This document shows, in pieces, positions 1 to 64,000 of a stretch of DNA of 64,000 nucleotides (position 1 is its first letter; every line of letters begins with the position of its first letter). Source of the stretch: Natronococcus sp. CG52. GTDB lineage: Archaea > Halobacteriota > Halobacteria > Halobacteriales > Natrialbaceae. The position numbers and the translations under genes were made by a program. The stretch lies in NCBI RefSeq assembly GCF_023913515.1, contig NZ_CP099392.1, forward strand, positions 124,001 through 188,000, read 5' to 3'. Under the pieces are notes generated by a model. That model searched no databases, was not told where the DNA came from, and worked only from the letters and a program-made list of their open reading frames with translations.

Positions 1-1749
1 CTCCCGCGTATACCCGTTACCCGTGGGGCTATCTCGACCGCCGTTTTGCTCGGCACACTCCCGACACTTGCCGTCGTCGCCGCTCACGTGTGGACCGTCT
101 ATCAGCGGAACGTGCTCATGTACGTGCTCGTGATCGCGATCGGGATTACCGTCGTTTCTTACCGGTTCCTTCCGCGTCGCCGCTATCCTCTCGTAATCGG
201 ATCGATCGCCCTCTCGACGTTTCTTCACCGAAATCTGGCCTCCTCGTCGCTGGTCGGGGCCGACGTCCAGTTACACTATTATCTCGCAGCGAATTATCAT
301 GAGACGGGCTACTGGAACATCGAACTGGCGAGAGAGAACGCGTCGGTCCCGCTCGTCACCGTGGCGCCGGCTGTCTTTTCGACCGTCATGGGGGTCGACC
401 TCACGTTTGCGTTCACGGTCGTCTATTCGTTCTTCGTCGCGTTGCTACCCGTGGCGATCTACTATCTCGTCCGCGACCCCCTCGGAGCGGCCCCGGCGTA
501 CTTCGGCAGTCTCTTCTTTCTGTTTTATCACGGTACGTTTTATTTCACTCCCGGCAAGGAGCACGTCTCCGAACTGTTCGTCGTTCTCATGCTACTCGCG
601 CTACTGAGCGATCGTTCGGGGCCTCGAGCGACGCTTTTCGCGCTCCTGTTCGGCCTCGGGATGGTCATGTCACACTATGCGACGTCATTTATTTTCATCG
701 TCGCATTGGCCAGCTGTGCGGTACTGATTCGACTGGCACCGGGCATCGATCATCGTGCGGTCGGCAGGACGATCACCCTCCCGTTCGTGGGGACGCTGTT
801 CGCGATCACGATCGGGTGGTACTGGGTTATCTCCCCTGCACTGATAGATACGCTGGCAATGCTACCGGGATCGATGGCTGAACAACTCTCGCATCTCATC
901 GCGCTCGAGTTCGAATATCTCTCCGGGGGCACCGGCGCTGGCATGGTTCAACAGCAACAGACCACCCTCCAGCGACTGATGACGTACCTCTATGCCAGCA
1001 TAGTCGCTCTTGCCGGAGTCGGACTGGCGACTCGAGCCTATGCGGAGTTGTGGGCCGAATCGTCCTCGGTTGCGGCCAGTTCGCTCGTCGGTCTTGCAAT
1101 CCCCCTGTACGGTATCCTCGGAATCTCGGCCGTCGCAATCCACGATCTGGACGCCGATCGGGTGCTCCAGATCACGATGCTCGCTTTGGCTCCTTTCGCC
1201 GTCATCGGATACAGGGATCTCTACTCGAGGACCAGTGGAATCCAACAAACCGTCGAATGGTTGCCGCTCGTGGCACTGCTGCTAACCGTATTCGTCATTA
1301 ACGTCGGAGCCGCTCCACAACTCGTCGGAGAACCCACCGATTTCACGTTCGACGACGAGGTTTCCGACTTCGCGTACACGGACGACGAGATTGAAGGAAT
1401 CGAGTGGCTCGAACAGCGAGAATCGATCGATCGGACCGATGGAGCGGGAGACGACTCAATCGACGTCTACACCGACACACGCACAAATCAGCTGTTCAGG
1501 GCGGTCGTTCCGCCTGATTATTACGAGATAGAGATACACCCGCTCCCGACCTCGACTAACTCCGACCACTCGCTCGACGACGGATACATCGTCATCAGAG
1601 AACGCGCGGTCAACGACGACGGCACTATCGGAGAACTCACTGAGCGAGAGCGGGAACGGATTGCAGAGGACGAGTCGACGGAGAAGGTCTTCGACAACGG
1701 AGAGATGCAGATCTACGAGTATCGGTCCGACCCGCCACCAGATAGGTGA
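1..1749 (+). CDS. Multi-span membrane protein, DUF2206-like (5' end outside window)
   Basis: The frame is open from base 1. The first possible start inside the window is a TTG at 46, so the gene almost certainly begins upstream and is partial here. The visible protein has about a dozen hydrophobic segments up to about residue 430. A hydrophilic, acidic C-terminal domain of about 130 residues follows, probably facing the outside. The layout (polytopic N-terminus, many aromatic residues, soluble C-terminal tail) resembles archaeal DUF2206 and GT39/oligosaccharyltransferase-like proteins in surface-glycan clusters, and the genes downstream fit that setting. I see no clear catalytic motif in the visible part. 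Its biochemical role is unknown; work on lipid-linked sugars is an inference. Confidence 0.7.
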   Translation, partial: LPRIPVTRGAISTAVLLGTLPTLAVVAAHVWTVYQRNVLMYVLVIAIGITVVSYRFLPRRRYPLVIGSIALSTFLHRNLASSSLVGADVQLHYYLAANYHETGYWNIELARENASVPLVTVAPAVFSTVMGVDLTFAFTVVYSFFVALLPVAIYYLVRDPLGAAPAYFGSLFFLFYHGTFYFTPGKEHVSELFVVLMLLALLSDRSGPRATLFALLFGLGMVMSHYATSFIFIVALASCAVLIRLAPGIDHRAVGRTITLPFVGTLFAITIGWYWVISPALIDTLAMLPGSMAEQLSHLIALEFEYLSGGTGAGMVQQQQTTLQRLMTYLYASIVALAGVGLATRAYAELWAESSSVAASSLVGLAIPLYGILGISAVAIHDLDADRVLQITMLALAPFAVIGYRDLYSRTSGIQQTVEWLPLVALLLTVFVINVGAAPQLVGEPTDFTFDDEVSDFAYTDDEIEGIEWLEQRESIDRTDGAGDDSIDVYTDTRTNQLFRAVVPPDYYEIEIHPLPTSTNSDHSLDDGYIVIRERAVNDDGTIGELTERERERIAEDESTEKVFDNGEMQIYEYRSDPPPDR

Positions 1750-1856
1750 TCCTGATGGCAAATTTCGGTGTTCTTCGGGTGAAAACGGTGGCGACGACGA
1801 CCGAAGCGGCGCCACACCACCCAAAGCGGCAAGCCACTGGTCGGCGTGACTCGGGT

Positions 1857-2132
1857 ATGTTCGATCGAGAGTCGAACGAAGACTGCCCTTCGTCAGAGAC
1901 GGTTTCTCGCAGATCGGTTCTGCGTGGCGGTGCATCGCTTACGATCCTGATCGGTGCTGGCGACCTGACCGCTTTGAAACGCCACGAACTGATTCGGTTC
2001 GGGTACGGCGGTAAATTGATCACGACCGATTCGGGATCCACACTGCCGGATTCTGGGGAGCGTGATCGCGTACAGAACTACGGCGAGTACGGGTACGGTG
2101 GAACGAAGATCGAACGGGGCAGCGATCGGTAG
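1857..2132 (+). CDS. Small exported protein with Tat-like leader
   Basis: A 91-residue protein from ATG 1857. A longer frame upstream lacks protein-like composition, so the internal ATG is preferred. Residues 17-35 carry a twin-arginine motif (SRRSVLRGG) and a short hydrophobic stretch, typical of haloarchaeal Tat leaders. The mature part is short and ends in a Gly/Tyr-rich segment (YGEYGYGG). It follows the membrane protein by about 110 bp and precedes the beta-helix gene by 130 bp. I do not recognise the family. A small secreted partner of the glycan cluster is possible, and so is a truncated gene. Confidence 0.5.
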   Translation: MFDRESNEDCPSSETVSRRSVLRGGASLTILIGAGDLTALKRHELIRFGYGGKLITTDSGSTLPDSGERDRVQNYGEYGYGGTKIERGSDR

Positions 2133-2261
2133 TAATCGGCCGTCGGCCGGAAACGGCCCATTGACCCCCTTGAAGTATCGGGGGTATTGATTCCGTGTAC
2201 TCTCGTGAACAGAGCAGTTGTCAGCCGCGAATGAAACTGACGCTAACAACGACGAAATTCT

Positions 2262-3761
2262 ATGACCGATAATCACGACTACTATACTCCCGACAAGGGA
2301 ACGATCGACTGGCATACGTTGTTAAACGACAACTTCCGTACGATCGACACTGACGTTGAAATTCGTGATACCGAAGCGAACCTCGAGGAGTACGAGCCGA
2401 AGCCCGGTTCGAAATTTTTCGCGACTGACACGGAGAACGTGTTTTTCGGGAACGAGACCCGGTGGCGTCCCGCGTCTACGTCGGGACACGAACCGAGGTT
2501 CTCGTCACTCGAAAGTAACGAGGTCAACACGGTACGGACGCCAGCGCCGGAAGATGGTGTCGCGGGGATCAACGATGCGATCGACGAACCGGGAGTCACA
2601 GTTCACCTCCGCCACGGCGTCTACGAGGCGAACGAGCAACTCGAGATTCCGTACGACAACGTGACGATTCGGGGGGGCGGACACAAATCGCCCGAAGCGC
2701 TGACCGGAGCTGTCGAAGAGCCGGGGACGACTATCCGCCGAGAGATCGACGACGCCGTCGTCGCCCTCACCGGTTCTGCCGTCAAAAGCGTCGCGTTCCT
2801 CGACTTCCACGTCGACGGGAACGGTGACGAAACGGACGGCGGGAACGTGTTCGATCTCGGCACCTACGCGCCGTACGCTCGATTCGAGAATGTCTCCTGT
2901 CAAGACGTCGACGGACACGTAATCACCGGTGACATGATCCACAACTTTCGGTTGTTTCACCTCACAGCGCGGGATCTCGGCGGCTATCTCGTTCGCATCG
3001 AGCAGACGGGGAATATCAACCCGTCGTGGGGAACGATGATGAACTGTCGCGTCACCGGGGTCGACGACGAACGCGGGGACGGCGTTCTCGATGCTGACGC
3101 GCTCCACCTCTCGACGCTCATCAACTGTACCGCCGACGAAACGGCCGACGCAGCGTTTCGCATTCGAGACGGGTTCAATAACCTGGTACTCAACTGTGGC
3201 GTCGAAAACGCACGCAGCCACGGGTTCGAACTCGGTGATCAATCCGAAGGACTGCAATACGACGGCGGCGTCATCGCCGCGTGTTGGCTTCGGGGCGCCG
3301 GCGGTTCAGAGGACGGGCTTCACATCAGTAACGGTGTAAACGTTCGATTCGAAGGCAACACGATTCAGGACTTCGGCGGCGACGACGTCCGGATCGTCAA
3401 CGGTGAGCGACTCGATTGGGGTCAAAACGCGATCGAGACGCTGACGAGCGACGTGGAGCTCCCGTTCGCCGAGGGACAGTCAGTTCGACACGATAACGAG
3501 ACCGAGATCGCCCACGTCGACTTCGAGGATCGCGAACGATTTGTCGTTCGAACTGGAGGTCCCATTCGGTTTTTCGATGCGAGCGAGAACCCCGCCCTGA
3601 CGATTGGCGAGGGACGGACCGATCTCGAGGGGACCGATCTCAGGAACCTCGCAAAGTACGCCGACGACGGCGAGGCCCCGGACGACACGCTGTACTTCGA
3701 CGAGACAGACGAACAGGTCGAGTACAAAGATCCCAACGGAACCGTCCACGAACTCGGATGA
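2262..3761 (+). CDS. Right-handed beta-helix (pectate-lyase-like) protein
   Basis: A 499-residue protein. Residues 1-70 form a small N-terminal module (DWHTLLNDNFRTID, then FFATDTENVFFGNETRW) like the attachment modules of phage-tail and surface fibre proteins. From about residue 90 to 400 it shows the short repeating coils of a parallel beta-helix (VTIRGGG, VNVRFEGNTIQDFGG). The C-terminus (LYFDETDEQVEYKDPNGTVHELG region, residues 475-499) resembles tail-fibre ends. No signal peptide or membrane anchor is visible, which is odd for this type of protein. The role could be polysaccharide lyase, epimerase or structural binding, and no catalytic residues can be assigned. A formyltransferase gene follows after 160 bp. 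Confidence 0.8.
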   Translation: MTDNHDYYTPDKGTIDWHTLLNDNFRTIDTDVEIRDTEANLEEYEPKPGSKFFATDTENVFFGNETRWRPASTSGHEPRFSSLESNEVNTVRTPAPEDGVAGINDAIDEPGVTVHLRHGVYEANEQLEIPYDNVTIRGGGHKSPEALTGAVEEPGTTIRREIDDAVVALTGSAVKSVAFLDFHVDGNGDETDGGNVFDLGTYAPYARFENVSCQDVDGHVITGDMIHNFRLFHLTARDLGGYLVRIEQTGNINPSWGTMMNCRVTGVDDERGDGVLDADALHLSTLINCTADETADAAFRIRDGFNNLVLNCGVENARSHGFELGDQSEGLQYDGGVIAACWLRGAGGSEDGLHISNGVNVRFEGNTIQDFGGDDVRIVNGERLDWGQNAIETLTSDVELPFAEGQSVRHDNETEIAHVDFEDRERFVVRTGGPIRFFDASENPALTIGEGRTDLEGTDLRNLAKYADDGEAPDDTLYFDETDEQVEYKDPNGTVHELG

Positions 3762-3922
3762 ACGCGACCATAATACGACAGATGGGTATCTGGCCGTCGA
3801 GGCGGATACCGTGACGAAACGAGACGGTCGGGCAGCGGGGTGTAATTGTATCCCGTCGGGGAAGCCGGCCAAAACGACGAGATCGACGTCCGAACGCTAA
3901 ACACGTACCAGGCACCGAAACC

Positions 3923-4759
3923 ATGACGCTCGACACGGAAGATCCGGTACGCGTTTGTGTCCTGTTCGACGGCGAGACGACGACCGAGTGGGCTGCCCGG
4001 GCTATCGAGCGAATGGTCGCCGAGACGAACGCGGAAATCGTGCTCGCGGTCGTCGACGACCGGTCCGACAGTTCAGCGATCGACCTCCTTCGACGCGTTC
4101 CCGAGAAGCCACACTGGGCTCGCATTATCGGCGGACGCGCGGTCCTCGACGCAGTCCTGGGAGCGCCGGCGTACCGACGCGACCGACCGATAGACGAGAT
4201 CGAAGGACTGGAAAACGTTCCTCGGATCTACTGCGTCCCTGAACCGGTCGACGCGTTCGGCGTCACGTTGCCGGACGACGTCGTCGAGCGGATCGGCGAG
4301 CAGTCCGATCTCGTCTTCCGGCGCGGGTTCGGAATCATCAAGGGTGACGTTCTCACTGCGACGAAGTACGGCGTGCTGAGCTACCACCACGACGATCCGA
4401 CCGAGTATCGCGGTGGTCCTCCGGGGTTCTGGGAGTACATGCACGGGCGGGAGACGGCCGGGCTGATGTTACAACAGTTGACCGAGGATCTGGACGGGGG
4501 ACGGATCGTCGTCTACGACGAGATCGACGTGAGCGACGCGAAAACGTGGCGCGAGGTGCACCGGCGGCTCTGTATCCACTCGATCGGATTCCTGACGACC
4601 GCGGTCGAACGACTGCAAAACGAGTCGTTCGAACCGGAACCGATCGATCCGCTCGGCCCGATCTACACCGCCCCCGACTGGCGGGAATACGTCCGGTACC
4701 AGTACAAAAACAACGTCGGCCGAGCGACGTTGATCGCGAGACAGATCCTCGGCGGCTGA
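3923..4759 (+). CDS. Formyltransferase-family protein (sugar N-formyltransferase-like)
   Basis: A 278-residue protein of the 10-formyltetrahydrofolate-dependent formyltransferase fold. The core motif lies near residues 150-175 (GVLSYHHDDPTEYRGGPPGF), followed by LTEDLDGGRIV, which supplies the conserved Asp. In methionyl-tRNA and ArnA formyltransferases the motif is N-x-H-x-S-x-LP-x-YRG. Here the Asn position is Ser, as I recall for a sugar-cluster subfamily. It lacks the C-terminal domain of methionyl-tRNA formyltransferase, and its setting among glycan genes points to a nucleotide-amino-sugar substrate. It converges with the oxidoreductase gene, 14 bp apart. Confidence 0.8.
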   Translation: MTLDTEDPVRVCVLFDGETTTEWAARAIERMVAETNAEIVLAVVDDRSDSSAIDLLRRVPEKPHWARIIGGRAVLDAVLGAPAYRRDRPIDEIEGLENVPRIYCVPEPVDAFGVTLPDDVVERIGEQSDLVFRRGFGIIKGDVLTATKYGVLSYHHDDPTEYRGGPPGFWEYMHGRETAGLMLQQLTEDLDGGRIVVYDEIDVSDAKTWREVHRRLCIHSIGFLTTAVERLQNESFEPEPIDPLGPIYTAPDWREYVRYQYKNNVGRATLIARQILGG

Positions 4760-4773
4760 GCTGACATCCGACA

Positions 4774-5859
4774 CTACACGTTGAGCGGACGTCCGGTCTG
4801 TGACTCGACGGCCTCGAGCACCCGTATCGTATCACGGGCATCCTGCAGGGGGACTGGCGGTTGCACGCCGGCCTCGAGTGCCCTGACGTAGGCGTCGAGC
4901 TGGTGGTAGTGACCGGTGTTGGCCCACCCTCTAACGTCTCCCTTCCGACGAAGTCGAAGCAGATTTCCGTACGTGAGGACGTTTCGCACGACGTTTCCGA
5001 GGAGCTGAGCGGCCAGGTCCACGTTCCCGAGGAGCACCGTACTGGGTGTCGGATCGAACGGATGGTCTCTGTTGACGAAGACGCCGTACCGACGGAAGTC
5101 GACGACCAGCTCTCCGTTCGTCCCGTGGATCTCCAGCGTGTGTTTCGGAACGGCGTTCGTGCTAATTTTCGTCGTTACGAGACGATCGCCGGTAGAGTCC
5201 GTCATCTCGATGGCGACGCCGTCGAAATCGATCGGCTCGTCGTATCCGACGAAGTTCTGCTTTGAGACGCAGGCGATGTCGCCGAGACCATCGACGAACG
5301 CCAGCGGCAGGTACACCTGGTGGACGAGTCCCTCGCCGATCTCCGCGCCGGGAAGATCGAACACCCAATCACCGCGGGTCGGTTCGTAGAGATCTAGCGG
5401 TTCGGAGTACAGCATCGTGACCGAGACGACGTCCCCGATATCGCCTCGCTCGACCTTCCGTCGGGCGTTTTGTATCTCCGGAGAGAACTTCCGATCGTGA
5501 ACGACGGAGACCGGCGTCTCGTTACGCTTTGCGGCGTCGACCATCTCTTCGACCGCTTCCGTGCTCGGTGCTGCTGGCTTTTCGACGAGCGTCGCGATAC
5601 CCTCGTCGAGCGTTTGGGTCGCTATCGGGGCGTGAGTTTGGGCCGGAGTACAGACGTGGACCGAGTCGAGCGTCTCATCCTCGAGCATCCGCTCGAGGTC
5701 CGCGTACCTCGTGACCGGGGAATCGACTTCGATCGATCGCACTCGGTCGACGTCCGTATCACAGAGCGCGACGAGATCGACCGACGGATGGAGGTCGAGA
5801 AGATCTACGTGGATCTCCCCCGCGATACCACAGCCGATAACAGCCGTTCTAACGGGCAT
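4774..5859 (-). CDS. Gfo/Idh/MocA family NAD(P)-dependent oxidoreductase
   Basis: A 361-residue protein. The N-terminal Rossmann domain (AVIGCGIAGEIHVDLL, residues 5-20) is followed by the family's strong EKP motif (VEKPAAPSTEAVEEM, near residue 92). The C-terminal alpha/beta domain carries the substrate site (GEGLVHQVYLPLAF region). Members oxidise or reduce sugar hydroxyls, often at C3 of nucleotide sugars. Located between formyltransferase and amidotransferase genes, it may help make an amino or formyl-amino sugar: oxidation here, amination by another enzyme, then formylation. The exact substrate cannot be read from sequence. Confidence 0.88.
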   Translation of the reverse strand: MPVRTAVIGCGIAGEIHVDLLDLHPSVDLVALCDTDVDRVRSIEVDSPVTRYADLERMLEDETLDSVHVCTPAQTHAPIATQTLDEGIATLVEKPAAPSTEAVEEMVDAAKRNETPVSVVHDRKFSPEIQNARRKVERGDIGDVVSVTMLYSEPLDLYEPTRGDWVFDLPGAEIGEGLVHQVYLPLAFVDGLGDIACVSKQNFVGYDEPIDFDGVAIEMTDSTGDRLVTTKISTNAVPKHTLEIHGTNGELVVDFRRYGVFVNRDHPFDPTPSTVLLGNVDLAAQLLGNVVRNVLTYGNLLRLRRKGDVRGWANTGHYHQLDAYVRALEAGVQPPVPLQDARDTIRVLEAVESQTGRPLNV

Positions 5860-5904
5860 AGAGCACGAACCACAGGACCGAGTATAAAATCGAGGGGGTA
5901 CCGA

Positions 5905-7785
5905 TCAGTTATTTAGGTGGGGCTCGCGTGACACGTCGGTACCAGACGAACGTGCGAGCAGCCGTCTGGACGCCGGCGCCTCGAGGATCGTCAGCAGCGG
6001 GTACAGATCCGGCATCCTGTCGGCGCCCGCGAGGTGGTCCCGGTAACACTCGAGGACGGCGTCGTAATCCAGGAACGGACACTCGCGGATGGTCGACTCG
6101 TGGCGCCGAATCGTCTCGATGACGAAATCCGTCTCTCTGATCGCCACGGCTCGGTCCGTCCACGGACCCGGATGAGCTTCTGACGCAAACAGTTCGTCTT
6201 TCACGGCTTTGGCGTAGGTCAAGAGATACTGCAACGTCCAGGGGTACTGGAGTCCGATCCCCGTTTCGGGGTGCGGAACCGCTGCGAGGTCCGGATCCAA
6301 TTTCGTCAGCGCATCGTCCACGATATCCCGGCGGATGAGATACCTGACAGGGAGTCGAAGCGAGAAATCGACGAGTCGGTTGTCGAGAAACGGGTCGCGC
6401 GTCGGCAGCGTCTGGTAGAGCGTCTCGTACATCAGGAACGAACCGTCGCTCGAGAGCGGGTAGTTCTGGTAGCACACCATCTCGGTCAGCGAGGGATACT
6501 CGACGCCGTGAAAGGTGACGAACTCGCCGTCGGTATCGACGTTATTTCTCACGCAGTCTTCGAGCGTCGTCTTCGCCGTTACGAACTCCGGCACTCCTTC
6601 TCCCCGCTCAAACGCGGTGAACAACTCGGCGAGTTCGCGAACGGTACGCTTGTCGGCGGTGTACGGTAGGTCCATCGTCCAGTCGAGAATCGGAACGCGG
6701 ATCGACCGTTGCGGGTAGAAAAACCCGCTGAGAAACGTGTCCGCGTAGAGGCCGGTAAAGACGATATCTTGCTCGTCGCGGAGTCGATCCGAGAAGCCGG
6801 CCGTGTGCGCCTGATCGAACCAGCTGGCGAAGTTCCATCGTGACGGACCCTGCTCGAGTATCCGTTCTTGATACTCCGCGTCGCGCTCGAGAAACTCGAA
6901 GTCGACACCGGCGATGTCGGCAACGCGGCGAGCGATCGTCGCCTCCGCGTTCATGTACTCGTTCATGTGGTAGGCAACGACGTCGTGATCGAGCGCGGCA
7001 AGCATCAGCCGCGAATCGCTGCCGCCGCTCAACAGCAGCCCGCACTTCTCGTCGGCGTCGACTCGCTCGGCCATCACCTGCCGGAAGAGGTCGACGAGTT
7101 CGTCGACCGCTCGAGAATACGGTCTCTCGTTCGGTTCGTATTTCGGCCGCCAGTAGACCTCGCTGGTAACTTCCTGATCGGAAAGATCGTACGTGAGAAT
7201 CGAGCCGGGATGGACGTTCTCGATCCCCTCGAACGGCGTCTTGACGCCCAGCACTCGCTCGAATCCGAAAAACTCGCAGAGGTACTCGAGGTCGAGGTCC
7301 GTTTCGACGGCCGGATGATCGACGATCGACTGAACGAAGGTGGAGAAAACCAACGATCCGTCGTCGGATCGCGCGTAAGACAGCGGACGCGAGCTGAGGC
7401 GATCGGTAAACAGCGAGACGGTACGCTCGGTCCTCTCGTAGACGACGCCCGCGAACTCGCCGTTCAACCCGTGGACGAACTCGAGGCCGTACTGATCGTA
7501 CAGGGCGGCGCAGTACTCGGCGTCCGAGCTATTCGGCATCGTCTCCGACCGTGGAAGATAGCCATTCGGTCCTTCGAAGCCGTAGAGTTCACCCCAGGCC
7601 CAGAGTAAGACCTCACCGTCTGCCGCCACCGCAGGCTGGTCGTGTTCGTCGTGAAACGCAGCACTGACGGCAACGTCGTCGTCACTGTACCCGCGCAACT
7701 GCTCGTGTCCGTTCCAGCACAGTTCGTCGGTCAGTGGCTTCGTGTCGAGACGGGCAGCGCCGAGGTGACCACCGAGTCCAACCAT
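5905..7785 (-). CDS. Asparagine synthase-like protein lacking the N-terminal nucleophile Cys
   Basis: A 626-residue protein with the asparagine synthetase B layout. The N-terminal Ntn-like domain (about 1-190) includes a HGLNGEFAGVVYERTERTVSL segment. The C-terminal PP-loop synthetase domain starts near residue 255 with the ATP-binding SGGSDS motif. The mature N-terminus begins MVGLGG, so the catalytic Cys2 of class II glutaminases is absent. Glutamine-derived ammonia is therefore unlikely and free ammonia or another nucleophile would be needed. Such proteins are common in surface-polysaccharide clusters and may amidate uronic acids. A TATA-like box lies about 27 nt before the ATG. Confidence 0.85.
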   Translation of the reverse strand: MVGLGGHLGAARLDTKPLTDELCWNGHEQLRGYSDDDVAVSAAFHDEHDQPAVAADGEVLLWAWGELYGFEGPNGYLPRSETMPNSSDAEYCAALYDQYGLEFVHGLNGEFAGVVYERTERTVSLFTDRLSSRPLSYARSDDGSLVFSTFVQSIVDHPAVETDLDLEYLCEFFGFERVLGVKTPFEGIENVHPGSILTYDLSDQEVTSEVYWRPKYEPNERPYSRAVDELVDLFRQVMAERVDADEKCGLLLSGGSDSRLMLAALDHDVVAYHMNEYMNAEATIARRVADIAGVDFEFLERDAEYQERILEQGPSRWNFASWFDQAHTAGFSDRLRDEQDIVFTGLYADTFLSGFFYPQRSIRVPILDWTMDLPYTADKRTVRELAELFTAFERGEGVPEFVTAKTTLEDCVRNNVDTDGEFVTFHGVEYPSLTEMVCYQNYPLSSDGSFLMYETLYQTLPTRDPFLDNRLVDFSLRLPVRYLIRRDIVDDALTKLDPDLAAVPHPETGIGLQYPWTLQYLLTYAKAVKDELFASEAHPGPWTDRAVAIRETDFVIETIRRHESTIRECPFLDYDAVLECYRDHLAGADRMPDLYPLLTILEAPASRRLLARSSGTDVSREPHLNN

Positions 7786-7807
7786 CGAACCTCATACCAC
7801 GCCAACA

Positions 7808-7819
7808 AGTATATACTTT
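7808..7819 (-). promoter_or_regulatory. Archaeal TATA box for the asparagine synthase-like gene
   Basis: The stretch AAGTATATACTTT is centred about 27 nt upstream of the ATG at 7785. That places the likely transcript start at or next to the start codon, as in the leaderless transcripts common in haloarchaea. The flippase gene diverges from the same 110-bp spacer. The position and sequence are seen; activity is inferred. Confidence 0.5.
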
Positions 7820-7894
7820 CCAGGCGAACGGATTCACAGACGTCCCGTACGCGGGTTATACGCGAGCCGATGTATTTGTGGTTGGATAATATAA

Positions 7895-9310
7895 ATGGAC
7901 CTGACACGTTCGACTGTCAAGCTGTTCGGCGGACACGTAGGATTCGTCGTACTCACATTTCTGGGGATCATGTACTTTGCTCGCGAACTCGGCGCCGCAC
8001 AGATCGGCGTCTTCTTTTTGTTTCAGGCGCTGCTGAGCGTGCTCGTTCTGCCCGCTAATCTGGGAACGCGAATCGCACTCGAGAAGCGAATCAGCGAAGC
8101 CGATCGACCGGGCCAGATGCTCACGACCGGAGCGTTCCTCAAGTTCGGTCTGCTCGTTCCCGTTGTCCTCGTCGTCCTCGCTCTCAGCGACGCCATCGAC
8201 GGGTACCTGGGTATGGAACTGGCGATCTATCTGGCGATCGCGATACCGCTTCAAGAAGCTGCGATGACGATGAACAACGTCGTCAGAGGAGAGTTGCGCG
8301 TCGGCGAGACTGCCGTGATCGAACTCTCGTACATCGTCGTCTGGGTGGGAGTCGGCGTTGTCCTCACGTCCATCGGCTTTGGCGTCGTCGGACTGGTTTA
8401 TGCGGTCATTGCAGGGTACGCCGTTCAGTTCGGCTACGGCTTCCTCAAGCGCGAGACGCCATTTCATCGACCGAGTCTATCGTGTGCGCAATCGATCGTC
8501 GAGTACGCGAAATATAGCATCATTCCCGAGATCGACGGAGAAATTCACAGCTGGATGGACGTCCTGATTATCGGCTATCTACTGACGCAGGCCGCGGTTG
8601 GCGCGTACGAAGTAGCCTGGCGCATCTCGATGCCCGTACTCTTGACGACGGGGGCGATCTCGCTCGCGATATTTCCCCAGATAAGCGCCTGGAACGCCGA
8701 TGAATCAACCGCGTCGATCGAAAACGTGATTCCAGCAGCACTCACGCCCGCGCTCGCACTCGTATTCCCCGCCTTCTTTGGCGGACTGCTGTTCGCACCG
8801 GAGATCCTGGGATTCATCTTCGGTCTCGAGTTTACTATCGCGTCCGGAGCACTCGTCATACTGCTCGCGGGAAAAGCACCTGAAGCCGTTCAGTCAGTCA
8901 TCGGTAAGGCCCTTCTCGGCATCGACCGCCCGGATCTCGTTACCCGTGCTGCGTCCCTCGATATCGTGTTGAATCTCGCGTTCAATATCGTACTCATCAC
9001 GCAGTTCGGTCTCGTGGGCGCGGCTATCGGAACGACGCTCGCACTCACGATCGGAACCGTCCTTCGCGCTCACTATCTCTCGCGCTTTTTCACCCTCCGT
9101 ATTCCGTATCGCGACCTCGGCTGGTGTCTTCTGTGCTCGGTTATCATGTTCCTCGTGCTCTTCGGGCTCCGAACGATCGTCGAGATCGAAACGCTGCCGG
9201 GGCTGCTGGCAGCCATCGGGTTCGGTGCAGTCCTGTACTGCGCATTGCTCGTGGTCTACAAACCGCTTCGCACCCAGATCGTTCGACAGACTCGAGCCGT
9301 TATTTCGTAA
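7895..9310 (+). CDS. Wzx-type oligosaccharide flippase
   Basis: A 471-residue polytopic membrane protein with about 12-14 hydrophobic segments and few charges between them. The organisation matches the MOP/PST superfamily of polysaccharide flippases, with the usual FGGHVGFVVLTFLGIMYFAR start and paired helices throughout. The likely role is moving a lipid-linked glycan to the outer face of the membrane. It is transcribed alone on this strand, divergent from the amidotransferase gene and convergent with the deacetylase gene (10 bp apart). The substrate is unknown. Confidence 0.87.
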   Translation: MDLTRSTVKLFGGHVGFVVLTFLGIMYFARELGAAQIGVFFLFQALLSVLVLPANLGTRIALEKRISEADRPGQMLTTGAFLKFGLLVPVVLVVLALSDAIDGYLGMELAIYLAIAIPLQEAAMTMNNVVRGELRVGETAVIELSYIVVWVGVGVVLTSIGFGVVGLVYAVIAGYAVQFGYGFLKRETPFHRPSLSCAQSIVEYAKYSIIPEIDGEIHSWMDVLIIGYLLTQAAVGAYEVAWRISMPVLLTTGAISLAIFPQISAWNADESTASIENVIPAALTPALALVFPAFFGGLLFAPEILGFIFGLEFTIASGALVILLAGKAPEAVQSVIGKALLGIDRPDLVTRAASLDIVLNLAFNIVLITQFGLVGAAIGTTLALTIGTVLRAHYLSRFFTLRIPYRDLGWCLLCSVIMFLVLFGLRTIVEIETLPGLLAAIGFGAVLYCALLVVYKPLRTQIVRQTRAVIS

Positions 9311-9320
9311 GCGAGTCGTC

Positions 9321-10250
9321 TCACCATCCGTGACTATCCAACGACTGTTCGACCGTACCGAACTCGAGTGCCGCCAACAACGCCTCGAGTTTTCGTTCTA
9401 ACGTCTCGATCCCGTAAAAGCTGACGAACCGCTTGTGAGCGGGAACTTCGGGCGTCGCGACGGCCGGGTTGAACTCCCACGGATGAAAGTACAGCGTCGA
9501 CGGGACCCCCCGTCGGTTGAGGTTCCGGATTCCACGTTTCAGCAGCCACGTCGGCTGGAGACGCGCATAAAACCCGCCCGCTGTCGGAAGTCGAAGTGTC
9601 GGGTGAAACGTCGCCAGGGGAAACTCGAGCAGCTCGGACCCGCCGTGTCTCCCCGTCGAAAACGGCTCGTCGATATCGACGCGGTACGGTTGAACAGGCG
9701 CGCTCGAGACGCCGTACATCGGCGTTCGAACCGGAAAGACGCTCGAGTCGTACCGGAGCTCCGACTCCGCGAGAACGTCGAACGCCCACTGGGTCTTCGG
9801 CGTGATCGAGAAGTTCGGAGCACGAAATCCTACTGGGCGGGTCCCAATCGCATCGGCAATTGCGTCAGCACTGTCGACGAGTTCGGATTCGAACTCGCCG
9901 GGTGTGAGGTCGAACAGCGGAGTGTGAGTGTGACCGTGCGTCGCGATTTCGTGACCGTCGTCGGCGAGTGCCTGAACGACCTCCGGATATTCGGCCGCAA
10001 CCTCGCCAACGACGAAAAAGGTCGCCCGTGTGTCGTGAGCGGACAGCAGCTCGCGAACCGCGCGGACGGATTCCTCGAGTCGATCCGTCGGTGCGCTGAC
10101 CTCGTCTCGAACCAGAGTCGCGGTATACCAGTGTTCCAGATCGAACGAGAGGATGTTGGTGATGAGCGACGGGTCGTTCGACGCAGTTCTGCCGGCGTTC
10201 GCCCCTGGTGACGATCGCGCGTCCGCGCTCAGACTCTCGTGGTTGGTCAT
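9321..10250 (-). CDS. Polysaccharide deacetylase (NodB-type, DUF3473-like C-terminus)
   Basis: A 309-residue protein from ATG 10250. The open frame runs 60 codons further upstream but that part is not conserved-looking. A carbohydrate esterase 4 domain shows the metal/catalytic Asp (SFDLEHWYT, near residue 32), the DTRATFFVVGEVA motif, and the zinc-binding HxxxH (HGHTHTPLFD). The RAPNFS motif and the late FHPWEFNP motif with flanking residues fit the DUF3473 subfamily seen with exopolysaccharide and exosortase clusters. It probably removes N- or O-acetyl groups from a glycan. No signal peptide is visible, suggesting a cytoplasmic or membrane-side action. Confidence 0.88.
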   Translation of the reverse strand: MTNHESLSADARSSPGANAGRTASNDPSLITNILSFDLEHWYTATLVRDEVSAPTDRLEESVRAVRELLSAHDTRATFFVVGEVAAEYPEVVQALADDGHEIATHGHTHTPLFDLTPGEFESELVDSADAIADAIGTRPVGFRAPNFSITPKTQWAFDVLAESELRYDSSVFPVRTPMYGVSSAPVQPYRVDIDEPFSTGRHGGSELLEFPLATFHPTLRLPTAGGFYARLQPTWLLKRGIRNLNRRGVPSTLYFHPWEFNPAVATPEVPAHKRFVSFYGIETLERKLEALLAALEFGTVEQSLDSHGW

Positions 10251-10501
10251 GACACTCGCCGGAGACGCGCCAGGAGCGTGCTTTGTTAGCTTTACCGTAG
10301 CAGTCTGACACTGCGGATTACCGTGCTCGTGAGACGACAGATCCTGCAGGTACCACACATCCAGCTCGAAAAGGCCGGACCAGCGTACCGAGTGCTCGAG
10401 AACTAATCCCGATATTCCCCGACGTTTCAACGAGTAAGGTCTTCAATTCGGCCGTAACAGACGGTAGATTGACCAAGAGCGACGTAGCGTTCTTCTCCGA
10501 C

Positions 10502-11473
10502 ATGGGGGCGTACGGACCGGTCGATCAAAGGATACTGGTAACGGGTGGAGCGGGCTTTATCGGGAGTCACCTCGCAGACAGCCTCGTCGAGAACAACGAC
10601 GTCAGAGTGCTCGATTCGTTCACAACTGGCGAGACGTCGAACGTCCCCGACGAGGCGAACTGTATCCGCGGCGACATCCGCAACGAAGGGATACTCGAGC
10701 GGGCGACCGACGGAGTCGACCTTATCTACCACCAGGCGGGACTCGTAAGCGTCCAGCGATCGATCGAGGAACCGTCGCGGAGCCACGAAATTAACGTCCA
10801 TGCGACGCTGGCACTCCTCGAGCGCGCCCGCGAACTCGACGTTCGGATCGTTCTCGCCTCGAGTGCGGCAATCTACGGCCATCCAGAAGAGGTCCCGATC
10901 ACCGAGGACGACCCGAAAGAGCCTCGTTCACCGTACGGACTCGAGAAACTCACGATCGACCACTACGCGCGCCAGTATCACGAACTGTACGGCCTCGAGA
11001 CGGTTGCGCTTCGATACTTCAACGTCTACGGTCCCCGACAGGCTGCGAGCGATTACAGTGGCGCCGTCTCGACGTTCATCGAACAGGCTGCGAACGACGA
11101 CCCGCTCACGATCCACGGCGGCGGAACACAGACTCGAGATTTCGTCTTCGTCGACGACGTCGTCCGTGCGAACCTGCTTGCCGCCGATACGGACCGCGTC
11201 GGGGAGGCCTACAACGTCGGCAGCGGCCGGAGCGTCGCGATTCGAGAACTCGCCGAGACGGCCATCTCGGTGGCCGATGCGGACTCCGATCTTACCTTCA
11301 CCGACGCGCGACGGGGCGACGTTCGTCACAGCGAGGCGGACCTCGAGAAGAGTCGAACGGAGATCGGCTACGAACCGACCGTCTCACTCCGGCAGGGGCT
11401 CGAACAAACGATCAACCGGCCTCGCGGTCGGATCGCTATCCAGCAAGAAATGGACGATTTCTCCGGTCGTTGA
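10502..11473 (+). CDS. NAD-dependent nucleotide-sugar epimerase/dehydratase
   Basis: A 323-residue extended short-chain dehydrogenase. The start at ATG 10502 is preferred over an upstream TTG at 10469. The N-terminal Rossmann motif GGAGFIGSH (about residues 15-23) binds NAD. The catalytic SSAAIYG and YGLEK (Tyr-x-x-x-Lys) motifs follow near 130-160, and a FNVYGPRQ segment is typical of UDP-glucose 4-epimerase relatives. It should interconvert nucleotide sugars for the surrounding glycan genes. A UDP-glucose/UDP-N-acetylglucosamine 4-epimerase role is most likely, but specificity is not provable here. Confidence 0.88.
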   Translation: MGAYGPVDQRILVTGGAGFIGSHLADSLVENNDVRVLDSFTTGETSNVPDEANCIRGDIRNEGILERATDGVDLIYHQAGLVSVQRSIEEPSRSHEINVHATLALLERARELDVRIVLASSAAIYGHPEEVPITEDDPKEPRSPYGLEKLTIDHYARQYHELYGLETVALRYFNVYGPRQAASDYSGAVSTFIEQAANDDPLTIHGGGTQTRDFVFVDDVVRANLLAADTDRVGEAYNVGSGRSVAIRELAETAISVADADSDLTFTDARRGDVRHSEADLEKSRTEIGYEPTVSLRQGLEQTINRPRGRIAIQQEMDDFSGR

Positions 11474-11485
11474 CGATCACAAACC

Positions 11486-11833
11486 GTGACTGCTCGCCGT
11501 TCACTCGTTCGTGACGTTCTCGTTCGGATCGTCCTGCTCGCAATCGTACTCGCCGCCCTGTTCGGACTGTTCGTCTGGTACGGAACGACGGGCCTCGGAA
11601 TCGACCCTCAGCAATCACCCCCAGACTCCCACGACGTTCTGGACGACGAGCCTGCCGGCTGGGAGGTTACGTACATGTACGCGGTCTCCGCTCTCGCCGC
11701 AGTGTGGGTGATCGGCCGCGCACTCGTTCACTGGCGACTCGACCGTCGCCGCCTCGCGCTGGTCCCGCGCAGTCGATTCGACCGGACCACGACCGGAGAT
11801 CGATCGGGACCGACGGGTGAAGACGATGGCTGA
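11486..11833 (+). CDS. Small two-span membrane protein, unknown
   Basis: A 115-residue protein with a GTG start 12 bp after the epimerase stop. It has one hydrophobic segment near residues 10-32 and another near 62-80, with a basic then acidic C-terminal tail. The last 8 bp overlap the start of the next gene, so the two are probably translationally coupled. I do not recognise the family. It likely assembles with the following YdjM-like membrane protein. Confidence 0.6.
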   Translation: MTARRSLVRDVLVRIVLLAIVLAALFGLFVWYGTTGLGIDPQQSPPDSHDVLDDEPAGWEVTYMYAVSALAAVWVIGRALVHWRLDRRRLALVPRSRFDRTTTGDRSGPTGEDDG

Positions 11834-12335
11834 CCTCCTCACTCACGTTCTCGCGGCGTACATCCTGGGAACTGTCCTCTCCTGGCGGCTGGAGTGGCTC
11901 ACTCCGCCGTACGTCACGGTGGCGATGGCGGGTGCAATCGTTCCCGACCTCAACCGCACCGAACTCCTCGTTCCCGGGGCGACGTTCGAAGCGGCGTTCG
12001 GGCTACCGTTCGACTGGAACGCGTTCCACACCTTTGGCGGTTCACTGCTCGTCGTGCTGATCGGGGTACTCCTCGTCCCTGCTGCACACCGCCGTCGGGT
12101 AGCCGTCCTGTCTCTCCTCGGTGTTCTCTCACACCTCACGCTCGACCTCCTGTTGATTCAGCCAACCTCTCAGTCCTATGCAGTCCTGTGGCCACTGACT
12201 GAGTATCGGCCGCCGACGGTCGGACTGTATCGAAGCACCGATCAGTGGCCGGCCGTAATCGCACTCGTCGCCGCCGGTGTCGTGACGCTCGAGACGCGAC
12301 GTCGGAACGCACTCGACCCCACACGGACCCGTTGA
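11826..12335 (+). CDS. Membrane-bound metal-dependent hydrolase, YdjM-like
   Basis: A 169-residue protein starting at ATG 11826 (MADLLTHVLAAYILG), inside the previous gene's end. The early His (LLTH), the PDLNR motif, and a later SHLTLDLLL motif are the conserved His/Asp positions of the YdjM/DUF457 family of inner-membrane hydrolases. It has about four to five hydrophobic segments. The substrate is unknown. It closes the small operon that starts with the epimerase. Confidence 0.75.
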   Translation: MADLLTHVLAAYILGTVLSWRLEWLTPPYVTVAMAGAIVPDLNRTELLVPGATFEAAFGLPFDWNAFHTFGGSLLVVLIGVLLVPAAHRRRVAVLSLLGVLSHLTLDLLLIQPTSQSYAVLWPLTEYRPPTVGLYRSTDQWPAVIALVAAGVVTLETRRRNALDPTRTR

Positions 12336-12474
12336 GTACGCGCGGATAGTTATTTATCGCACTTGCCAACGACGCATTCAGTAGTTCACATTCCAAATTT
12401 ATTCGAATGTTTTGTATACGGCTGAATTTTACTATAATTCACATCGGATTGGAAGGAAAGTGGCTACATTGGAT

Positions 12475-12484
12475 ACATATTTAA
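12475..12484 (+). promoter_or_regulatory. TATA box upstream of methyltransferase
   Basis: CATATTTAAG lies about 45 nt before the ATG at 12525, inside an AT-rich spacer of about 190 bp. It is a good match to the archaeal TATA element. The spacer separates the higher-GC epimerase operon from a lower-GC methyltransferase gene. Confidence 0.4.
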
Positions 12485-12524
12485 GGAAGAGGTCAGGGTA
12501 TAGATCGTGTGAAGCGCGTTAGCC

Positions 12525-13226
12525 ATGAGCAATACGTTTAAATATCCGAACCAAACGACTCGTGAATCCAAACTTCTTGCTGTGTGTTCCGACTATACCT
12601 TTGACCGTATCTTGGACGTCGGGTGCGGAGACGGAGAACTCACGATGCGAATCGGAGAAGCGTGTAACGTTGCCGATGTCTTCGGGATCGATATCTCCAG
12701 AACCGACGTAAAATCGGCGCAAAACCGGGGTGTGAACGCAGTACTACTCGACGTCGATCGCGAGGGGTTACCGTTCGAGAACGAGACCTTCGACGGCGTT
12801 CACTCCGGAGAGGTGTTCGATTACATCAAAAACGATAGTAGTTACTTTCGAGAAATCCACCGCGTCTTGAAACCCGGCGGAATATTTATTATTTCCATTC
12901 CGAACCTGGCATCGCTCCACAACCGACTCGCATTATTGGTAGGGGAGATGCCATTCCCGTTACGACCCCAGTTCGATTGTTGCTATTCCGAGCACGGATT
13001 GGGATCCGAAACGACGGCGGAACGAGTGAACGTACTTACCCACGGACTGTTGCAAGAGACTGTGAGGAGACACGGCTTTGCAGTCCGCCGTGTTGTCGGG
13101 TGTGGGGTGGATACCAACCTGTCGTTCCCTAAACAACTCTTCGACAACCTTTGTGCTCGGTATCCTCCAGTAAGTTATCGAAACATACTAGTTTGTGAGA
13201 AAATAGACGACGAATTAACGTACTGA
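12525..13226 (+). CDS. SAM-dependent class I methyltransferase
   Basis: A 233-residue protein. Motif I of the Rossmann-like fold is clear (ILDVGCGDGE, residues 29-38), followed by the acidic motif II (FGIDIS) and post-I LDVDREGLPFENETFDGVH. A motif III-like LKPGGIFIISIPN sits near residue 120. The fold matches Methyltransf_11/25 enzymes found in glycan clusters, where they O-methylate sugars. The gene is more AT-rich than its left neighbours and has decayed DNA to its right, suggesting later acquisition. The substrate is unknown. Confidence 0.85.
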   Translation: MSNTFKYPNQTTRESKLLAVCSDYTFDRILDVGCGDGELTMRIGEACNVADVFGIDISRTDVKSAQNRGVNAVLLDVDREGLPFENETFDGVHSGEVFDYIKNDSSYFREIHRVLKPGGIFIISIPNLASLHNRLALLVGEMPFPLRPQFDCCYSEHGLGSETTAERVNVLTHGLLQETVRRHGFAVRRVVGCGVDTNLSFPKQLFDNLCARYPPVSYRNILVCEKIDDELTY

Positions 13227-13719
13227 GACGGTAAGATAGAAAACCCGTACGGGCTATATATGCGGACTCCGGTGACCCGAACGGGCTATTTTCGGACCTC
13301 TCTTCGAACGAGTACCAACAGTTGAATAGTCGGACCGAACCGAGAAACACCCGGATGGTAAACGGAAATGGACAGCGACCATCACGATCCGGTCGAGATC
13401 GTTTGTCGGTGGTAAGAGTCCTCTAGTACCGTTTACACACCCCATATTGTTTATTCAAATTGTATAAATTCACACCCAGCAGAAACGGTGGGTTAGCTAT
13501 CTGAACTCGTTGGTTTAGAGGGGATACTGCGCTATAATTCTGAAAATTCGGGTAGCAAAATCCGGTCAATCACCTCTACTGGAATCCTCGATACGCGTTA
13601 TGTCTGAAAATATCTCTTTTAGTAAGCGCGCAAACATGACTCCGAAACGCCCTATAATACATAGATATTTTCTAGATTGGTTGATACTGTACGGGGGAAA
13701 TATATTTATACGTCCTTGT

Positions 13720-13809
13720 GCTGTAAATTTGCCATGGTATTCGAACGCGGCCCTCAAGGGAAACTCCATGCCCCGGCATACCGGAATGGCTGTTATCATG
13801 GACGGTTAA
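13720..13809 (+). pseudogene. Possible remnant of the start of an undecaprenyl-diphosphate synthase gene
   Basis: The frame ending at the stop at 13807-13809 finishes MPRHTGMAVIMDG. The P-x-H-x-AVIMDG pattern matches the first conserved motif of cis-prenyltransferases (UppS family), which continues NRRWA in intact enzymes. Here a TAA follows the DG directly, and no further UppS motif could be followed in any frame. The match is short, so it could be chance. The glycan context makes a lost prenyl-carrier gene plausible. Confidence 0.25.
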
Positions 13810-14264
13810 CCGACTGTTGTTTCCTTTGCATGGGGCGCATTGCCCTCTCCTCGACGACGTCTCCACTCCGATACCGAGCCGCTCAACGCGACGATGACCA
13901 CGACCTTCTCGGTGAGCGCGTCGTGGTCCCGTGCGTCGATCGTTCGTCTGCCTCGTACGAACTCGATTACAGGAGAGGGATAATCAACGACATCTACGTG
14001 CTCTCCGGGGACGATCCCGATCTGCTGACGGTCAAAATCGGTGAGGATGAGTACATCCATATCAATCTGGCACCAAATGAACGGCGAGGAGCCGTCGAAG
14101 TACAAACAGAGTCGCATCCTGGTAAGCTGTGACGAAGGAGTTCCTCGAATCAATCTTGCGGTGAGTTGAGCTTCAGAACGAGGTAGTTCGGATATGCCGT
14201 GTGCTTCGAGATGCCACGGGACGCCACCGATCACTGACGAAGGAATCTGTGGCGGTTCTCGCAG

Positions 14265-14470
14265 GTGTTCACGAGAGCGTCATCGGTCACGTCGGTGTCG
14301 GAACGGGTGACGGCGGATGGCCGCCACCTCTCTCGGTCGCTTCCGTCGTCGATGGTGTATTCGGGGGTACCGAGGCTGACACTCCCGTCGCCGTACGCAA
14401 CGATATCCTCGGCGGCGTCTTCAAGGTCATCTCACACAAGAAATCGAACTCGTCCGCCATCCCGACGGAT
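14265..14470 (-). pseudogene. Short decayed coding remnant, unknown
   Basis: On the minus strand one frame reads DDLEDAAEDIVAYGDGSVSL and then TPEYTIDDGSDRERW, with typical haloarchaeal acidic composition. An in-frame stop precedes it and no start is evident. I do not recognise the family. The composition, not homology, is the argument. Confidence 0.25.
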
Positions 14471-14876
14471 GAGCGACAGGACTGGCGGTTTGTCTCCGTC
14501 TCTACTTTCTCGCCTTTTTGAGTCCGCGCGGGCCCGAACCCTCATCCTCTTTCCCTCGCCTTTCTCACCAGCCGTGACGTAGACCTCGTCGGCTTCACAC
14601 GTCGTAGCGGTCGCATTCGTCGATATTGCCGCTCACGTCCCGTTGCTATAGCACGTACTGCTGGGAACCTTTGTCGGTCGCTCCACGGTTCCACGTCGTC
14701 ACTCTCGTAGTGGACACAACACGTTACCGTCCCGCCCGCTTCGGCGAGATGGAGACGCTCGAAGCATCGCCTACGCGGAGGGAGAAAGATCTGGGCTGAC
14801 TTATTGCCACCGTTGTATACCGCGCTCATCGACGAGCGTGTCGCCGATTTGGACCCCGATTCGATGGACTCTCGAG

Positions 14877-16106
14877 TCAGGCGAACTCGACGAAGACCTC
14901 GAGCCAGTCCGCAACCTGCCGAGGAAGTAGAAATCCCTCGCGAACGTGTTCCCGCCCGTTTTGGCCGAACGACTTCCGTTGTTCTTCGTCCTCGAGCAGC
15001 GCTTCGGTTCGTTCCGCCAGCGCTTCGATGCTGTCCGGTTCCACGAGGTAGCCGTTCTCTCCGTCGACGATCTGCAGTGGAATGCCGCCGACGTTCGAAC
15101 CGACGACCGGCGTCCGCTTCCAGAGCGCCTCGGCGACGACGAGGCCGAACCCCTCTCGCAGCGACTTCTGGACGACGACGTCCGATCGACGCTGCAGAAC
15201 GTTCATCGTGGTATTCGGGAGATCCGCCAGGAGGTGTACGTCCGGATCGTCGGCCGCCTCGACTGCGACTCGGTCGTAGATCTCTCTCCCTTCCGGATCG
15301 TCGGCGGCCATGCCGCCGACCAGCGCTAGCTGGAGGTCCGGTATCCGCTCGGAGATCCGTCGGTAGGCCTCGAGCGTGCCGAACTGGTCCTTCCACGGAT
15401 CGAACCGGGACACGTGGGCCACGAGCGGTGCGTCGAACGAGATCGGCAGTTGCTCGCACTCGGCCGTGATCGTCTCGTCGTCGAGGTCGCGGTTCTTCGG
15501 AGCGAGCGGATCGATCGACGGATAGACGACGCTCGAATCGCGAACGGAAACCTCGCTCTCGTAGGCCGAGCGGCTGAATACCGCGTGATCGACGCGCTCG
15601 GTGTAGTCGGAGACGAACGCGAGATGCTCGTGAGACGGGTCGCTCAGGTCGATGTGACAGCGCCAGACGACGGCAGCGTTCGGCATCGTTTCCGCGAGCG
15701 TCTCGACCATCCCGAGAGCTTGGGGATCGTGCAATACGACGACGTCGTACTGGTCGTCGATCGCGCCCGCGTTCCGTTCGACGACGTCGCGATAGGTAGC
15801 CTTCATTTCGTCCGTCAGCGGCGTCTCCTTCCCCTGGAGGCCGTTGTGAAGGGACTTGGTTATCTCGAAGAAGCCCTCGTTGGCGTCCATGACGAGCCAA
15901 TCAGTGTCGACGCCGAGGTCGGAACACAGCGGAACGATCGACTGGAGGAGTTCGGCGACACCGCCGCCGGTCGCCGTCGAGTTCACGTGGAGTATTCGAC
16001 TGTCCGCAAGGCCGTCTGCGAGCGTGCGGAGTTGCTGAGTCTGACCGGGACTCGTTGCGGAGTCGTACGCCGCTATCGATCGGTCTTCGAGAACTGGTGA
16101 GCGCAT
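14877..16106 (-). CDS. GT4 family glycosyltransferase, trehalose synthase (TreT)-like
   Basis: A 409-residue protein from ATG 16106; a GTG at 16172 gives a longer, less likely start. The N-terminal domain holds HVNSTATGGGVAELLQS and the LHDPQALGM motif. The C-terminal GT-B half has HVSRFDPWKDQ, the donor-binding KSLREGFGLVVAEALWK motif and GNVGGIPLQI-like (GSNVGGIPLQI). This matches archaeal trehalose glycosyltransferring synthases, which join NDP-glucose and glucose. Trehalose would act as a compatible solute or cell-envelope sugar. The gene stands alone, divergent from the fetA/fetB relic. Confidence 0.83.
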   Translation of the reverse strand: MRSPVLEDRSIAAYDSATSPGQTQQLRTLADGLADSRILHVNSTATGGGVAELLQSIVPLCSDLGVDTDWLVMDANEGFFEITKSLHNGLQGKETPLTDEMKATYRDVVERNAGAIDDQYDVVVLHDPQALGMVETLAETMPNAAVVWRCHIDLSDPSHEHLAFVSDYTERVDHAVFSRSAYESEVSVRDSSVVYPSIDPLAPKNRDLDDETITAECEQLPISFDAPLVAHVSRFDPWKDQFGTLEAYRRISERIPDLQLALVGGMAADDPEGREIYDRVAVEAADDPDVHLLADLPNTTMNVLQRRSDVVVQKSLREGFGLVVAEALWKRTPVVGSNVGGIPLQIVDGENGYLVEPDSIEALAERTEALLEDEEQRKSFGQNGREHVREGFLLPRQVADWLEVFVEFA

Positions 16107-16357
16107 AGTGGTGGCGAATCCATCTCCAGTGACGGGACGGAAGTGAGTACGCCTACGTCCATGTTGGAACACTCAAGGAGATAAACACCCGGGGCGGAAT
16201 CACGAATCGAGTAATCTGATTCCCGAATCTTCATCCTTCGATGACTTTACACTACTCGTTTCCGAGCATCGCAGCGTCACGATTACCGTCGGTAGTTGGC
16301 TCGGTCCCCGATCGAACACGACCGCTCTTCGCCGCGCGACGACATACCTACGACAGA

Positions 16358-16898
16358 ATGGAATCGAAAATCGACGGATTCTCTTACCCGAGTCGTCGAC
16401 GGCGAGTCGATCGTCGATTCGGTCTCTCTGCGCGTCCGGACGTCCGACGTCGTCGCCGTCATCGGCCCGTCAGGTGCGGGGAAGTCCGCGTTCCTCCGAC
16501 ACCTCAATCGGCTGGACGAACCCGCCGACGGCACCGTGTTCCTCGACGGCACCGATTATCGGGAGATCGATCCGCAGAACCTGCGCCGGCGGATCGGACC
16601 GATCCCGCAGGACGCCGCTCTCAGTCGCGGCACAGTCGCAGGAAACGTCGCGCTCGGCGCCCGCGTCCGCGACAGCATCAAGAGTCCGGGTATCGTCCAG
16701 ATTCCCGGACTGATGGCGGGGATGATCATCGCCGGAGCGAATCCGATCTACGCGGCCCAGTATCAGTTCGTGATCATGCTGATGATCTTCGCCGCCGGCG
16801 GGCTGACGGTCGTAGTGAACACGATCCTGATCAGTCGCCGCGTGTTTACCGGCGCGAAGCGGTTGGACGATGGCGTCCTCGACGCGATCGAGACGTGA
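16358..16898 (+). pseudogene. In-frame fusion relic of FetA-like ATPase and FetB-like permease
   Basis: The frame encodes the start of an ABC ATPase (SIVDSVSLRV, Walker A GPSGAGKS, then the Q-loop region IGPIPQDAALS). It then passes directly into the last two to three membrane segments of a FetB/YbbM permease (SIKSPGIVQIPGLMAGMIIA through VVVNTILISRRVFTG). The LSGGQ signature, Walker B, and most of the permease are missing, as if about 1 kb was deleted between two adjacent genes. The ATG at 16358 begins MESKIDG in another frame, so a small frameshift is also present. It cannot act as a transporter. The intact family exports metal ions. Confidence 0.75.
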
Positions 16899-17128
16899 TC
16901 CGACCGCGAAATACCTCTCTTTCGAGCGTTCCTCGGCTACACCGTCGTTGATCCGTTCGAAGGCGAAGCACTCAGGAGTTGCGCTCCCACCCTCCTTTCT
17001 CCAGTATAGCGGCCCGGAACTACCGAGGAAACCCGAGCGGTGCTCTCAATCGTTGAAACGCTTTCGCTGATTCCTATCGGGGAGCGCTCGAGCTGATCAG
17101 TTAATGCGTTCCGGGCGAACGTGTTCGT

Positions 17129-17788
17129 ATGGCGCAGGCAACGCTCGCGGTCGCGCTTCCCGAGGACGTGTGGATCCAACAGGTATCGACCGCTCATCCC
17201 GAGGCGACGTTTCACGTCATCGCCGCCGTTCCCGGCACCGAGTCCGGATTCGCGCTGGTTCGCATCACCGATCCGGACGTCTCGGCCGTCCTCGAGGAGA
17301 TGGACGATCACTCACAGATCGTCGACCTGTCGCTCGTTCAGCGAAGCGACGAGGAGGCGACGGTCCACTTCGAGACGACGATGCCGCTGCTGCTCTTTTC
17401 GTCGCGAGACTCGAGCACGCCGATCGAACACCCGGTCGAAATCCGGGACGGGGAGGCGACGATCGAGGCGACGGGCTCTCGTAAACACCTCTCCCAGTTC
17501 GTCGAACAGCTCTCCCAGTTCGGACTCCAGTACCGTATCGAGTCCCTGCGGGAACGGCTTCACGATAATCAACTCCTCTCCAAGCGCCAGCAGGAACTCG
17601 TCGTTGCCGCCGTCGACCAGGGGTACTACGACACGCCGCGGCGGTGTTCGTTGACCGAACTCGCGGACCACCTCGGTATCGCGAAGTCGACGTGTAGCGA
17701 GACGCTTCACCGCGCGGAAGAGGTGATCGTCAAACAGTTCGTCGACGGCCTCGCTACCGTCCAGGCGGAATCACTGTTCGAAAACTGA
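17129..17788 (+). CDS. Bat-like transcriptional regulator, HTH_10 family
   Basis: A 219-residue protein. The N-terminal half (about 1-145) is an alpha/beta region like the bacterio-opsin activator domain. The C-terminal part from about 155 (LSKRQQELVVAAVDQGYYD, then CSLTELADHLGIAKSTCSET) is the HTH_10 DNA-binding domain found almost only in haloarchaea. It likely controls nearby genes, but no operator is visible. It converges with the PQQ propeller lipoprotein gene. Confidence 0.85.
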   Translation: MAQATLAVALPEDVWIQQVSTAHPEATFHVIAAVPGTESGFALVRITDPDVSAVLEEMDDHSQIVDLSLVQRSDEEATVHFETTMPLLLFSSRDSSTPIEHPVEIRDGEATIEATGSRKHLSQFVEQLSQFGLQYRIESLRERLHDNQLLSKRQQELVVAAVDQGYYDTPRRCSLTELADHLGIAKSTCSETLHRAEEVIVKQFVDGLATVQAESLFEN

Positions 17789-17803
17789 TTGTATCGGCGG
17801 TGT

Positions 17804-18970
17804 TCACTCGGGTGTCAGACGGACGACGGGGGCGTCTTCGTCGTCCACGACGACGTACAGATTCCCTGTCTCGGGTTCGACCTCGACGTCGCGGATTCGC
17901 CATCCCCGGTCGTCCAGCAGCGAGTCGGCTTCCTCGACGTCAGTTCCGTCGACGGTGAATCGGCCGAGGTACTCTCCGGCCAGGGTACCGACGAACAGGT
18001 CGCCCTCCCACTCCGGAACGGCGTCGCCGTCGTAGAAGGTCGCCCCGGCGGGCGGAAAGCCGCCGGAGTTGCACTCCCAGTGGTAGACCGGATCGACGAC
18101 GTCCTCGCGTTCGTGCGGTTCGTCGCCGATCGGCTCGTCCGTTCCGTACTCGCAGCCGTAGCCCGCGACGGGCCAGCCGTAGTTACCGCCCGACTCGACG
18201 ACGTTGATCTCGTCGCCGTCCTCCTCGCCGTGTTCGCCCTGCCAGAGCTCGCCCGTTTCGGGGTGGACCGTCACGCTCTGGACGTTCCGGTGGCCGTAGC
18301 TGAAGATAGCGTCCCTCGCATCGTCCTCGTCGACGAACGGGTTGTCCGCGGGGATCGAGCCGTCCGGCTCGAGCCGCAGCGTCGTGCCGAGATCGTTGGT
18401 CACGTCCTGAGAGACGTGGTCGGGGCCGAAATCCTTGGACGCACGGTCGCCGACGGTGACGTAGACCATGCCGTCGTCTCCGAAGACGACTCGGGAACCG
18501 TAGTGGGCGTCCGAGTCGACGAACGGTTCGGCCGCGTACAGCGCTTCGACGTCTTCGAGCCGTGCCTCCTCGGTATCGAATCGGCCCCGGCCGAGAACCG
18601 TGGTCGACTCCCCGTCACCGTTCGCCGTCGAGTACGTCAGGTAGAGCCACGGCTCGTCCGGGAAGTCGGGATGGAGCGCGACGTCGAGCAGGCCACCCTG
18701 GCCTTCCGCGTACACGTCCGGCGCCCCCTCGAGTTCTTCGTCGGTCCCGTCGTTCGGGTCGATGAGGCGAAGCTGACCCGCACGCTCGGTGACGAGCAGC
18801 CGACCGTCGTCCGGGAGAAACGCCATCCCCCAGGGGTGCTCGAGACCCTCGATTACCGTTTCGATTTCGAAACCGTCGGGACTCGCTCTTCCGTCGAGGA
18901 CACCGGTGCAGCCGGCGACGACTGTCGAGAGGATACCCCCGGAACTCGAGAGAACCGTGCGTCGCTTCAC
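17804..18970 (-). CDS. PQQ-dependent aldose sugar dehydrogenase-like lipoprotein
   Basis: A 388-residue protein starting MKRRTVLSSSGGILSTVVAGC: a Tat-type arginine pair and a lipobox ending at Cys21, so it should be exported and lipid-anchored. The body is a six-bladed beta-propeller of the glucose/sorbosone dehydrogenase family (YliI/Asd-like), with motifs such as LEHPWGMAFLPDDG, GGLLDVALHPDF, and FSYGHRNVQSV. The family oxidises aldoses with PQQ. Electron acceptor and substrate are not evident. It is 16 bp from the convergent regulator gene. Confidence 0.86.
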   Translation of the reverse strand: MKRRTVLSSSGGILSTVVAGCTGVLDGRASPDGFEIETVIEGLEHPWGMAFLPDDGRLLVTERAGQLRLIDPNDGTDEELEGAPDVYAEGQGGLLDVALHPDFPDEPWLYLTYSTANGDGESTTVLGRGRFDTEEARLEDVEALYAAEPFVDSDAHYGSRVVFGDDGMVYVTVGDRASKDFGPDHVSQDVTNDLGTTLRLEPDGSIPADNPFVDEDDARDAIFSYGHRNVQSVTVHPETGELWQGEHGEEDGDEINVVESGGNYGWPVAGYGCEYGTDEPIGDEPHEREDVVDPVYHWECNSGGFPPAGATFYDGDAVPEWEGDLFVGTLAGEYLGRFTVDGTDVEEADSLLDDRGWRIRDVEVEPETGNLYVVVDDEDAPVVRLTPE

Positions 18971-19084
18971 GGAACGATATGGGGATATACACGAGTAAAA
19001 GCTTTCTCCGACACTAATCGGTCGTGTTTAGTTAAGCGCGAAAAGCGGGACGGCACGATTTCTGGTTGCCTATAGCAGAAATTG

Positions 19085-19625
19085 ACTCCTTCAGTGGTTG
19101 AAGCGGCTGGATCGACTTGAATTTGTGGAGCGCGAGCGGACACCACGTCGGCTGGTGGAGCTCGGTATTCGACTTCCTCTTGCTGGACTATCGCTTTCGA
19201 ATACCGTTCGAAAAATATAGAATTTCGGTATCGAACGCTCACGAAAAGCAGTCCACGGTTGAGTTCACAAATACGATCTACAGCCCGCCGACGGGGCTTC
19301 GTCGCATCACGCTGCGCTCGACGAGACCGTGATTCGGATCGACGACCAGCAGTAGTGACTGTAGGATGCGATCGATCCCGAAACAAACACACTGCCGCAT
19401 ATCCTGCTGCTCTCGACGACTACAATAGCATTGATACAGACGTTTCTCCGGGAGATTTATGAGAAATGACATCGGAGACACCGTATCCTCGTCGATCATG
19501 GACAGTATCTAACGGCTGTACTGCACCGAACTGGGCTCCATTTCAGACCATTTGGAGAATCAGTTGTAAGAGAAATACCGCGCATTCGAACGGCGAATGG
19601 ATATCGCTGAATTAGCAGACGAATG
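19085..19625 (+). pseudogene. Frameshifted relic of an IS6-family transposase
   Basis: Joining frames gives LKRLDRLEFVERERTPRR, LGIRLPLAGLSLSNTV, LQPADGASSHHAALDETVIR (the DDE Asp region), YAAVDPETN-like sequence, then LVDHGQYLTAVLHRTGLHF. These follow the order of haloarchaeal IS6-type transposases. At least one in-frame stop and several shifts break it, and the C-terminal third is lost. I could not find both terminal repeats. It lies between two convergent propeller genes. Confidence 0.7.
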
Positions 19626-19767
19626 GCTCCCGAAAAGTCAGACCCGGCGTGCCGTTCGACGGACGAGCAGATCCATACGGTTCTTCGCTTATCTAAAGAC
19701 GGATGGGTGAGTGAATTACCTCGCCCTGCTTGCTCGGCTTGGGCTCGCTCGTCAAGACAGGCACCCC

Positions 19768-21012
19768 TCACCGGAGAGCAGTCAGACCGTCGTTCCTGTT
19801 GATGTACACCGTCTCGCCAGCAACGAAACAATCAACGCTGAACCCGTCGCTCCATTGCGCATCGTCGAACGTAAACCGCCATCGCTCGGATCCACTCTCG
19901 AGGTCGAATCCGATAATTTCGTCGGTGACCCGCGATCCGTTTACGCTGTGAGCGACGACAACGGTCTCGTCAGCGATCGTCGGCCGTCCATACCGATGCA
20001 TCCCGTCTTTCGACCAGCTGGAACGAGAGTTGTACATCGCGAGGCCATCCCGTCCGCGGGTTACCGTCCGTCCGTTGGCGGTGGCGGTCGCCAACGCATC
20101 CGGAATGAAGTCGCCGTGTTCCTCTTCGGCACGGTCGAAAATCATCACCCCCCTTTCGGTCTCGTTTTCGATGAACAGCGTGTCTTCGGTTACGGTCAGC
20201 CCTCTAGCGTAGTACCCCGGCTTCAGGTGAGCCGACCACTGCGTCTCACCGGTTCTCGGATCGAACGCGGCTACCGCGTCCGTGTTGATGGACCCTTCAC
20301 TTGCTCGATCATCGAGCAGCGCCCAGACCGCTCCATCCGTCGCAGCGATCGAGTCATATCGCGTGTTGAAAATGTAGGAGGTCTGACTCGGACTGTCATT
20401 ATGAGGTAGTTCGTACGTTACGCTGACCGAGTCGCGCTTCCAGCAGCACGAACCGTCGGCGGTATCGAACGCGTAGAGCGTCCCGTTGACGACGACGTAG
20501 ACGGTCTCAAAAGCGACGACTGGTGCCGAACTCACCGCGTTGTCACCGAACGTGTTGCACCAACGGATGTCACCGCTGTCAGCCTCGATCGCCGTCAGTT
20601 GATCGCCGGTCACAAAGACCGCCTCATCGGCAACCGCTGGCGTCGTCAGGCCCTGAATATTGCCAGTCGTCCACAGCAAGCATCCATCGTCTGCATCGAG
20701 GGCGTGGATCTCGCCGTCATTCTGGAGGATCTCGCCGTCCGTCTGGAGGTACACCGTTCCGTCGACGACCGCGGCTGCTCCGGTCTCGTCGTACTGCCAG
20801 GCGATCGTCTCCGGTTCCTCAAGATCGTCCGCGGACGGAACGTATCGTGTGTTTCCTGCGTTTCCTCCGTACGATGACCAGCCGGTGGGTTCTTCGAGCG
20901 ATGCCTGATCCTCGTTGATCAAGTCGTCTGCAGTTCCGCTCGACGAAAGCAATCCACCAGCCAGAAGCGCTGTACCTGTTCTCAGTACCGACCGCCGTTG
21001 CCAATCTGCCAT
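19768..21012 (-). CDS. Exported PQQ-like beta-propeller repeat protein
   Basis: A 414-residue protein from ATG 21012; an upstream in-frame ATG at 21045 is possible. It starts MADWQRRSVLRTGTALLAGG, a Tat leader. The body is made of repeated blades with the pattern V-x-x-G-T-V-Y, A-x-D-x-x-x-G-x-x-x-W (for instance ALDADDGCLLW, AFDTADGSCCW, AFDPRTGETQW), typical of PQQ/BamB-like WD-type propellers. Function may be binding or electron transfer. Paired Cys-Cys in one blade is unusual for a haloarchaeal protein. Confidence 0.82.
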   Translation of the reverse strand: MADWQRRSVLRTGTALLAGGLLSSSGTADDLINEDQASLEEPTGWSSYGGNAGNTRYVPSADDLEEPETIAWQYDETGAAAVVDGTVYLQTDGEILQNDGEIHALDADDGCLLWTTGNIQGLTTPAVADEAVFVTGDQLTAIEADSGDIRWCNTFGDNAVSSAPVVAFETVYVVVNGTLYAFDTADGSCCWKRDSVSVTYELPHNDSPSQTSYIFNTRYDSIAATDGAVWALLDDRASEGSINTDAVAAFDPRTGETQWSAHLKPGYYARGLTVTEDTLFIENETERGVMIFDRAEEEHGDFIPDALATATANGRTVTRGRDGLAMYNSRSSWSKDGMHRYGRPTIADETVVVAHSVNGSRVTDEIIGFDLESGSERWRFTFDDAQWSDGFSVDCFVAGETVYINRNDGLTALR

Positions 21013-21392
21013 ACTCCCTTCGAGGATCGAATCACATATATTCATTCAGCATCTAACGTAATAGTTACATTCTTAGAACAATTGATGTAGAGGAAATATA
21101 AAAATCAAAATTGATATGACTAACTATAGTTGACATTCCGTCATTTTCAGCCAAGAAAACGTTTCGGGAGGGTTCCGTATAGGCTGATCGCCGGTGGTGG
21201 ACAGAAAAACGGCCGTCGGACTCCGTACCTGGGGAAATCAGAAGGGGACGATCGGCGAGAAATCGTCGAACTGCGGGCATTGCGACGGTGGTCTCGAAAA
21301 TGTCGATTCTACGGTCGCGGACGATCGAAGGACGTTCGGACGGGCCCACTCGGGAGTCACCGTCACGTAGAGATTCAAGACGCCTCGGAAGG

Positions 21393-22166
21393 CTAGTGCG
21401 CCTCGAACTCGAGTTGGTAGCCGGTCGCGTCGGCGCACCTGTCCATGGAGAAGATGTAGGACATCGTCTCTTCCGGGTCGAGTCCGAACTGGGCGATGTC
21501 GCCACCGAGGGAATTCCCATCGTCGTCGGTTGTCATTCCGATTCCCTCAAACCAGATCTCAGTATCCGACGTGTTCCGCAACTCGACCCGAATGTTACAG
21601 AGGTGCGAGCCGGGATAGGACTCCCAGATGAACTCGTGATCGATGATTTCGAGCACTCCTTCTAGCTCATCGTCCATAGTAACCGTTGCCTCCATCTCGT
21701 CGTTCTCCGGTGGGTCGTTAGCCTCATTGTTTTCGTGCTCATCCTGGTCCTCATCGTCGGTTTCGCCGTCCTCTTCCTCTTGGTCCGCGTCGGCCGAGTC
21801 GTCGGTGTCATCTCTCGTCTCGTCGTTGTCCGTCTCTTCGTCGTCAGTCTCATCACCGGCCTCCTCGTCATCCGCGGCTCCTTCGTTAGGCTCATCACTC
21901 GTCTCCTCAGCGTCGTCCGTCTCGTTTCCGGATTCGTTGTCCGCCTCCTCTTCGTCTGGATCGTCCCAGTCGTCGGATTCGTTGTTCGCCTCCTCGTCGT
22001 CGGTTTCGTCCTCGTCTGTCGTCTCTCCATCGGTGAGAGAGTCCTCGTTGTCTTCGTCACTCGTCTCTGAATCTTGGCTATCAGAGTCGGTGCCGAACGA
22101 AGTACATCCTACAAAGATAGCGATCAGCGAGGAACCAGTTAATTTCGTGAAATATCTTCTATTCAT
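21393..22166 (-). CDS. Acidic lipoprotein with long Asp/Glu linker
   Basis: A 257-residue protein. The leader MNRRYFTKLTGSSLIAIFVGC has an arginine pair and a lipobox ending at Cys21. Residues 25-155 are almost wholly Asp, Glu, Thr, Ser and Asn in irregular D/E-T repeats. The last 100 residues (VLEIIDHEFIWESYPGSHLC and following) look like a small beta-sandwich of the FxLYD kind. The linker would hold the domain away from the membrane in high salt. The role is unknown. About 330 bp to its left hold no convincing gene. Confidence 0.7.
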   Translation of the reverse strand: MNRRYFTKLTGSSLIAIFVGCTSFGTDSDSQDSETSDEDNEDSLTDGETTDEDETDDEEANNESDDWDDPDEEEADNESGNETDDAEETSDEPNEGAADDEEAGDETDDEETDNDETRDDTDDSADADQEEEDGETDDEDQDEHENNEANDPPENDEMEATVTMDDELEGVLEIIDHEFIWESYPGSHLCNIRVELRNTSDTEIWFEGIGMTTDDDGNSLGGDIAQFGLDPEETMSYIFSMDRCADATGYQLEFEAH

Positions 22167-22306
22167 TACTCACAGTAAGCTACCTCTATTAATAAACTTA
22201 TACAATATCACCAACGGCCATAGACAATCGTCGATTGGGGATTCATCTGTGATCGGATCTGTTCTAACGGATTGACTCATCGGAATCTGAGGTGGCGGAA
22301 ACGCGT

Positions 22307-22528
22307 TCACTGGTGGATATTGAGAAGATATAGACTCTGATCGATCGAATACCGATTACCCGCCCGAGCGAGGATCCGTTTTTGTCCGGTGTCGGTGATA
22401 CGAAAGTCGAGCCAGAATCCTGCCTCCGGGAACGGGATCTCGCCAAATAAAGGGTGCCTACTACACAATTTCTTAGCTTCAACGGAAAATTTGATCGATG
22501 ACAATAATGGGACGACTTCTAAATTCAT
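22307..22528 (-). CDS. Possible small protein or gene fragment, unknown
   Basis: A 73-codon frame (start MNLEVVPLLSSIKFSVEAKK, end YSIDQSLYLLNIHQ) in an AT-rich spacer of about 500 bp. Composition is plausible for a real protein, with fewer acidic residues than its neighbours. No family, ribosome-binding site or partner supports it. It may be the end of a decayed gene. Confidence 0.25.
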   Translation of the reverse strand: MNLEVVPLLSSIKFSVEAKKLCSRHPLFGEIPFPEAGFWLDFRITDTGQKRILARAGNRYSIDQSLYLLNIHQ

Positions 22529-22666
22529 TCAATTACACCCTATTATGTTCTAGTATATCAATACTAATGAAATACTGCCATTATACATTGAAATTAACGT
22601 GTCAAACTGGCAGCCGCGCGGTCATACCATCCGATCCGGCGGTAATCCAGCAATACACTCACAACC

Positions 22667-25600
22667 ATGACGCCTAGCCCAGAAACGAGGGTCTTCGGGA
22701 CCAACGACAGTACGGCGAATAGAATACTCAATTTGAACAGTCCACGCGAAGAGACGCTCGATCTCGGGAGCGATGACCAGGCTCAACTCAATCAGCGGAA
22801 TCGGTCCGGGATTCGCATCCGGGTAACCACCGACGTTGCTGGCCTGAAGTGCCGTCTCTCTGCAATGACCGACGGGGTCACGACGGCACACCTGACCGAC
22901 GATTCGGGAACCGTCCTCGAGCAACAGGCGATCGGCGGTCTCGAATCTGGCCAGACGTTCTCGTTTGACACCGAGCTCAGTGCCAACGAAACCTACCTGG
23001 TCTTGTGCGATGCCGATGGCCAAAGCTACACCCGGGGACGAGCCGCGGTCGACTACCCGATCGAGGGCGACTCCCTAATCGCCACCCACGGCGTCTACAC
23101 CGGCAATGGTACGCGATCGAACAGCTACCGGTACTGTATCGATCGTATCACACCAGTCGGCACGCGCAGTGAAATTGGTGGTACGCTCGATCTTGGGGAT
23201 GACGACCTCGCTCAGCCTGGCCAGCGGAATCGCTCCGGAATTCGTATCGAGACGACCGAGACTATCGACGGCCTGGCATGTCGTATTTCGAGAGAGACAG
23301 TCGGTATTATAACGGCGTATCTGGTCACCGATGCGGGAACGGTTTTGGAACGCCAAACGACCGCAACGCTCGCACCCGGCGAGAGGTTCGCGTTCGAAAG
23401 CGAGCTCGAAGCCGACACCGCCTACTGGATTCTCTGTGATGCCAGCGGGCGTACGTACACCCGGGGACGAGCTGCGGTCGACTACCCGATCGAAGGGGAG
23501 TCGCTGGTGGCGACCCGCGGCATCTACACTGGCAATGGTGCGCGATCGAACAGCTACCGGTACTGCATCGATCAAATCACGCCGGGCGGTATACGAAACG
23601 AGATCGGTGTCTCGCTCGATCTCGAGAACGACGACCAGGCGCAGTTCGGTCAGCGAAATCGATCTGGAGTTCGGATCCAGGCAACCGACGAGATCACTGG
23701 CCTGGAGTGCCGCCTCTCGGCGGAGACCGACGGAGTCACGACGGCACACCTGACCGACGACTCGGGATCCGTCCTCGAGCAACAGGCGATCGGCGGTCTC
23801 GAATCTGGCCAGACGTTCACGTTCGACACTGCACTCGAAGCTGACGAGACGTACTGGGTCCTGTGTGACGCCGATGGCCAAAGTTACAGGCGGGGCCGAG
23901 CCGCGGTCGACTACCCGATCGAGAGCGACGTTTTGGTAGCCACTCACGGCATCTACACTGGCAGCGGGGCACGGTCAAACGACTACCGGTACTGTATCGA
24001 TCGGATTCAGCCGGCCGACGCGACTCTCGAGATCGGCACGACGCTCGTGCTCGGGACCGACGACCAGGGCCAATCCTGGGCCGGGCTGACCGGTCAATCC
24101 GGGGTTCGAATCGAGACGACTGAGGACGTTGACGGCCTTGAGTGTCGCCTCTCGGCGCAGACGGAAAGAGTCGCAACGGCCTATCTGACCACCGATGCGG
24201 GAGTCGTCATAGAACGCCAAACGATCGCAGCGCTCGAAGCCGGCGAGACGTTCGCGTTCGAAAGCGAGCTCGAAGCCGACACCGCCTACCGGGTTCTGTG
24301 CGATGCCCGCGGTCGCGATTACGTCCGTGGTCGAGCCGCGGTCGACTACCCGCTCGAGAGCGACTCCCTGGTGGCTACCCACGGCGTCTACAGTGATGAT
24401 AGTCAGTCGAGCAGCTACCGGTACTGTTTCGATCGGATGAGACCCGCTAACAACGTGGAAAGCAGGGTCGGTACACTCGATCTCGAGAGCGACGAGTTAG
24501 CCCAATCCTGGAGCGGACTGACCGGTCGATCCGGCATCCGCATTCGTGCGACCGAAGATATAACCGATATAGAATGCCGTCTCTCTGCAATGACCGACGG
24601 GGTCACGATGGCGTATCTAACCGACGACTCGGGAACCGTCCTCGACCAGCAGGCGATCGATTCCGTCGAGGCCGGCGAGACGTTCGAGTTCGATATCGCA
24701 CTCGAGGGCGGCGAGGTCTACCGGGTTCTCTGTGATGCGGACGAGCAGAGCTACACTCGGGGTCGAGCCGCGGTCGACTATCCGCTCGAAGGTGATTCCT
24801 TGGAGGCCACTCACGGTATTTACGGCGGAGACCTCCAGTCCAGTAACTACCGCTACTGTATCGACCGTATCAGGACGGCTTCTACGAACCGTGGATTACT
24901 GGCGTCACTCAGGAATCGTTCGCTCGATGTCACCACCGTCGACGTCGCTGAACATCCATCGATCGACGAGAACGGAGACCTGTCTGCGGAGTTGCTCGAC
25001 TACCTCGAGAGCCAGGAGGAGGTCAACCACGAGATCGTCCTCCCGAGAGGGTCGTACAAATGGAATACAAACTTCGTACTCACTGATCCGATCGAATTCC
25101 TCGCAATCAGGGGCGATCCACGGGCGACGCTCGAGATTCGGAATCACGACGTGAGCCTCGCGTTTCAGTTCGGCAGGTGGGGGAGTAACACTCCGCCCCA
25201 GCACGTCGTCATCCAGAATCTCGACGTCGATATCAGCGACGAGCTCGAGCGGGACGCCGGGCTGATGATTGTTCACGCCGGTCGCTGTCTGATAGACAAC
25301 GTCAATCTCGTCGGTCAGCGCACTCTCCACGGACCGTATTCCGGCAACCGATATACGTTCTTGATCAATACTCGGGACGAAAATGCGACCTCGGTGATTC
25401 GCAACGTAACCGCCACAGACGGCGAGATCGAGAATCCCAATGTACCAATGCTCGGGAACCACACGATCGGATTCAGCGCCGATCCACCACACGAGGGGAT
25501 TAACGTCTGGCAACAGTGCCACGTCGAAGATTTCGTCGTTAGCGCGTACTACCTGAAAAACAGTCCCGGCGAAAACATTTTGGATCGGTCGACAGCGATC

Positions 25601-26065
25601 AACAATGGAAGCAGCGGCATCCGGCTCGGAGTGGCAGACGAGGCTCGCGATTGTAAAATAATCTTCGATGACATGTCGAACCGGAAATATGCTGGATGCG
25701 GACTTTGGTTCAACGGCGGCCAGCCAGTAGCCGAGCGAATCGAGATCGACGGGACTGATGCTCAAAACGACCTGGTGAGGGTCAATAGCGAAGCCGATGG
25801 AGGCCACATTAGGAACCTCAGCGTATTTTGTGGTCCTACTGCTGCCGCCACCACGGTGCGATGTACACGGGCATCTTTCACAGATCTCCAAGGTCTTCTA
25901 ATCGAAGACTTCGTAATCGACGATATCACTACGGCCAGCATCGGTCCGAGCGTTGTTGTGCGACGACCGGATGTAACGCTCCGGTCCGGCGTGATCTCCG
26001 TCGAGAATCGCCCGGCGTTAGGCGGTACCGAAGAGCCAGTGCTCGAGGACGTCAACTTCCAATAG
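22667..26065 (+). CDS. Giant repeat protein: five 143-residue repeats plus beta-helix domain
   Basis: A 1132-residue protein. Residues about 30-740 are five tandem copies of a domain with the pattern LDLxxDDxAQ, RSGIRI, CRLSAxTDGVTTAxLTDD, VLCDADGxxYxRGRAAVDYP and SNSYRYCIDR. Each has three conserved Cys. Repeats 1-3 carry QRNRSG, and 4-5 carry SW-x-GLTG-x-SG in the same place. From about 760 to the end it is a right-handed beta-helix (VVIQNLDVDIS, GSSGIRLGVADEARD). No signal peptide is visible. It probably binds or modifies surface glycan. The family of the repeat is unknown to me. Confidence 0.82.
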   Translation: MTPSPETRVFGTNDSTANRILNLNSPREETLDLGSDDQAQLNQRNRSGIRIRVTTDVAGLKCRLSAMTDGVTTAHLTDDSGTVLEQQAIGGLESGQTFSFDTELSANETYLVLCDADGQSYTRGRAAVDYPIEGDSLIATHGVYTGNGTRSNSYRYCIDRITPVGTRSEIGGTLDLGDDDLAQPGQRNRSGIRIETTETIDGLACRISRETVGIITAYLVTDAGTVLERQTTATLAPGERFAFESELEADTAYWILCDASGRTYTRGRAAVDYPIEGESLVATRGIYTGNGARSNSYRYCIDQITPGGIRNEIGVSLDLENDDQAQFGQRNRSGVRIQATDEITGLECRLSAETDGVTTAHLTDDSGSVLEQQAIGGLESGQTFTFDTALEADETYWVLCDADGQSYRRGRAAVDYPIESDVLVATHGIYTGSGARSNDYRYCIDRIQPADATLEIGTTLVLGTDDQGQSWAGLTGQSGVRIETTEDVDGLECRLSAQTERVATAYLTTDAGVVIERQTIAALEAGETFAFESELEADTAYRVLCDARGRDYVRGRAAVDYPLESDSLVATHGVYSDDSQSSSYRYCFDRMRPANNVESRVGTLDLESDELAQSWSGLTGRSGIRIRATEDITDIECRLSAMTDGVTMAYLTDDSGTVLDQQAIDSVEAGETFEFDIALEGGEVYRVLCDADEQSYTRGRAAVDYPLEGDSLEATHGIYGGDLQSSNYRYCIDRIRTASTNRGLLASLRNRSLDVTTVDVAEHPSIDENGDLSAELLDYLESQEEVNHEIVLPRGSYKWNTNFVLTDPIEFLAIRGDPRATLEIRNHDVSLAFQFGRWGSNTPPQHVVIQNLDVDISDELERDAGLMIVHAGRCLIDNVNLVGQRTLHGPYSGNRYTFLINTRDENATSVIRNVTATDGEIENPNVPMLGNHTIGFSADPPHEGINVWQQCHVEDFVVSAYYLKNSPGENILDRSTAINNGSSGIRLGVADEARDCKIIFDDMSNRKYAGCGLWFNGGQPVAERIEIDGTDAQNDLVRVNSEADGGHIRNLSVFCGPTAAATTVRCTRASFTDLQGLLIEDFVIDDITTASIGPSVVVRRPDVTLRSGVISVENRPALGGTEEPVLEDVNFQ
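22757..24885 (+). repeat. Five tandem coding repeats, period about 430 bp
   Basis: The LDL-x-x-D-D segment begins near 22757, 23186, 23616, 24043 and 24474, spacings of 427-431 bp (143 codons). DNA stretches such as the one encoding GRAAVDYP are nearly identical between units, so the array could change copy number by recombination. Confidence 0.85.
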
Positions 26066-26488
26066 GCACGAGTAGCTCTACTGCGCTGTTTCTTTCTTCA
26101 GGTGGCTACCCGATGCACTGCGGATGCTTTCGTCTCGAATTGCTTCGTTTTGCGTCCGGCTGACGATAGTTTCAGCTGGTTCGAGCTACGACGTGAATTT
26201 TGCAAGACGCTTTGGCCTATGCCAAAAATCGACCGTCTCGCCGGTTGTAGCGACTGGATTTGTCGAGTTTCGCCTTTCGGAAGTAGATTGATGGTCAGGG
26301 AGAGCTGTCGCTGTAAGCGTAGCGGGCAGGGTGTCGCATGAGCGTCACCCGACTATATTCCCATTCGAAGTGTTTCGCTCAGAGACGAGCGCCGCGAACC
26401 TGCCGGGGCAGGTTCGCTGGCGCGATGGCCTCCAGTGCCCGCGCTGCCGGTCTGAATCAGTGACCAAGTCCGGCAGCTATAGTGGATG

Positions 26489-26980
26489 CTAGAAATAATT
26501 GCTCACTTTTGGAACTGAGAGTTGTTCAAGAGCGGTATCGATCGCCGTTGTTAACTCGGCAAGTGAGTCGAAGAACCGGTTGTTAAGAGCCGTTCGAAGC
26601 TGTCTCCAGCACTCTTCGACCGGATTCAGTTCTGGAGAATTTGCTGGTAACGTGATGAACTCAAGGTCGTCACGGGCCGCTAGATCCGTGACGGCCGACG
26701 CCTGAAAGTACGGCGCTCCGTCCGGAATCACGATCAAGTCCTCTTCGAATTTACTACATAATGATAGAACGAATTGCTTGGCGTGATCGGCGGTAACGTA
26801 CTCTTCGAACCGAGCGAAAGTGCGATCACCGTCCTCGGTGATCGCGCCCAACAGACACGTCCGGTCGCGTTGCCCGGATAAGTCGACAGATGGGCGCGTG
26901 CCGCGAGGAAACCACGCGGCACGCGGCTCGACTTGCACGGATTTCTTGGTTTGATCGACACACACTATTGTGGCGTCCAT
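26489..26980 (-). CDS. IS630 transposase, catalytic part (orfB)
   Basis: A 163-residue frame carrying the DDE catalytic domain: TIVCVDQTKKSVQ supplies the first Asp, LIVIPDGAPYFQ the second, and TLPANSPELNPVEECWRQL the third acidic residue. It overlaps orfA by 16 bp in the -1 frame. It probably has no start of its own and is read after frameshifting on the A7 run at about 26992-26998. All catalytic residues look intact, so the element may be active. Confidence 0.8.
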   Translation of the reverse strand: MDATIVCVDQTKKSVQVEPRAAWFPRGTRPSVDLSGQRDRTCLLGAITEDGDRTFARFEEYVTADHAKQFVLSLCSKFEEDLIVIPDGAPYFQASAVTDLAARDDLEFITLPANSPELNPVEECWRQLRTALNNRFFDSLAELTTAIDTALEQLSVPKVSNYF

Positions 26981-27504
26981 TTCCCGCCGCTTTTTTTGGG
27001 TTCCTCGCGGAACGTTTCTCGCTCGTCAGCATCAGACTCGGCGGCTGTACGGCGTGGCTTTTGATAGCTCAATCCCGCTTCTTTCAACAACCGCCGGCAA
27101 CTCGGGACCGAGTATTCGACATCGTATGTCTCGTCAAGATACCGCTGGACGAGCGCCGTCGTCCACGCCGGCGCGTCAACCCCAACTTTCTCAGGAGATT
27201 CGTGGACAGTTTCTTCGAACTCTTGTTGCTCCTTTTCTGAGAGCTTTCGCTTTCTTCCGGACCGATGAGCATCAGTAACGGCCTGCTCAAGCGACTCGTC
27301 GGTGTCGAGTCGCTTGAGCCAACTATAGATCGTCCGTCGCTGAACGCCGTACCACTCGGCTAGTTCAGTCTGCGTGACGCCGTTTTTGTACGCTATTGCA
27401 GCTAAGAGCCGTTGTGTGGGCTTTTTTCCTTCCACGTTGCCGAGGGCATCTTGTAATTCCTCGACAGATATTTCGTCGAGATGGTCCACTGCGTTCAACA
27501 ACAA
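26965..27504 (-). CDS. IS630 transposase, DNA-binding part (orfA)
   Basis: A 179-residue frame. A helix-turn-helix lies near residues 38-70 (TQRLLAAIAYKNGVTQTELA, then WYGVQRRTIYSWLKRL), followed by a second winged-helix region (DAPAWTTALVQRYLDETYDV and PSCRRLLKEAGLSY). It ends EEPKKSGGKWTPQ after the shift site CCCAAAAAAAGC. A -1 shift there gives EEPKKKRREMDATIV, joining smoothly to orfB. Confidence 0.8.
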   Translation of the reverse strand: MLLNAVDHLDEISVEELQDALGNVEGKKPTQRLLAAIAYKNGVTQTELAEWYGVQRRTIYSWLKRLDTDESLEQAVTDAHRSGRKRKLSEKEQQEFEETVHESPEKVGVDAPAWTTALVQRYLDETYDVEYSVPSCRRLLKEAGLSYQKPRRTAAESDADERETFREEPKKSGGKWTPQ

Positions 27505-27649
27505 TACCTGAGTAGAAAGTTCTAACGGTTACTATACGAGTCTCGCTGTAAGGATTGTGGACGCACCTTCCGACAGGGCCGATTACTACAACCGTCAGAG
27601 ACCGCATCAATCGCTCGACGGAAAGACGCCAGCTGAGGAGGTGCTAAAC

Positions 27650-27840
27650 TAGACAGTGCCTCGTAGAGGTAATCGTCGTTCCGGTTCAGGGTCCCGTTCT
27701 CCAGGACGAGATGACCGTCGTCCGACCCAGCGGGACGTTTGCCCGCTGGTAAAGCTGAGAGTCGCTTCCGATGTTCTTAGACGCGTCGTAGTCACGACTC
27801 CTCTAAATCGGGCCAACGGCGAACTCGAGTGTCTCGTCAA
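27650..27840 (-). pseudogene. Possible tail of a TnpB (IS200/IS605-type) gene
   Basis: One minus-strand frame reads DYDASKNIGSDSQLYQRAN, and a shifted frame continues LENGTLNRNDDYLYEALSS. The D-x-x-A-x-KNIG pattern followed by NGTLN-x-N resembles the C-terminus of haloarchaeal TnpB proteins. The match is short and broken, and the zinc ribbon is not seen. It abuts the relic to its left. Confidence 0.3.
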
Positions 27841-28074
27841 CGATCGCAGCTAGCGTCTCGAGACGGGAACAGAGTCGTTCGAGAATTAAGTGGCCAGAAT
27901 CTCTCCTCGGAGACAGAACGTCTCATCTGGAGTGGGAACAACACCAGTTCGCATCTCGAGTTCCGGTTACCCTGTCGCTATCCAGCGCCCCACTGCACGA
28001 ACACGGCCTCGAGTCGTGGTGGGCGCCGCCCGAAACACGCCTTGGCTACTCGCTTCTCGTTCGTTGAAGGGGGT

Positions 28075-28221
28075 CTACAGACCGAGCAATCGGAGGACGA
28101 TCCCGATTACGATGCCCGTGATACCAACGAGCAGCCCAATACCTGGGACAATCGGGATAGGTATGAGACCGATTGCAAGGATTACAGCGAGAACGATAAC
28201 GACTGTGGAAATTCTAACCAT
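28075..28221 (-). CDS. 48-residue single/double-span membrane protein
   Basis: The frame starts ATG 28221 and encodes MVRISTVVIVLAVILAIGLI, then IPIVPGIGLLVGITGIVIGI and a short VLRLLGL end. It is almost wholly hydrophobic with two Gly/Pro-hinged segments, typical of the tiny membrane proteins common in haloarchaea. It is too short for standard gene calling but has clean start, stop and composition. The role is unknown. Confidence 0.55.
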   Translation of the reverse strand: MVRISTVVIVLAVILAIGLIPIPIVPGIGLLVGITGIVIGIVLRLLGL

Positions 28222-28356
28222 ACCATATACATGCGAGTTTTCTGCGTAGATGTTGGGCTTGCTGTTTCGTCGTCGACGATCGCGGTCGGCGGGTGTACCG
28301 AGCCGCGGCGTGTTGGCTGCCGGCGAATCAGCCGTGGTTTTCGGACCGGACTGGCG

Positions 28357-28698
28357 TCAGCCGGTGTCCTCCTCGGTGCCGATCTCGGTCATCCAGCGGG
28401 CTGTCTCGGCGAGCCGCTCCGACAGCTGGCGGGCCTCTTCGGGCGTCAGCGTCGCATCGACGTGGCCCGTCCCGTGGTCACCCGCCATCGCGTCGACGCT
28501 CAGCACCACGCGCTCGTCCGCTGGGCGGACCGAAACGTCCGCTCTATCGGGATAGTCCCGCGGCGGGCCGATCTCGAGATCGCTCTCGCCGCGCGTGACG
28601 CCGAACTGGATCTCCTCCGGATACTCGAGGTCGAGCGTGTCCGTCGGATTCGTCTCGATCAGGTCGGGTTCCTCGGAACGGTTTGAATCCGGGGGCAT
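28357..28698 (-). CDS. Conserved small haloarchaeal protein (DUF6360-like)
   Basis: A 113-residue acidic soluble protein (LEYPEEIQFGVTRGESDLEI, then ATLTPEEARQLSERLAETAR near the C-terminus). It resembles short conserved haloarchaeal proteins of unknown function. The ATG at 28698 is the only good start. It diverges from the aldolase gene with about 115 bp between. Confidence 0.65.
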   Translation of the reverse strand: MPPDSNRSEEPDLIETNPTDTLDLEYPEEIQFGVTRGESDLEIGPPRDYPDRADVSVRPADERVVLSVDAMAGDHGTGHVDATLTPEEARQLSERLAETARWMTEIGTEEDTG

Positions 28699-28815
28699 AC
28701 CCGGAGGTTGACGGGCCGGTGACTTGGCTGTACTGCCCGGTCCGCTCGCTGACGGTGCGGTCGAATCTCCGCGGAGACGCTCAAGGTTGATATGCGAAAC
28801 GTGCGAGTGTGAGGT

Positions 28816-29595
28816 ATGGAAGACGGACTACGGCAACTGAAACCGGGAGAACACGCGGTCGGTAACTGGATCTCTATCGGGCACCCGACAGTCGCGGAGA
28901 TCTGCGCTCGTGGGTTCGATTTCGTGATCATCGACACCGAACACACGGCCACGGGTCTCGAGTCTCTGGAAAACGTCCTTCGAGCGGTCGACGCGCTCGA
29001 CGAGGACGTTGCACCGCTCGTTCGTGTCCCCTGGAACGACCGCACTCGGATAAAGCGCGTTCTCGATCTGGGGGTAGCGGGGCTGATGATTCCGATGATC
29101 GAAACCCCCGAACAGGCAGAGCGGGCCGTCGAAGCGATGCGATACCCGCCCGAAGGTGTCCGCGGAGCCGCTCCGGCCCGAGCCTCCGACTACGGGCGGA
29201 CGTTCGACGAGTACTTCGATCGCGCGAACGAGGAGCTAACGACCGTCGTACAGATAGAGACCGAACGCGGCGCCGAGAACGCCGAGGAGATCGTCTCCGT
29301 CGACGGCGTGGACGCGATCATCGTCGGCCACGGAGATCTCTCGGCGTCGATGGACGTCTTCGGCGAGTGGGAACACGAGCGATTCCGGTCGACACTGCAG
29401 TCGGTGCTGGAATCGGCTCGTGGTGCTGGCAAGCCCGTCGGAATGCTCGCAACCGACCGTGAGGGAATTCGGCGCTGGGTCGACGCCGGCGTCGATTTCG
29501 TGATCGTCGGTGCGGACATGTTCTACCTCGCCGACGGCAGCGATGCCGCACGAACGGAGTTCGAGGAACTGACAGGGAGCTCCGATTCAAGCTGA
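28816..29595 (+). CDS. HpcH/HpaI family aldolase
   Basis: A 259-residue TIM-barrel enzyme. Family motifs are clear: GNWISIGHPTVAEI, FDFVIIDTEHTA, VRVPWNDRTRIKRVLDLGV, GLMIPMIETPEQAERAV, and VQIETERGAENAEEI with the metal-binding Glu. VGHGDLSASM supplies the Asp. Members cleave 2-oxo-3-deoxy acids such as 2-dehydro-3-deoxyglucarate or 4-hydroxy-2-oxoacids into pyruvate and an aldehyde with a divalent metal. Substrate choice cannot be read. It is transcribed alone. Confidence 0.9.
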   Translation: MEDGLRQLKPGEHAVGNWISIGHPTVAEICARGFDFVIIDTEHTATGLESLENVLRAVDALDEDVAPLVRVPWNDRTRIKRVLDLGVAGLMIPMIETPEQAERAVEAMRYPPEGVRGAAPARASDYGRTFDEYFDRANEELTTVVQIETERGAENAEEIVSVDGVDAIIVGHGDLSASMDVFGEWEHERFRSTLQSVLESARGAGKPVGMLATDREGIRRWVDAGVDFVIVGADMFYLADGSDAARTEFEELTGSSDSS

Positions 29596-29767
29596 ACCGC
29601 GGTGTTAGGAGTGCAACGGAGCCATCGAACGACTACAGTCGCCGACGGCGTCGTTCTTGCATGGTCGAGGCACACCTCCCAGAACTCGAGGGCGAGCGTA
29701 TCCGGTACAGCGACGGCACCCGGAAGTTTACCGGCGCGGATCGACGTGAAACAGAACGGCGATCAGC

Positions 29768-30238
29768 TCAATCGGGAGTACCTGACCAGTCAAACTCTTC
29801 GTGGATCCGCCGTCCTTCCTCGTTCAGGACGGGGCCGACGACAGCGGTAATCCCATCGAGGATCGTCGCTGATCGGACGGACGGGCCACTACCCGTGAAC
29901 TCTGTAATCTCGTCTCCGCCGACGCTGTACACGACCCGGTCGAATCCGGCCCGTACCATACCGCCAGCACACATCGGACACGGCTCCGTACTCGTGTACA
30001 TGATCGTTTCCGAACGGTCGTCGGGATCGAGTTTTCGACACGCACGGTACGCGAGGTGGAGTTCTGGGTGTCGACGGATATCGTTCTCCGTGACGACGCG
30101 GTTCGAGTCAGCCAGAACGACTGCGTCGTCGCGAACGAGCACGCTGCCGAACGGTCGATCACCCCGGTCAGCGGCCTCGCGAGCGAGTTCGAAGGCCCTT
30201 CGCATGTGCGAATCGTGATCGAAATCGTCGGGATTCAT
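29768..30238 (-). CDS. Zinc-dependent nucleoside/base deaminase
   Basis: A 156-residue protein of the cytidine/deoxycytidylate deaminase fold. The zinc motif reads HPELHLAYRAC (in place of the usual HAE) and TEPCPMCAGGM. The remainder aligns in length with guanine deaminase and tRNA-adenosine deaminase relatives. The C-terminus (GPVLNEEGRRIHEEFDW) favours a small base or nucleoside deaminase over the tRNA editor. It should act in the cytoplasm in nucleotide salvage. Confidence 0.85.
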   Translation of the reverse strand: MNPDDFDHDSHMRRAFELAREAADRGDRPFGSVLVRDDAVVLADSNRVVTENDIRRHPELHLAYRACRKLDPDDRSETIMYTSTEPCPMCAGGMVRAGFDRVVYSVGGDEITEFTGSGPSVRSATILDGITAVVGPVLNEEGRRIHEEFDWSGTPD

Positions 30239-30469
30239 GTTGATCGTGTCTGTACGAGCGGCGAGAAGCGAGATAAGTTGCCCCGGTGGATTCTCAGCGA
30301 GTTACGGATCGCGGTTCGTCCGAGTCGCGAACGCTTTTCGAGTCTCGATTGCTTCGGTTCGTCGGACGAGCAGCGACGTCAGCCCAGCGGGCTGTTTTCC
30401 GCTATGACTGTCTGTTAGAAGAAATTGCACCGGCACTGCCGATCGTAGGTGTCCGTAGACACCCACGGG

Positions 30470-30595
30470 CTATAGTAACAACTGGAACGGTTTCCACACC
30501 GATCGCAGACGGGAGCGCGGGTCGGAGCGAGCGAAGCAAGCGAGAACCGCGGACAGTGCGATCGAGTGTGCACTGACTGTCGGTGGCTACTATCG
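30470..30595. repeat. MITE-like palindromic element, copy 1
   Basis: A 126-bp element with related inverted ends (CTATAGTAACAACTGGAACG at the left; the right end reads GTCGGTGGCTACTAT). The interior is a long GC-rich palindrome (GGTCGGAGCGAGCGAAGCAA..., pairing with the other arm). The second copy is at 41054-41180. Between the inner CGATCGCA/TGCGATCG arms the core is reversed relative to copy 2. It has no coding capacity. Confidence 0.7.
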
Positions 30596-30809
30596 TTGAG
30601 ATAGTGGACGAACTCGATTCGGATCCCACCGACGGACCGCTGAGCCAGTAGCTACTCTCACGTGCAACGGACCCGAACGATGCGGGGGTACGAACTTCCG
30701 CACACTTTCGCTTCGTTCTACGGTTGCACACCAACCCAAACCCGAGCTCGCCTACGCCCTGCCAGTGACTAAACTGAAGTAACGTCCCTCTCATTGTAGC
30801 GAATGTTCG

Positions 30810-31274
30810 ATGGACACGACGCTTCTCATTGGTCCTCGACATCAACGCTTGGAAACGCGGGCCTTCCAGACGGCCGATCGGATCGCCGAGGATTCCATCG
30901 GAAGCGTTCTCTACCTGACGCGTAACGACGGTCGGCGCAGCCACGTTGCAAACGCGTAGGCTGAATCGAACGAGCCACTTCGATTCCGCGCCGAGACGCT
31001 CGATGCCGTTGTTCGAGAGTGGTACGAGAAGCTTGCTGGCCCGGTAGAATCACTCCCTGGAACAGTGAATCGGCGACTCGCAGAATACGCTCTCGATGAG
31101 ACGACAGAAAACAACGAGAACGCGCGTGCCCTCCTGCGGCACGATTCCGGTCGTGGCGTCCGCGCGTCGCTCCGGTTTACCGCCGCCGTCGTCGAAGAGT
31201 CCGTCGAGTGGAGTGCTGAACGGATCAGTGAGATCGAAGCCGAACTCCGGTCGATGCTCACAGCACTCGAGTGA
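30810..31274 (+). pseudogene. Unknown protein gene interrupted by one TAG stop
   Basis: From ATG 30810 the frame reads MDTTLLIGPRHQRLETRAF, then SVLYLTRNDGRRSHVANA and a TAG at 30957-30959. It continues in the same frame as AESNEPLRFRAETLDAVVRE, then GTVNRRLAEYALDETTE and on to a stop at 31274. Composition is the same on both sides of the stop, so a single mutation (perhaps TGG to TAG) seems to have broken it. The region resembles the start of a haloarchaeal UvrD/exonuclease-like ATPase, but that match is from memory and weak. An internal deletion is likely. Confidence 0.5.
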
Positions 31275-31307
31275 TCATCGATCGAATCGAGATCGGAGAG
31301 GGCGGGC

Positions 31308-32276
31308 TCAGCTGAACTCGAGGGCGTTGCGAATCCCCGTTTCGATGCGGTCCGCGTCGGGCACGTAGGCGTCCTCGCGGGCGAACAGCGGAACGGGCAC
31401 GTCGTAGCCGGTCACCCGCTCGACGGGGGCCTCGAGGTAGAGGAACGCTTCCTCGTTGACTCGAGACGTGATCTCGCCGGCCATGCCGCCGGTTTGGGGC
31501 GCCTCGTGGACGACGACGCACCGACCCGTCTTCTTCACCGAGTCGGTGATCGTCTCCGTATCTAGCGGGTAGAGCGTTCGCGGATCGACCACCTCGACGC
31601 TCGCGTCGATCTCCTCGACGGCGTCGAGCGTCTCGCGGAGCATCGACCCCCAGGCGATCACCGTGACGTCGTCGCCGGCTTCGGCCACGCGCGCCTCGCC
31701 GAGCGGGATCTCGTGGTCGTCGGGAACCTCCTCGCGGAACGAGCGGTACAGCCGCGTCGGCTCCATGAAGACGACCGGATCCGGGCTGCGGATGGCCGAC
31801 GTGAGCAGCCCCTTCGTCTCGGCCGGCGAGGAGGGGAAGACGACCTGCAGGCCGGGAATGTGCGCGAACCCGGCCTCGAAGCTCTCGGAGTGAAGCTCCA
31901 GGGCGTGGATGCCGCCGCCGTACGGCATTCGGATCGTCATGGGACAGCTGATCGTTCCTCGAGTGCGACTCCGGATCCGCGCGACGTGCTGGGCGAGCTG
32001 GTGGAACCCCTGGTAGAGGAAGCTCTGGAACTGGATCTCCGGGACGGGTCGCATTCCGGTGGCCGCGAGTCCGACGCCGACGCCGACGATGCCCGCTTCC
32101 GCGACGGGCGCGTCGAACACTCGGTCCGGATAGTCGTCGGCCAGCCCCTCGGTCGCCCGGAACACCCCGCCGGCGCGGGCGACGTCCTCTCCGTAGACGA
32201 CGACGCCGTCGTCGCGCTCGAGTTCCTCGCGGAGCGTCTCCCGAACGGCCTCGATCATTCGGAGGCGTTCACCCAT
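31308..32276 (-). CDS. 2-oxoacid dehydrogenase E1 component, beta subunit
   Basis: A 322-residue protein from ATG 32276, overlapping the end of the alpha subunit gene by 8 bp. The frame is open further upstream but that part only mirrors the alpha gene. Family motifs include VVVYGEDVARAGGVFRATEG, PVAEAGIVGVGVGLAATGMR, and the C-terminal transketolase domain (VIAWGSMLRETLDA, DPRTLYPLD). With alpha it decarboxylates a 2-oxoacid (pyruvate or branched-chain) using thiamine diphosphate. E2 and E3 are not next to it, so they must be elsewhere. Confidence 0.92.
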   Translation of the reverse strand: MGERLRMIEAVRETLREELERDDGVVVYGEDVARAGGVFRATEGLADDYPDRVFDAPVAEAGIVGVGVGLAATGMRPVPEIQFQSFLYQGFHQLAQHVARIRSRTRGTISCPMTIRMPYGGGIHALELHSESFEAGFAHIPGLQVVFPSSPAETKGLLTSAIRSPDPVVFMEPTRLYRSFREEVPDDHEIPLGEARVAEAGDDVTVIAWGSMLRETLDAVEEIDASVEVVDPRTLYPLDTETITDSVKKTGRCVVVHEAPQTGGMAGEITSRVNEEAFLYLEAPVERVTGYDVPVPLFAREDAYVPDADRIETGIRNALEFS

Positions 32277-33342
32277 CGACCTCACCTCCGAAGGCCTCGT
32301 ACTGGCGCTCGAGTTCGGGCGGCATCTCCGCGTACACGTGCCGGAACATGTCCGCCGGATCGATCTCCTCGCGGCCCTCCTTCGCCAGGTCGATCGCCTC
32401 GGCGATCTCGGATTCGACTCGATCATCGATAGTCGCCTTCGTCTCCTCGTCGAGGAGTCCCCGATTCTCGAGGTACACCTGGAAGCGGACGATCGGATCG
32501 CGGGCCTCCCACTCCGTTTCTTCCTCGGACTCGCGGTAGACGGAGGGGTCGTCGGAGGTCGTGTGCATCGAGCGCCGGTAGGTGAGCGCCTCGACCATCA
32601 CCGGGTTCCCGTTCCGAGCGCTCTCGATGGCGTCTTGGACGACCCGGTAGACGCCCAGTACGTCGTTGCCGTCAACCTGAATCCCCTCGATACCCGCTGC
32701 GATTGCCTTCTGGGCGAGGGTCTCGGCGTCGGTCTGTTTCTCGAGTCGCGTGGAGATGGCGTACCGGTTGTTCTGACAGACGAACACCGTCTGGGCGTCG
32801 TAGACGCCGGCGATGTTGAGCGCCTCGTATACGTCCCCCTCGCTAGTCGCACCGTCGCCGAAGTAGGTGACCGCGACGTTCGATCGGCCCTGCAGCGCTT
32901 CACCCCAGCCGACGCCGACGGCGTGCAACGGCTGGCTCCCGACGGGAATCGCCGGCGGCAGCGCCCCCTCGCCGCCCGGAATCTCGGCCCCCTCCTCCAT
33001 TCCCAACGCGTACTGGAGAATCCTGTGGGGCGGCGTCCCGCGGGTCAGGAGCGCGGGCTGTTCGCGGAACGAGGGGACGATCCAGTCGTCCTCGGCCATG
33101 GCGAACGCGCTTCCGATCTGTGCCGCCTCCTGACCGATCGCGGGTGCGTACGTCCCGAGTTCACCGCGACGCTGCAGCGAAACGGCGCGTTCGTCGAGTC
33201 GGCGCGACCGCTTCATCTGCTCGTACAGTTCCAGTAACTGCTCGTCGCTCAGCGAGGGGACCAACTCCTCGTCGACCGACTCGTCCTCGGATAGTACCTG
33301 TACCGATCTGATAGTGAACTGAGCGCGCTCCTCTTCGGGCAT
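32269..33342 (-). CDS. 2-oxoacid dehydrogenase E1 component, alpha subunit
   Basis: A 357-residue protein. The thiamine diphosphate motif is complete: GDGATSEGDVYEALNIAGVY followed by VFVCQNNRYAIS. The RRSMHTTSDDPSVYR segment corresponds to the phosphorylation-loop region of E1 alpha. The start ATG 33342 gives the normal length. It forms an alpha2beta2 enzyme with the overlapping beta gene. Haloarchaea carry several such pairs, and this one cannot be assigned to pyruvate or branched-chain substrates by sequence alone. Confidence 0.92.
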   Translation of the reverse strand: MPEEERAQFTIRSVQVLSEDESVDEELVPSLSDEQLLELYEQMKRSRRLDERAVSLQRRGELGTYAPAIGQEAAQIGSAFAMAEDDWIVPSFREQPALLTRGTPPHRILQYALGMEEGAEIPGGEGALPPAIPVGSQPLHAVGVGWGEALQGRSNVAVTYFGDGATSEGDVYEALNIAGVYDAQTVFVCQNNRYAISTRLEKQTDAETLAQKAIAAGIEGIQVDGNDVLGVYRVVQDAIESARNGNPVMVEALTYRRSMHTTSDDPSVYRESEEETEWEARDPIVRFQVYLENRGLLDEETKATIDDRVESEIAEAIDLAKEGREEIDPADMFRHVYAEMPPELERQYEAFGGEVDG

Positions 33343-33532
33343 ACCGTTGGTACTTGTCGAGGAGGCTTAATGCGTCGCCCAGTATGCGACGGTGATACAC
33401 GCCACCGCTGTGAACGCGACTGTTCCGGCGACCTCCCGCCGATCGAGCAGCCCGGACACCGTGACTGATACGTTCGGTGCAGCCGGTACGTCGAGACAGA
33501 GAACTTTTCAGGGTTTGTGACAGCCACACACT

Positions 33533-34399
33533 ATGGACGACGAAACGGTCGGGATCGCGCTCGTGCTGACCTCCGCGATCGGGTTCGGCACGCTCGGTAT
33601 CTTCGGCATTCTCGCCGCCGAGGAGGGACTCTCGATCCCGACGGTTCTCGCGCTGCGATTCAGCCTCGCGACGGTCGTCGTCTGGACGTTCCTCTGGCTG
33701 CGAGGACGGTTTCGCGTTCTCCTCGGCCGGCCGCTCGCGATCGCACTCGCGCTCGGCGGGATCGGCTACGCCACGCAGAGCGGCCTCTACTTCCTGGGAC
33801 TCGAGTTCATGACCGCCGGAATGGTTGCGATCGTCCTCTACACCTATCCGGCGTTCGTCGTCTGCATCGTCGCGATCACGAACCCGGACCGGGTGACGAC
33901 GGTCGTGTTGCTCGCGCTCGGCCTGTCGATCGGCGGCGTCGCGCTCATCACCGGCGCGGATCCGGCGGGTGTCGACCCTCGAGGCGTTGCGATCGTTCTC
34001 GGTGCGGCACTCGCCTACTCGCTGTACATCGTCGTGAGCCAGCGGGCGCTCACGACGGTCGACGCCGAGATACTGACGGCGTTCGTGCTGCCCGCTGCGG
34101 CCGTGACCTTCGTCGGGTTCGGCGCCGGAACGAACGCGCTCGCGATGCCCGGCAGTGCAACCGCCTGGGGGGTCGCGCTCGCCATCGCGATTTTCGCGAC
34201 GGTGGTCCCGGTGCTCACCTTTTTCGCCGGCATCGCGAAGATCGGGGCGAGTCGAGCGAGCATCATCAGCACCGCCGAACCCGGTGTCACGGTCGCACTG
34301 GGCGCGCTCGTACTCGGAGAGCCGGTTACGATCGTGACGATCGTCGGCGGCACCCTCGTCGTCACTGGTGTTATCCTCATTCAGCGTGAAGACGCCTGA
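33533..34399 (+). CDS. DMT superfamily transporter (EamA)
   Basis: A 288-residue membrane protein with ten hydrophobic segments in two repeated halves (SAIGFGTLGIFGI in the first; GAALAYSLYIVVSQRAL and ISTAEPGVTVALGALVLGEP in the second), the pattern of EamA domains. It probably exports a small metabolite. It diverges from the E1 operon; about 190 bp lie between them. Confidence 0.88.
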   Translation: MDDETVGIALVLTSAIGFGTLGIFGILAAEEGLSIPTVLALRFSLATVVVWTFLWLRGRFRVLLGRPLAIALALGGIGYATQSGLYFLGLEFMTAGMVAIVLYTYPAFVVCIVAITNPDRVTTVVLLALGLSIGGVALITGADPAGVDPRGVAIVLGAALAYSLYIVVSQRALTTVDAEILTAFVLPAAAVTFVGFGAGTNALAMPGSATAWGVALAIAIFATVVPVLTFFAGIAKIGASRASIISTAEPGVTVALGALVLGEPVTIVTIVGGTLVVTGVILIQREDA

Positions 34400-34544
34400 C
34401 GGGCGCTTTCTGACGCTCGTCTACGAGGAGTCGACGTAGCAACTCTCCCATTCCCGATCGATCACTTCGTCGTCCCAGGCGACCTGGACGCACTCCTCGA
34501 TATGCTTTCGCACGGATTCTCACCACGCGGATGGTTCCCTCGTC

Positions 34545-35315
34545 TTACTCTTCTTCATCAGCACTGTCGTCGCTTCTTCGGCGTCTGTGGTGATCGTCTC
34601 GTCCACGCCCCCGTGCATCATTCGGTCCACGACCACGATCATCGTTCTCGTCGATTCCTGGATAGTGGTGGTGAATAATCTCGTCGTTCTCGCGGATCAT
34701 CAGACCGGAGTCGGGTCTCGTGTGAAGCTGTCCATCCTCATGCCAGACATCACCCATCCCGTCGAACTGGACTTCGATATCTTGGACTTCGAGCAGTTGG
34801 CCCCGGATTTCGCCATCAGGATGTTCGACAGTGTGTACGTTCGCGTACGTCTCCTCGTCTCGAATGGCGTCCACGAGTGTCTGGAACGATTCATCCTTGA
34901 ACGGGCCGAGAAGGGCATCTTCTGTGATCGTGCCGTTCGCGAGAACTCCGTTGAAGGTAACTCCACCTTCGATTTCCCCAGTGAATTCTCCGCTCTCGTC
35001 TCGCTGCCCAAACAGAAACGCGACGACATCGCCGGACCCTTCACGTTTACCGGCGTGGATGTGGGCCTGGGTAATCTCCTCGAGTTCCGTAACGAGCAGT
35101 ACGTAGTGAAGTTTGGTTTCGTCCTGTGAAAGGCTGAAAACAGCGGTGCCGACACCGTCACTTTCGAGCGGCGGTTCCTGTTGGTCACCGGTCATCGCGC
35201 CTGCGCTGAACAGCGCGGCTGCGTCGAAATTCTCGTCGTCCTGTGCGAACGCTACCGGTACTTGTGTGAGCGCCAGCGCGCCCGCCCCCAATTGGAGTAA
35301 CTCACGTCGTTTCAT
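34545..35315 (-). CDS. Exported CHRD domain protein
   Basis: A 256-residue protein. The leader MKRRELLQLGAGALALTQVP is a Tat signal with cleavage near AFAQ. Residues about 35-175 form a CHRD domain (LHYVLLVTELEEITQAHIH, GVTFNGVLANGTI, YANVHTVEHPDGEIRGQL), with the family's His-rich positions. The C-terminal 60 residues are an unusual mix of charged repeats (HHHYPGIDENDDRGRGPND and DDHHRRRRSDD). The CHRD fold is related to chordin repeats; its role in archaea is unknown. Confidence 0.86.
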   Translation of the reverse strand: MKRRELLQLGAGALALTQVPVAFAQDDENFDAAALFSAGAMTGDQQEPPLESDGVGTAVFSLSQDETKLHYVLLVTELEEITQAHIHAGKREGSGDVVAFLFGQRDESGEFTGEIEGGVTFNGVLANGTITEDALLGPFKDESFQTLVDAIRDEETYANVHTVEHPDGEIRGQLLEVQDIEVQFDGMGDVWHEDGQLHTRPDSGLMIRENDEIIHHHYPGIDENDDRGRGPNDARGRGRDDHHRRRRSDDSADEEE

Positions 35316-35867
35316 CGTTAATCAGAACACGGTGATCCGTGTTCTACCCGTATTTGGCCGGAGAACGGGTTAGTCTTCGTAGGAGGATCGTGGAACAATA
35401 ACGTATCATGACCAGTCGCGAATAGCAATAAGTTGGCGAACACCAACCCAACAATCAGTATTGATTATGATTCTCGATCCGTGTCGTTCTGAATCGGCCA
35501 CCCTGATCGCTGACAGCTGGAAACCATCGTTTGTATATCCTGCACTGAACGGTCTGGCGCGTTTTCGGTGGGAGGACAGACCGTGCTGCGTCCGCGCCTT
35601 CTATTCAGCATATCTCGATTGAATTATAGAACTACTGTCCAAAGTGGCCCGCTGAATACAGAGGATGAGTGCAGCAGCCTGACTTCGTTCGTTCCGGGTG
35701 ACCCATGCTAAGCGAGTATTTGGGAAACCTGCGAACCTAACGCTGTCATTTCTTCATCAACGTGAACCAGGGGTTGTGTGATCTGTTTATACGGCGATAC
35801 TGCTGTACCGCGCAGGTAGGATTTTATCGGAGAATGGCCTACAGACGTTACGACGATAGCGAAATGG
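35316..35867. other. Spacer with no convincing gene
   Basis: About 550 bp between the CHRD gene and the small membrane protein. Short frames lack start signals and haloarchaeal composition. No repeat or structured RNA is obvious by eye. Confidence 0.5.
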
Positions 35868-36269
35868 TTGTTTTCAGCTCTTCTAATACTACAGGCTCAC
35901 TTTGCGGCTTCGTATCTTGTTCCGCTGGACAGAGAAGCCCAACAAGAGTTTGGCGGCCTCTTGAGGTGGGTCTGGCCCTGGAGCGATGGCGACAGTGGGC
36001 TGTTGGGCCAGCTTACGGTGTCGTCAGACTTGCCGTTTATCGGATTATTTCTCGCAATGATCGCGGCAACCCTCTTTTTCTGTGCTGCCCTCGCGGTAGT
36101 AGAGATCTGGGTTCCGTTCGGCTGGTGGAGGATACTGGCTGGGGGCGGGGTCATCCTGTCGCTCGTCTTGATGGCGGGATTTTTCGGAGCCACGAAGGTG
36201 ATTCCGATGGCCATCAATGTCGTCGTTTTATGGGCCCCCGCAACCGATTGGCTCCAGCCCCCCGAGTGA
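35868..36269 (+). CDS. Four-span membrane protein, unknown
   Basis: A 133-residue hydrophobic protein with segments near residues 1-20, 50-80, 85-110 and 112-130. The only start is TTG 35868; the frame opens 48 bp upstream without ATG or GTG, so the true start may be mutated. The first helix contains an LQAHFAASY segment similar to small proteins near cytochrome oxidase genes, but no such genes are here. It probably sits in the membrane; the role is unknown. Confidence 0.5.
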   Translation: MFSALLILQAHFAASYLVPLDREAQQEFGGLLRWVWPWSDGDSGLLGQLTVSSDLPFIGLFLAMIAATLFFCAALAVVEIWVPFGWWRILAGGGVILSLVLMAGFFGATKVIPMAINVVVLWAPATDWLQPPE

Positions 36270-36383
36270 TGTCGATAGCTGATAAACGTGACGGCGTTAC
36301 GTTTGTATCTCTACGTATCGAATTGTCCACTCGGATCTAGAACCACGATCGAACAACGCGTTCCGTTTGACGAAAGGGATTCT

Positions 36384-36983
36384 TCACGGGACCGACTCCA
36401 CCGCTTCCGGGAGATCGTCGGGCTGTTTCCACGTGATGACCCGTTCGCTGACCGCCGCCTCGAGCGCAGCCAGGTGAGAGGCTGCCATCCCGTTGTCGTA
36501 GCGCTCGCGCATCTCTTCGTCGCTCTCGTAGATGCGCTTCAGCATCCAGAACGCGTTCCGAACGGCCGTCTGGTAGTGGTAGAGATAGCCGAGTTCCCAG
36601 ACGTGGCCGCCGTCGTAGTCCTCGAGGACGCCCACGATGGACGACGACATCTCGGAGAGGATGTCGAACGCGGGGGCCCACAGATCCAGTTCGTCGCCGG
36701 TGAAGCCGAAATCCTCGAGTCGAAACGCGATCGCCGCCCTGCGCTCGTCGAGGAGATCACAGACCTTCTGACGCCGTTCCCCCGGCGCACCCGAGCCGCG
36801 GCCGATGACCAGGTACCGCCGATCAGCCCGCCGAATATCAGTAAATAGCTCGCCGTGTAGCCCGTTCTTCAGCCGCTCGTGCTGTTCGGGAGTCGGATTG
36901 AGCCGCTCCTCCTCGTTCAACCGTTCCGGATCGACACCGTCGATATACGACCCTTCGTCGACTCCGTCGTCGCCGCCTTTCAT
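36384..36983 (-). CDS. Conserved soluble haloarchaeal protein, unknown
   Basis: A 199-residue protein with an acidic N-terminal tail, then a mostly helical body (ERRQKVCDLLDERRAAIAFR, then SEMSSSIVGVLEDYDGGHVW and LYHYQTAVRNAFWMLKRIY). It has no signal peptide or membrane segment. The helical repeats suggest a signalling or regulatory fold. It diverges from the winged-helix regulator that follows. I do not recognise the family with certainty. Confidence 0.65.
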   Translation of the reverse strand: MKGGDDGVDEGSYIDGVDPERLNEEERLNPTPEQHERLKNGLHGELFTDIRRADRRYLVIGRGSGAPGERRQKVCDLLDERRAAIAFRLEDFGFTGDELDLWAPAFDILSEMSSSIVGVLEDYDGGHVWELGYLYHYQTAVRNAFWMLKRIYESDEEMRERYDNGMAASHLAALEAAVSERVITWKQPDDLPEAVESVP

Positions 36984-37109
36984 ACCCGTATCTGATAAGT
37001 CCCACCACTAATAGAGGTATTGATTGTGGAATCATTCAACGAAATAGTCGTGCCATCGATTGATTCTATCGACCGAGTGTTTATGGTGATTGCCCGCGTA
37101 TCCCCTCGT

Positions 37110-37547
37110 ATGCACCCGAAGACGCAGTCGACGAACGCCGGCGGCGGGGGGCAGGGTGACCCCGACGCGTTCGATTCGTGGACGGCGCTCCAGAAGTCGA
37201 CCGACAGGACTCGAGCGAACCTGATCGCCGACATCGTGGGTCACCCGAAAGGCGCGCCCAGCGTGACGGAACTGGACTACATGAATCCGAGCCTCGAGGC
37301 GGACGCGATCCGCCGTCACCTCACCATCCTGCGGGAGGTCGCCGTCGTCGAGGAACTCGTGGTAGAGACAGGGAATCGGATTCGAGGCTACCCGTACAAG
37401 TTCTATCGGCTGAGCGATGCAGCCCGCGAGTTGTTCGATCGGAACGACCTGTTCCCCCGGGAGGCGTGGCGGCGTCAGTACGCCCGCGTCCAGCGGACCG
37501 GCGAAATCAAGGACGTCGAGGAGATGCCCCGCCCGACTGCCGACTGA
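37110..37547 (+). CDS. Winged-helix transcriptional regulator
   Basis: A 145-residue protein from ATG 37110. Residues about 10-90 form a winged helix (RANLIADIVGHPKGAPSVTE, then DYMNPSLEADAIRRHLTILR and the wing IRGYPYKFYRLSDAARELF). This resembles small haloarchaeal ArsR/MarR-like regulators. It lies beside the gene of unknown function on its left and may regulate it. Its last 41 bp overlap the end of the UPF0104 frame on the other strand. Confidence 0.75.
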   Translation: MHPKTQSTNAGGGGQGDPDAFDSWTALQKSTDRTRANLIADIVGHPKGAPSVTELDYMNPSLEADAIRRHLTILREVAVVEELVVETGNRIRGYPYKFYRLSDAARELFDRNDLFPREAWRRQYARVQRTGEIKDVEEMPRPTAD

Positions 37548-38450
37548 GTTTCTCGAAGACTTTCCCTCCACTCTCGTTTCCCCTTCTGACGGCCCTCTCG
37601 CAGGAACTCGATGGCCACTCTCTTGCTCGAAAGTTCGGACGGCGTCGACGGTCTCCTCGAGCGAAGTGCGAAACCGTGGCCGATCCGGCGCCGAACAGCA
37701 ACGGGAGCCAGTAGGTCGCCGCGCGGTAGAGAAGGGTTACGGCCGTCGCCTCGACGGCGGGAACGCCCGCCGTCGCGATGAGCAACAGGATGAATACGGA
37801 TTCGACGTTTCCCAGCCCTCCCGGAAGCGGCAGAATATTCGTTATCGCACCGAGTGGAACGATGAACAGGGCGGCTTCCGGCGGAATCCCGTAGCCGACG
37901 GCGTACGCGGCGAGCCAGAGCGCGAGCGAGAGACACAGCCAGCCGCTCGTCGAGTAGAGTAGTGCGCGTCTCAGGTTGCGTTGATCCTCGGTTACTCGTT
38001 CGACCTCGTCGACGAACAGTTCGAAGCGACGGTGTAACGTTATCGGTGAAACCGCACGAACTCCGGGTACGATGGCGCTTATCCGCACCGAGATGCCGCC
38101 GAGGACCCCGGCCGCACCGTCCACGAGTTGCCGCCGGTATCGCCACCCGTGAAAGACGCTCACCACGAGCGCTCCGAAGACGGCGAGCACGGCCAGCAGT
38201 ACGAGTTCGGTCGGTCGACCGAGGGTGGCCGTCACCGCGAAGTACACCAGCCCGACCCCCGCCAGCGGCAACATCGGGGCGTAGTTGAGCAGGTCGACGC
38301 TCGAGACCGTCGCGAAACTCGTTTCGTAGTCGCTTCCGGTGTGGCGTGTCAGTAAGTACGCTGCGAGCGGTTCGCCACCGAGATACGTCGATGGAGCGAC
38401 GCTGTTCGCGAAGAGCAGGTCTCCAAACAGCAGGTTTCCATGACGGCTAA
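37507..38450 (-). pseudogene. 5'-truncated UPF0104/flippase-like membrane protein
   Basis: The frame carries the middle and end of a lysylphosphatidylglycerol-synthase-like (UPF0104) membrane protein: FANSVAPSTYLGGEPLAAYL, ETSFATVSSVDLLNY, and LPLPGGLGNVESVFILLL. The usual first 80-90 residues with two to three membrane segments are absent, and the sequence upstream of 38450 does not look like coding DNA. The normal stop also seems lost, since the frame runs into the regulator gene. It is probably inactive. Confidence 0.6.
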
Positions 38451-38639
38451 TAGATCTCCTCTGGATCGGTGCGTTGTATTCAACGCGATTTCGGCGGGTA
38501 GCGGTACGCGTGAAACGAGTATGTGGGTGCCTAGTGATAATCAGCCAACCGCTGGCTGCTTGCAGACGACGAGCGGAAGTCATCAGTTGCAAGACTGGTT
38601 GAACAGTTCAGTTAGTTTGTACCCGTCGTGAGTTCGACA

Positions 38640-39164
38640 TCAATTGTAAACCTCGCCGAACCGCTCGTGTGACCCAAACCACGTTCCGAGAGTCAATCCG
38701 TAAATCGCATGCCCAACGTGAAAGACAAGCGCTTCGTCCTCCTCTAACTCTCGATCGAGGACGTACACGAAGATGACACGATGGCCGAAAACCGAAAGGA
38801 CAAATCCGTACGCGAGCCCGGTGATGAGTCCTAACCGCTCTCGGTCGAGGCTCGTTTGCCGGTCGATAACAGCGAAGACGGGGCCGAAAACTCCTCCGGC
38901 ACCGGCCCCGTAAAGAAAGTGGAGGACCAACCCGTGAAGCGGATACTGTTCGGCTTCCTCATCGCCAACGAATCGCGCCCAAAACTCGGCAGTCGGTGGA
39001 AGCGCGCGGAAAATCGGCAACCGATACAGCGTCATGACGGCCGTCGCGATGAATCCTCCTTTCACACCGCGAATCACAGCACGATATAATATCGGAGCGC
39101 GAGGGATTCGTTGTGCCCGTCCCCGAGTGAGGACTCGATGTTCGATACGATCGGAGGATGCCAT
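38640..39164 (-). CDS. Small membrane protein, unknown
   Basis: A 174-residue protein from ATG 39164. It has four hydrophobic segments (GGFIATAVMTLYRLPIF, LHGLVLHFLYGAGAGGVFG, LITGLAYGFVLSVFGHR, FHVGHAIYGLTLGTWFG). The repeated H-x-x-x-G pattern suggests paired helices. This type is common in haloarchaeal genomes with no known role. Confidence 0.65.
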   Translation of the reverse strand: MASSDRIEHRVLTRGRAQRIPRAPILYRAVIRGVKGGFIATAVMTLYRLPIFRALPPTAEFWARFVGDEEAEQYPLHGLVLHFLYGAGAGGVFGPVFAVIDRQTSLDRERLGLITGLAYGFVLSVFGHRVIFVYVLDRELEEDEALVFHVGHAIYGLTLGTWFGSHERFGEVYN

Positions 39165-39284
39165 TACTCTCTGTTTCCGCGGCGGAGAAGTTAGCCATAG
39201 TGCTGGAACTCTCACAGTGTTTCGGTCAGCATCTCAGGAGCTGTGCTGATCGTGTTAGCCGCTGTTCGTCTACATCGTGGGCGG

Positions 39285-39896
39285 TCAGGAGTACCGCTGC
39301 TCGATTTCGAGCGCGGTGGCGACGGCTTCGTCGAACCGCTCGCGCAATTCCTCGCCGAACTTGTCGATGCGGGGATCGTGATTCCCGGGTGTCAACGACT
39401 CCCAGTCACCTGCCCGGTCGGCGGTGTACTCCCGCCGAAAGCGCTGGCCGTTATTCGCGTAGGCCATAACGATCACTCCCGGATCGGCTTCGTCGTCCTG
39501 TTCGTCGCTGTCCGCATTCTCCCAACCTCCGGTTGCAACCACGCTCACGCGCCCGAAGTCTCGTAAGTCGACGCTGTACTCGCCGATGCTGAGGTGTTTG
39601 ACTAACCACTCGCGATTCCACTCGTCGATTTCTCCGGTATCGATATCGCTTCCCGTCACGGTATCCTCCGAAATCGACTCGATGCGCCACTTGGTGAGCG
39701 CCGCCGATTCTAGTTCTTCTCGCGTTCGACTCCGAATGTCCCCCTCTACGACGAGATCTCCCTCCCTGACGTGGATGTAACGCGGGTTGGTCGCCGGAAT
39801 ATCGATGTAGATCTCTCCGGGTTCCGTGTTGACGATAGCTTCGACTCCCTCGATGTCTTGCGTTACCGTAGTCCGGTTGTATTTGTCTTCAGCCAT
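39285..39896 (-). CDS. Conserved soluble haloarchaeal protein, unknown
   Basis: A 203-residue acidic protein with alternating beta-like segments (GEIYIDIPATNPRYIHVREG, then WLVKHLSIGEYSVDLRDFGR) and a helical C-terminus (FGEELRERFDEAVATALEIE). No signal or membrane segment is present. It has the feel of a conserved haloarchaeal protein, but I cannot name the family. Confidence 0.6.
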   Translation of the reverse strand: MAEDKYNRTTVTQDIEGVEAIVNTEPGEIYIDIPATNPRYIHVREGDLVVEGDIRSRTREELESAALTKWRIESISEDTVTGSDIDTGEIDEWNREWLVKHLSIGEYSVDLRDFGRVSVVATGGWENADSDEQDDEADPGVIVMAYANNGQRFRREYTADRAGDWESLTPGNHDPRIDKFGEELRERFDEAVATALEIEQRYS

Positions 39897-40186
39897 TTGT
39901 CGTCCCTACAGAGGCGCTGTCTCTCGCGCTGGGGGGATCTTCCTTCCAGTTCGTCCCTTCCCGTCGCGGCACTGCGTTCCTCGTTATTACTACGCGACAA
40001 CCACGCTTTCACTTGTCGGTGGTCCATACGAGCCGCGTATACAGCGCGCACCATCGTCCGATCAAACCGGTGGTAGGATCGGTCAGTACAGGAAACGTAC
40101 TGTTCTCTGGTCTCGCTTGAACTGCGTATCTTGCACAGTAATCCGTACCAAAATCCACGACCGTATTCATACCGCGCGAATCTCGT

Positions 40187-40196
40187 TTATATAAAA
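40187..40196 (+). promoter_or_regulatory. TATA box upstream of the universal stress gene
   Basis: TTATATAAAA lies about 50 nt before the ATG at 40242, leaving a short 5' leader. It is one of the clearest archaeal TATA boxes in the window. Confidence 0.55.
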
Positions 40197-40241
40197 GTAC
40201 TCGTGGGGAAGATTGGTGACTGTTCGGAGCGAATAGCGGAT

Positions 40242-40676
40242 ATGGAACAGCATATCCTCGTTCCGGTGGACACCTCGTCCAGTTCCGAGAGCGCCTTCGA
40301 ATACGTCTTGGAAGAGATTCCACGGCCGACAATAACCCTCTTGCACGTAATCAATCCACTCACCGTGTTCAACTACGTGCGCGCTGAGGGATTCGACTAC
40401 GAGAAGTCTCAACAAAAAGAGCGGGAGCGACGCGAAGCCGTCGAACAGATCTTTGATGGGTACCGCAGCAAGGATGCAGCACGTGACCGCGAAATCAAAA
40501 CGGTCATCGAGGCGGGAAATCCTGCGGAAAGAATCCTCGAGTATACCGAGGACAGGGGCGTGGATCACATCGTGATGGGTAGTCGTGGCAGATCCGGTCT
40601 CGAGGAAAAATTACTCGGTAGTGTGGCGAAGGATGTTGTGAAACGATCGTCCGTTCCCGTGACGATCGTTCCGTAG
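40242..40676 (+). CDS. Universal stress protein, UspA family
   Basis: A 144-residue protein from ATG 40242. It starts EQHILVPVDTSSSSESAFEY and ends with the ATP-binding signature GSRGRSGLEEKLLGSVAKDV, then VPVTIVP. The G-x2-G-x9-G-S/T pattern is preserved, so it is likely an ATP-binding member. A TATA box sits upstream. Single-domain UspA proteins are abundant in haloarchaea and respond to stress. Confidence 0.92.
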   Translation: MEQHILVPVDTSSSSESAFEYVLEEIPRPTITLLHVINPLTVFNYVRAEGFDYEKSQQKERERREAVEQIFDGYRSKDAARDREIKTVIEAGNPAERILEYTEDRGVDHIVMGSRGRSGLEEKLLGSVAKDVVKRSSVPVTIVP

Positions 40677-41053
40677 CAATCAGCACACCGTTGTGCAGGT
40701 AGTTGCCGTCTGACGACAATCCAGAATGCGATCGTACGTGCTGCTATTTGCGGTGTAGCAAGGGCTCTGTCTCGTCTCTGTGAACATCACCGGTACATGG
40801 TGCAATTTCAGCGATCGGCTCGAAGTTTCTATACTGGCCGATTCAGCGAGAGTCATCCGACATAAATGGCGTTGTGGTGTATACAACCTGCCTCAGAACC
40901 TCCGAACGTCAAAATCTGTGCACGACCTATTTACACAGTCTATCGGTTGAAATACTTGGTTAGTAGAAGTCAGGCACATCAAAGATAATCGGTTGGAGTG
41001 TTCAGTGTGCATGTACACTGAACACGGGTCTCTCCCACGGAAGCCGCCACTTA
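40677..41053. other. Spacer without a gene
   Basis: About 380 bp between the stress gene and the MITE-like element. No protein-like frame, repeat or tRNA is evident. Confidence 0.5.
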
Positions 41054-41180
41054 CTATAGTACCAACTGAAACGATTTACACACCGATCGCACTGTCCGCG
41101 GTTCTCGCTCGCTTCGCTCGCTCCGAACCGCGCATCCGTCGTGCGATCGGGTGTGCACTGACTTTCAGTGGCTACTATAG
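41054..41180. repeat. MITE-like palindromic element, copy 2
   Basis: A 127-bp element bounded by CTATAGTACCAACTGAAACG on the left and TTTCAGTGGCTACTATAG on the right, which are imperfect inverted repeats. The interior is a long palindrome centred on CGCTCGCTTCGCTCGCTC. The right end directly touches a truncated transposase frame at 41181, so insertion or deletion at this end removed the transposase start. Confidence 0.75.
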
Positions 41181-41689
41181 CTACCCCCACGCAAATATCA
41201 CCCAGACTACGATCAAGAGTTCACCGCCGACCCTGATCGAGTCGCTGTCGACGAGAAACAGATTCAGTTCGGAGAAAAACGGACGGTACGGTTGTACGCA
41301 GCGATCGATGTTGACTCGAAAGTCGTGCTCCACGCACGACTTTCTGAGCATCGTGGACGAGATCCCGCTGAAACGCTCTTAGAGGAACTCAAAGAGAAAC
41401 ACCGCGTCTCTCACGCGGAGTTTCTCGTCGATGGCATGGGATATCTCACGGCCCTCACTCGGACCGATCTCACCGACCACCTTGATTATTCTGAGCGCAA
41501 CATCGTCGAGAAGCTGTTCCAGACGTACACCATGCGGATCGAACGGTTTCACGAAACCTGGAACGGCAGTCAGCCAGCGCCGAGCGCTGGCTGACTGCCT
41601 ACACCGCCTACTACAACCACCACCGCAGCCACCAAGCACTGGAGAATCAGACGCCTCCCAAAGCACTCGAACTGGAGGGCTCAATCTAG
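41181..41689 (+). pseudogene. Truncated DDE transposase relic
   Basis: The frame opens at the MITE border and reads YHPDYDQEFTADPDRVAVDE, then VRLYAAIDVDSKVVLHARLS and VEKLFQTYTMRIERFHETW. A one-base shift near 41575 is needed to reach SAERWLTAYTAYYNHHRSHQ and the end TPPKALELEGSI. It lacks the N-terminal DNA-binding region. It belongs to an rve-type DDE family like that of the relic at 26331-27652; the exact IS family is unassigned. Confidence 0.75.
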
Positions 41690-41789
41690 CAGTGCCGAGT
41701 AATCTATTGAGTTTCCTCTCACCCACGATCAGATATCTGGTGATAATTTAATAGAACTTATTTTATATAAATATATAACCAATAATGTA

Positions 41790-41800
41790 TTTATATATAC
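41790..41800 (+). promoter_or_regulatory. TATA-rich promoter for the DUF1080-propeller gene
   Basis: A very AT-rich stretch (41755-41810) contains TTATATATAC centred about 27 nt before ATG 41823. This spacing fits a leaderless transcript and supports ATG 41823 over the upstream TTG 41814 and GTG 41817. Confidence 0.5.
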
Positions 41801-41822
41801 AGATAAACGTGAGTTGGTGTAC

Positions 41823-44459
41823 ATGCAGAATTCAAAGAAAAGTAGTAATTCACTACCTGATCGAATAAACAGACGGCAGGTTCTACAGGCAATAGGCGGC
41901 TTCGGTGTAACGGGCTTAGCCGCTAATTCTGTGATGGGGAACGCCGAGGGTGATCAAGACGAGTGGATTCAGCTCTTCAACAGAGAAGATCTGGATAACT
42001 GGACTCCTAAATTCACGGGGAAGTCCGCTGGAGAAGGGCACAAGAATACGTTCGTCGTCGAAGATAGGCTGCTTAAGGTCAAGTACGACGAATACGATGA
42101 GTGGGATGGCACCTTCGGCCACCTCATCTACGACGACGAGTTCTCCCATTACGTTCTACGGGCGGAGTATCGTTTCGTCGGGAAACAAGTACCCGGTGCT
42201 CCCGATTGGGCTTACAGAAACAACGGGCTGATGCTCCACGGCCAAACGCCGGAGGAAATGGATGTTAGTCAGGACTATCCCGATTCCATCGAGGTCCAAT
42301 TGCTCGGCGAGGCAGACGACACCGACACTGAACGCCCGACTGCAAACGTCTGTACTCCGGGTACTCACATTGTCATGGACGGAGACTTGCACGAACAACA
42401 TTGTACCAACTCGAGTTCTGACACCTACCGGGGCGACCAGTGGGTGACCGTAACCGTCGTCGTTCGTGGCGATCAAGCAATCCGTCACATAGTCGAGGAC
42501 GACGGAGTCGTCATGAGTTATACGGAGCCGCAACTGGAAGACGGTACTCCGCTCGAAGCTGGTACGATCTCCATCCAATCCGAAAGTCACCCGACCGAGT
42601 TCCGCTCGATCGAGCTGAAGGAACTCGACCCGAATTCACCCATCGGGGACGGCGATCCGACTGCCCCTGGCCCCGACTGGAGTACGTACACGAAGACGGA
42701 ACTAGCGTCCGGCCTAGAACGACCGATGGCGATCGATGTCGCCTCCGACGGACGCGTCTTCTTCACCACTCGCGGTCCCCCTGTCGAGGACGATGAGAAC
42801 GTTGGAACGGGGAGGGTCCGCGTGATCGACCCCGAAACCTCCGAGATTACGACGGCCCTCGAACTCGAGGTCTACCTCAGTGGAGAAGACGGACTGCAGG
42901 GTATCGTTCTCGACCCGGACTTCGAGCAAAACGGCTGGGTCTATCTGTATTACTCCGTCTCGACCACCGGAACCGGCGAGGATCCTCACAAGAAGTTGTC
43001 GCGATTCACGGTCGACGGAGACACGATCGACCCCGCTTCCGAAGTCAATATTCTCCGAGTGCCGGCCGCGCCCGACCCGTGCTGTCACGTCGGTGGCGAC
43101 CTCGAGTTCGGTCCAGAAGGGAACCTCTACATCTCGGTCGGTGATGATACCAGTCCGTTCGAATCGAGCGGGTATACGCCGATCGACGAGCGCGACGGAC
43201 GAGTGCTGTTCGACGCTCAGCGTACGTCGGCCAATACGGCAGATCTCCGCGGAAGTATCCTCCGGATTACGCCACAGGACGACGGCTCATACACGGTGCC
43301 TGACGACAATTTGTTCACCGAAACTCGGGGCTACGGTGAGGAACTCGCCGACGGAACGGTCCGCGAAGAGATCTACGTGATGGGCTGTCGCAATCCCTTC
43401 CGGATGAGCGTCGATCACGAGACCGGTATCCTGTACTGGGCTGACTACGGTCCCGACGCACGTCAGTGGGACGTCCAGCGTGGGCCACCCGGGATCGTAG
43501 AGTTCAACCGGACCGGTGAACCCGGTTACTACGGATGGCCGTACGTCGTCGGGCCGAATATCCCGTACGTTGACGGAGAGTTCGTCGATGCAGATAACGC
43601 ACGAGGTCACACCTTTGAGTCGTCGGGTGAGCCGTTCGATCCGCAGAATTTGGTTAACGACTCTCCGAACAACGATGGACTTACGCAGCTTCCGACGCCC
43701 AAAGAATCGAATCTCTGGTACACGTATTTGTGGGATGCCCTCTCGAGTTCCCCGCCAGACTACGCGACGGAATATCTTCCCGACGAACCACCGTTCCCGC
43801 AACTGGAAGGTGGGGCCCCGATGGGAGGGCCGGTGTATCACTCCGATAACTACTCGGGGGATCAAGCGCTGCCCGAGTACTTCGATAACAAACAATTCAT
43901 CGCAGAATGGGGTGAAGACTGGATACGGTGCGTCTCTTACGATGAAAACGGTGACGTAGTTGATATTGAGCCGTTTATGCCAAACGAGACGTTCCTGTCT
44001 CCGATGGATATGATGATCGGACCAGAGGGGGCACTGTATCTCCTCGAGTGGGGTCTCGGATACGAGACCGAAGGGACCGAACACTCAGGCATCTACAAAA
44101 TCACGGGCGGTGAGACCGAAGATGATGCGGACGAGGAGGTCTACACGGTTTCGATCGATGTGAAGAATAAGATCAATCCGAAGAGCAGAGGTGTGATCCC
44201 CGTCGAGATCGCTGGTGAATCGGAATTTGACCCGACCGAGATAGATACCGAGATTATCCGATTCGGAACGCCAGATGAAGTTGAAACGGGCGGGGGAGCA
44301 TCGCCAGCGCACGGCGGACATACGTCCGCAGATGGCTCCGTTATGCTCCACTTCAGAACGCAGGAAACGGGAGTCACGAGAGACAGTGAAACAATGAAGC
44401 TCGTCGCTGAGACAGCAGACGGAACGCCAGTCCGAGGCCAGACAAACATAAATCCATAA
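41823..44459 (+). CDS. Tat-exported fusion of DUF1080 and PQQ-type sugar dehydrogenase propeller
   Basis: An 878-residue protein. A Tat leader (NRRQVLQAIGGFGVTGLAAN) is followed at about 45-265 by a DUF1080/3-keto-disaccharide hydrolase concanavalin-like domain (WIQLFNREDLDNWTPKF, RNNGLMLHGQTPEEM). About residues 285-765 hold a glucose/sorbosone dehydrogenase propeller (LERPMAIDVASDGRVFFTTR, GLQGIVLDPDFEQNG, EEIYVMGCRNPFRMS). The last 100 residues are a small beta domain (NPKSRGVIPVEIAG, RFGTPDEVETGGG). The fusion suggests that oxidation of a sugar and cleavage of the keto product occur on one extracellular protein. It follows the transposase relic. Confidence 0.87.
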   Translation: MQNSKKSSNSLPDRINRRQVLQAIGGFGVTGLAANSVMGNAEGDQDEWIQLFNREDLDNWTPKFTGKSAGEGHKNTFVVEDRLLKVKYDEYDEWDGTFGHLIYDDEFSHYVLRAEYRFVGKQVPGAPDWAYRNNGLMLHGQTPEEMDVSQDYPDSIEVQLLGEADDTDTERPTANVCTPGTHIVMDGDLHEQHCTNSSSDTYRGDQWVTVTVVVRGDQAIRHIVEDDGVVMSYTEPQLEDGTPLEAGTISIQSESHPTEFRSIELKELDPNSPIGDGDPTAPGPDWSTYTKTELASGLERPMAIDVASDGRVFFTTRGPPVEDDENVGTGRVRVIDPETSEITTALELEVYLSGEDGLQGIVLDPDFEQNGWVYLYYSVSTTGTGEDPHKKLSRFTVDGDTIDPASEVNILRVPAAPDPCCHVGGDLEFGPEGNLYISVGDDTSPFESSGYTPIDERDGRVLFDAQRTSANTADLRGSILRITPQDDGSYTVPDDNLFTETRGYGEELADGTVREEIYVMGCRNPFRMSVDHETGILYWADYGPDARQWDVQRGPPGIVEFNRTGEPGYYGWPYVVGPNIPYVDGEFVDADNARGHTFESSGEPFDPQNLVNDSPNNDGLTQLPTPKESNLWYTYLWDALSSSPPDYATEYLPDEPPFPQLEGGAPMGGPVYHSDNYSGDQALPEYFDNKQFIAEWGEDWIRCVSYDENGDVVDIEPFMPNETFLSPMDMMIGPEGALYLLEWGLGYETEGTEHSGIYKITGGETEDDADEEVYTVSIDVKNKINPKSRGVIPVEIAGESEFDPTEIDTEIIRFGTPDEVETGGGASPAHGGHTSADGSVMLHFRTQETGVTRDSETMKLVAETADGTPVRGQTNINP

Positions 44460-44723
44460 TATATGATATCTTGTATCTATTTGGGTAGAAAGCTCTGAAG
44501 GAAGATCCGTCCTTCAGTGTATTCGAAGACGGATACCTATACAATCCCCCCAATCTATTGATATATTTACTAACCCAGATCAGAGTGCGTCTCGAGTCGC
44601 TGGCGGCCGATCTTCTCGATCGTCGTCAGACCGATTGAGAAGGCATATTGCGGACTTCGCGAGCCAATGTTTCGTCGGTACGAAATCTCGAGAAGTGTCT
44701 CCGTCGAGTTCAGACGCCGAGAT

Positions 44724-45434
44724 CAGCTCATGAACGACCGTCTGTCAGCACGTTCGTGGCGCATTCCCATGATTTCGGCCAGTAGTGCGAACGAGGCCAT
44801 CACCGTGATACTGTCATCAACGTGGCGTTCACAAACCGCGGCGATCACCGGTTTTAGCTGCTCCAGCACCGACTGAATCTCAGTGTGGCCGAATCGACCG
44901 AGCCGCTGTGCCGCGCCGGTAACCCAGCAACGAACGAGTACGCATGCGCGAGGCAGGCCTCGGGCCGCGAGAGGCCGTGACGCTGAGCGACGACGCCGAA
45001 GACGACGGGGTAGTGACCGGGGTCGAGCCGTTCTCTATTACGTCGGCGACGGTCGCTGCAACTCCCTCGCCGTCCGTTTCCTCGTCTCCCGCCAGCAGCA
45101 GCTCGCAGAGCTTCGCGCCCGCCTTGGTCGAGCTCTCGCGGAACTCCGCGGGCATCGTCACCGCGTGGAGCTGCTCGTCGACCGCGAACAACTGCTCGCG
45201 ATCGACGCCGGCGCTCGCGGCGTGGGCGTTCGCGACCGCGACGGTCTCGCGGGGACCGACGAGCTGCCGGAGGTACGCCGCGATCAGCTCCCGGAGATCG
45301 TCACCGTCCGCGATCCGATCCTCGTTTATGTACTGCTCGAGACCGTAGGAGGCGGTGTAGCTCCCGACCGGGAGAAACGAGTCCGAGAGCCGCAGCGCCG
45401 AGAGGAAGGCGACGGCGTCAGCGGTCGTGGGCAT
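44724..45434 (-). pseudogene. ureF: Frameshifted urease accessory gene ureF
   Basis: From ATG 45434 the frame reads MPTTADAVAFLSALRLSDSF, then LPVGSYTASYGLEQYINED, the typical UreF start. Near 45020 the reading shifts: GHYPVVFGVVAQRHGLSRPE and CLAHAYSFVAG are in a second frame. Near 44930 it shifts again to AAQRLGRFGHTEIQSVLEQL and ends MRHERADRRSFMS at a stop at 44724. Two frameshifts make it nonfunctional. It overlaps the ureE relic by 17 bp, the original operon arrangement. Confidence 0.85.
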
Positions 45435-46034
45435 GGTGGCGTCCGTGCAGATGGTCGTGATCGCCACTGTGGTCGTGACCGTCTCCGCGGGTGTGTCCGT
45501 GACCGTGATCGCTACCGTGAGCGTGCTCGTGGTCCGGCCCGTCCTCGAGTTCCGTGACGAACAGGTCGGCTTCGACGGTTGTCTGCCGAATCGCCGAGCC
45601 CGGAACGACGTCCGCGACTACCCGTTCGACGATGTGACGGTCGGCCTCGAGAGGGGGGCGTAGACGATGCCGTCTTCGACGGCCGGGTCCCAGTGCTGGT
45701 TGCCGATCCGGTGGCCGAGCTCGACCGCCGCATCGAGCGCCACGGGATCCGCCTCGGGGAGCTCGACCGCCAGCGCCTCGCGGGGCTCGAAGGCGACGAC
45801 GATCAGCCGCTCTTCGTCGGCGAGTAGGACATCGCCCGCCGAAACCGCGGGCCGATCCAGGACGACACCGACGTCAGTCCCCGCGTCGGTCGTCGCCCGG
45901 AACCGCGACCGACGTCGGTTGTCGGCGTCGATCACGATCCGCTCGAGCGTTCCGTTCGCGGCGTGTTCGTCCCGCAGCGCCGCGAGCTCGTCGTCGGCGT
46001 GGACGTTGCCGACGCCGTCGATGCGCTCTGTCAG
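45418..46034 (-). pseudogene. ureE: Frameshifted urease accessory gene ureE
   Basis: The reading starts near 46034 with TERIDGVGNVHADDELAALR, lacking a start codon. It continues RSRFRATTDAGTDVGVVLDR and VELPEADPVALDAAVELGHR, then shifts frame at a C6/G6 run near 45655. After the shift it runs VERVVADVVPGSAIRQTTVE and into a His-rich tail (DHEHAHGSDHGHGH, then GRHHAHDR), the nickel-binding end typical of UreE. No urease structural genes (ureABC) are in the window. Confidence 0.85.
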
Positions 46035-46046
46035 TATTACAGTCTA

Positions 46047-46637
46047 TTATTTCGGGTACCACCATCGTCGGGTGAGATACGCCGTAATTACAGTGACCGC
46101 AACCGCCCCGAGGAGCGCGTAGAGCTGGACCTCAGACAGCGTCTGGACAGCCTCGCCGAGCGCCAGCACCAGCAACGCTTCTAAGAAATACCTCCCCCCG
46201 CGACCGATTAGTGATGCGATGAGGTACGACCGGAGATCAACCCCCAACGCGCCCGAGCTGATCGAGAGCAGTTCGTATCCTTCGGGGATCGGGGCAAACG
46301 CTCCAACGGCCAGGGTCACCGAGCCGTATTTCTCGAAGTAGGTTTCTGTGCGTTTGACCCATTTACCGGCGAACCGCGATTCGACGGCGGGACGACCCCC
46401 TTTTCGGCCGATAGTATATCCGACGAGACCAGCGCTGACCGATCCTCCGGTCATTACCGCAGCGTAGACCAAAGCGAGTTCCGGGGTAGCAACCGCAAGA
46501 GGAATGAGTACGAGATCCGGGGGTACGGGAAGGAGAAAGAATTCCAAGAATGCGACGGCAAACAGTCCCGGTACTCCCAGCGACACGAAGAACTCGCGGG
46601 ATAGCTCGAAGGGTTCTGCAAGTTTGGATTGGAACAT
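46047..46637 (-). CDS. VTT/DedA-family membrane protein (YqaA-like)
   Basis: A 196-residue membrane protein with the SNARE-associated/VTT domain: FLEFFLLPVPPDLVLIPLAV near residues 30-50 and GYTIGRKGGRPAVESRF, then APIPEGYELLSISSGALG. The paired Pro-rich re-entrant motifs match DedA/YqaA proteins, which handle lipid or cation transport. Its stop lies directly beside the dead ureE start, so a deletion probably joined them. Confidence 0.85.
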   Translation of the reverse strand: MFQSKLAEPFELSREFFVSLGVPGLFAVAFLEFFLLPVPPDLVLIPLAVATPELALVYAAVMTGGSVSAGLVGYTIGRKGGRPAVESRFAGKWVKRTETYFEKYGSVTLAVGAFAPIPEGYELLSISSGALGVDLRSYLIASLIGRGGRYFLEALLVLALGEAVQTLSEVQLYALLGAVAVTVITAYLTRRWWYPK

Positions 46638-46939
46638 ACTACTGAATCACACAGTACTCGCCTGATCACTGCTGGTCGTCAGTACACGGATCGGCCTCGA
46701 TAGTTCTCGATTACTGCTAATCGTATTTATGTCTCTAGTACCGTTCTATCAACTAGATTATTGTACTAGTTGAGCAGTACAGACTAACATAGATCATTGC
46801 ACACTGCGTAACTGATGGTCCGCGCGTAGCGACAAATATTATGGGCAGCATCATAGAAACATTTATTACTGAAATGGTAAATGACACCAAATGGCACTCG
46901 TCAGCGAGACGGAGTGCTATCGAGAGCTAGAGATAATAC
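46638..46939. other. AT-rich divergent spacer
   Basis: About 300 bp between the DedA-like gene and the 765-residue gene, low in GC and without a coding frame. It must hold the promoter of the Tat-exported TIM-barrel protein (AATATTATGG near 46833 and TTTATTACTG near 46862 are TATA-like candidates), but I could not choose one. Confidence 0.4.
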
Positions 46940-49237
46940 ATGAGCGATTCAAATCAGGCAGATACGGGAGGATCCAGTGCTAGTGGCCGCTCGACGAACC
47001 GTCGGAAAGTTCTCCAAGGGCTCGGTACCATCGGCCTCGGAAGTTCGTTCGTCGGAGTCGGACAGGCGACGGGGAACAGATCCGGTAAAGGGCACTCCGA
47101 GCGCGGGGCGAACGAAATTCCGATTTCCACCCAATTCTACTCGTACGCCGAGAATTCGGATTTTTCGGTCGCGGAACTCATCCGGGAGAGTGCCAACGCC
47201 GGGTACGACGCGGTCGAACCCTTCATGCTGGACGATGAGGAGGAGATCGCTGCCGCACTCGAGGAGACGGGCCTGGAACTGTCCACTGCACACGTCGGCA
47301 TCGATGAGCTCGAAGCGGACTTCGAAGAGACGGTCGAGACCTACTCGGAGTTCGGCGCTGACGCGCTTATCCACGCCTACGAGGGCGGCGGGACGTGGGA
47401 GAGCGAGGAGTCCGTTATCGCGTGGGCTGAGCGAGTCAACGAGATGGCGGATCGCGTCGCCGACGAGGGACTCGAGTTCGGCTATCACAACCACGCTCAC
47501 GAGTTCGTAGAGATCGACGGGACGTACGCGTTCGATATCTTCGCCGAGCACATCAACGAGAACGTCCACCTCCAACTCGACGTTGGATGGGCCCTCGTCG
47601 GTGGAGCGAATCCGGTCTCGGTCCTCAACAGGCACAGCGAATCCATCAAGTCACTCCACATGAAGGATATGACTACCGATGGAGAGTTTACGGAGATCGG
47701 CGAGGGCGACGTCGATATGGAGGCGATCGCGAACGTCGCTCGAGAGGCCGGGGATGTAGATTATCTCGTCTACGAGTACGACGCGGCGCCGAACCCCATC
47801 GAATCCCTCTACACCGGCGCCCAATACCTCGAAAGATGGAACGGACCGCAACATCGAAGCGGAGCCCCCTCCGAAGAGTGGCCGCCCCGCGTAGTGCCCG
47901 GTGCCGAAGGGCTCAGCGCAGACCCGCCGTCGGACGCGACGATCCTGTGGGACGGTGAGGAGGCCACCCTCGACGGCTGGCAACACTATCCCGATGGAGG
48001 TGACGCTGAGTGGATCGAGCACGACGATTACTTCGAAGTCAATCTCGGAACCGGCGATATCCAACCCGAGGAGTCGATGGGTGACTGTCACCTCCACCTC
48101 GAGTGGCGAGTCCCCGAAGGCTTAGAGGGAGAAGGTCAAGGCCCCGGGAACAGCGGCGTCTTCATGATGGAGACCTACGAGTTCCAGATCCTCCAGAGTT
48201 ACGACAACCCCACGTACCCGAGCGGTTACGCCGGATCGTTCTACAAGTTCCAGGAGGGAGGTGGCAGCGCGCCGCTAGTCCTCCCGATCCGACCGCCGGG
48301 CGAGTGGCAGGAGTACGACCTCATCTGGCGCGGTCCGCGCTTCGAGGACGGCGAACTCGTGCGTTACCCCCAGGCGACGCTCTTTTTCAACGGTGTGGCC
48401 GTCCAAACTCACTTCGACGTCCCGGGCCCCGTCTGGTGGGACACGCTGTACGACTTCGATCACGAGGAGTTCGGCCATCCGCGGGACGACGACGGACGAT
48501 TCCTCGAGCGGGTCCCCTTCAACCTGCAGGACCACGGCGGCGACCAGGACGAGGTCCACTTCCGGAATATCTGGTACCGCGACCTGCCCGAAGATCCCGT
48601 CGAGATAGACGAGCCCGATGCGATGCCTCAGTACGACAGTTCGGGCGGCGCCTACGAGGAGCCCGAGCAGATCGAGCCCGGTGGAGCGGGAACGACCGGC
48701 GACGCACCCGAAGACGCCGACGTGTTGATCGATAACGAGCTAACGCTCGAACCGGGCGACGGCGACTGGGAGAGCGACGACGAGTACGGCGACGCGCAGT
48801 TCCACGTCGAGTACCGTGTCCCCGAAGACGTCGAGGAGTGCGGCGTAGATCGGGGCAACAGCGGCGTCTTGATGATGGGCGAGTACGAAATCCAGATCGT
48901 CGATACCTATTACAACGACGTCGACGCCGACGAGTGGGCCGGCGCCTACACGGACCAAGCCGAACCCCACCACGACGCCGTCCGCGAACCCGGCGAGTGG
49001 CAACAACTCGACATTCTCTGGCAGGGGCCGCGCTTCGACGGTGACGAGGTCCGCCCGGCACAGGTGACGGCGCTGCTCAACGGTGTCGCCGTCCAGACGC
49101 GGCTCTCGGTCGATGGACCGAACGCCGACGGCACGCTCGGCGAGTACGAAGAACACGCGTCCGAACTGCCGCTCCGCCTTCAAGAGGGCACCAGCCGAGT
49201 ACAGTTCCGAAACACGTGGGCGCGTTCGCTCGACTGA
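46940..49237 (+). CDS. Tat-exported TIM-barrel plus two DUF1080 domains
   Basis: A 765-residue protein. A Tat leader (NRRKVLQGLGTIGLG) precedes a xylose-isomerase-like TIM barrel at about 60-300 (STQFYSYAENSDFSVAELIR, FGYHNHAHEFVEI, HLQLDVGWALVGG, KSLHMKDM). Two DUF1080 domains follow, at about 330-550 (DGEEATLDGWQHYPDG, GPGNSGVFMMETYEFQI) and 590-765 (VDRGNSGVLMMGEYEIQIVD). In Bacteroides, TIM-barrel and DUF1080 enzymes take part in keto-glycoside breakdown. Here they are one exported polypeptide. Single-gene unit. Confidence 0.87.
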   Translation: MSDSNQADTGGSSASGRSTNRRKVLQGLGTIGLGSSFVGVGQATGNRSGKGHSERGANEIPISTQFYSYAENSDFSVAELIRESANAGYDAVEPFMLDDEEEIAAALEETGLELSTAHVGIDELEADFEETVETYSEFGADALIHAYEGGGTWESEESVIAWAERVNEMADRVADEGLEFGYHNHAHEFVEIDGTYAFDIFAEHINENVHLQLDVGWALVGGANPVSVLNRHSESIKSLHMKDMTTDGEFTEIGEGDVDMEAIANVAREAGDVDYLVYEYDAAPNPIESLYTGAQYLERWNGPQHRSGAPSEEWPPRVVPGAEGLSADPPSDATILWDGEEATLDGWQHYPDGGDAEWIEHDDYFEVNLGTGDIQPEESMGDCHLHLEWRVPEGLEGEGQGPGNSGVFMMETYEFQILQSYDNPTYPSGYAGSFYKFQEGGGSAPLVLPIRPPGEWQEYDLIWRGPRFEDGELVRYPQATLFFNGVAVQTHFDVPGPVWWDTLYDFDHEEFGHPRDDDGRFLERVPFNLQDHGGDQDEVHFRNIWYRDLPEDPVEIDEPDAMPQYDSSGGAYEEPEQIEPGGAGTTGDAPEDADVLIDNELTLEPGDGDWESDDEYGDAQFHVEYRVPEDVEECGVDRGNSGVLMMGEYEIQIVDTYYNDVDADEWAGAYTDQAEPHHDAVREPGEWQQLDILWQGPRFDGDEVRPAQVTALLNGVAVQTRLSVDGPNADGTLGEYEEHASELPLRLQEGTSRVQFRNTWARSLD

Positions 49238-49259
49238 CCGGGTAGGGAATACCGACTCT

Positions 49260-49440
49260 CGGCGAACCTCTCCTGCCCACACTCGCGGCTGATGCCGTCA
49301 CCTCCTCGAGGGTGGGTTTCCTGCTTCGAGGACACGCTTTGGGACACACGAGTTTCGCGAGTGACGGCACCGTCTGACGGCCTTCTCGTCGCGTTCGAAG
49401 CAGTCCGTTACACCTGAGACTTTGAACCTCGCACGACGAT
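49260..49440 (-). pseudogene. Possible TnpB tail remnant
   Basis: A minus-strand frame reads VRRCRHSRNSCVPKRVLEAG and ends NPPSRR. The K-R-V-x-E-x-G-x-P pattern is close to the common C-terminus of haloarchaeal TnpB proteins. It is short and has no supporting upstream sequence. The remaining part of the 400-bp spacer (49238-49639) holds nothing else I can name. Confidence 0.3.
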
Positions 49441-49639
49441 CGTCACTCGAGCATCCGACGCTGCCCTCTTCTCATCGAATATAGAGCGGCTACCGAGGTA
49501 TCGAGCGACCACTTTCCGCCGGTTTAGAGGATCGGAGGGGAGATATCGGAGCGATCCGTCTCGTACTCCGGGTCAACTCGCTCTTCGGGGGAAATAGGAA
49601 CCCCTCGAATTCGAACGCTCAACTACCCGTCATCGTGTG

Positions 49640-51727
49640 CTATTTATTTCCGTTCGATCTCCCGTTCTTTCCCTTATTATGAGACTTCCCTCGAACGACC
49701 TCGAACGGAAGCATCATATCGTGGTCTTCGTGCTCGAGGATGTGACAGTGCCACGGGTACCGTCCGGAAAAATCTCCGAACTGTGTGATGATTCGCACCG
49801 TCTCGTCTGGATCGACGCGAACGACGTCTTTTTCTCCCAGTTCGTTCGGACCGGGATCATCGGTTCCGTCCGGGCCGCGCCCGAGGATTTCGAATCCGAC
49901 TAAGTGAAGGTGAATCGGGTGCGTGTGACCGGTGTTATTCTCGAGCTCCCAGATTTCAGTCGTTCCCAATTGCGGTTTCACTACGGCATCTTCGTCGTGT
50001 CCCCTCGTATTATTTAGTAGATTCACGGGTAGATCGCCGTCCATGGACATGTCGAGAGTCATCTTTCGGACTTCCTTTGCGGACTCTTCGGTGTATTCCC
50101 GGCGAGACGGCAACGCTAATCCCGTCGGGTCCGAGCTCGTATCCTCTACACCCGCATCCGATTCGGAGACTCTGATCTGGAGGAGTTCTTCGAGATCGCT
50201 TCCCTCGTTTTGACCCATGTACGGGAACTCGGCACTATTAGTGACGGTGAAGGTCTCGCCGGCGTAGTCAGAAAAGTCGACGATAACATCTGCGCGCTCG
50301 AACGGAGTGAGGACGAGCGACTCGAGGTTTCCTCGCGACCCGATCGGAACTACGCTCTCTAAGAACCCTTGATCTGGAGCAATCTGGTACAGTAGTGGAG
50401 CGTCGGTATCGGACTCAGTTCCGAGTCGGAGACCAAACGCGCGGCCGTTCGAGCCGTTGACTATACGGAAGCGGTAGCGACGAGGCTCAACCTCCAGATA
50501 AGGCCATACGGCGCCGTTGACGACGGCGGTGTCGCCGGCGAACTCCGAGACGAAGGATTCGGGATAGTACAACGATCCATCCTCGTTAAACGTCCGATCT
50601 TGCAGGAGAAGCGGGACGTCGTATTCTCCGCTCGGTAAGTTGAGTTGCTCTTCTTTCTGACTCTCGATAAAGTAGAAGCCGGCCAGTCCAGCGTAGACGT
50701 TGAGCCGAGTGATACCACGCGCGTGATCGTGATACACTGACGACATCCGGGACTGACGATTCGGGACGTCTTGTACCTCCTTGGCAAACTCTGGACCCGT
50801 GACTCCGCCAGGAGACGTCCACGCACGTGATTGCCCGTCGCTCTCCGGTTCGATGTTCAGTCCGTGGAGATGGGTCGCCGTCCGAACCTCCGGAACCGGT
50901 CCGTCGTAGTCGGGGTAATCTTCCGGAGAGGTTCCTCCGATCCGTTCGTCAACATTGAGGAGGTGGTCCTCGGGAAGATCACTGTTATCGAAACGTAGCT
51001 TCGCCCGTCGATTCCGCGAAGCCTTAATAATCGGTCCAGGGAAAACGCCGTCGAAGCCCCAGAGCCTCGTATCCGGAAGATCCGGGTGGAGGCTCTGTGT
51101 GAACTCTGTTATGGGAACGTCGTAATAATCTGCACCTCTGCGCTTTCCGTCAGGCTCTCTCACTTCCGGGATCGGTAGCGGCTGAACGTATTTCTCGAGG
51201 TCGGGCGATGACGGATTCTGCCCCGGATTCTGATCCGGTTCGTCGTCGGTACCGGTACTGATCTTCCCCGCCATCGAGTTGGGGTGGGGCTGACAGCGGT
51301 ATTCGGCCATTTCGTCAGTCGCAGTGAACTCGACGGTCTGCGTCTCTCCCTCGCCGGTGAGCAACTCAGAGCTAAGTATTTCATCACTATCGGAATCGAC
51401 GATTGCGAAGTTATGAGCAGAACCATCGACGTTCGTCCATTCGACAACGTATTCCTCACCTGCAACTAACGAAAGAGTGGGATTCGTCTCTCCTTTCACT
51501 TCTTCTGGCGAAACTCCGGTCCAGCCCGTAATCTCTCCCTCGAGTTCGATTACCTCATCACTAATACCGTCCCGACCACTGGCCACACCACTCATGCCGG
51601 TAATTCCGGCGATAGCGGCTGCTTTCATAACATTTCGTCGCGACGATAGCGCGGAAATACCAATGCCCGAATTGTCTGATGCTTGATCGCTCATATCCGC
51701 GTCATCCTGGTGATAGTTATCAGTCAT
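49640..51727 (-). CDS. Tat-exported multicopper oxidase with N-terminal cupredoxin domain
   Basis: A 695-residue protein. An arginine-pair leader (SSRRNVMKAAAIAGITGMSG) is followed at about 58-155 by a plastocyanin-like domain with intact copper ligands (SAHNFAIVD; YRCQPHPNSM). Residues about 180-685 are a three-domain multicopper oxidase with all copper-binding motifs: THLHGLN, VYHDHARG, HPIHLH, and WHCHILEHEDHDMM. It should reduce O2 with electrons from a substrate or from the fused cupredoxin. The neighbour at 57171-59870 carries the same cupredoxin type, hinting at electron transfer between them. Laccase or bilirubin-oxidase activity is also possible. Confidence 0.9.
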   Translation of the reverse strand: MTDNYHQDDADMSDQASDNSGIGISALSSRRNVMKAAAIAGITGMSGVASGRDGISDEVIELEGEITGWTGVSPEEVKGETNPTLSLVAGEEYVVEWTNVDGSAHNFAIVDSDSDEILSSELLTGEGETQTVEFTATDEMAEYRCQPHPNSMAGKISTGTDDEPDQNPGQNPSSPDLEKYVQPLPIPEVREPDGKRRGADYYDVPITEFTQSLHPDLPDTRLWGFDGVFPGPIIKASRNRRAKLRFDNSDLPEDHLLNVDERIGGTSPEDYPDYDGPVPEVRTATHLHGLNIEPESDGQSRAWTSPGGVTGPEFAKEVQDVPNRQSRMSSVYHDHARGITRLNVYAGLAGFYFIESQKEEQLNLPSGEYDVPLLLQDRTFNEDGSLYYPESFVSEFAGDTAVVNGAVWPYLEVEPRRYRFRIVNGSNGRAFGLRLGTESDTDAPLLYQIAPDQGFLESVVPIGSRGNLESLVLTPFERADVIVDFSDYAGETFTVTNSAEFPYMGQNEGSDLEELLQIRVSESDAGVEDTSSDPTGLALPSRREYTEESAKEVRKMTLDMSMDGDLPVNLLNNTRGHDEDAVVKPQLGTTEIWELENNTGHTHPIHLHLVGFEILGRGPDGTDDPGPNELGEKDVVRVDPDETVRIITQFGDFSGRYPWHCHILEHEDHDMMLPFEVVRGKSHNKGKNGRSNGNK

Positions 51728-51930
51728 CTATATCTGTTCCACACGGATAATCCTTCGATTAGTATTAATATCTTTCCACGGATTATATTAGCGTAGGATA
51801 TATTTTAAAGCCATGTTAAAAAGTATTTTACTAATTGTGATTTATATGAGTAGGATATTTAGATAAGAGACAGGGTAGAAATTAGAACTGCTGTACGAAG
51901 TGAAGTAAAAAACGGGTAGATTTTAGAGGG

Positions 51931-52986
51931 TTACTCTTCGCTCTCGTACGGTTCACCGACGCTCGAGGGTACTCGCGTTTTCCCCCACGCTGTGAGTACT
52001 ACGATCACAGCGATATACGGGAAGAGATTGACGAGTCGTGCCGAAACTTCGATCCCGACCATTTGCAACTGATAGTTCAGCATATCTAATCCGCCGAATA
52101 GCAGCGCTGCAGCGGCCGCACCGATCGGATTATAGTTGCCAAACAAGTAAGCGACGATACCGATCCATCCGCGGCCGTCGACCATCGTTTCTCCGGTGCC
52201 GACGAAATTACCGGCGTGTGCGAGGAGCACGGCACCGCCCAGTCCCGCCATCGCACCGGAGAAAATAACTGCTGCGTATCGGACGCGATTGACGTCGATG
52301 CCGGCGGTGTCTAATGCTTCCGGGTTCTCGCCGGCCGCCTGTATCCAATACCCGTATCGAGTACGATAGAGCAAGACCCAGGAGACGAGTACTATAAGAA
52401 CGGTAAGTAACACTAACGGAGACTGCGTGAAGAGAGCCGAACCGAACCACGGTATCTCCTCGAGGTTGGGGACGGCTAAGTAATTAATACTCGCGAGACC
52501 CGGACTGGATCTGCTCCCCCAGAGGATAGCCGCCAAAAACGGCGCGAATCCGAGACCGATGAACCAGACAGCCAAACCAGCCACGATCTGGTCTGCCTTA
52601 TACCGGATTAGTAAGACGGCAAAGAGCGCGGCGAATAGCATCGTAACGATAACTGCAACGACGATAGCGAGCCAGATATGCCCCTGAGAGGGCGAAGTAC
52701 CGCCGAGAAGGTACATCGTCGCTGCTGACGTGAACGCTCCGAATATCATGAACCCTTCGAGACCGATGTTGAAGACGCCACTCTTCTCCGCGTATAGTCC
52801 TCCGACAGCTGCGAGTGCGATCGGCGTCGCCATTTGTAGTGAGCGATTGACGTAGCCACCCGTGAAGAGACGGTCGAGCGCCACGTCGAACCACACGGTG
52901 AGTAACGCACCGAGAACGATCAGCGCGACCACAGCGAGACCACCGATCTGAACTCGCTTCTGCGTCGTGTAATCGGCGACACTCAT
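51931..52986 (-). CDS. ABC transporter permease, nucleoside-type (NupQ-like)
   Basis: A 351-residue membrane protein of the branched-chain/sugar permease fold with about nine segments (PIALAAVGGLYAEKSGVFNI, GLEGFMIFGAFTSA, LGGAVLLAHAGNFVGTGETM). Its ATG overlaps the previous permease stop by 4 bp. It is the last gene of a four-gene operon with ATPase and BMP-family binding protein, the layout of bacterial guanosine/nucleoside importers. Confidence 0.9.
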   Translation of the reverse strand: MSVADYTTQKRVQIGGLAVVALIVLGALLTVWFDVALDRLFTGGYVNRSLQMATPIALAAVGGLYAEKSGVFNIGLEGFMIFGAFTSAATMYLLGGTSPSQGHIWLAIVVAVIVTMLFAALFAVLLIRYKADQIVAGLAVWFIGLGFAPFLAAILWGSRSSPGLASINYLAVPNLEEIPWFGSALFTQSPLVLLTVLIVLVSWVLLYRTRYGYWIQAAGENPEALDTAGIDVNRVRYAAVIFSGAMAGLGGAVLLAHAGNFVGTGETMVDGRGWIGIVAYLFGNYNPIGAAAAALLFGGLDMLNYQLQMVGIEVSARLVNLFPYIAVIVVLTAWGKTRVPSSVGEPYESEE

Positions 52987-54116
52987 CGGTCATCACCTCC
53001 GAGACCGGTTCGTCGAGCGATCATCCGAAAGAGCTCCGGGACGGCGACGAACAGGACGACGAGACCGACGACCCCGTCGATCAGTTGAACGGGGACGTTG
53101 CTATTGATCTGAATGTGCGAGCTAGCGGACTCGAGTCCGCCAAACAGTATTCCTGCCGGAATGACCCCAATAGGGTTATTTGCTGCGAGCAAGCTAATGG
53201 CGATCGCGTCGAATCCGTAATTTCCGACGCCGGATGGATCGGTGTAATATCCTTGGATCATGATAACGAAAACTGCTCCCGCTAACCCGGCGACGATTCC
53301 CGAAAAGGTCATAGTCGAAACGATCATTCGTTTGGCGTCGACGCCGGAATACTTGGCTGCGGATTGTTGGTAACCGCTCGTCACCATGTCGTAGCCGAAG
53401 CTAGTTCGTGTCATGACGATAGCAACGAACGCGACGACAGCAATCGTGACGATAAGGCCGACGATCGAGAGGTTCGGATCTTCGAACACGATCGAAGGCA
53501 GTGAGACGTTGTCCGGGAGTCGTTCGGTCCGTGTCGCGGTTGATTCGGGATCGTTGAATGGACTCGAAACGAGCCATCCGACGAAACCGATGGCGATGAA
53601 ATTCAACATGATCGTCGTAATAATCTCGTTCGCACCGCCGTACGCCTTCAGCACACCGGGTAATGCGGCGTATAGGCCACCGCTAATAACGGCTGCGAGA
53701 GTCCCCACGAGTATTAATACGGCACCGCCGATCATCCCGTCGGGTAATAGCGGGGCGAGCCAAATGATCGAGATCACCGTCGCGATGCCGCCGACGATAA
53801 ATTGGCCCTGAACGCCGATATTGAACACGCCAGCTCGGAACGCAATCGCCACGGCAATACCCGCGAGAACGAAAATCGTCGAATAGCGCAACGTCCGTGC
53901 GATCGCTCGTTCACTGCCGAACGAACCGACGACCAGTTGATTGGCGAATCGAATTGGATTATGTCCGGCCGCTGCGACGATGATGAGACCGATGAGAAGT
54001 GCCAACGTTGTCGACGCTATTGCGATGCCGATCCGCTCGAGTACCGTCGCATCAAGCATGCGAGCAGCGGCGTAGTCGAGTACTGCACGGACTCGACCCG
54101 AGTCGGAACTACTCAT
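52983..54116 (-). CDS. ABC transporter permease, nucleoside-type (NupP-like)
   Basis: A 377-residue membrane protein with the same fold (GIAVAIAFRAGVFNIGVQGQ, GGANEIITTIMLNFIAIGFV, AAKYSGVDAKRMIVSTMTFS). It forms the heterodimeric channel with the following permease. Four-base overlaps with both neighbours show coupled translation. Confidence 0.9.
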   Translation of the reverse strand: MSSSDSGRVRAVLDYAAARMLDATVLERIGIAIASTTLALLIGLIIVAAAGHNPIRFANQLVVGSFGSERAIARTLRYSTIFVLAGIAVAIAFRAGVFNIGVQGQFIVGGIATVISIIWLAPLLPDGMIGGAVLILVGTLAAVISGGLYAALPGVLKAYGGANEIITTIMLNFIAIGFVGWLVSSPFNDPESTATRTERLPDNVSLPSIVFEDPNLSIVGLIVTIAVVAFVAIVMTRTSFGYDMVTSGYQQSAAKYSGVDAKRMIVSTMTFSGIVAGLAGAVFVIMIQGYYTDPSGVGNYGFDAIAISLLAANNPIGVIPAGILFGGLESASSHIQINSNVPVQLIDGVVGLVVLFVAVPELFRMIARRTGLGGDDR

Positions 54117-55699
54117 GGTTGTACACCTCTATCAGATTGACTTGCATCCATTTCATCTTCTTCTTTCTCTTCGAGCTTTTTCCCGGCCATTAATAGACCG
54201 AGCTCTTCTTCAGTTACGTTCTCCGGATCAACCGTATCGATAAACCCGCCTTCGTACATAACTGCGATCCGGTCGGAGAGTTTCTGGATCTCTTCGAGTT
54301 TCGATGAGACGACGATAATCGATAGTCCTTCGTTGCGAAGTTCGATCAGCCGATTGTGGATGAATTCGATCGAACCGATGTCTACTCCACGGGTCGGATG
54401 TGCCGCCACCAGGACGTCCGGATCGTGTCCGATCTCTCGACCCACGATGAATTTCTGCTGGTTCCCTCCGGATAGCGACTCTGCACTGGTGTCGGGGTTC
54501 GGTGGGTGGACGTCAAAATCCTCGATAATCTCGTCGGTGTGATTACGGACTGTCGTCCAATCGACGAATCTGTTACTGGCGTACGGCTCAAGAGTTTGAT
54601 TTCCGAGTAGCGCGTTCCGAACGAGGTTGTAGTTCTGTACCGCTCCCTCCGTCTGTCGATCTTCGGGAATGTACGAGATCCCGGCCTCGATACGATATCG
54701 GCGACTCGTCTCGGTGATATCCGTCCCGTCGAACGTGACAGTACCCGTTTCGACGGAGCGAAGTCCGGTAATCCCTTCAATCAATTCGGTCTGCCCGTTT
54801 CCTTGGACACCAGCGATCCCCAGGATCTCGCCCTCCCTGACGGAGAAACTAACACCACTGACCTGTTCGCGGCCACGGTTTCCTTGCATTTGGAGGTCAT
54901 CAATTTCGAGTATCGATTTACCCGAGGTCGCCTCCCGTGCTGGTCGATCGAACGACACTTCACGACCGACCATCATCCGTGCCAGATCCTGTTCGGTAGT
55001 GTCCTCCGCGTTCACGGTATCGATAGCTTCTCCATCCCGAAGAACGGTGATATGATCAGCTATCTCTAGCGCTTCGTTCAATTTGTGCGTAATAAAGATA
55101 AGCGACCGAGCGTCCTCTTTGAGATCGCTCATCACCTCCATCAGACTCTCGACTTCCTGTGGAGTGAGTACGGCGGTCGGCTCATCGAGTATCAGGATAT
55201 CCGTACCACGATAGAGACTTTTGATGATTTCAACGCGCTGCTGGGCACCGAGGTCGAGTTCTTCGATAGGCGTATCCAGATATTGATCGATATCGAAGTT
55301 GTAGCGCGAGCAAATGTCCTCGATGTCTCTCCTGGCGGACGACTCGTCGACCAGTCCACTTTCAGTCGGTTCGTGACCCAAAATAATGTTCTGTAGTACC
55401 GTCATCGGCTTCACGAGCTGGAAGTGTTGGTGAATCATCCCAACACCCGCTCGCATCGCATCTCGAGGCGATTCGAAGTTCTGCTCTTCACCGTTAATGT
55501 AGATTGACCCCTCGTTCTGATCGTACAACCCGTAAAGGACACTCATCAGTGTCGTTTTTCCGGAGCCGTTTTCTCCGAGAAGGGCGTGTATCGATTCCTG
55601 CTCTAACGTTAGGTTGACATCATCGTTAGCCACGACATCACCGAACCGTTTGGTGATTCCTTCGAGCCGAACTGCAGGTGGTGTGTTACTATCAGACAT
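54113..55699 (-). CDS. ABC transporter ATP-binding protein, duplicated ATPase (NupO-like)
   Basis: A 528-residue protein with two ATPase halves. The first has Walker A GENGSGKTTLMS, a signature LDLGAQQRVEI, and ILILDEPTAVLTPQE. The second has a weak Walker A (GVQGNGQTELIEG), a proper LSGGNQQKFIVGREI, and a changed Walker B (VLVAAHPTRGVDIG). Such unequal halves are typical of sugar/nucleoside importers of this class. It energises the two permeases. Confidence 0.92.
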   Translation of the reverse strand: MSDSNTPPAVRLEGITKRFGDVVANDDVNLTLEQESIHALLGENGSGKTTLMSVLYGLYDQNEGSIYINGEEQNFESPRDAMRAGVGMIHQHFQLVKPMTVLQNIILGHEPTESGLVDESSARRDIEDICSRYNFDIDQYLDTPIEELDLGAQQRVEIIKSLYRGTDILILDEPTAVLTPQEVESLMEVMSDLKEDARSLIFITHKLNEALEIADHITVLRDGEAIDTVNAEDTTEQDLARMMVGREVSFDRPAREATSGKSILEIDDLQMQGNRGREQVSGVSFSVREGEILGIAGVQGNGQTELIEGITGLRSVETGTVTFDGTDITETSRRYRIEAGISYIPEDRQTEGAVQNYNLVRNALLGNQTLEPYASNRFVDWTTVRNHTDEIIEDFDVHPPNPDTSAESLSGGNQQKFIVGREIGHDPDVLVAAHPTRGVDIGSIEFIHNRLIELRNEGLSIIVVSSKLEEIQKLSDRIAVMYEGGFIDTVDPENVTEEELGLLMAGKKLEEKEEDEMDASQSDRGVQP

Positions 55700-55748
55700 T
55701 GTATTTTAGTATTATATGATAACGATTACGATGGAGAACGTCAGATAA

Positions 55749-56843
55749 TTAACAGCTGGTCGGACCGCAGGACAGTTCGATCTCACCGTTTTCGTACGCT
55801 TGCATGGCCTCTTCGAGGTTTTCGTCCACTGAATCGGGGAGTTCGCCTTCGAATTCCTGGCCAATTACGAACTCGATACCTCCTTGCTCAATACTGAGGT
55901 TGTTTTCTCCAGCGTACTCAGCAAAATCTCCGTTGATTACTGATTCTGCGACCTCGTAGGTCGCTTCGTTGAGGGCCTTAACGGCGGAGCCGAGAATCAC
56001 TTCTGCATACTGGTCTTCCTCTACGGACTGGTCGACGTCAACGCCGAGTGCGAATCGACCCTCCGACTCTGCAGCGGAAAAGACACCGGCCCCCCCTGCG
56101 GAAGCAGCGTGCCAGATAATATCGGCCCCGTCGTCAAACTGCGATCCAGCGATGTTATTTGCTGGCCCTGTATCGTTAAAGCTACCGCTGTATCCGGTGA
56201 GAACGTCAATGTCGTCGTTCACCCATTCGACGCCTTCGATGTACGATTCTTCGAACGCGTTAATTAGCGGAATATCCTCTCCTCCGACAAACCCGACGAT
56301 AGATTCGTCTGGATCGGTAGCATAGTCTTCGTGCTCGAACTCTTCTTCGGTCATCGTTCCGGCGACGATACCTGCAAGGAACGACATCTCGTTGTTCATC
56401 TCGATCCATCCCGATACGTTGTCTGCACCGTCGATCACATTATTAATGAGCATCCAGTTCTGATCCGGATACTCCTCAGCGTTCATCTCTAGCGGATCGG
56501 TGTGATTGTCTCCGACACAGATAATGAGATCGTAGCCGGACTCGGCAGCGTCCGCCTGTATCGACTCGTACTGTGCTTCTTCGGTCGCCTCAATCGTCGA
56601 ATACTCGAGTTCAAACTCTTCTGTTGCCGCTTCGAGCCCTCGAACTGCATCGTCGTTGAATGCGTTATCGTCGAAGCCAGCAGGACTCGAAATGATCGCA
56701 ATTTCGTTTTCACCACCCTCTCCTTCGTCACCGAGACAGCCCGCGAGAGCAGCAGTACTGACAGTAGCTGCACCGGACGCGAGAAATGTTCGCCGGTTGA
56801 CTACGATTGGCGAATCACGCATAACACCATTCTTGGAATTCAT
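55749..56843 (-). CDS. BMP-family substrate-binding lipoprotein
   Basis: A 364-residue protein with a Tat-type leader and lipobox (NRRTFLASGAATVSTAALAGC, Cys near 37). The body is the BMP/Med fold: IAIISSPAGFDDNAFND near the start, DLIICVGDNHTDPLEMNAEE, and GADIIWHAASAGGAGVFSAAE. Family members bind purine nucleosides. It lies 50 bp upstream of the ATPase gene, which it feeds. Nucleoside specificity is inferred; related sugars are possible. Confidence 0.9.
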   Translation of the reverse strand: MNSKNGVMRDSPIVVNRRTFLASGAATVSTAALAGCLGDEGEGGENEIAIISSPAGFDDNAFNDDAVRGLEAATEEFELEYSTIEATEEAQYESIQADAAESGYDLIICVGDNHTDPLEMNAEEYPDQNWMLINNVIDGADNVSGWIEMNNEMSFLAGIVAGTMTEEEFEHEDYATDPDESIVGFVGGEDIPLINAFEESYIEGVEWVNDDIDVLTGYSGSFNDTGPANNIAGSQFDDGADIIWHAASAGGAGVFSAAESEGRFALGVDVDQSVEEDQYAEVILGSAVKALNEATYEVAESVINGDFAEYAGENNLSIEQGGIEFVIGQEFEGELPDSVDENLEEAMQAYENGEIELSCGPTSC

Positions 56844-56867
56844 TCTACCAGTCCAAATGAGGCCAAA

Positions 56868-56880
56868 GATTATAAATTTA
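56868..56880 (-). promoter_or_regulatory. TATA box of the nucleoside-type importer operon
   Basis: Reading leftward, TAAATTTATAATC is centred about 30 nt before ATG 56843. The spacing fits a leaderless or nearly leaderless mRNA for the four-gene operon and supports that start. Confidence 0.5.
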
Positions 56881-57170
56881 CTTACCGCTGAAAGAATCTT
56901 GAATTCGCATCGATACAGATATCATTGGTTTAACATTCAGAAATGCAAAATATACAATTGCTAGGTAGAGGGTACAGCTTCCGGTCGTGTGCTCTGGCAG
57001 TACCGACAGTGAGTATGACCCTCTCCACCTCCGCGGTTGACGGCTGCATTTTGTTCAGGACAGTCGGTGACGTATCCAGTTGAAGATCAACTGAAGGTCC
57101 ATTTCTCGGTGGGTTCTGAATTCGGAGACCACTTCGACGCGTATAAATCGTAGACCGGCGGCCGAGAGTC
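56881..57170. other. Spacer with a short Cys/His-rich stretch
   Basis: About 290 bp between the importer operon and the PQQ gene. On the minus strand near 56965-57080 a start-less frame reads GYVTDCPEQ and, after a Gly-rich run, GHTHCRYCQSTRPEAV, like a zinc-finger fragment. It has no start codon and a stop just upstream, so I do not call a gene. Confidence 0.3.
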
Positions 57171-59870
57171 TTACTGGACGTCGATGTCGCCCACCATCAC
57201 TCCTTGGTGAGGCTCGCAAACGTACTCAGCCATCTCGGCGGTCGCCTCGAAGTGGAGCCACTGATCACTATCGGGCTCGTCCGTTATCTCGGTGGCCAGG
57301 TCGTCGATGACGTTGCCCTCCTCGTCTCTGATCGCAATGTTGTGGGCGCTGCCGTCGCCGGCCGTCCAGCCGATTTCGTACTCCTCGTTTTCGACGAGAA
57401 CGAGCGTCGGATTCTGTTCACCATCGATTTCGTCAGGCGCGATACCGACCCAACCGGACGTTTGGCCGTTGAATTCGATCGCCGTGCCCGGTTCGATCGC
57501 CTCGTCCGGAATAGAGTCGTCATCGTCGTCGCCGTCGTCGCCGTCGTCGGGGCTTCCATCCGGGAGATATTCGACTACGTGGATTCCGGAGTACATTCCC
57601 ATGATGACGAGTTGACCGTTCGGCAGAACGTCCATGTCGTAGGCGCCGCCGATGTCGTTATCCGGGAGGAATTCGTTGATCTCGAGGCTACCGTCTTCGT
57701 TGTAGGTGAAGTAGCGGATCACGTCCGCATTACTCGGGTTCATGAAGAACTGCTTGCCCTCAAAGTACGGATCGAGAGCACCTTCACCATAGTCGTCGGA
57801 GTAGCGGTAGGCGACACCAGCGTCTGCCGAGCCGCCCTCATCCAGCTGCGGCCACGTGATTTCACCGGGGCGTGGCATGTCCGCCCAGGGCGGTACATCC
57901 GTGTACGTATCGAAGCTCTGGGGATGCCAGGCGATCGCCGGCGTCACGTTCGGGATGTTCTCGATCCCGGTGTTGTTTCGCGACCGGTTGCGGAGATTGT
58001 CGAACCAGAACGGTTGGCCCGACTCGCCGGTCTCGAAGTCGTACTGACGGTTCGGATAATACCCCTTGAAGAACGGATGGCCGACGTTGCCCGGCTTATC
58101 GAACAAGTGGTAGGTCCCCTGACCCACCGTTCCGAGGTCCGGATCCCAGTGGGTCGCGTCGTTGCCGTAATCGCCGATGAACAGGAAGCCCGTGTGTTCG
58201 TCGACGGTGATCGTAAAGGGATTCCGCGTCCCCATTACGTAGAGTTCCGGCAGGAACTCTTCTTCGTCGTACGTTTCACCGGTTTCTCCTTCCCACCACT
58301 CCTTGAGATTGCCGTCGGGAATCTCGTAACCGCCATCCTCTGTAGGCGTGATCCGAAGGACGCTTCCGCGGAAGTCTGCCGTGTTCCCGGACGTGCGCTG
58401 GGCGTCGGAGACCGCGGCGGGCCGATCGCCGACGTATCCTTCGCGTTCGTCAGTCATCGACCAATTGACCTCCTCGTCCGGGGCGCCGACGTTGTTGGAG
58501 TCGTCACCGGTCGTAATATAGAGGTTGCCCTCGGTGCCGAACTCGAGGTGTCCACCGATGTGACAGCACGTCTCGAGCTGGAGGGGGATCTCGATGAGAA
58601 CTTCCTCGGAATCAGGATCGAGGACATCTCCGTCCATCTCGAATCGAGAGACTCGCTGGAGCATCGTCGTAATGTCCTCGTGATAGGGATTCTCGACGAG
58701 GTCGAAATCGTCGCTAGAGGGGTGGTAATAGACGTACACGTAGCCGTTCTGCCCGAAGTCGGGATCGACGGCGACACTCTGGCCACCGAGCTCGCGAGCG
58801 TTCCCACCCGTCACTTCCTCTGCGCCGACGATAACGTCGAGTTCGAGCGCAACTTGATGTTCTCCGTCATCGGGGTCGACGTAACAGACCTCGGCCACGT
58901 CGTCGCCGTGAGAGACGAAGTCTGCACCGCGACCGATATACCAGATGCGTCCCTCGGGGTCAACATCCATCGCCATTAATTCGCCACTGGCCTCTTCACC
59001 GAGGTTGTGAACCTGGTAGTTGTCCCAGTTGGTTGCCTCCTCCGGATTCGTGGACCACTCGTGGTCACGATGCCAGAGTACTTCCTCTTCGATAACGAGT
59101 GTGCCACTCGCGTCGTCGTCTTCGGTGGCGATGGTGAAGGTGTACTCGCCGGGATCGAGATCGGCGGTTTCAACGCCTTCGAAGGTCACGACCTCGCTCT
59201 CGTCGCTGTCGAGCGTGAGTTCCTGCGAGTCGACGTCATCGTCGTCGACGAGAAGGACGATCTCTTGCGTTTCTTCGCTTTCACCGGTATTGGTGATCGT
59301 CGCAGAGGCGTCAAAGGACGCTCCTTCTTCGACGGTCGTCTCTGTGGGATCGAGGTCGCTCACCTCGAAGGCACCCGGGGCTGCCTCTACCTCGATCTCC
59401 CCCGCCATCTGGTCGGGGTAGGATTCGCTGTAGTAAGCGGCCATCTCTTCGGTCGCGGTGAACTCGACGATCTCCGTCTCGCCCTCCCCCGATGTACCAT
59501 CGGATGCGAGGATCTCGTCGCCGTTCTCGTTTACGATGACGAAGTTGTGGGCCGTTTCAGTCGTGTTCGTCCACTCGACCGTATACTCTTCACCAGCAAC
59601 CAACGAAAGAGATGGATTCGTCTCGTCCTCGATCTCTTCTGGTGCGAGCCCTACCCACGCGTACTCGAGGTCACCGTCGCCCTTCTTCCCGTGTGCCGGC
59701 GCATGGTCTGGTGGACCCTGTTCACCCGCGTGGTCCGGCGGACCCTGTTCGCCCGCGTGGTCCGGTGGCCCCTGCCCGTTCTGGTCGTCGTCGGTTCTGG
59801 TTACTGCCTCGAGTTCGATTACGCTGTTAGCCATCATTGTGTTATTGTCGTTATTGCTCTGGGTTTTCAT
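57171..59870 (-). CDS. PQQ-type sugar dehydrogenase flanked by two cupredoxin domains, no own signal
   Basis: An 899-residue protein. Residues 33-59 repeat GPPDHAGEQ three times (the third copy is altered). About 65-160 is a cupredoxin domain whose copper Cys and second His are lost (HNFVIV remains; YYSESYPDQM in place of Y-x-C-x-x-H). About 165-262 is a CARDB-like beta domain. About 263-765 is a sugar dehydrogenase propeller (LGGQSVAVDPDFGQNGYVYV, LPELYVMGTRNPFTITV). About 790-899 is a second, intact cupredoxin (SAHNIAIRD; YVCEPHQGVM). The propeller probably passes electrons to this copper site. Its ATG overlaps the preceding gene's stop (ATGA), and no Tat or Sec leader is visible. Confidence 0.87.
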   Translation of the reverse strand: MKTQSNNDNNTMMANSVIELEAVTRTDDDQNGQGPPDHAGEQGPPDHAGEQGPPDHAPAHGKKGDGDLEYAWVGLAPEEIEDETNPSLSLVAGEEYTVEWTNTTETAHNFVIVNENGDEILASDGTSGEGETEIVEFTATEEMAAYYSESYPDQMAGEIEVEAAPGAFEVSDLDPTETTVEEGASFDASATITNTGESEETQEIVLLVDDDDVDSQELTLDSDESEVVTFEGVETADLDPGEYTFTIATEDDDASGTLVIEEEVLWHRDHEWSTNPEEATNWDNYQVHNLGEEASGELMAMDVDPEGRIWYIGRGADFVSHGDDVAEVCYVDPDDGEHQVALELDVIVGAEEVTGGNARELGGQSVAVDPDFGQNGYVYVYYHPSSDDFDLVENPYHEDITTMLQRVSRFEMDGDVLDPDSEEVLIEIPLQLETCCHIGGHLEFGTEGNLYITTGDDSNNVGAPDEEVNWSMTDEREGYVGDRPAAVSDAQRTSGNTADFRGSVLRITPTEDGGYEIPDGNLKEWWEGETGETYDEEEFLPELYVMGTRNPFTITVDEHTGFLFIGDYGNDATHWDPDLGTVGQGTYHLFDKPGNVGHPFFKGYYPNRQYDFETGESGQPFWFDNLRNRSRNNTGIENIPNVTPAIAWHPQSFDTYTDVPPWADMPRPGEITWPQLDEGGSADAGVAYRYSDDYGEGALDPYFEGKQFFMNPSNADVIRYFTYNEDGSLEINEFLPDNDIGGAYDMDVLPNGQLVIMGMYSGIHVVEYLPDGSPDDGDDGDDDDDSIPDEAIEPGTAIEFNGQTSGWVGIAPDEIDGEQNPTLVLVENEEYEIGWTAGDGSAHNIAIRDEEGNVIDDLATEITDEPDSDQWLHFEATAEMAEYVCEPHQGVMVGDIDVQ

Positions 59871-60868
59871 TCAAGCTTTGCAGGGTGAGTATCGGCACCG
59901 GGGATGCCGGGAATACCATCGGGATCCCACGGGTGATTGATTTTATTGAGCCACTCACCAGCGTGCTCGATAGATTCGTAGGGCTGTGGCGAGTTGTCAT
60001 ACTCGTAAACGAGGTGATCGACTTGAGATACGTTACGCGCCGCAGTAGCGACTGCACGCTGATTGATATCCCCTTCGTGAATTTCCGTGAGCTGATCGTC
60101 CTCTTCGGACCAGTTCTTCATATGCAGCGACTTGATCTGATCGCCGTGTTCGATGATATAGTCGATCGGATTCGGGCGGTCTACACCCGCATAAACCCAC
60201 GCCACGTCGAGCTGCAAATAGACGTGATCCTCGATATTCTCGAGGAATACATCGTATGCCCGCTCATCGGCGTCATCGAGGTAGTCGAACTCCCAATCGT
60301 GATTGTGATATCCAAATTCGAAACCGTGATCTGCCATCAGGTCCGCGGCTTCGTTGACGCGCTGTGCGATTTCGATGACGCCTTCTTCTGTATCCCATCC
60401 ATCGCCGATCGCGGGTTCAACGAGTGGGGGATTACGGCCGTCCTCAGCGAATTGTTCGTACGTCTCGGCTGTCCCCTCGGGATCGTTTTCGACGTCATCA
60501 ATACTAACGTGGGCGCTACTCATGTACAGACCGGTATCATCTTCGGCCTCGAGCATGTCGCCCACATCGTCGATCATGAACGGCTCGTACGAATCGAGGC
60601 CAGCCTCAGCGCTGAGGCGGATCAGATCAGCGTTCGAGTAATCGTCCAGGTTGTTGAACGAAAAGAACTGGGATCCAGTCGGGATTTCCCTGTTCTGATC
60701 TACCTCTGCGAGGTCGGCCTGCACCTGGGGAGTTTCTTCGGCATGTGCCGAGCCCGCCGTGACAGCACTCGCCACGCCTGCGGCACCGATACTTTGCAAG
60801 ACCTGCCGGCGATTCACACTCAGGCCCTCGCTGTTTCTACTATCCTGCACACGTGACTTTCGTGGCAT
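59867..60868 (-). CDS. Tat-exported xylose-isomerase-like TIM-barrel protein
   Basis: A 333-residue protein. Tat leader NRRQVLQSIGAAGVASAVTA with cleavage near AHA. The TIM barrel shows the same motifs as the 765-residue protein: GSQFFSFNNLDDYSNADLIR, YEPFMIDDVGD, FGYHNHDWEFDYLDD, YLQLDVAWVYAG, and KSLHMKNW. Sugar isomerase, epimerase or keto-glycoside-cleaving activity is expected. It leads a two-gene operon with the signal-less PQQ protein. Confidence 0.88.
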   Translation of the reverse strand: MPRKSRVQDSRNSEGLSVNRRQVLQSIGAAGVASAVTAGSAHAEETPQVQADLAEVDQNREIPTGSQFFSFNNLDDYSNADLIRLSAEAGLDSYEPFMIDDVGDMLEAEDDTGLYMSSAHVSIDDVENDPEGTAETYEQFAEDGRNPPLVEPAIGDGWDTEEGVIEIAQRVNEAADLMADHGFEFGYHNHDWEFDYLDDADERAYDVFLENIEDHVYLQLDVAWVYAGVDRPNPIDYIIEHGDQIKSLHMKNWSEEDDQLTEIHEGDINQRAVATAARNVSQVDHLVYEYDNSPQPYESIEHAGEWLNKINHPWDPDGIPGIPGADTHPAKLE

Positions 60869-60888
60869 AGGATAAGTGTTACAGACGA

Positions 60889-60898
60889 AGTATTTAAT
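60889..60898 (-). promoter_or_regulatory. TATA box of the TIM-barrel/PQQ operon
   Basis: GATTAAATAC (read leftward) is centred about 27 nt before ATG 60868, consistent with a leaderless transcript. It supports the chosen start. Confidence 0.45.
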
Positions 60899-61789
60899 CG
60901 CTTTGGTGGGTTGAATACGGTGATAAGACCAATTGGTTTTATATAATCGATTACAGCTGACTGCCGGCGTTTTCTGTTATAACGTAACTGAGACGACTGA
61001 GAGCATGTATCAACTAGTTTCGTAATAGACGTCGGTTGCCTCCTGAGAACATCTGGAGCCGGTTCCGAACGGAATACGGAATTGCTCGGTGCTAAGCAGT
61101 TCGAATACCCCAGTAGTCTCGAAGCGACCTACATCGATTGATGGTATAATTCTGATCTCTGGCCGTTACCGAAATACGGTCGGTTGCTCAAACCTTTTCC
61201 CAGTTCAGCCCTCTCTGAACTAGTTTACGGCCAACTAGACGGTAGTTTTACATATATCCCACTATATAAGCATAAAATATTATATTCTGGAATTATCTAA
61301 TTATATTTAATTTTAATTGGATTCAAATACCAAAGTTCCAATTATTTCGCTATTTTACACCTATACATCTGTAAAAGGAGTGAGTGATATCATCAAACGG
61401 GAGACGACACTCCATACCACGTGCACCTCGAATTCTTGTTCGGTATTCCCAGAGGGGGCGTATTTTCCGGAAATTATTTCCTCGAAGCATAATATTTTAT
61501 CAGAATGAAATGCACCGAATAATATTCGGCGACGATACTGAGGCCGATTCACCTATATGCGGTCTGTGTACCTATCCGAACGAAACACTCGACAGTTGAT
61601 CTGTAGCCAACTACCTAACATATGTCTGTCAACAATCTCCTTAGCGACGTACTCAGCGAGACAGCGAATTGGCCCTGGTGAACACCTTCATCCTCACCGC
61701 TACGTGAGTTATAAGATAGAATTTTAGCGTTCGTTACTTCTACTATTCGAGACGATAATTAGAACCGCATATTCAAGAGGTGGTTAAAA
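60899..61789. other. Long AT-rich spacer without a gene
   Basis: About 890 bp with the lowest GC in the window near 61255-61320. Frames present are short and overlapping, with no family motif. It may be old inserted DNA or hold a small RNA, but I see no hairpin or promoter strong enough to call one. Confidence 0.45.
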
Positions 61790-63205
61790 TTATTCGAATA
61801 AGGAACTCCCAGTACAGGATAACGTGATAGTATCTGACATTCCCAACAGATCTGCAATCGTAGGAGTCACAGCGGTCGCATCAACAGTCTCGTCAATTTC
61901 GAACGCAGAAGCCGCTGGACCGCCTAATCCGTAACAGCCGTAAGCGGACTCGTCAACGCGGCCGTGGGATCCGCTGACTTTTGTTGAATCAAGCGATACA
62001 AGGCCGTCGCTGCCGAAAAACAGCTCACAGGGATCGAAGCCGGGTTTTTTGTGGATATCCATATCTGATGCATACGGCGGAGCGTTCTCACGGTCGCTCC
62101 ACCAGTAGTACTGGAACCACGCAGTTTCGTCTGCGATTAGAACGAATTCGCCCGCGTTTTGATGATTGACCCCGTATTCGCCCTTCTCTGACTCCGTGAG
62201 TACCGAGTCAATTCCTTCGAGACCATCGATGGTAGCACGCGTCTCTTCGAGAGCGCTCCCGTCAGCGTAGACGTGAGCAATCTGGTGATCGACCATGGCG
62301 AAAGAATCTGATCGCGATAGATCGACGTCTCCTTGTTCGTCAGTCACGAGCAGACCCGCTTCTCGGAGTGCACGATTTGGAAAGACTGGCTGCTCGACGT
62401 CGTGAAAGCCGTACTCACTAACGAGATTCACAGCAGTTTCATTCCAACGATCAGTGCTCGAGAGATACGTGAAAAACTCGTTTAGGAGCCCGTCGACGGT
62501 CTCCAGTTCATCGTTGAACGCTTCAGAAGAGGGACCGTCGCTCTGGCCGGCATAATCCAAGTGCGGAACGTACACCCAGAGTAAATCGGGATCAAACTGG
62601 TCGATCGCTTCACGTGCGGCTGACAGTATCCACTTACTGCTCTCTTCATTAGCACCGGGTCCCCAATAGCTGTGTAACGGGAAGTGTTCGTGCTTCTCGC
62701 GAAGATCGGTGTAGAATCCCTCGGGGTTCGTCCAGCAGTTCATTTCGAGGATATTATTATCCTCGTCCTCGATCGGCGAAGGAGTAACCGCGATATCTGC
62801 CGTAGTACCGATCAGATGTTGGAAAAACAGGACGCCAGTAGTTAGTCCCGCCTCGTCACTAGCGGCTTCCCAAATCCGGGTACGGTCTGCACGATCACGC
62901 TCCCAGAGTTCGGCAGTGTCGTGCTCGCGGTCGTACTCGCCGTTGGAAATATCCCCGTGTTCGTGCGGGAACTGTCCAGTCGATAGTGTCGTCTGGCAAG
63001 GAACTGTCACGGCGGGAAAGGGCGGCCGAAGATCGGTCAGATGGGTATCCGCAAAAAGCGAATGAACCGCGGGCATTCGTTCTGCGTCGATATGACTAGG
63101 TTGAAGCCCGACGATATCAAGGACGATTACTCGCCCAGCGGAGACAGATTTGTCCGTACTATCAGCGCCGCAGTTAGCGTTAGATCGGTTTATTGAATCA
63201 GTCAT
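61790..63205 (-). CDS. Alkaline-phosphatase-superfamily protein of the ebo type
   Basis: A 471-residue protein from ATG 63205; a GTG at 63223 overlapping the upstream stop is also possible. Alkaline-phosphatase/nucleotide pyrophosphatase motifs are present: VIVLDIVGLQPSH (metal Asp), PPFPAVTVPCQTTLSTGQFP (nucleophile Thr), VYVPHLDYAGQSDGP (metal Asp/His), and SGSHGRVDES (late His). The usual SDHG is SEYGFHDV, a change I associate with the phosphatase of eustigmatophyte/bacterial ebo clusters. It probably hydrolyses a phosphodiester or phosphonate in a secondary-metabolite pathway. It follows the inositol-phosphate synthase gene. Confidence 0.8.
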   Translation of the reverse strand: MTDSINRSNANCGADSTDKSVSAGRVIVLDIVGLQPSHIDAERMPAVHSLFADTHLTDLRPPFPAVTVPCQTTLSTGQFPHEHGDISNGEYDREHDTAELWERDRADRTRIWEAASDEAGLTTGVLFFQHLIGTTADIAVTPSPIEDEDNNILEMNCWTNPEGFYTDLREKHEHFPLHSYWGPGANEESSKWILSAAREAIDQFDPDLLWVYVPHLDYAGQSDGPSSEAFNDELETVDGLLNEFFTYLSSTDRWNETAVNLVSEYGFHDVEQPVFPNRALREAGLLVTDEQGDVDLSRSDSFAMVDHQIAHVYADGSALEETRATIDGLEGIDSVLTESEKGEYGVNHQNAGEFVLIADETAWFQYYWWSDRENAPPYASDMDIHKKPGFDPCELFFGSDGLVSLDSTKVSGSHGRVDESAYGCYGLGGPAASAFEIDETVDATAVTPTIADLLGMSDTITLSCTGSSLFE

Positions 63206-63219
63206 CTCTTCTCTCGAAA

Positions 63220-64000
63220 TCACTCGTGCCGTTCAGCGTATTCGTACAATCGATTCAGCTGTTGGGAGAAGTCGTGCTCGTCAACACCGAGCGGTGCCTT
63301 GAAGAACGACGCAAGCTGGGGCTGAAACCCACCTTCGCCGTGTTCGTCAGCATGGGCAACCAGTCGAACGAGATCGAGTACTAACGGTGCGGCCAGTGCC
63401 GAGTCCGATCCTTCCCACGTAAACTGCATTTTCATCTCTGTGTTGAGAAACCCTTCAAAGTGAATATAGTCCCAAGCAGTCTTCCAGTCCGCAAGCGATG
63501 GCGTGTAGTCAATACGGACACGATTGTGCCCGATTTCTGGAAGAATTGATTCGAGCACATCCCCTTTACTCGAGAGTTTTCCGGCTGCGTTCGCCTCGTC
63601 CTCGAGGACGAGTCCGTCTCGATTTCCGAGAATGTTGTGCCCTTCCCAGGAGAGAACCCGTAGATTACGGCCGGCGAACATCGGTGCGAGAGCAGACTTG
63701 ACGAGTGTCTCGCCGGTTTTCCCGTCTCGTCCCATGTGCGGTACCTCGGCTTTATCGGCCAGTTCACACAACCCGCCTAACGCAGATCCAGTACTGGGTG
63801 TGAAATTGACGTACGGGTGACCCTCAACTAACGCAGCGTAGGCGTAGAGTGCGCTAGCCGGCAAGTCTCGATCATCCGTCTCAATCGCAGTCTCGAAATC
63901 GGATAGCGTCTGGTATCGGTCGGGTGATTCTAACGGTGGTTCCGTTGAGGCGACGTTCACGACAATCAACCGCTCGACATTTTGTTTTTCTACGAATCTC
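63220..64000 (-). CDS. Myo-inositol-1-phosphate synthase (5' end outside window)
   Basis: The frame is open to the right edge, so the N-terminal NAD-binding part lies beyond. The visible C-terminal part carries family motifs: VEKQNVERLIVVNVASTEPP, NFTPSTGSALGGLCELADKA, GRDGKTGETLVKSALAPMF, SWEGHNILGNRDGLVLEDE, and DWKTAWDYIHFEGFL. The enzyme cyclises glucose 6-phosphate to inositol phosphate. Haloarchaea use it for lipids; here it may belong to an ebo-type cluster with the following phosphatase. The genes nearly overlap. Confidence 0.9.
   Translation of the reverse strand, partial: RFVEKQNVERLIVVNVASTEPPLESPDRYQTLSDFETAIETDDRDLPASALYAYAALVEGHPYVNFTPSTGSALGGLCELADKAEVPHMGRDGKTGETLVKSALAPMFAGRNLRVLSWEGHNILGNRDGLVLEDEANAAGKLSSKGDVLESILPEIGHNRVRIDYTPSLADWKTAWDYIHFEGFLNTEMKMQFTWEGSDSALAAPLVLDLVRLVAHADEHGEGGFQPQLASFFKAPLGVDEHDFSQQLNRLYEYAERHE

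Follow-up and report, generated by a model that had tools for sequence, protein, structure and literature searches.

In the window, the whole 64,000-nucleotide stretch of DNA that we analyzed (part of a 392,952-base contig of a Natronococcus genome), we found at 22667-26065 a single open reading frame of 1132 codons whose product joins five tandem repeat units to a predicted C-terminal beta-helix (Table 1). The best explanation we can offer for it, to which we give an even chance of being right, is a host-resident, tailspike-like protein that folds in the cytosol and both binds and acts on glycans. The architecture is new: it is leaderless, fixed in the genus and clearly connected to viruses.

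Table 1. Positions of the repeat and beta-helix gene, its parts, a neighboring gene and related provirus genes (provirus positions are those of the respective loci)
Feature	Position	Strand	Evidence
Whole gene, leaderless repeat and beta-helix protein, 1132 aa	22667..26065	+	dN/dS 0.168 against the G008 orthologue
Unit 1, variant I (NQRNRSG), Cys 62/114/157	22754..23182	+	DNA repeats, Cys positions; DUF4082 23.4 bits
Unit 2, variant I, Cys 205/257/300	23183..23611	+	DNA repeats, Cys positions
Unit 3, variant I, Cys 348/400/443	23612..24040	+	DNA repeats, Cys positions; DUF4082 20.9 bits
Unit 4, variant II (QSWAGLTG), Cys 493/545/587	24041..24472	+	DNA repeats, Cys positions
Unit 5, variant II (QSWSGLTG), Cys 637/689/731	24473..24892	+	DNA repeats, Cys positions
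Predicted right-handed beta-helix part, motif SADPPHEG...W..C and R...G..D	24893..26062	+	Columns kept in 31 homologues; fold matches; pLDDT 62.8
Tat-lipoprotein-like divergent neighbor, acidic stalk and small two-Cys C-terminal domain	21393..22166	-	Neighbor in 7/13 family loci
DUF4082-polysaccharide lyase 14 type proteins, ends of siphovirus-like provirus tail modules	L071 7762-9126, L072 3937-5274, L073 7534-8508		

The gene is real and is kept under purifying selection, as dN/dS against a 91%-identical orthologue in another Natronococcus genome (G008) was 0.168 for the whole, 0.109 for the helix and 0.206 for the repeats. A preliminary description, made from the sequence alone, had seen no leader on the protein, and this was upheld: an in-frame stop lies seven codons 5' of the ATG (the stop-to-stop frame is 1139 residues), the maximum 19-residue hydropathy anywhere in the protein is 1.16, and a hydropathy scan of the whole length found neither a Tat or Sec leader nor a sortase-type hydrophobic C-terminal anchor. 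Since related helix proteins of other genera carry Tat leaders, the protein might be an ordinary secreted one whose leader was missed through a wrong start or a frameshift; however, given the in-frame stop, and given that among the 13 family proteins all 12 readable N-termini are leaderless, with unit 1 following at once or nearly so, we rejected this explanation as highly improbable. Directly 3' of the gene (26489-27504, minus strand) is a two-frame transposase-like element, IS630-like by eye, and none was seen at the G008 locus.

The five-fold repeat of the preliminary description was confirmed at the DNA level by five 300-nt repeats spaced at 429, 429, 435 and 432 nt, with 64-83% identity to the reference copy, that correspond to units of 140-144 residues (residues 30-172, 173-315, 316-458, 459-602 and 603-742). 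Its two variants do follow one another in order (I, I, I, II, II), with QRNRSG in units 1-3 and QSW.GLTG in units 4-5. When the units are placed in a tree, unit 1 pairs with unit 1 of the G008 protein, and likewise for the other four; the array is therefore an old one, and no tandem expansion is under way. The three conserved cysteines that had been described are present in all five units, and the helix part has six further cysteines; in the family at large only Cys1 and Cys3 are near-invariant among orthologous units, Cys1 being kept in 69 of the 74 units of the multi-unit Natronococcus proteins, Cys3 in 73 of 73 (with one gap), and Cys2 in only 57 of 74. All three are found in 53 units, while 15 are without Cys2, three without Cys1, two without both, and one ends before Cys3; the substitutes are G at Cys1 and L, F or V at Cys2. 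By the alternation of residues, the strand face that bears Cys1 or Cys2 is probably the hydrophobic one. Because these two cysteines are lost independently, a three-Cys metal site or an obligatory disulfide was not supported.

The preliminary description could not name the repeat, and in calling it unknown it was partly wrong. The whole protein passes the Pfam model DUF4082 (PF13313; 45.2 bits, cut-off 28.4), whereas only three of 53 single units match it at E ≤ 0.01, the best among the matches listed (23.5 bits) falling below the cut-off. Similarly, the score to choice-of-anchor R (NF041539) was 21.3 bits, below the curated cut-off of 30, with five of 53 single units matching at E ≤ 0.01. A scan of 125 genomes with the DUF4082 model gave no match, as did its control, PDB sequence searches gave no useful match, and literature searches listed one paper on DUF4082 and none on choice-of-anchor R. 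By sequence, then, membership of the repeat in DUF4082 is marginal, and it would be a distant relative. Structure prediction of one unit, which had been proposed, was made with 53 units and gave a beta-sandwich with pLDDT 95.9 and pTM 0.91, and VIA structure matches that span nearly the whole unit included a phi812 baseplate chain (Z 12.7, 127 aligned, 2.4 Å), the lectin-like part of Cwp84 (Z 11.4), a PHR domain (Z 11.1) and the polymer-binding part of a polyvinyl-alcohol esterase (Z 10.3). In a viral structure library the unit matched H9YSX1, a protein without a name there (TMq 0.87, E 6.9e-9). We therefore consider the unit to be confidently predicted as a known fold, a lectin-like beta-sandwich, and the repeat to be an uncharacterized lineage of a poorly characterized fold and not an unknown domain. 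The units may bind sugar, although likeness of fold alone gives no function.

Fusion to a beta-helix, as the preliminary description had it, also stands. Pfam Beta_helix scored below its cut-off on the protein, and the model of this part, made from ten close sequences, reached a pLDDT of only 62.8; even so, nearly all structural neighbors listed by VIA are right-handed beta-helices, led by inulin fructotransferase and the C-5 epimerase AlgE6 (both Z 21.5) and followed by the RbmB lyase (20.9), the coliphage K5A lyase (19.6) and the Sf6 tailspike (19.2), with PL6 alginate lyases also listed and top alignments of 318-322 residues at 5.4-5.7 Å. With a strong fold match from a weak model, the C-terminal part looks like a right-handed beta-helix of the polysaccharide lyase or epimerase type. 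The ADP.HEG...W..C region is conserved in 31 helix homologues, as are R.G..D and several glycines, and since these columns are common to leaderless and Tat-exported versions, a putative active region appears to have been retained. In one genome (G002) the beta-helix parts of two copies are mutual closest relatives (95/99) despite the one being at an a-type and the other at a b-type site, which looks like gene conversion. Elsewhere in the CG52 genome (L050, 8851-10395, in the C2:330525 region) a further beta-helix paralogue is also leaderless; its N-terminus looks by eye like a coiled coil, and the protein groups weakly (84/61) with provirus and tail-fibre-like helices.

A three-Cys unit profile found 17 of 125 Natrialbaceae genomes, comprising all nine of Natronococcus and 8 of the 116 others, and a broader unit profile had matches in 26 of 392 genomes of the order. 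We counted 13 multi-unit loci in the nine Natronococcus genomes, each with 4-7 units; G004 has two copies whose frames are broken, and a copy in G005 ends at a contig edge. Several species have a copy at one and the same chromosomal site. Judged by shared clusters, four a-type loci are surrounded by polysaccharide genes; jointly, two of these have Pfam matches to glycosyltransferases, an epimerase, a nucleotidyltransferase, a flippase, an Asn-synthase-like amidotransferase, a UDP-sugar dehydrogenase and a sugar-transfer ATP-grasp protein. Polysaccharide-type genes are also found 6-17 kb upstream of the CG52 gene (a polysaccharide deacetylase and an Asn-synthase-like protein by Pfam, others by eye). 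The b-type copies occupy one conserved site beside 2-oxoacid oxidoreductase and mutase genes (by eye), not in glycan clusters. Near polysaccharide genes the window also encodes a second leaderless beta-helix protein (2262-3761, plus strand; Pfam Beta_helix 30.7 bits). Its N-terminal part is also present in other Halobacteriales, in 7 of 61 genomes when its own is counted, and the C-terminal 74 residues have matches in tail-fibre-like proteins encoded on provirus contig G095:C37 (E 7e-11).

In other Natrialbaceae we found the unit in two main settings. In the one (L075-L078 and others), a Tat leader is followed by a beta-helix and two or three C-terminal units; in the other (L071, L072 and L073; leaderless relatives occur in G076, G077 and G095), a leaderless protein encoded where a tail module ends has one unit fused to a polysaccharide lyase 14 domain. 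L071 scored 28.2 bits against Polysacc_lyase_14 (cut-off 27), and the truncated L073 gave no match to that model. IMG/VR has viral contigs with the same lengths as G077:C10 and G095:C37; the G077 and G095 provirus contigs have terminase large subunit matches of 65 and 69 bits, with further matches on the former to portal (223 bits), major head (24-32 bits) and tape measure (413 bits) proteins. In L071 and L072 the gene before the fusion encodes a leaderless beta-helix protein; its N-terminus has matches among proteins from tailed viruses of Halorubrum, and in one of the records the matched protein is encoded a few genes beyond the one for the tape measure. These findings point to a tail protein of the polysaccharide-lyase kind in proviruses of haloarchaea, for which a literature search on haloarchaea, tail fiber and polysaccharide lyase found no paper. 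A further relative in G006:C141 (L045, 6304-7689), with 37% identity to a provirus DUF4082-polysaccharide lyase 14 protein, lacks all three cysteines and carries at its N-terminus a segment resembling a membrane anchor.

The unit tree, built from a subset of the Natronococcus units with those shorter than 100-115 residues dropped and with G078 (split matches) and the broken G095:C64 left out, placed the three provirus units together with 27 Natronococcus rows (26 units of multi-unit proteins and the single-unit G003c) at 98/86, separate from the Tat-type units. At the three cysteine places the provirus units have C, C and N (3/3), among 16 Tat-type units C occurs 2, 0 and 0 times, and a membrane-anchored relative (G006x) has none; we attribute these differences to one or two evolutionary events, not to many independent ones. 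The Natronococcus helix, on the other hand, grouped with Tat-exported host helices (88/85), apart from provirus helices. Since the unit goes with the proviruses and the helix with the host, the trees argue for a chimeric protein, in which units of a lineage shared with viruses are joined to a helix of the host type, rather than for mere capture of a tailspike. The grouping would fit transfer of the unit either from virus to host or from host to virus. A lectin-like unit lineage is thus common to archaeal tail modules and host proteins.

The preliminary description had taken the beta-helix to suggest a surface role, which for a leaderless protein would call for an unusual export route of the tailocin or sortase kind. 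That reasoning is weakened because the closest leaderless relatives are provirus tail-module proteins, which need no leader. A contractile tailocin route was rejected for the nine Natronococcus genomes, none of which matched either the tail sheath or Baseplate_J (controls matched in 3 of 14), and the hydrophobic anchor that a sortase would use is missing from the C-terminus. If the protein were to be exported after all, the divergent neighboring Tat lipoprotein, which gave no Pfam match, would be a possible partner, carrying the folded protein across the membrane and anchoring it to lipid. Its family adjoins 7 of the 13 loci; its close subgroup (at least 52% identity) is in 7 of 9 Natronococcus genomes, exactly those with own-, a- or G001b-type copies, and is absent from the two with b-type copies only; its two-Cys C-terminal domain is multiplied in all nine but found in 3 of the 116 other genomes of the family; and Tat paralogues of the helix exist. 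Yet this is a candidate interaction only, the two genes are divergent and not co-directional, 6 of the 13 loci are without a lipoprotein neighbor, b-type copies have no partner that we saw, and a literature search on Tat hitchhiking in haloarchaea found nothing relevant among the papers listed. Overall we regard such co-export as rather unlikely.

We think it unlikelier still that the protein is an orphan tail part, a receptor-binding protein or depolymerase kept for, or left by, tailed viruses and released by lysis or supplied in trans. The unit lineage shared with provirus tail modules, the tailspike and lyase folds of the helix, and the tail-fibre-like C-terminus of the 2262-3761 protein would all fit this, but purifying selection and the recurrence of one chromosomal site in several species do not, nor does the finding, with proteins of three proviruses as queries, that among the matches listed no virion gene lies beside the multi-unit loci, unit and helix domains aside. 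A portal search was negative in all nine Natronococcus genomes, with its control likewise without a match. That the locus in the window is itself a provirus was not supported: the whole protein had no match in phage records, searches with the Natronococcus helix profile and with 2262-3758 gave no hit, and the three-Cys profile had none in IMG/VR, in a scan whose Cys-based patterns also miss the provirus units.

Under the explanation that we prefer, a host-resident glycan-active protein, the N-terminal array of DUF4082-type beta-sandwiches would hold an acidic surface or wall polysaccharide by many weak contacts and feed it to the lyase or C-5-epimerase-type helix, which would cut or epimerize it. 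The protein would fold in the cytosol as virion tail proteins do; as its unit lineage is common to such proteins, which fold and assemble there, the leaderless state looks inherited, and no exotic export route would be needed. Sugar binding, catalysis and substrate are all inferred. Against this explanation are the grouping of the helix with Tat-exported host helices and not provirus helices, the marginal DUF4082 membership, the weak helix model with a putative catalytic region known only as conserved columns, the position of the b-type copies between housekeeping genes (by eye), and the fact that no virion-attachment domain was evident in the protein. Location is its weakest step. A composition test leans to the cytosol, weakly, with P(exported) of 0.15 for this protein and 0.23 for a Tat-leadered paralogue. 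The cysteine content (1.86%, with medians of 0.57% for 25 exported and 0.68% for 122 cytosolic proteins in a small local set) was not relied on as a sign of a cytosolic protein because Tat-exported helix relatives also reach 1.7-2.2%. Our tentative preference is for an intracellular role, with newly made wall or exopolysaccharide as the target, rather than one outside.

To our knowledge no genes have been assigned to Natronococcus wall biosynthesis, and the wall of this genus has uronic-acid content. Because of the restriction to the genus and the polysaccharide gene context of some copies, the unusual wall glycan is a plausible guess for the substrate. The wall of Natronococcus occultus is glycosylated poly-glutamine (PMC4243693). 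A speculative reading, which we think has a small chance of being correct, is that a virus-type tail lectin array, fused to a host polysaccharide-processing helix, has become a permanent cytosolic component of the apparatus for making or trimming such a glycosylated poly-glutamine wall, which is peculiar to Natronococcus. The family, present in 9 of 9 genomes, is in any case a concrete candidate for study of the Natronococcus wall.

Compared with known systems, the repeat resembles DUF4082 and choice-of-anchor R in its collinear weak matches, with the whole protein above the DUF4082 cut-off, but single Natronococcus units fall below. It shares with the Cwp84 lectin-like domain, PHR domains and the phi812 baseplate protein a beta-sandwich over the whole unit (Z about 11-12.7) at 6-12% identity in the matches named, a likeness of fold and not of demonstrated function. 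The helix, compared by fold from a weak model, shares the right-handed parallel beta-helix of AlgE4/6, PL6, RbmB, Sf6 and the K5A lyase (Z 19-21.5) at about 8-15% identity. Like a viral tailspike, the protein has no leader and a glycan-type beta-helix, but its multi-unit loci are without virion-gene neighbors among the matches listed (three proviruses as queries). The Tat-exported beta-helix proteins L075-L078 have related, DUF4082-like units, and L078 has the helix motif ADP.HEG, but they differ in the Tat leader, the C-terminal position of the units and the want of a conserved cysteine set. The provirus DUF4082-polysaccharide lyase 14 proteins (L071, L072 and L073) are alike in being leaderless, in having Cys1 and Cys2, and in joining the unit to a polysaccharide-active domain; they differ in residing within a virus, in having one unit with Asn at Cys3, an N-terminal amphipathic-looking segment and an acidic linker, and in carrying polysaccharide lyase 14 in place of the beta-helix.

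Follow-up and report, generated by a model that had tools for sequence, protein, structure and literature searches.

The cores and interiors of a short palindromic element of haloarchaea have, as judged by comparing copies within and between genomes, inverted repeatedly with respect to the surrounding sequence, at several nested levels that form a hierarchy and, at some loci, in place. The inversion process itself is already known from other systems (PMC8604942, PMC8794818, PMC2903610). A mobile element with several independently inverting nested levels is, as far as could be found in the open-access literature, new.

Two neighbouring copies with opposite cores

The window, by which we mean the whole 64-kb stretch of DNA analysed here, sits on a 393-kb contig of the 4.74-Mb genome of the haloarchaeon Natronococcus sp. 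CG52. The only two copies of the element found in it, A and B, lie exactly where an earlier note on this DNA had placed them (Table 1). That note had described the outer arms as being in the same orientation and the central part as reversed between the copies, and alignment bears out both descriptions. Compared in the same orientation, the left arms of A and B are identical at 34/38 positions and the right arms at 35/39, while swapped arms match at 31/41 (left A against reversed right B) and 27/39 (right A against reversed left B). Core A aligns with the reverse complement of core B at 45/50 positions (score 72), versus 28/58 (score -30) when the two are compared directly. Measured between the 8-bp stems CGATCGCA and TGCGATCG, the cores are shorter than the 55-60 bp originally estimated (Table 1). 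The genes near the copies encode an HpcH/HpaI aldolase-family protein, a transketolase-family subunit and a sugar dehydrogenase-like protein, none of them recombinase-like.

An apparent inversion of this kind could reflect chance or palindrome symmetry alone, the latter being what the earlier note had named as refuting its reading, and the core is indeed partly palindromic. However, the cores pair with themselves over only about half of their length (26/57 and 30/61), and shuffling core B 2000 times never gave a score above 9, against 72 for the real reversed alignment. Symmetry is therefore excluded, and we give this explanation a negligible probability.

Table 1. Coordinates of the two element copies and their parts, as positions in the window
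Feature	Position	Strand
Copy A, whole element; alpha arm left, minority orientation (whole core flipped)	30470..30595	+
Copy A, left (alpha) arm, ending in stem CGATCGCA	30470..30507	+
Copy A, core (49 bp), reversed with respect to copy B and most other copies	30508..30556	-
Copy A, inner stem-loop (CGCGGGTC ... GAACCGCG), which in other copies is flipped by itself	30516..30551	.
Copy A, right (beta) arm, beginning with stem TGCGATCG	30557..30595	+
Copy B, whole element; majority core orientation	41054..41180	+
Copy B, left (alpha) arm	41054..41091	+
Copy B, core (50 bp)	41092..41141	+
Copy B, inner stem-loop (CGCGGTTC ... GAACCGCG)	41097..41132	.
Copy B, right (beta) arm	41142..41180	+

A short mobile element of haloarchaea

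About 80 distinct copies were gathered from the CG52 genome by sequence search and retrieval of stretches, a count that is a lower bound. They fall into two main forms, of 86 bp (with a 7-bp loop) and about 127 bp, plus a few variants of 115-190 bp. The termini are inverted repeats (CTATAGTAnCnACTG ... CAGTnGnTACTATAG), and the whole is laid out as concentric imperfect palindromes, with a terminal stem CTATAGTAnCnACTG, a middle stem C(C)GATCGCAC and an inner stem CGCGGTTC. The element is short (<600 bp), multicopy and non-coding, as expected of a MITE, and the mobility likewise expected of a MITE is indicated by an insertion site (L014) that is empty in Natronococcus pandeyae LS1_42 (G004), from the same genus as the source genome. 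At a further site (L163) the element is absent from the counterpart L118, in an alignment less clean than that for L014. When 140 well-preserved copies were searched for target site duplication, no direct repeat at any offset stood clearly above shuffled pairing, and positions 29000-43000 of the window gave no match to an Rfam family.

These properties recall the small mobile repeats (SMR) of Haloquadratum walsbyi, which PMC3119063 describes as about 80-110 bp long, with terminal inverted repeats, in many copies and without target duplication. The element here fits that account in size, ends, copy number, lack of target duplication and haloarchaeal host, although its long copies are somewhat larger. 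The same source reports that SMR-A prefers IS605/PATE targets, and core inversion in SMR was not found in the passages searched. From its sequence characters, then, the element is a MITE/SMR-like mobile element. It is present elsewhere in the family, with the long core in majority orientation in 26/125 species, and also on plasmids of Haloarcula, Halomicrobium and other haloarchaea; a contig scan of other genomes mainly confirmed this haloarchaeal range. Matches in Nocardioidaceae and Rhodococcus were set aside, as they are not recognisable as elements and look like chance.

Core orientation across copies

Since the alpha and beta arms are distinguishable, each copy can be oriented, and the core orientations could be counted over the collected copies, as the earlier note had proposed. 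Among the roughly 50 long copies of CG52, 45 carry the core in the majority orientation and 5 have the whole core flipped within stem CGATCGCA (L001, which is copy A, L002, L003, L004 and L007). The inner core alone is flipped, within stem CGCGGTTC, in 6 of the 45 majority copies (L005, L006, L008, both L010 copies and L028). Short copies are divided 19:13 in CG52, 5:16 in N. pandeyae, 1:16 in G006 and 0:13 in G001. The flips are bounded by three unrelated stems (CTATAGTA, CGATCGCAC and CGCGGTTC), and inverted segments can be as short as 7 bp. The original picture of two alternative orientations does not go far enough: inversion has occurred independently at three nested levels or more.

Because the arm tree is too short to yield firm clades, only the number of changes on it was used. 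The 5 long copies with flipped whole cores require 5 changes (shuffled mean 4.84), the 6 copies with inner flips also 5 (shuffled mean 5.73), and the short copies 8 changes of orientation (shuffled 10.3). On this poorly resolved tree, flipped copies do not group and orientation is scattered, and the long and short forms interchange frequently, with 20 changes.

The earlier note had concluded that the core can flip, possibly by an invertase. Flipping relative to the arms is supported genome-wide and, as described below, at orthologous loci, but an invertase as its agent is not. A dedicated site-specific invertase would use the core as a phase-variation switch, and inversion between the inverted repeats is exact, as such an enzyme would produce. 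Against this, the inverted segments are bounded by three stems of unrelated sequence instead of by one defined recombination site, and one of them is only 7 bp, to our knowledge too short for known kinds of two-site recombinase; together these features make a site-specific invertase very unlikely. In addition, three loci that occur twice in untrimmed contig overlaps (L021/L022, L035/L037 and L044/L045) have the same orientation in each pair, so nothing points to rapid switching. We infer that flipping is not a fast switch but something that happens rarely, in the course of evolution. Strain pairs of Haloarcula and Halomicrobium plasmids also share one orientation and are uninformative on flipping.

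Inversion in place at orthologous loci

About a dozen orthologous element pairs were defined by alignment of both flanks. The strongest evidence for in-place flipping comes from a locus shared by the sister species G006 and G001 (L191/L201), where the flanks are 96-97% identical, the insertion site is the same and the outer arms are in the same order. One copy reads CCGATCGCAC-AGCCGTC-GTGCGATCGG and the other CCGATCGCAC-GACGGCT-GTGCGATCGG, that is, the 7-bp loop is exactly reversed in an unchanged 10-bp stem. A second orthologous pair, L072/L248, also has opposite core orientations. At both loci the change has the features of a hairpin-loop microinversion, occurring in place between bounding inverted repeats that are themselves unchanged. 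Close copies within N. pandeyae tell a similar story: L219 and L220 match L224-L226 at 73-75 of 75 arm positions and have opposite cores, with the loop GACAGCT in L219/L220 and AGCTGTC in L226, whose arms agree with those of L219/L220 at 73-74 of 75 positions. Six orthologous pairs are unflipped (L190/L198, L193/L206, L196/L209, L096/L240, L110/L126 and L088/L272), and the orientation of L089/L233 is ambiguous. Two further candidate comparisons, L162 with L139/L201 and L065 with L276, were dropped as orthologs, the flank similarity stopping before the element or being missing beside it.

Elsewhere the whole interior has changed sides. The alpha and beta arms are exchanged in L029/L243, where the rare end variant ACGATAC is at the right end of both copies, and in L114/L148, where both have the rare right end TACTATAC; the interior of L278/L303 is likewise swapped, with ends that are less clear. 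A transposase acting on the terminal inverted repeats, by inversion or by reinsertion at the same site, might produce such changes, and inversions are bounded by the terminal repeats at 3 orthologous loci. There is also a possible parallel in the Correia repeat enclosed elements of Neisseria, short inverted-repeat elements reported to invert in place (Elbeyioglu et al., 2017, as cited in PMC10969869). Inversion of the Correia element apparently involves the whole element, and nested independent inversion was not found described in the sources consulted, unlike what is seen here. A transposase would at most account for the terminal level; it leaves the flips at the middle and inner stems unexplained, as the terminal sequence is absent there. 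Moreover, the 140 well-preserved copies lack target duplication and the rare end variants keep their place. We therefore regard this explanation as quite improbable.

The length of the core is often unequal between orthologs (82/223, 127/277 and 127/86), and the L076/L156 orthologs are unlike in both core orientation and length. This could mean that cores are replaced from other copies. The chief competitor of template switching, the reading that we favour below, is ectopic gene conversion. Nearly palindromic copies could pair in reverse, and conversion over a short tract with its ends in the stems would then bring in a donor core in the opposite orientation. Each genome has dozens of similar copies that could act as donors, orthologous loci fall into different core length classes, each species having its own core type (L076/L156, L088/L272 and L089/L233), and the frequent long/short interchange on the arm tree is in keeping with such exchange. 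Yet very short tracts of 7-50 bp, ending in stems of 8-10 bp, would be required, the exact inversion of the 7-bp loop between G006 and G001 is most simply a local event, and inversion of a whole interior with the end variants left in place (L029/L243) is not easily explained. On balance we consider gene conversion unlikely, though deserving of serious attention.

A probable mechanism: template switching or hairpin repair

Loop inversion by template switching or hairpin repair fits best and is, judging from the outcomes, probably the mechanism. It is favoured because all levels have a self-pairing stem, because the element can fold strongly and because spacer and loop inversions by template switching have been reported. 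The element would enter a single-stranded or cruciform form at the replication fork or during repair; at each stem the nascent strand would jump across to the complementary arm and then return, or, alternatively, the hairpin would be cut and re-copied. Either way the enclosed segment would be written back reversed with the stem unchanged, and a dedicated invertase would not be needed. The earlier suggestion of recombination across the palindrome pointed in the right direction, but template switching at a hairpin in replication or repair fits as well or better. Folded as single-stranded DNA and compared with shuffles, copy B has z = -5.5 and a short copy z = -6.0. Against template switching stand the often unequal core lengths of orthologs, the poor resolution of the arm tree, the modest folding of copy A (z = -1.5) and the shortness of the inner stem, which at 8 bp falls below the arms of >9 bp to which spacer inversions were confined in yeast (PMC8604942).

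In S. cerevisiae, template switching in replication inverts spacers between short inverted repeats (PMC8604942); loop inversion by template switching is known in rRNA genes (PMC8794818), and small hairpin-loop inversions occur in chloroplast spacers (Kelchner and Wendel, 1996, as cited in PMC2903610). As in the element here, these are exact reversals between short inverted repeats with the stem unchanged, recurrent and reversible in evolution. Unlike those cases, the present one concerns a high-copy mobile element in archaea, with at least three nested levels and spacers of about 50 bp and more. Tentatively, the nested levels may invert independently, in place and often enough to nearly randomise orientation, which would make the family a natural high-copy recorder of archaeal hairpin-mediated template switching, perhaps with an active hairpin-processing step of the element's own mobilisation as the driver.

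Hairpin loop inversion has so far been known mostly from scattered single cases. One family here provides dozens of replicate hairpins per genome, with orientation readable at several nested levels, and the rate of loop inversion and its dependence on stem length and repair genes could become measurable in archaea. The element also counsels caution, in that seemingly phase-variable inversions in palindromic repeats need no invertase.

Variant elements and contig ends

Several N. pandeyae elements (L099, L244, L258, L264, L269 and L272) are about 230-390 bp long, with long cores made of palindromic modules, arranged in tandem and nested, for example CGCGGTTCGGAACGAG; the length of these cores varies at orthologous loci. 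A 120-bp variant with a different loop (GGCGAGGTCGGTGGTGTCGACCTCGAG...) is found among L043, L054, L097 and L060, of which L060 is a 157-bp chimera that combines the GGCGAGGTCGGTGGTGTCGACCTCGAG-type loop with the usual inner core. The two L010 copies, at 158-285 (-) and 1497-1624 (+) of that locus (G000:C1 near 596337 and 597680), are nearly identical, inverted and about 1.3 kb apart. Both have the inner segment flipped and share the TTCGATCG variant, and a local duplication or a composite unit is possible. Contigs C1 and C2 of G000 have nearly identical stretches near both ends, carrying the same elements (L035/L037, L021/L022 and L044/L045). Such ends suggest that a circular overlap of roughly 36 kb was left untrimmed, in which case C2 would be a circle of about 357 kb.
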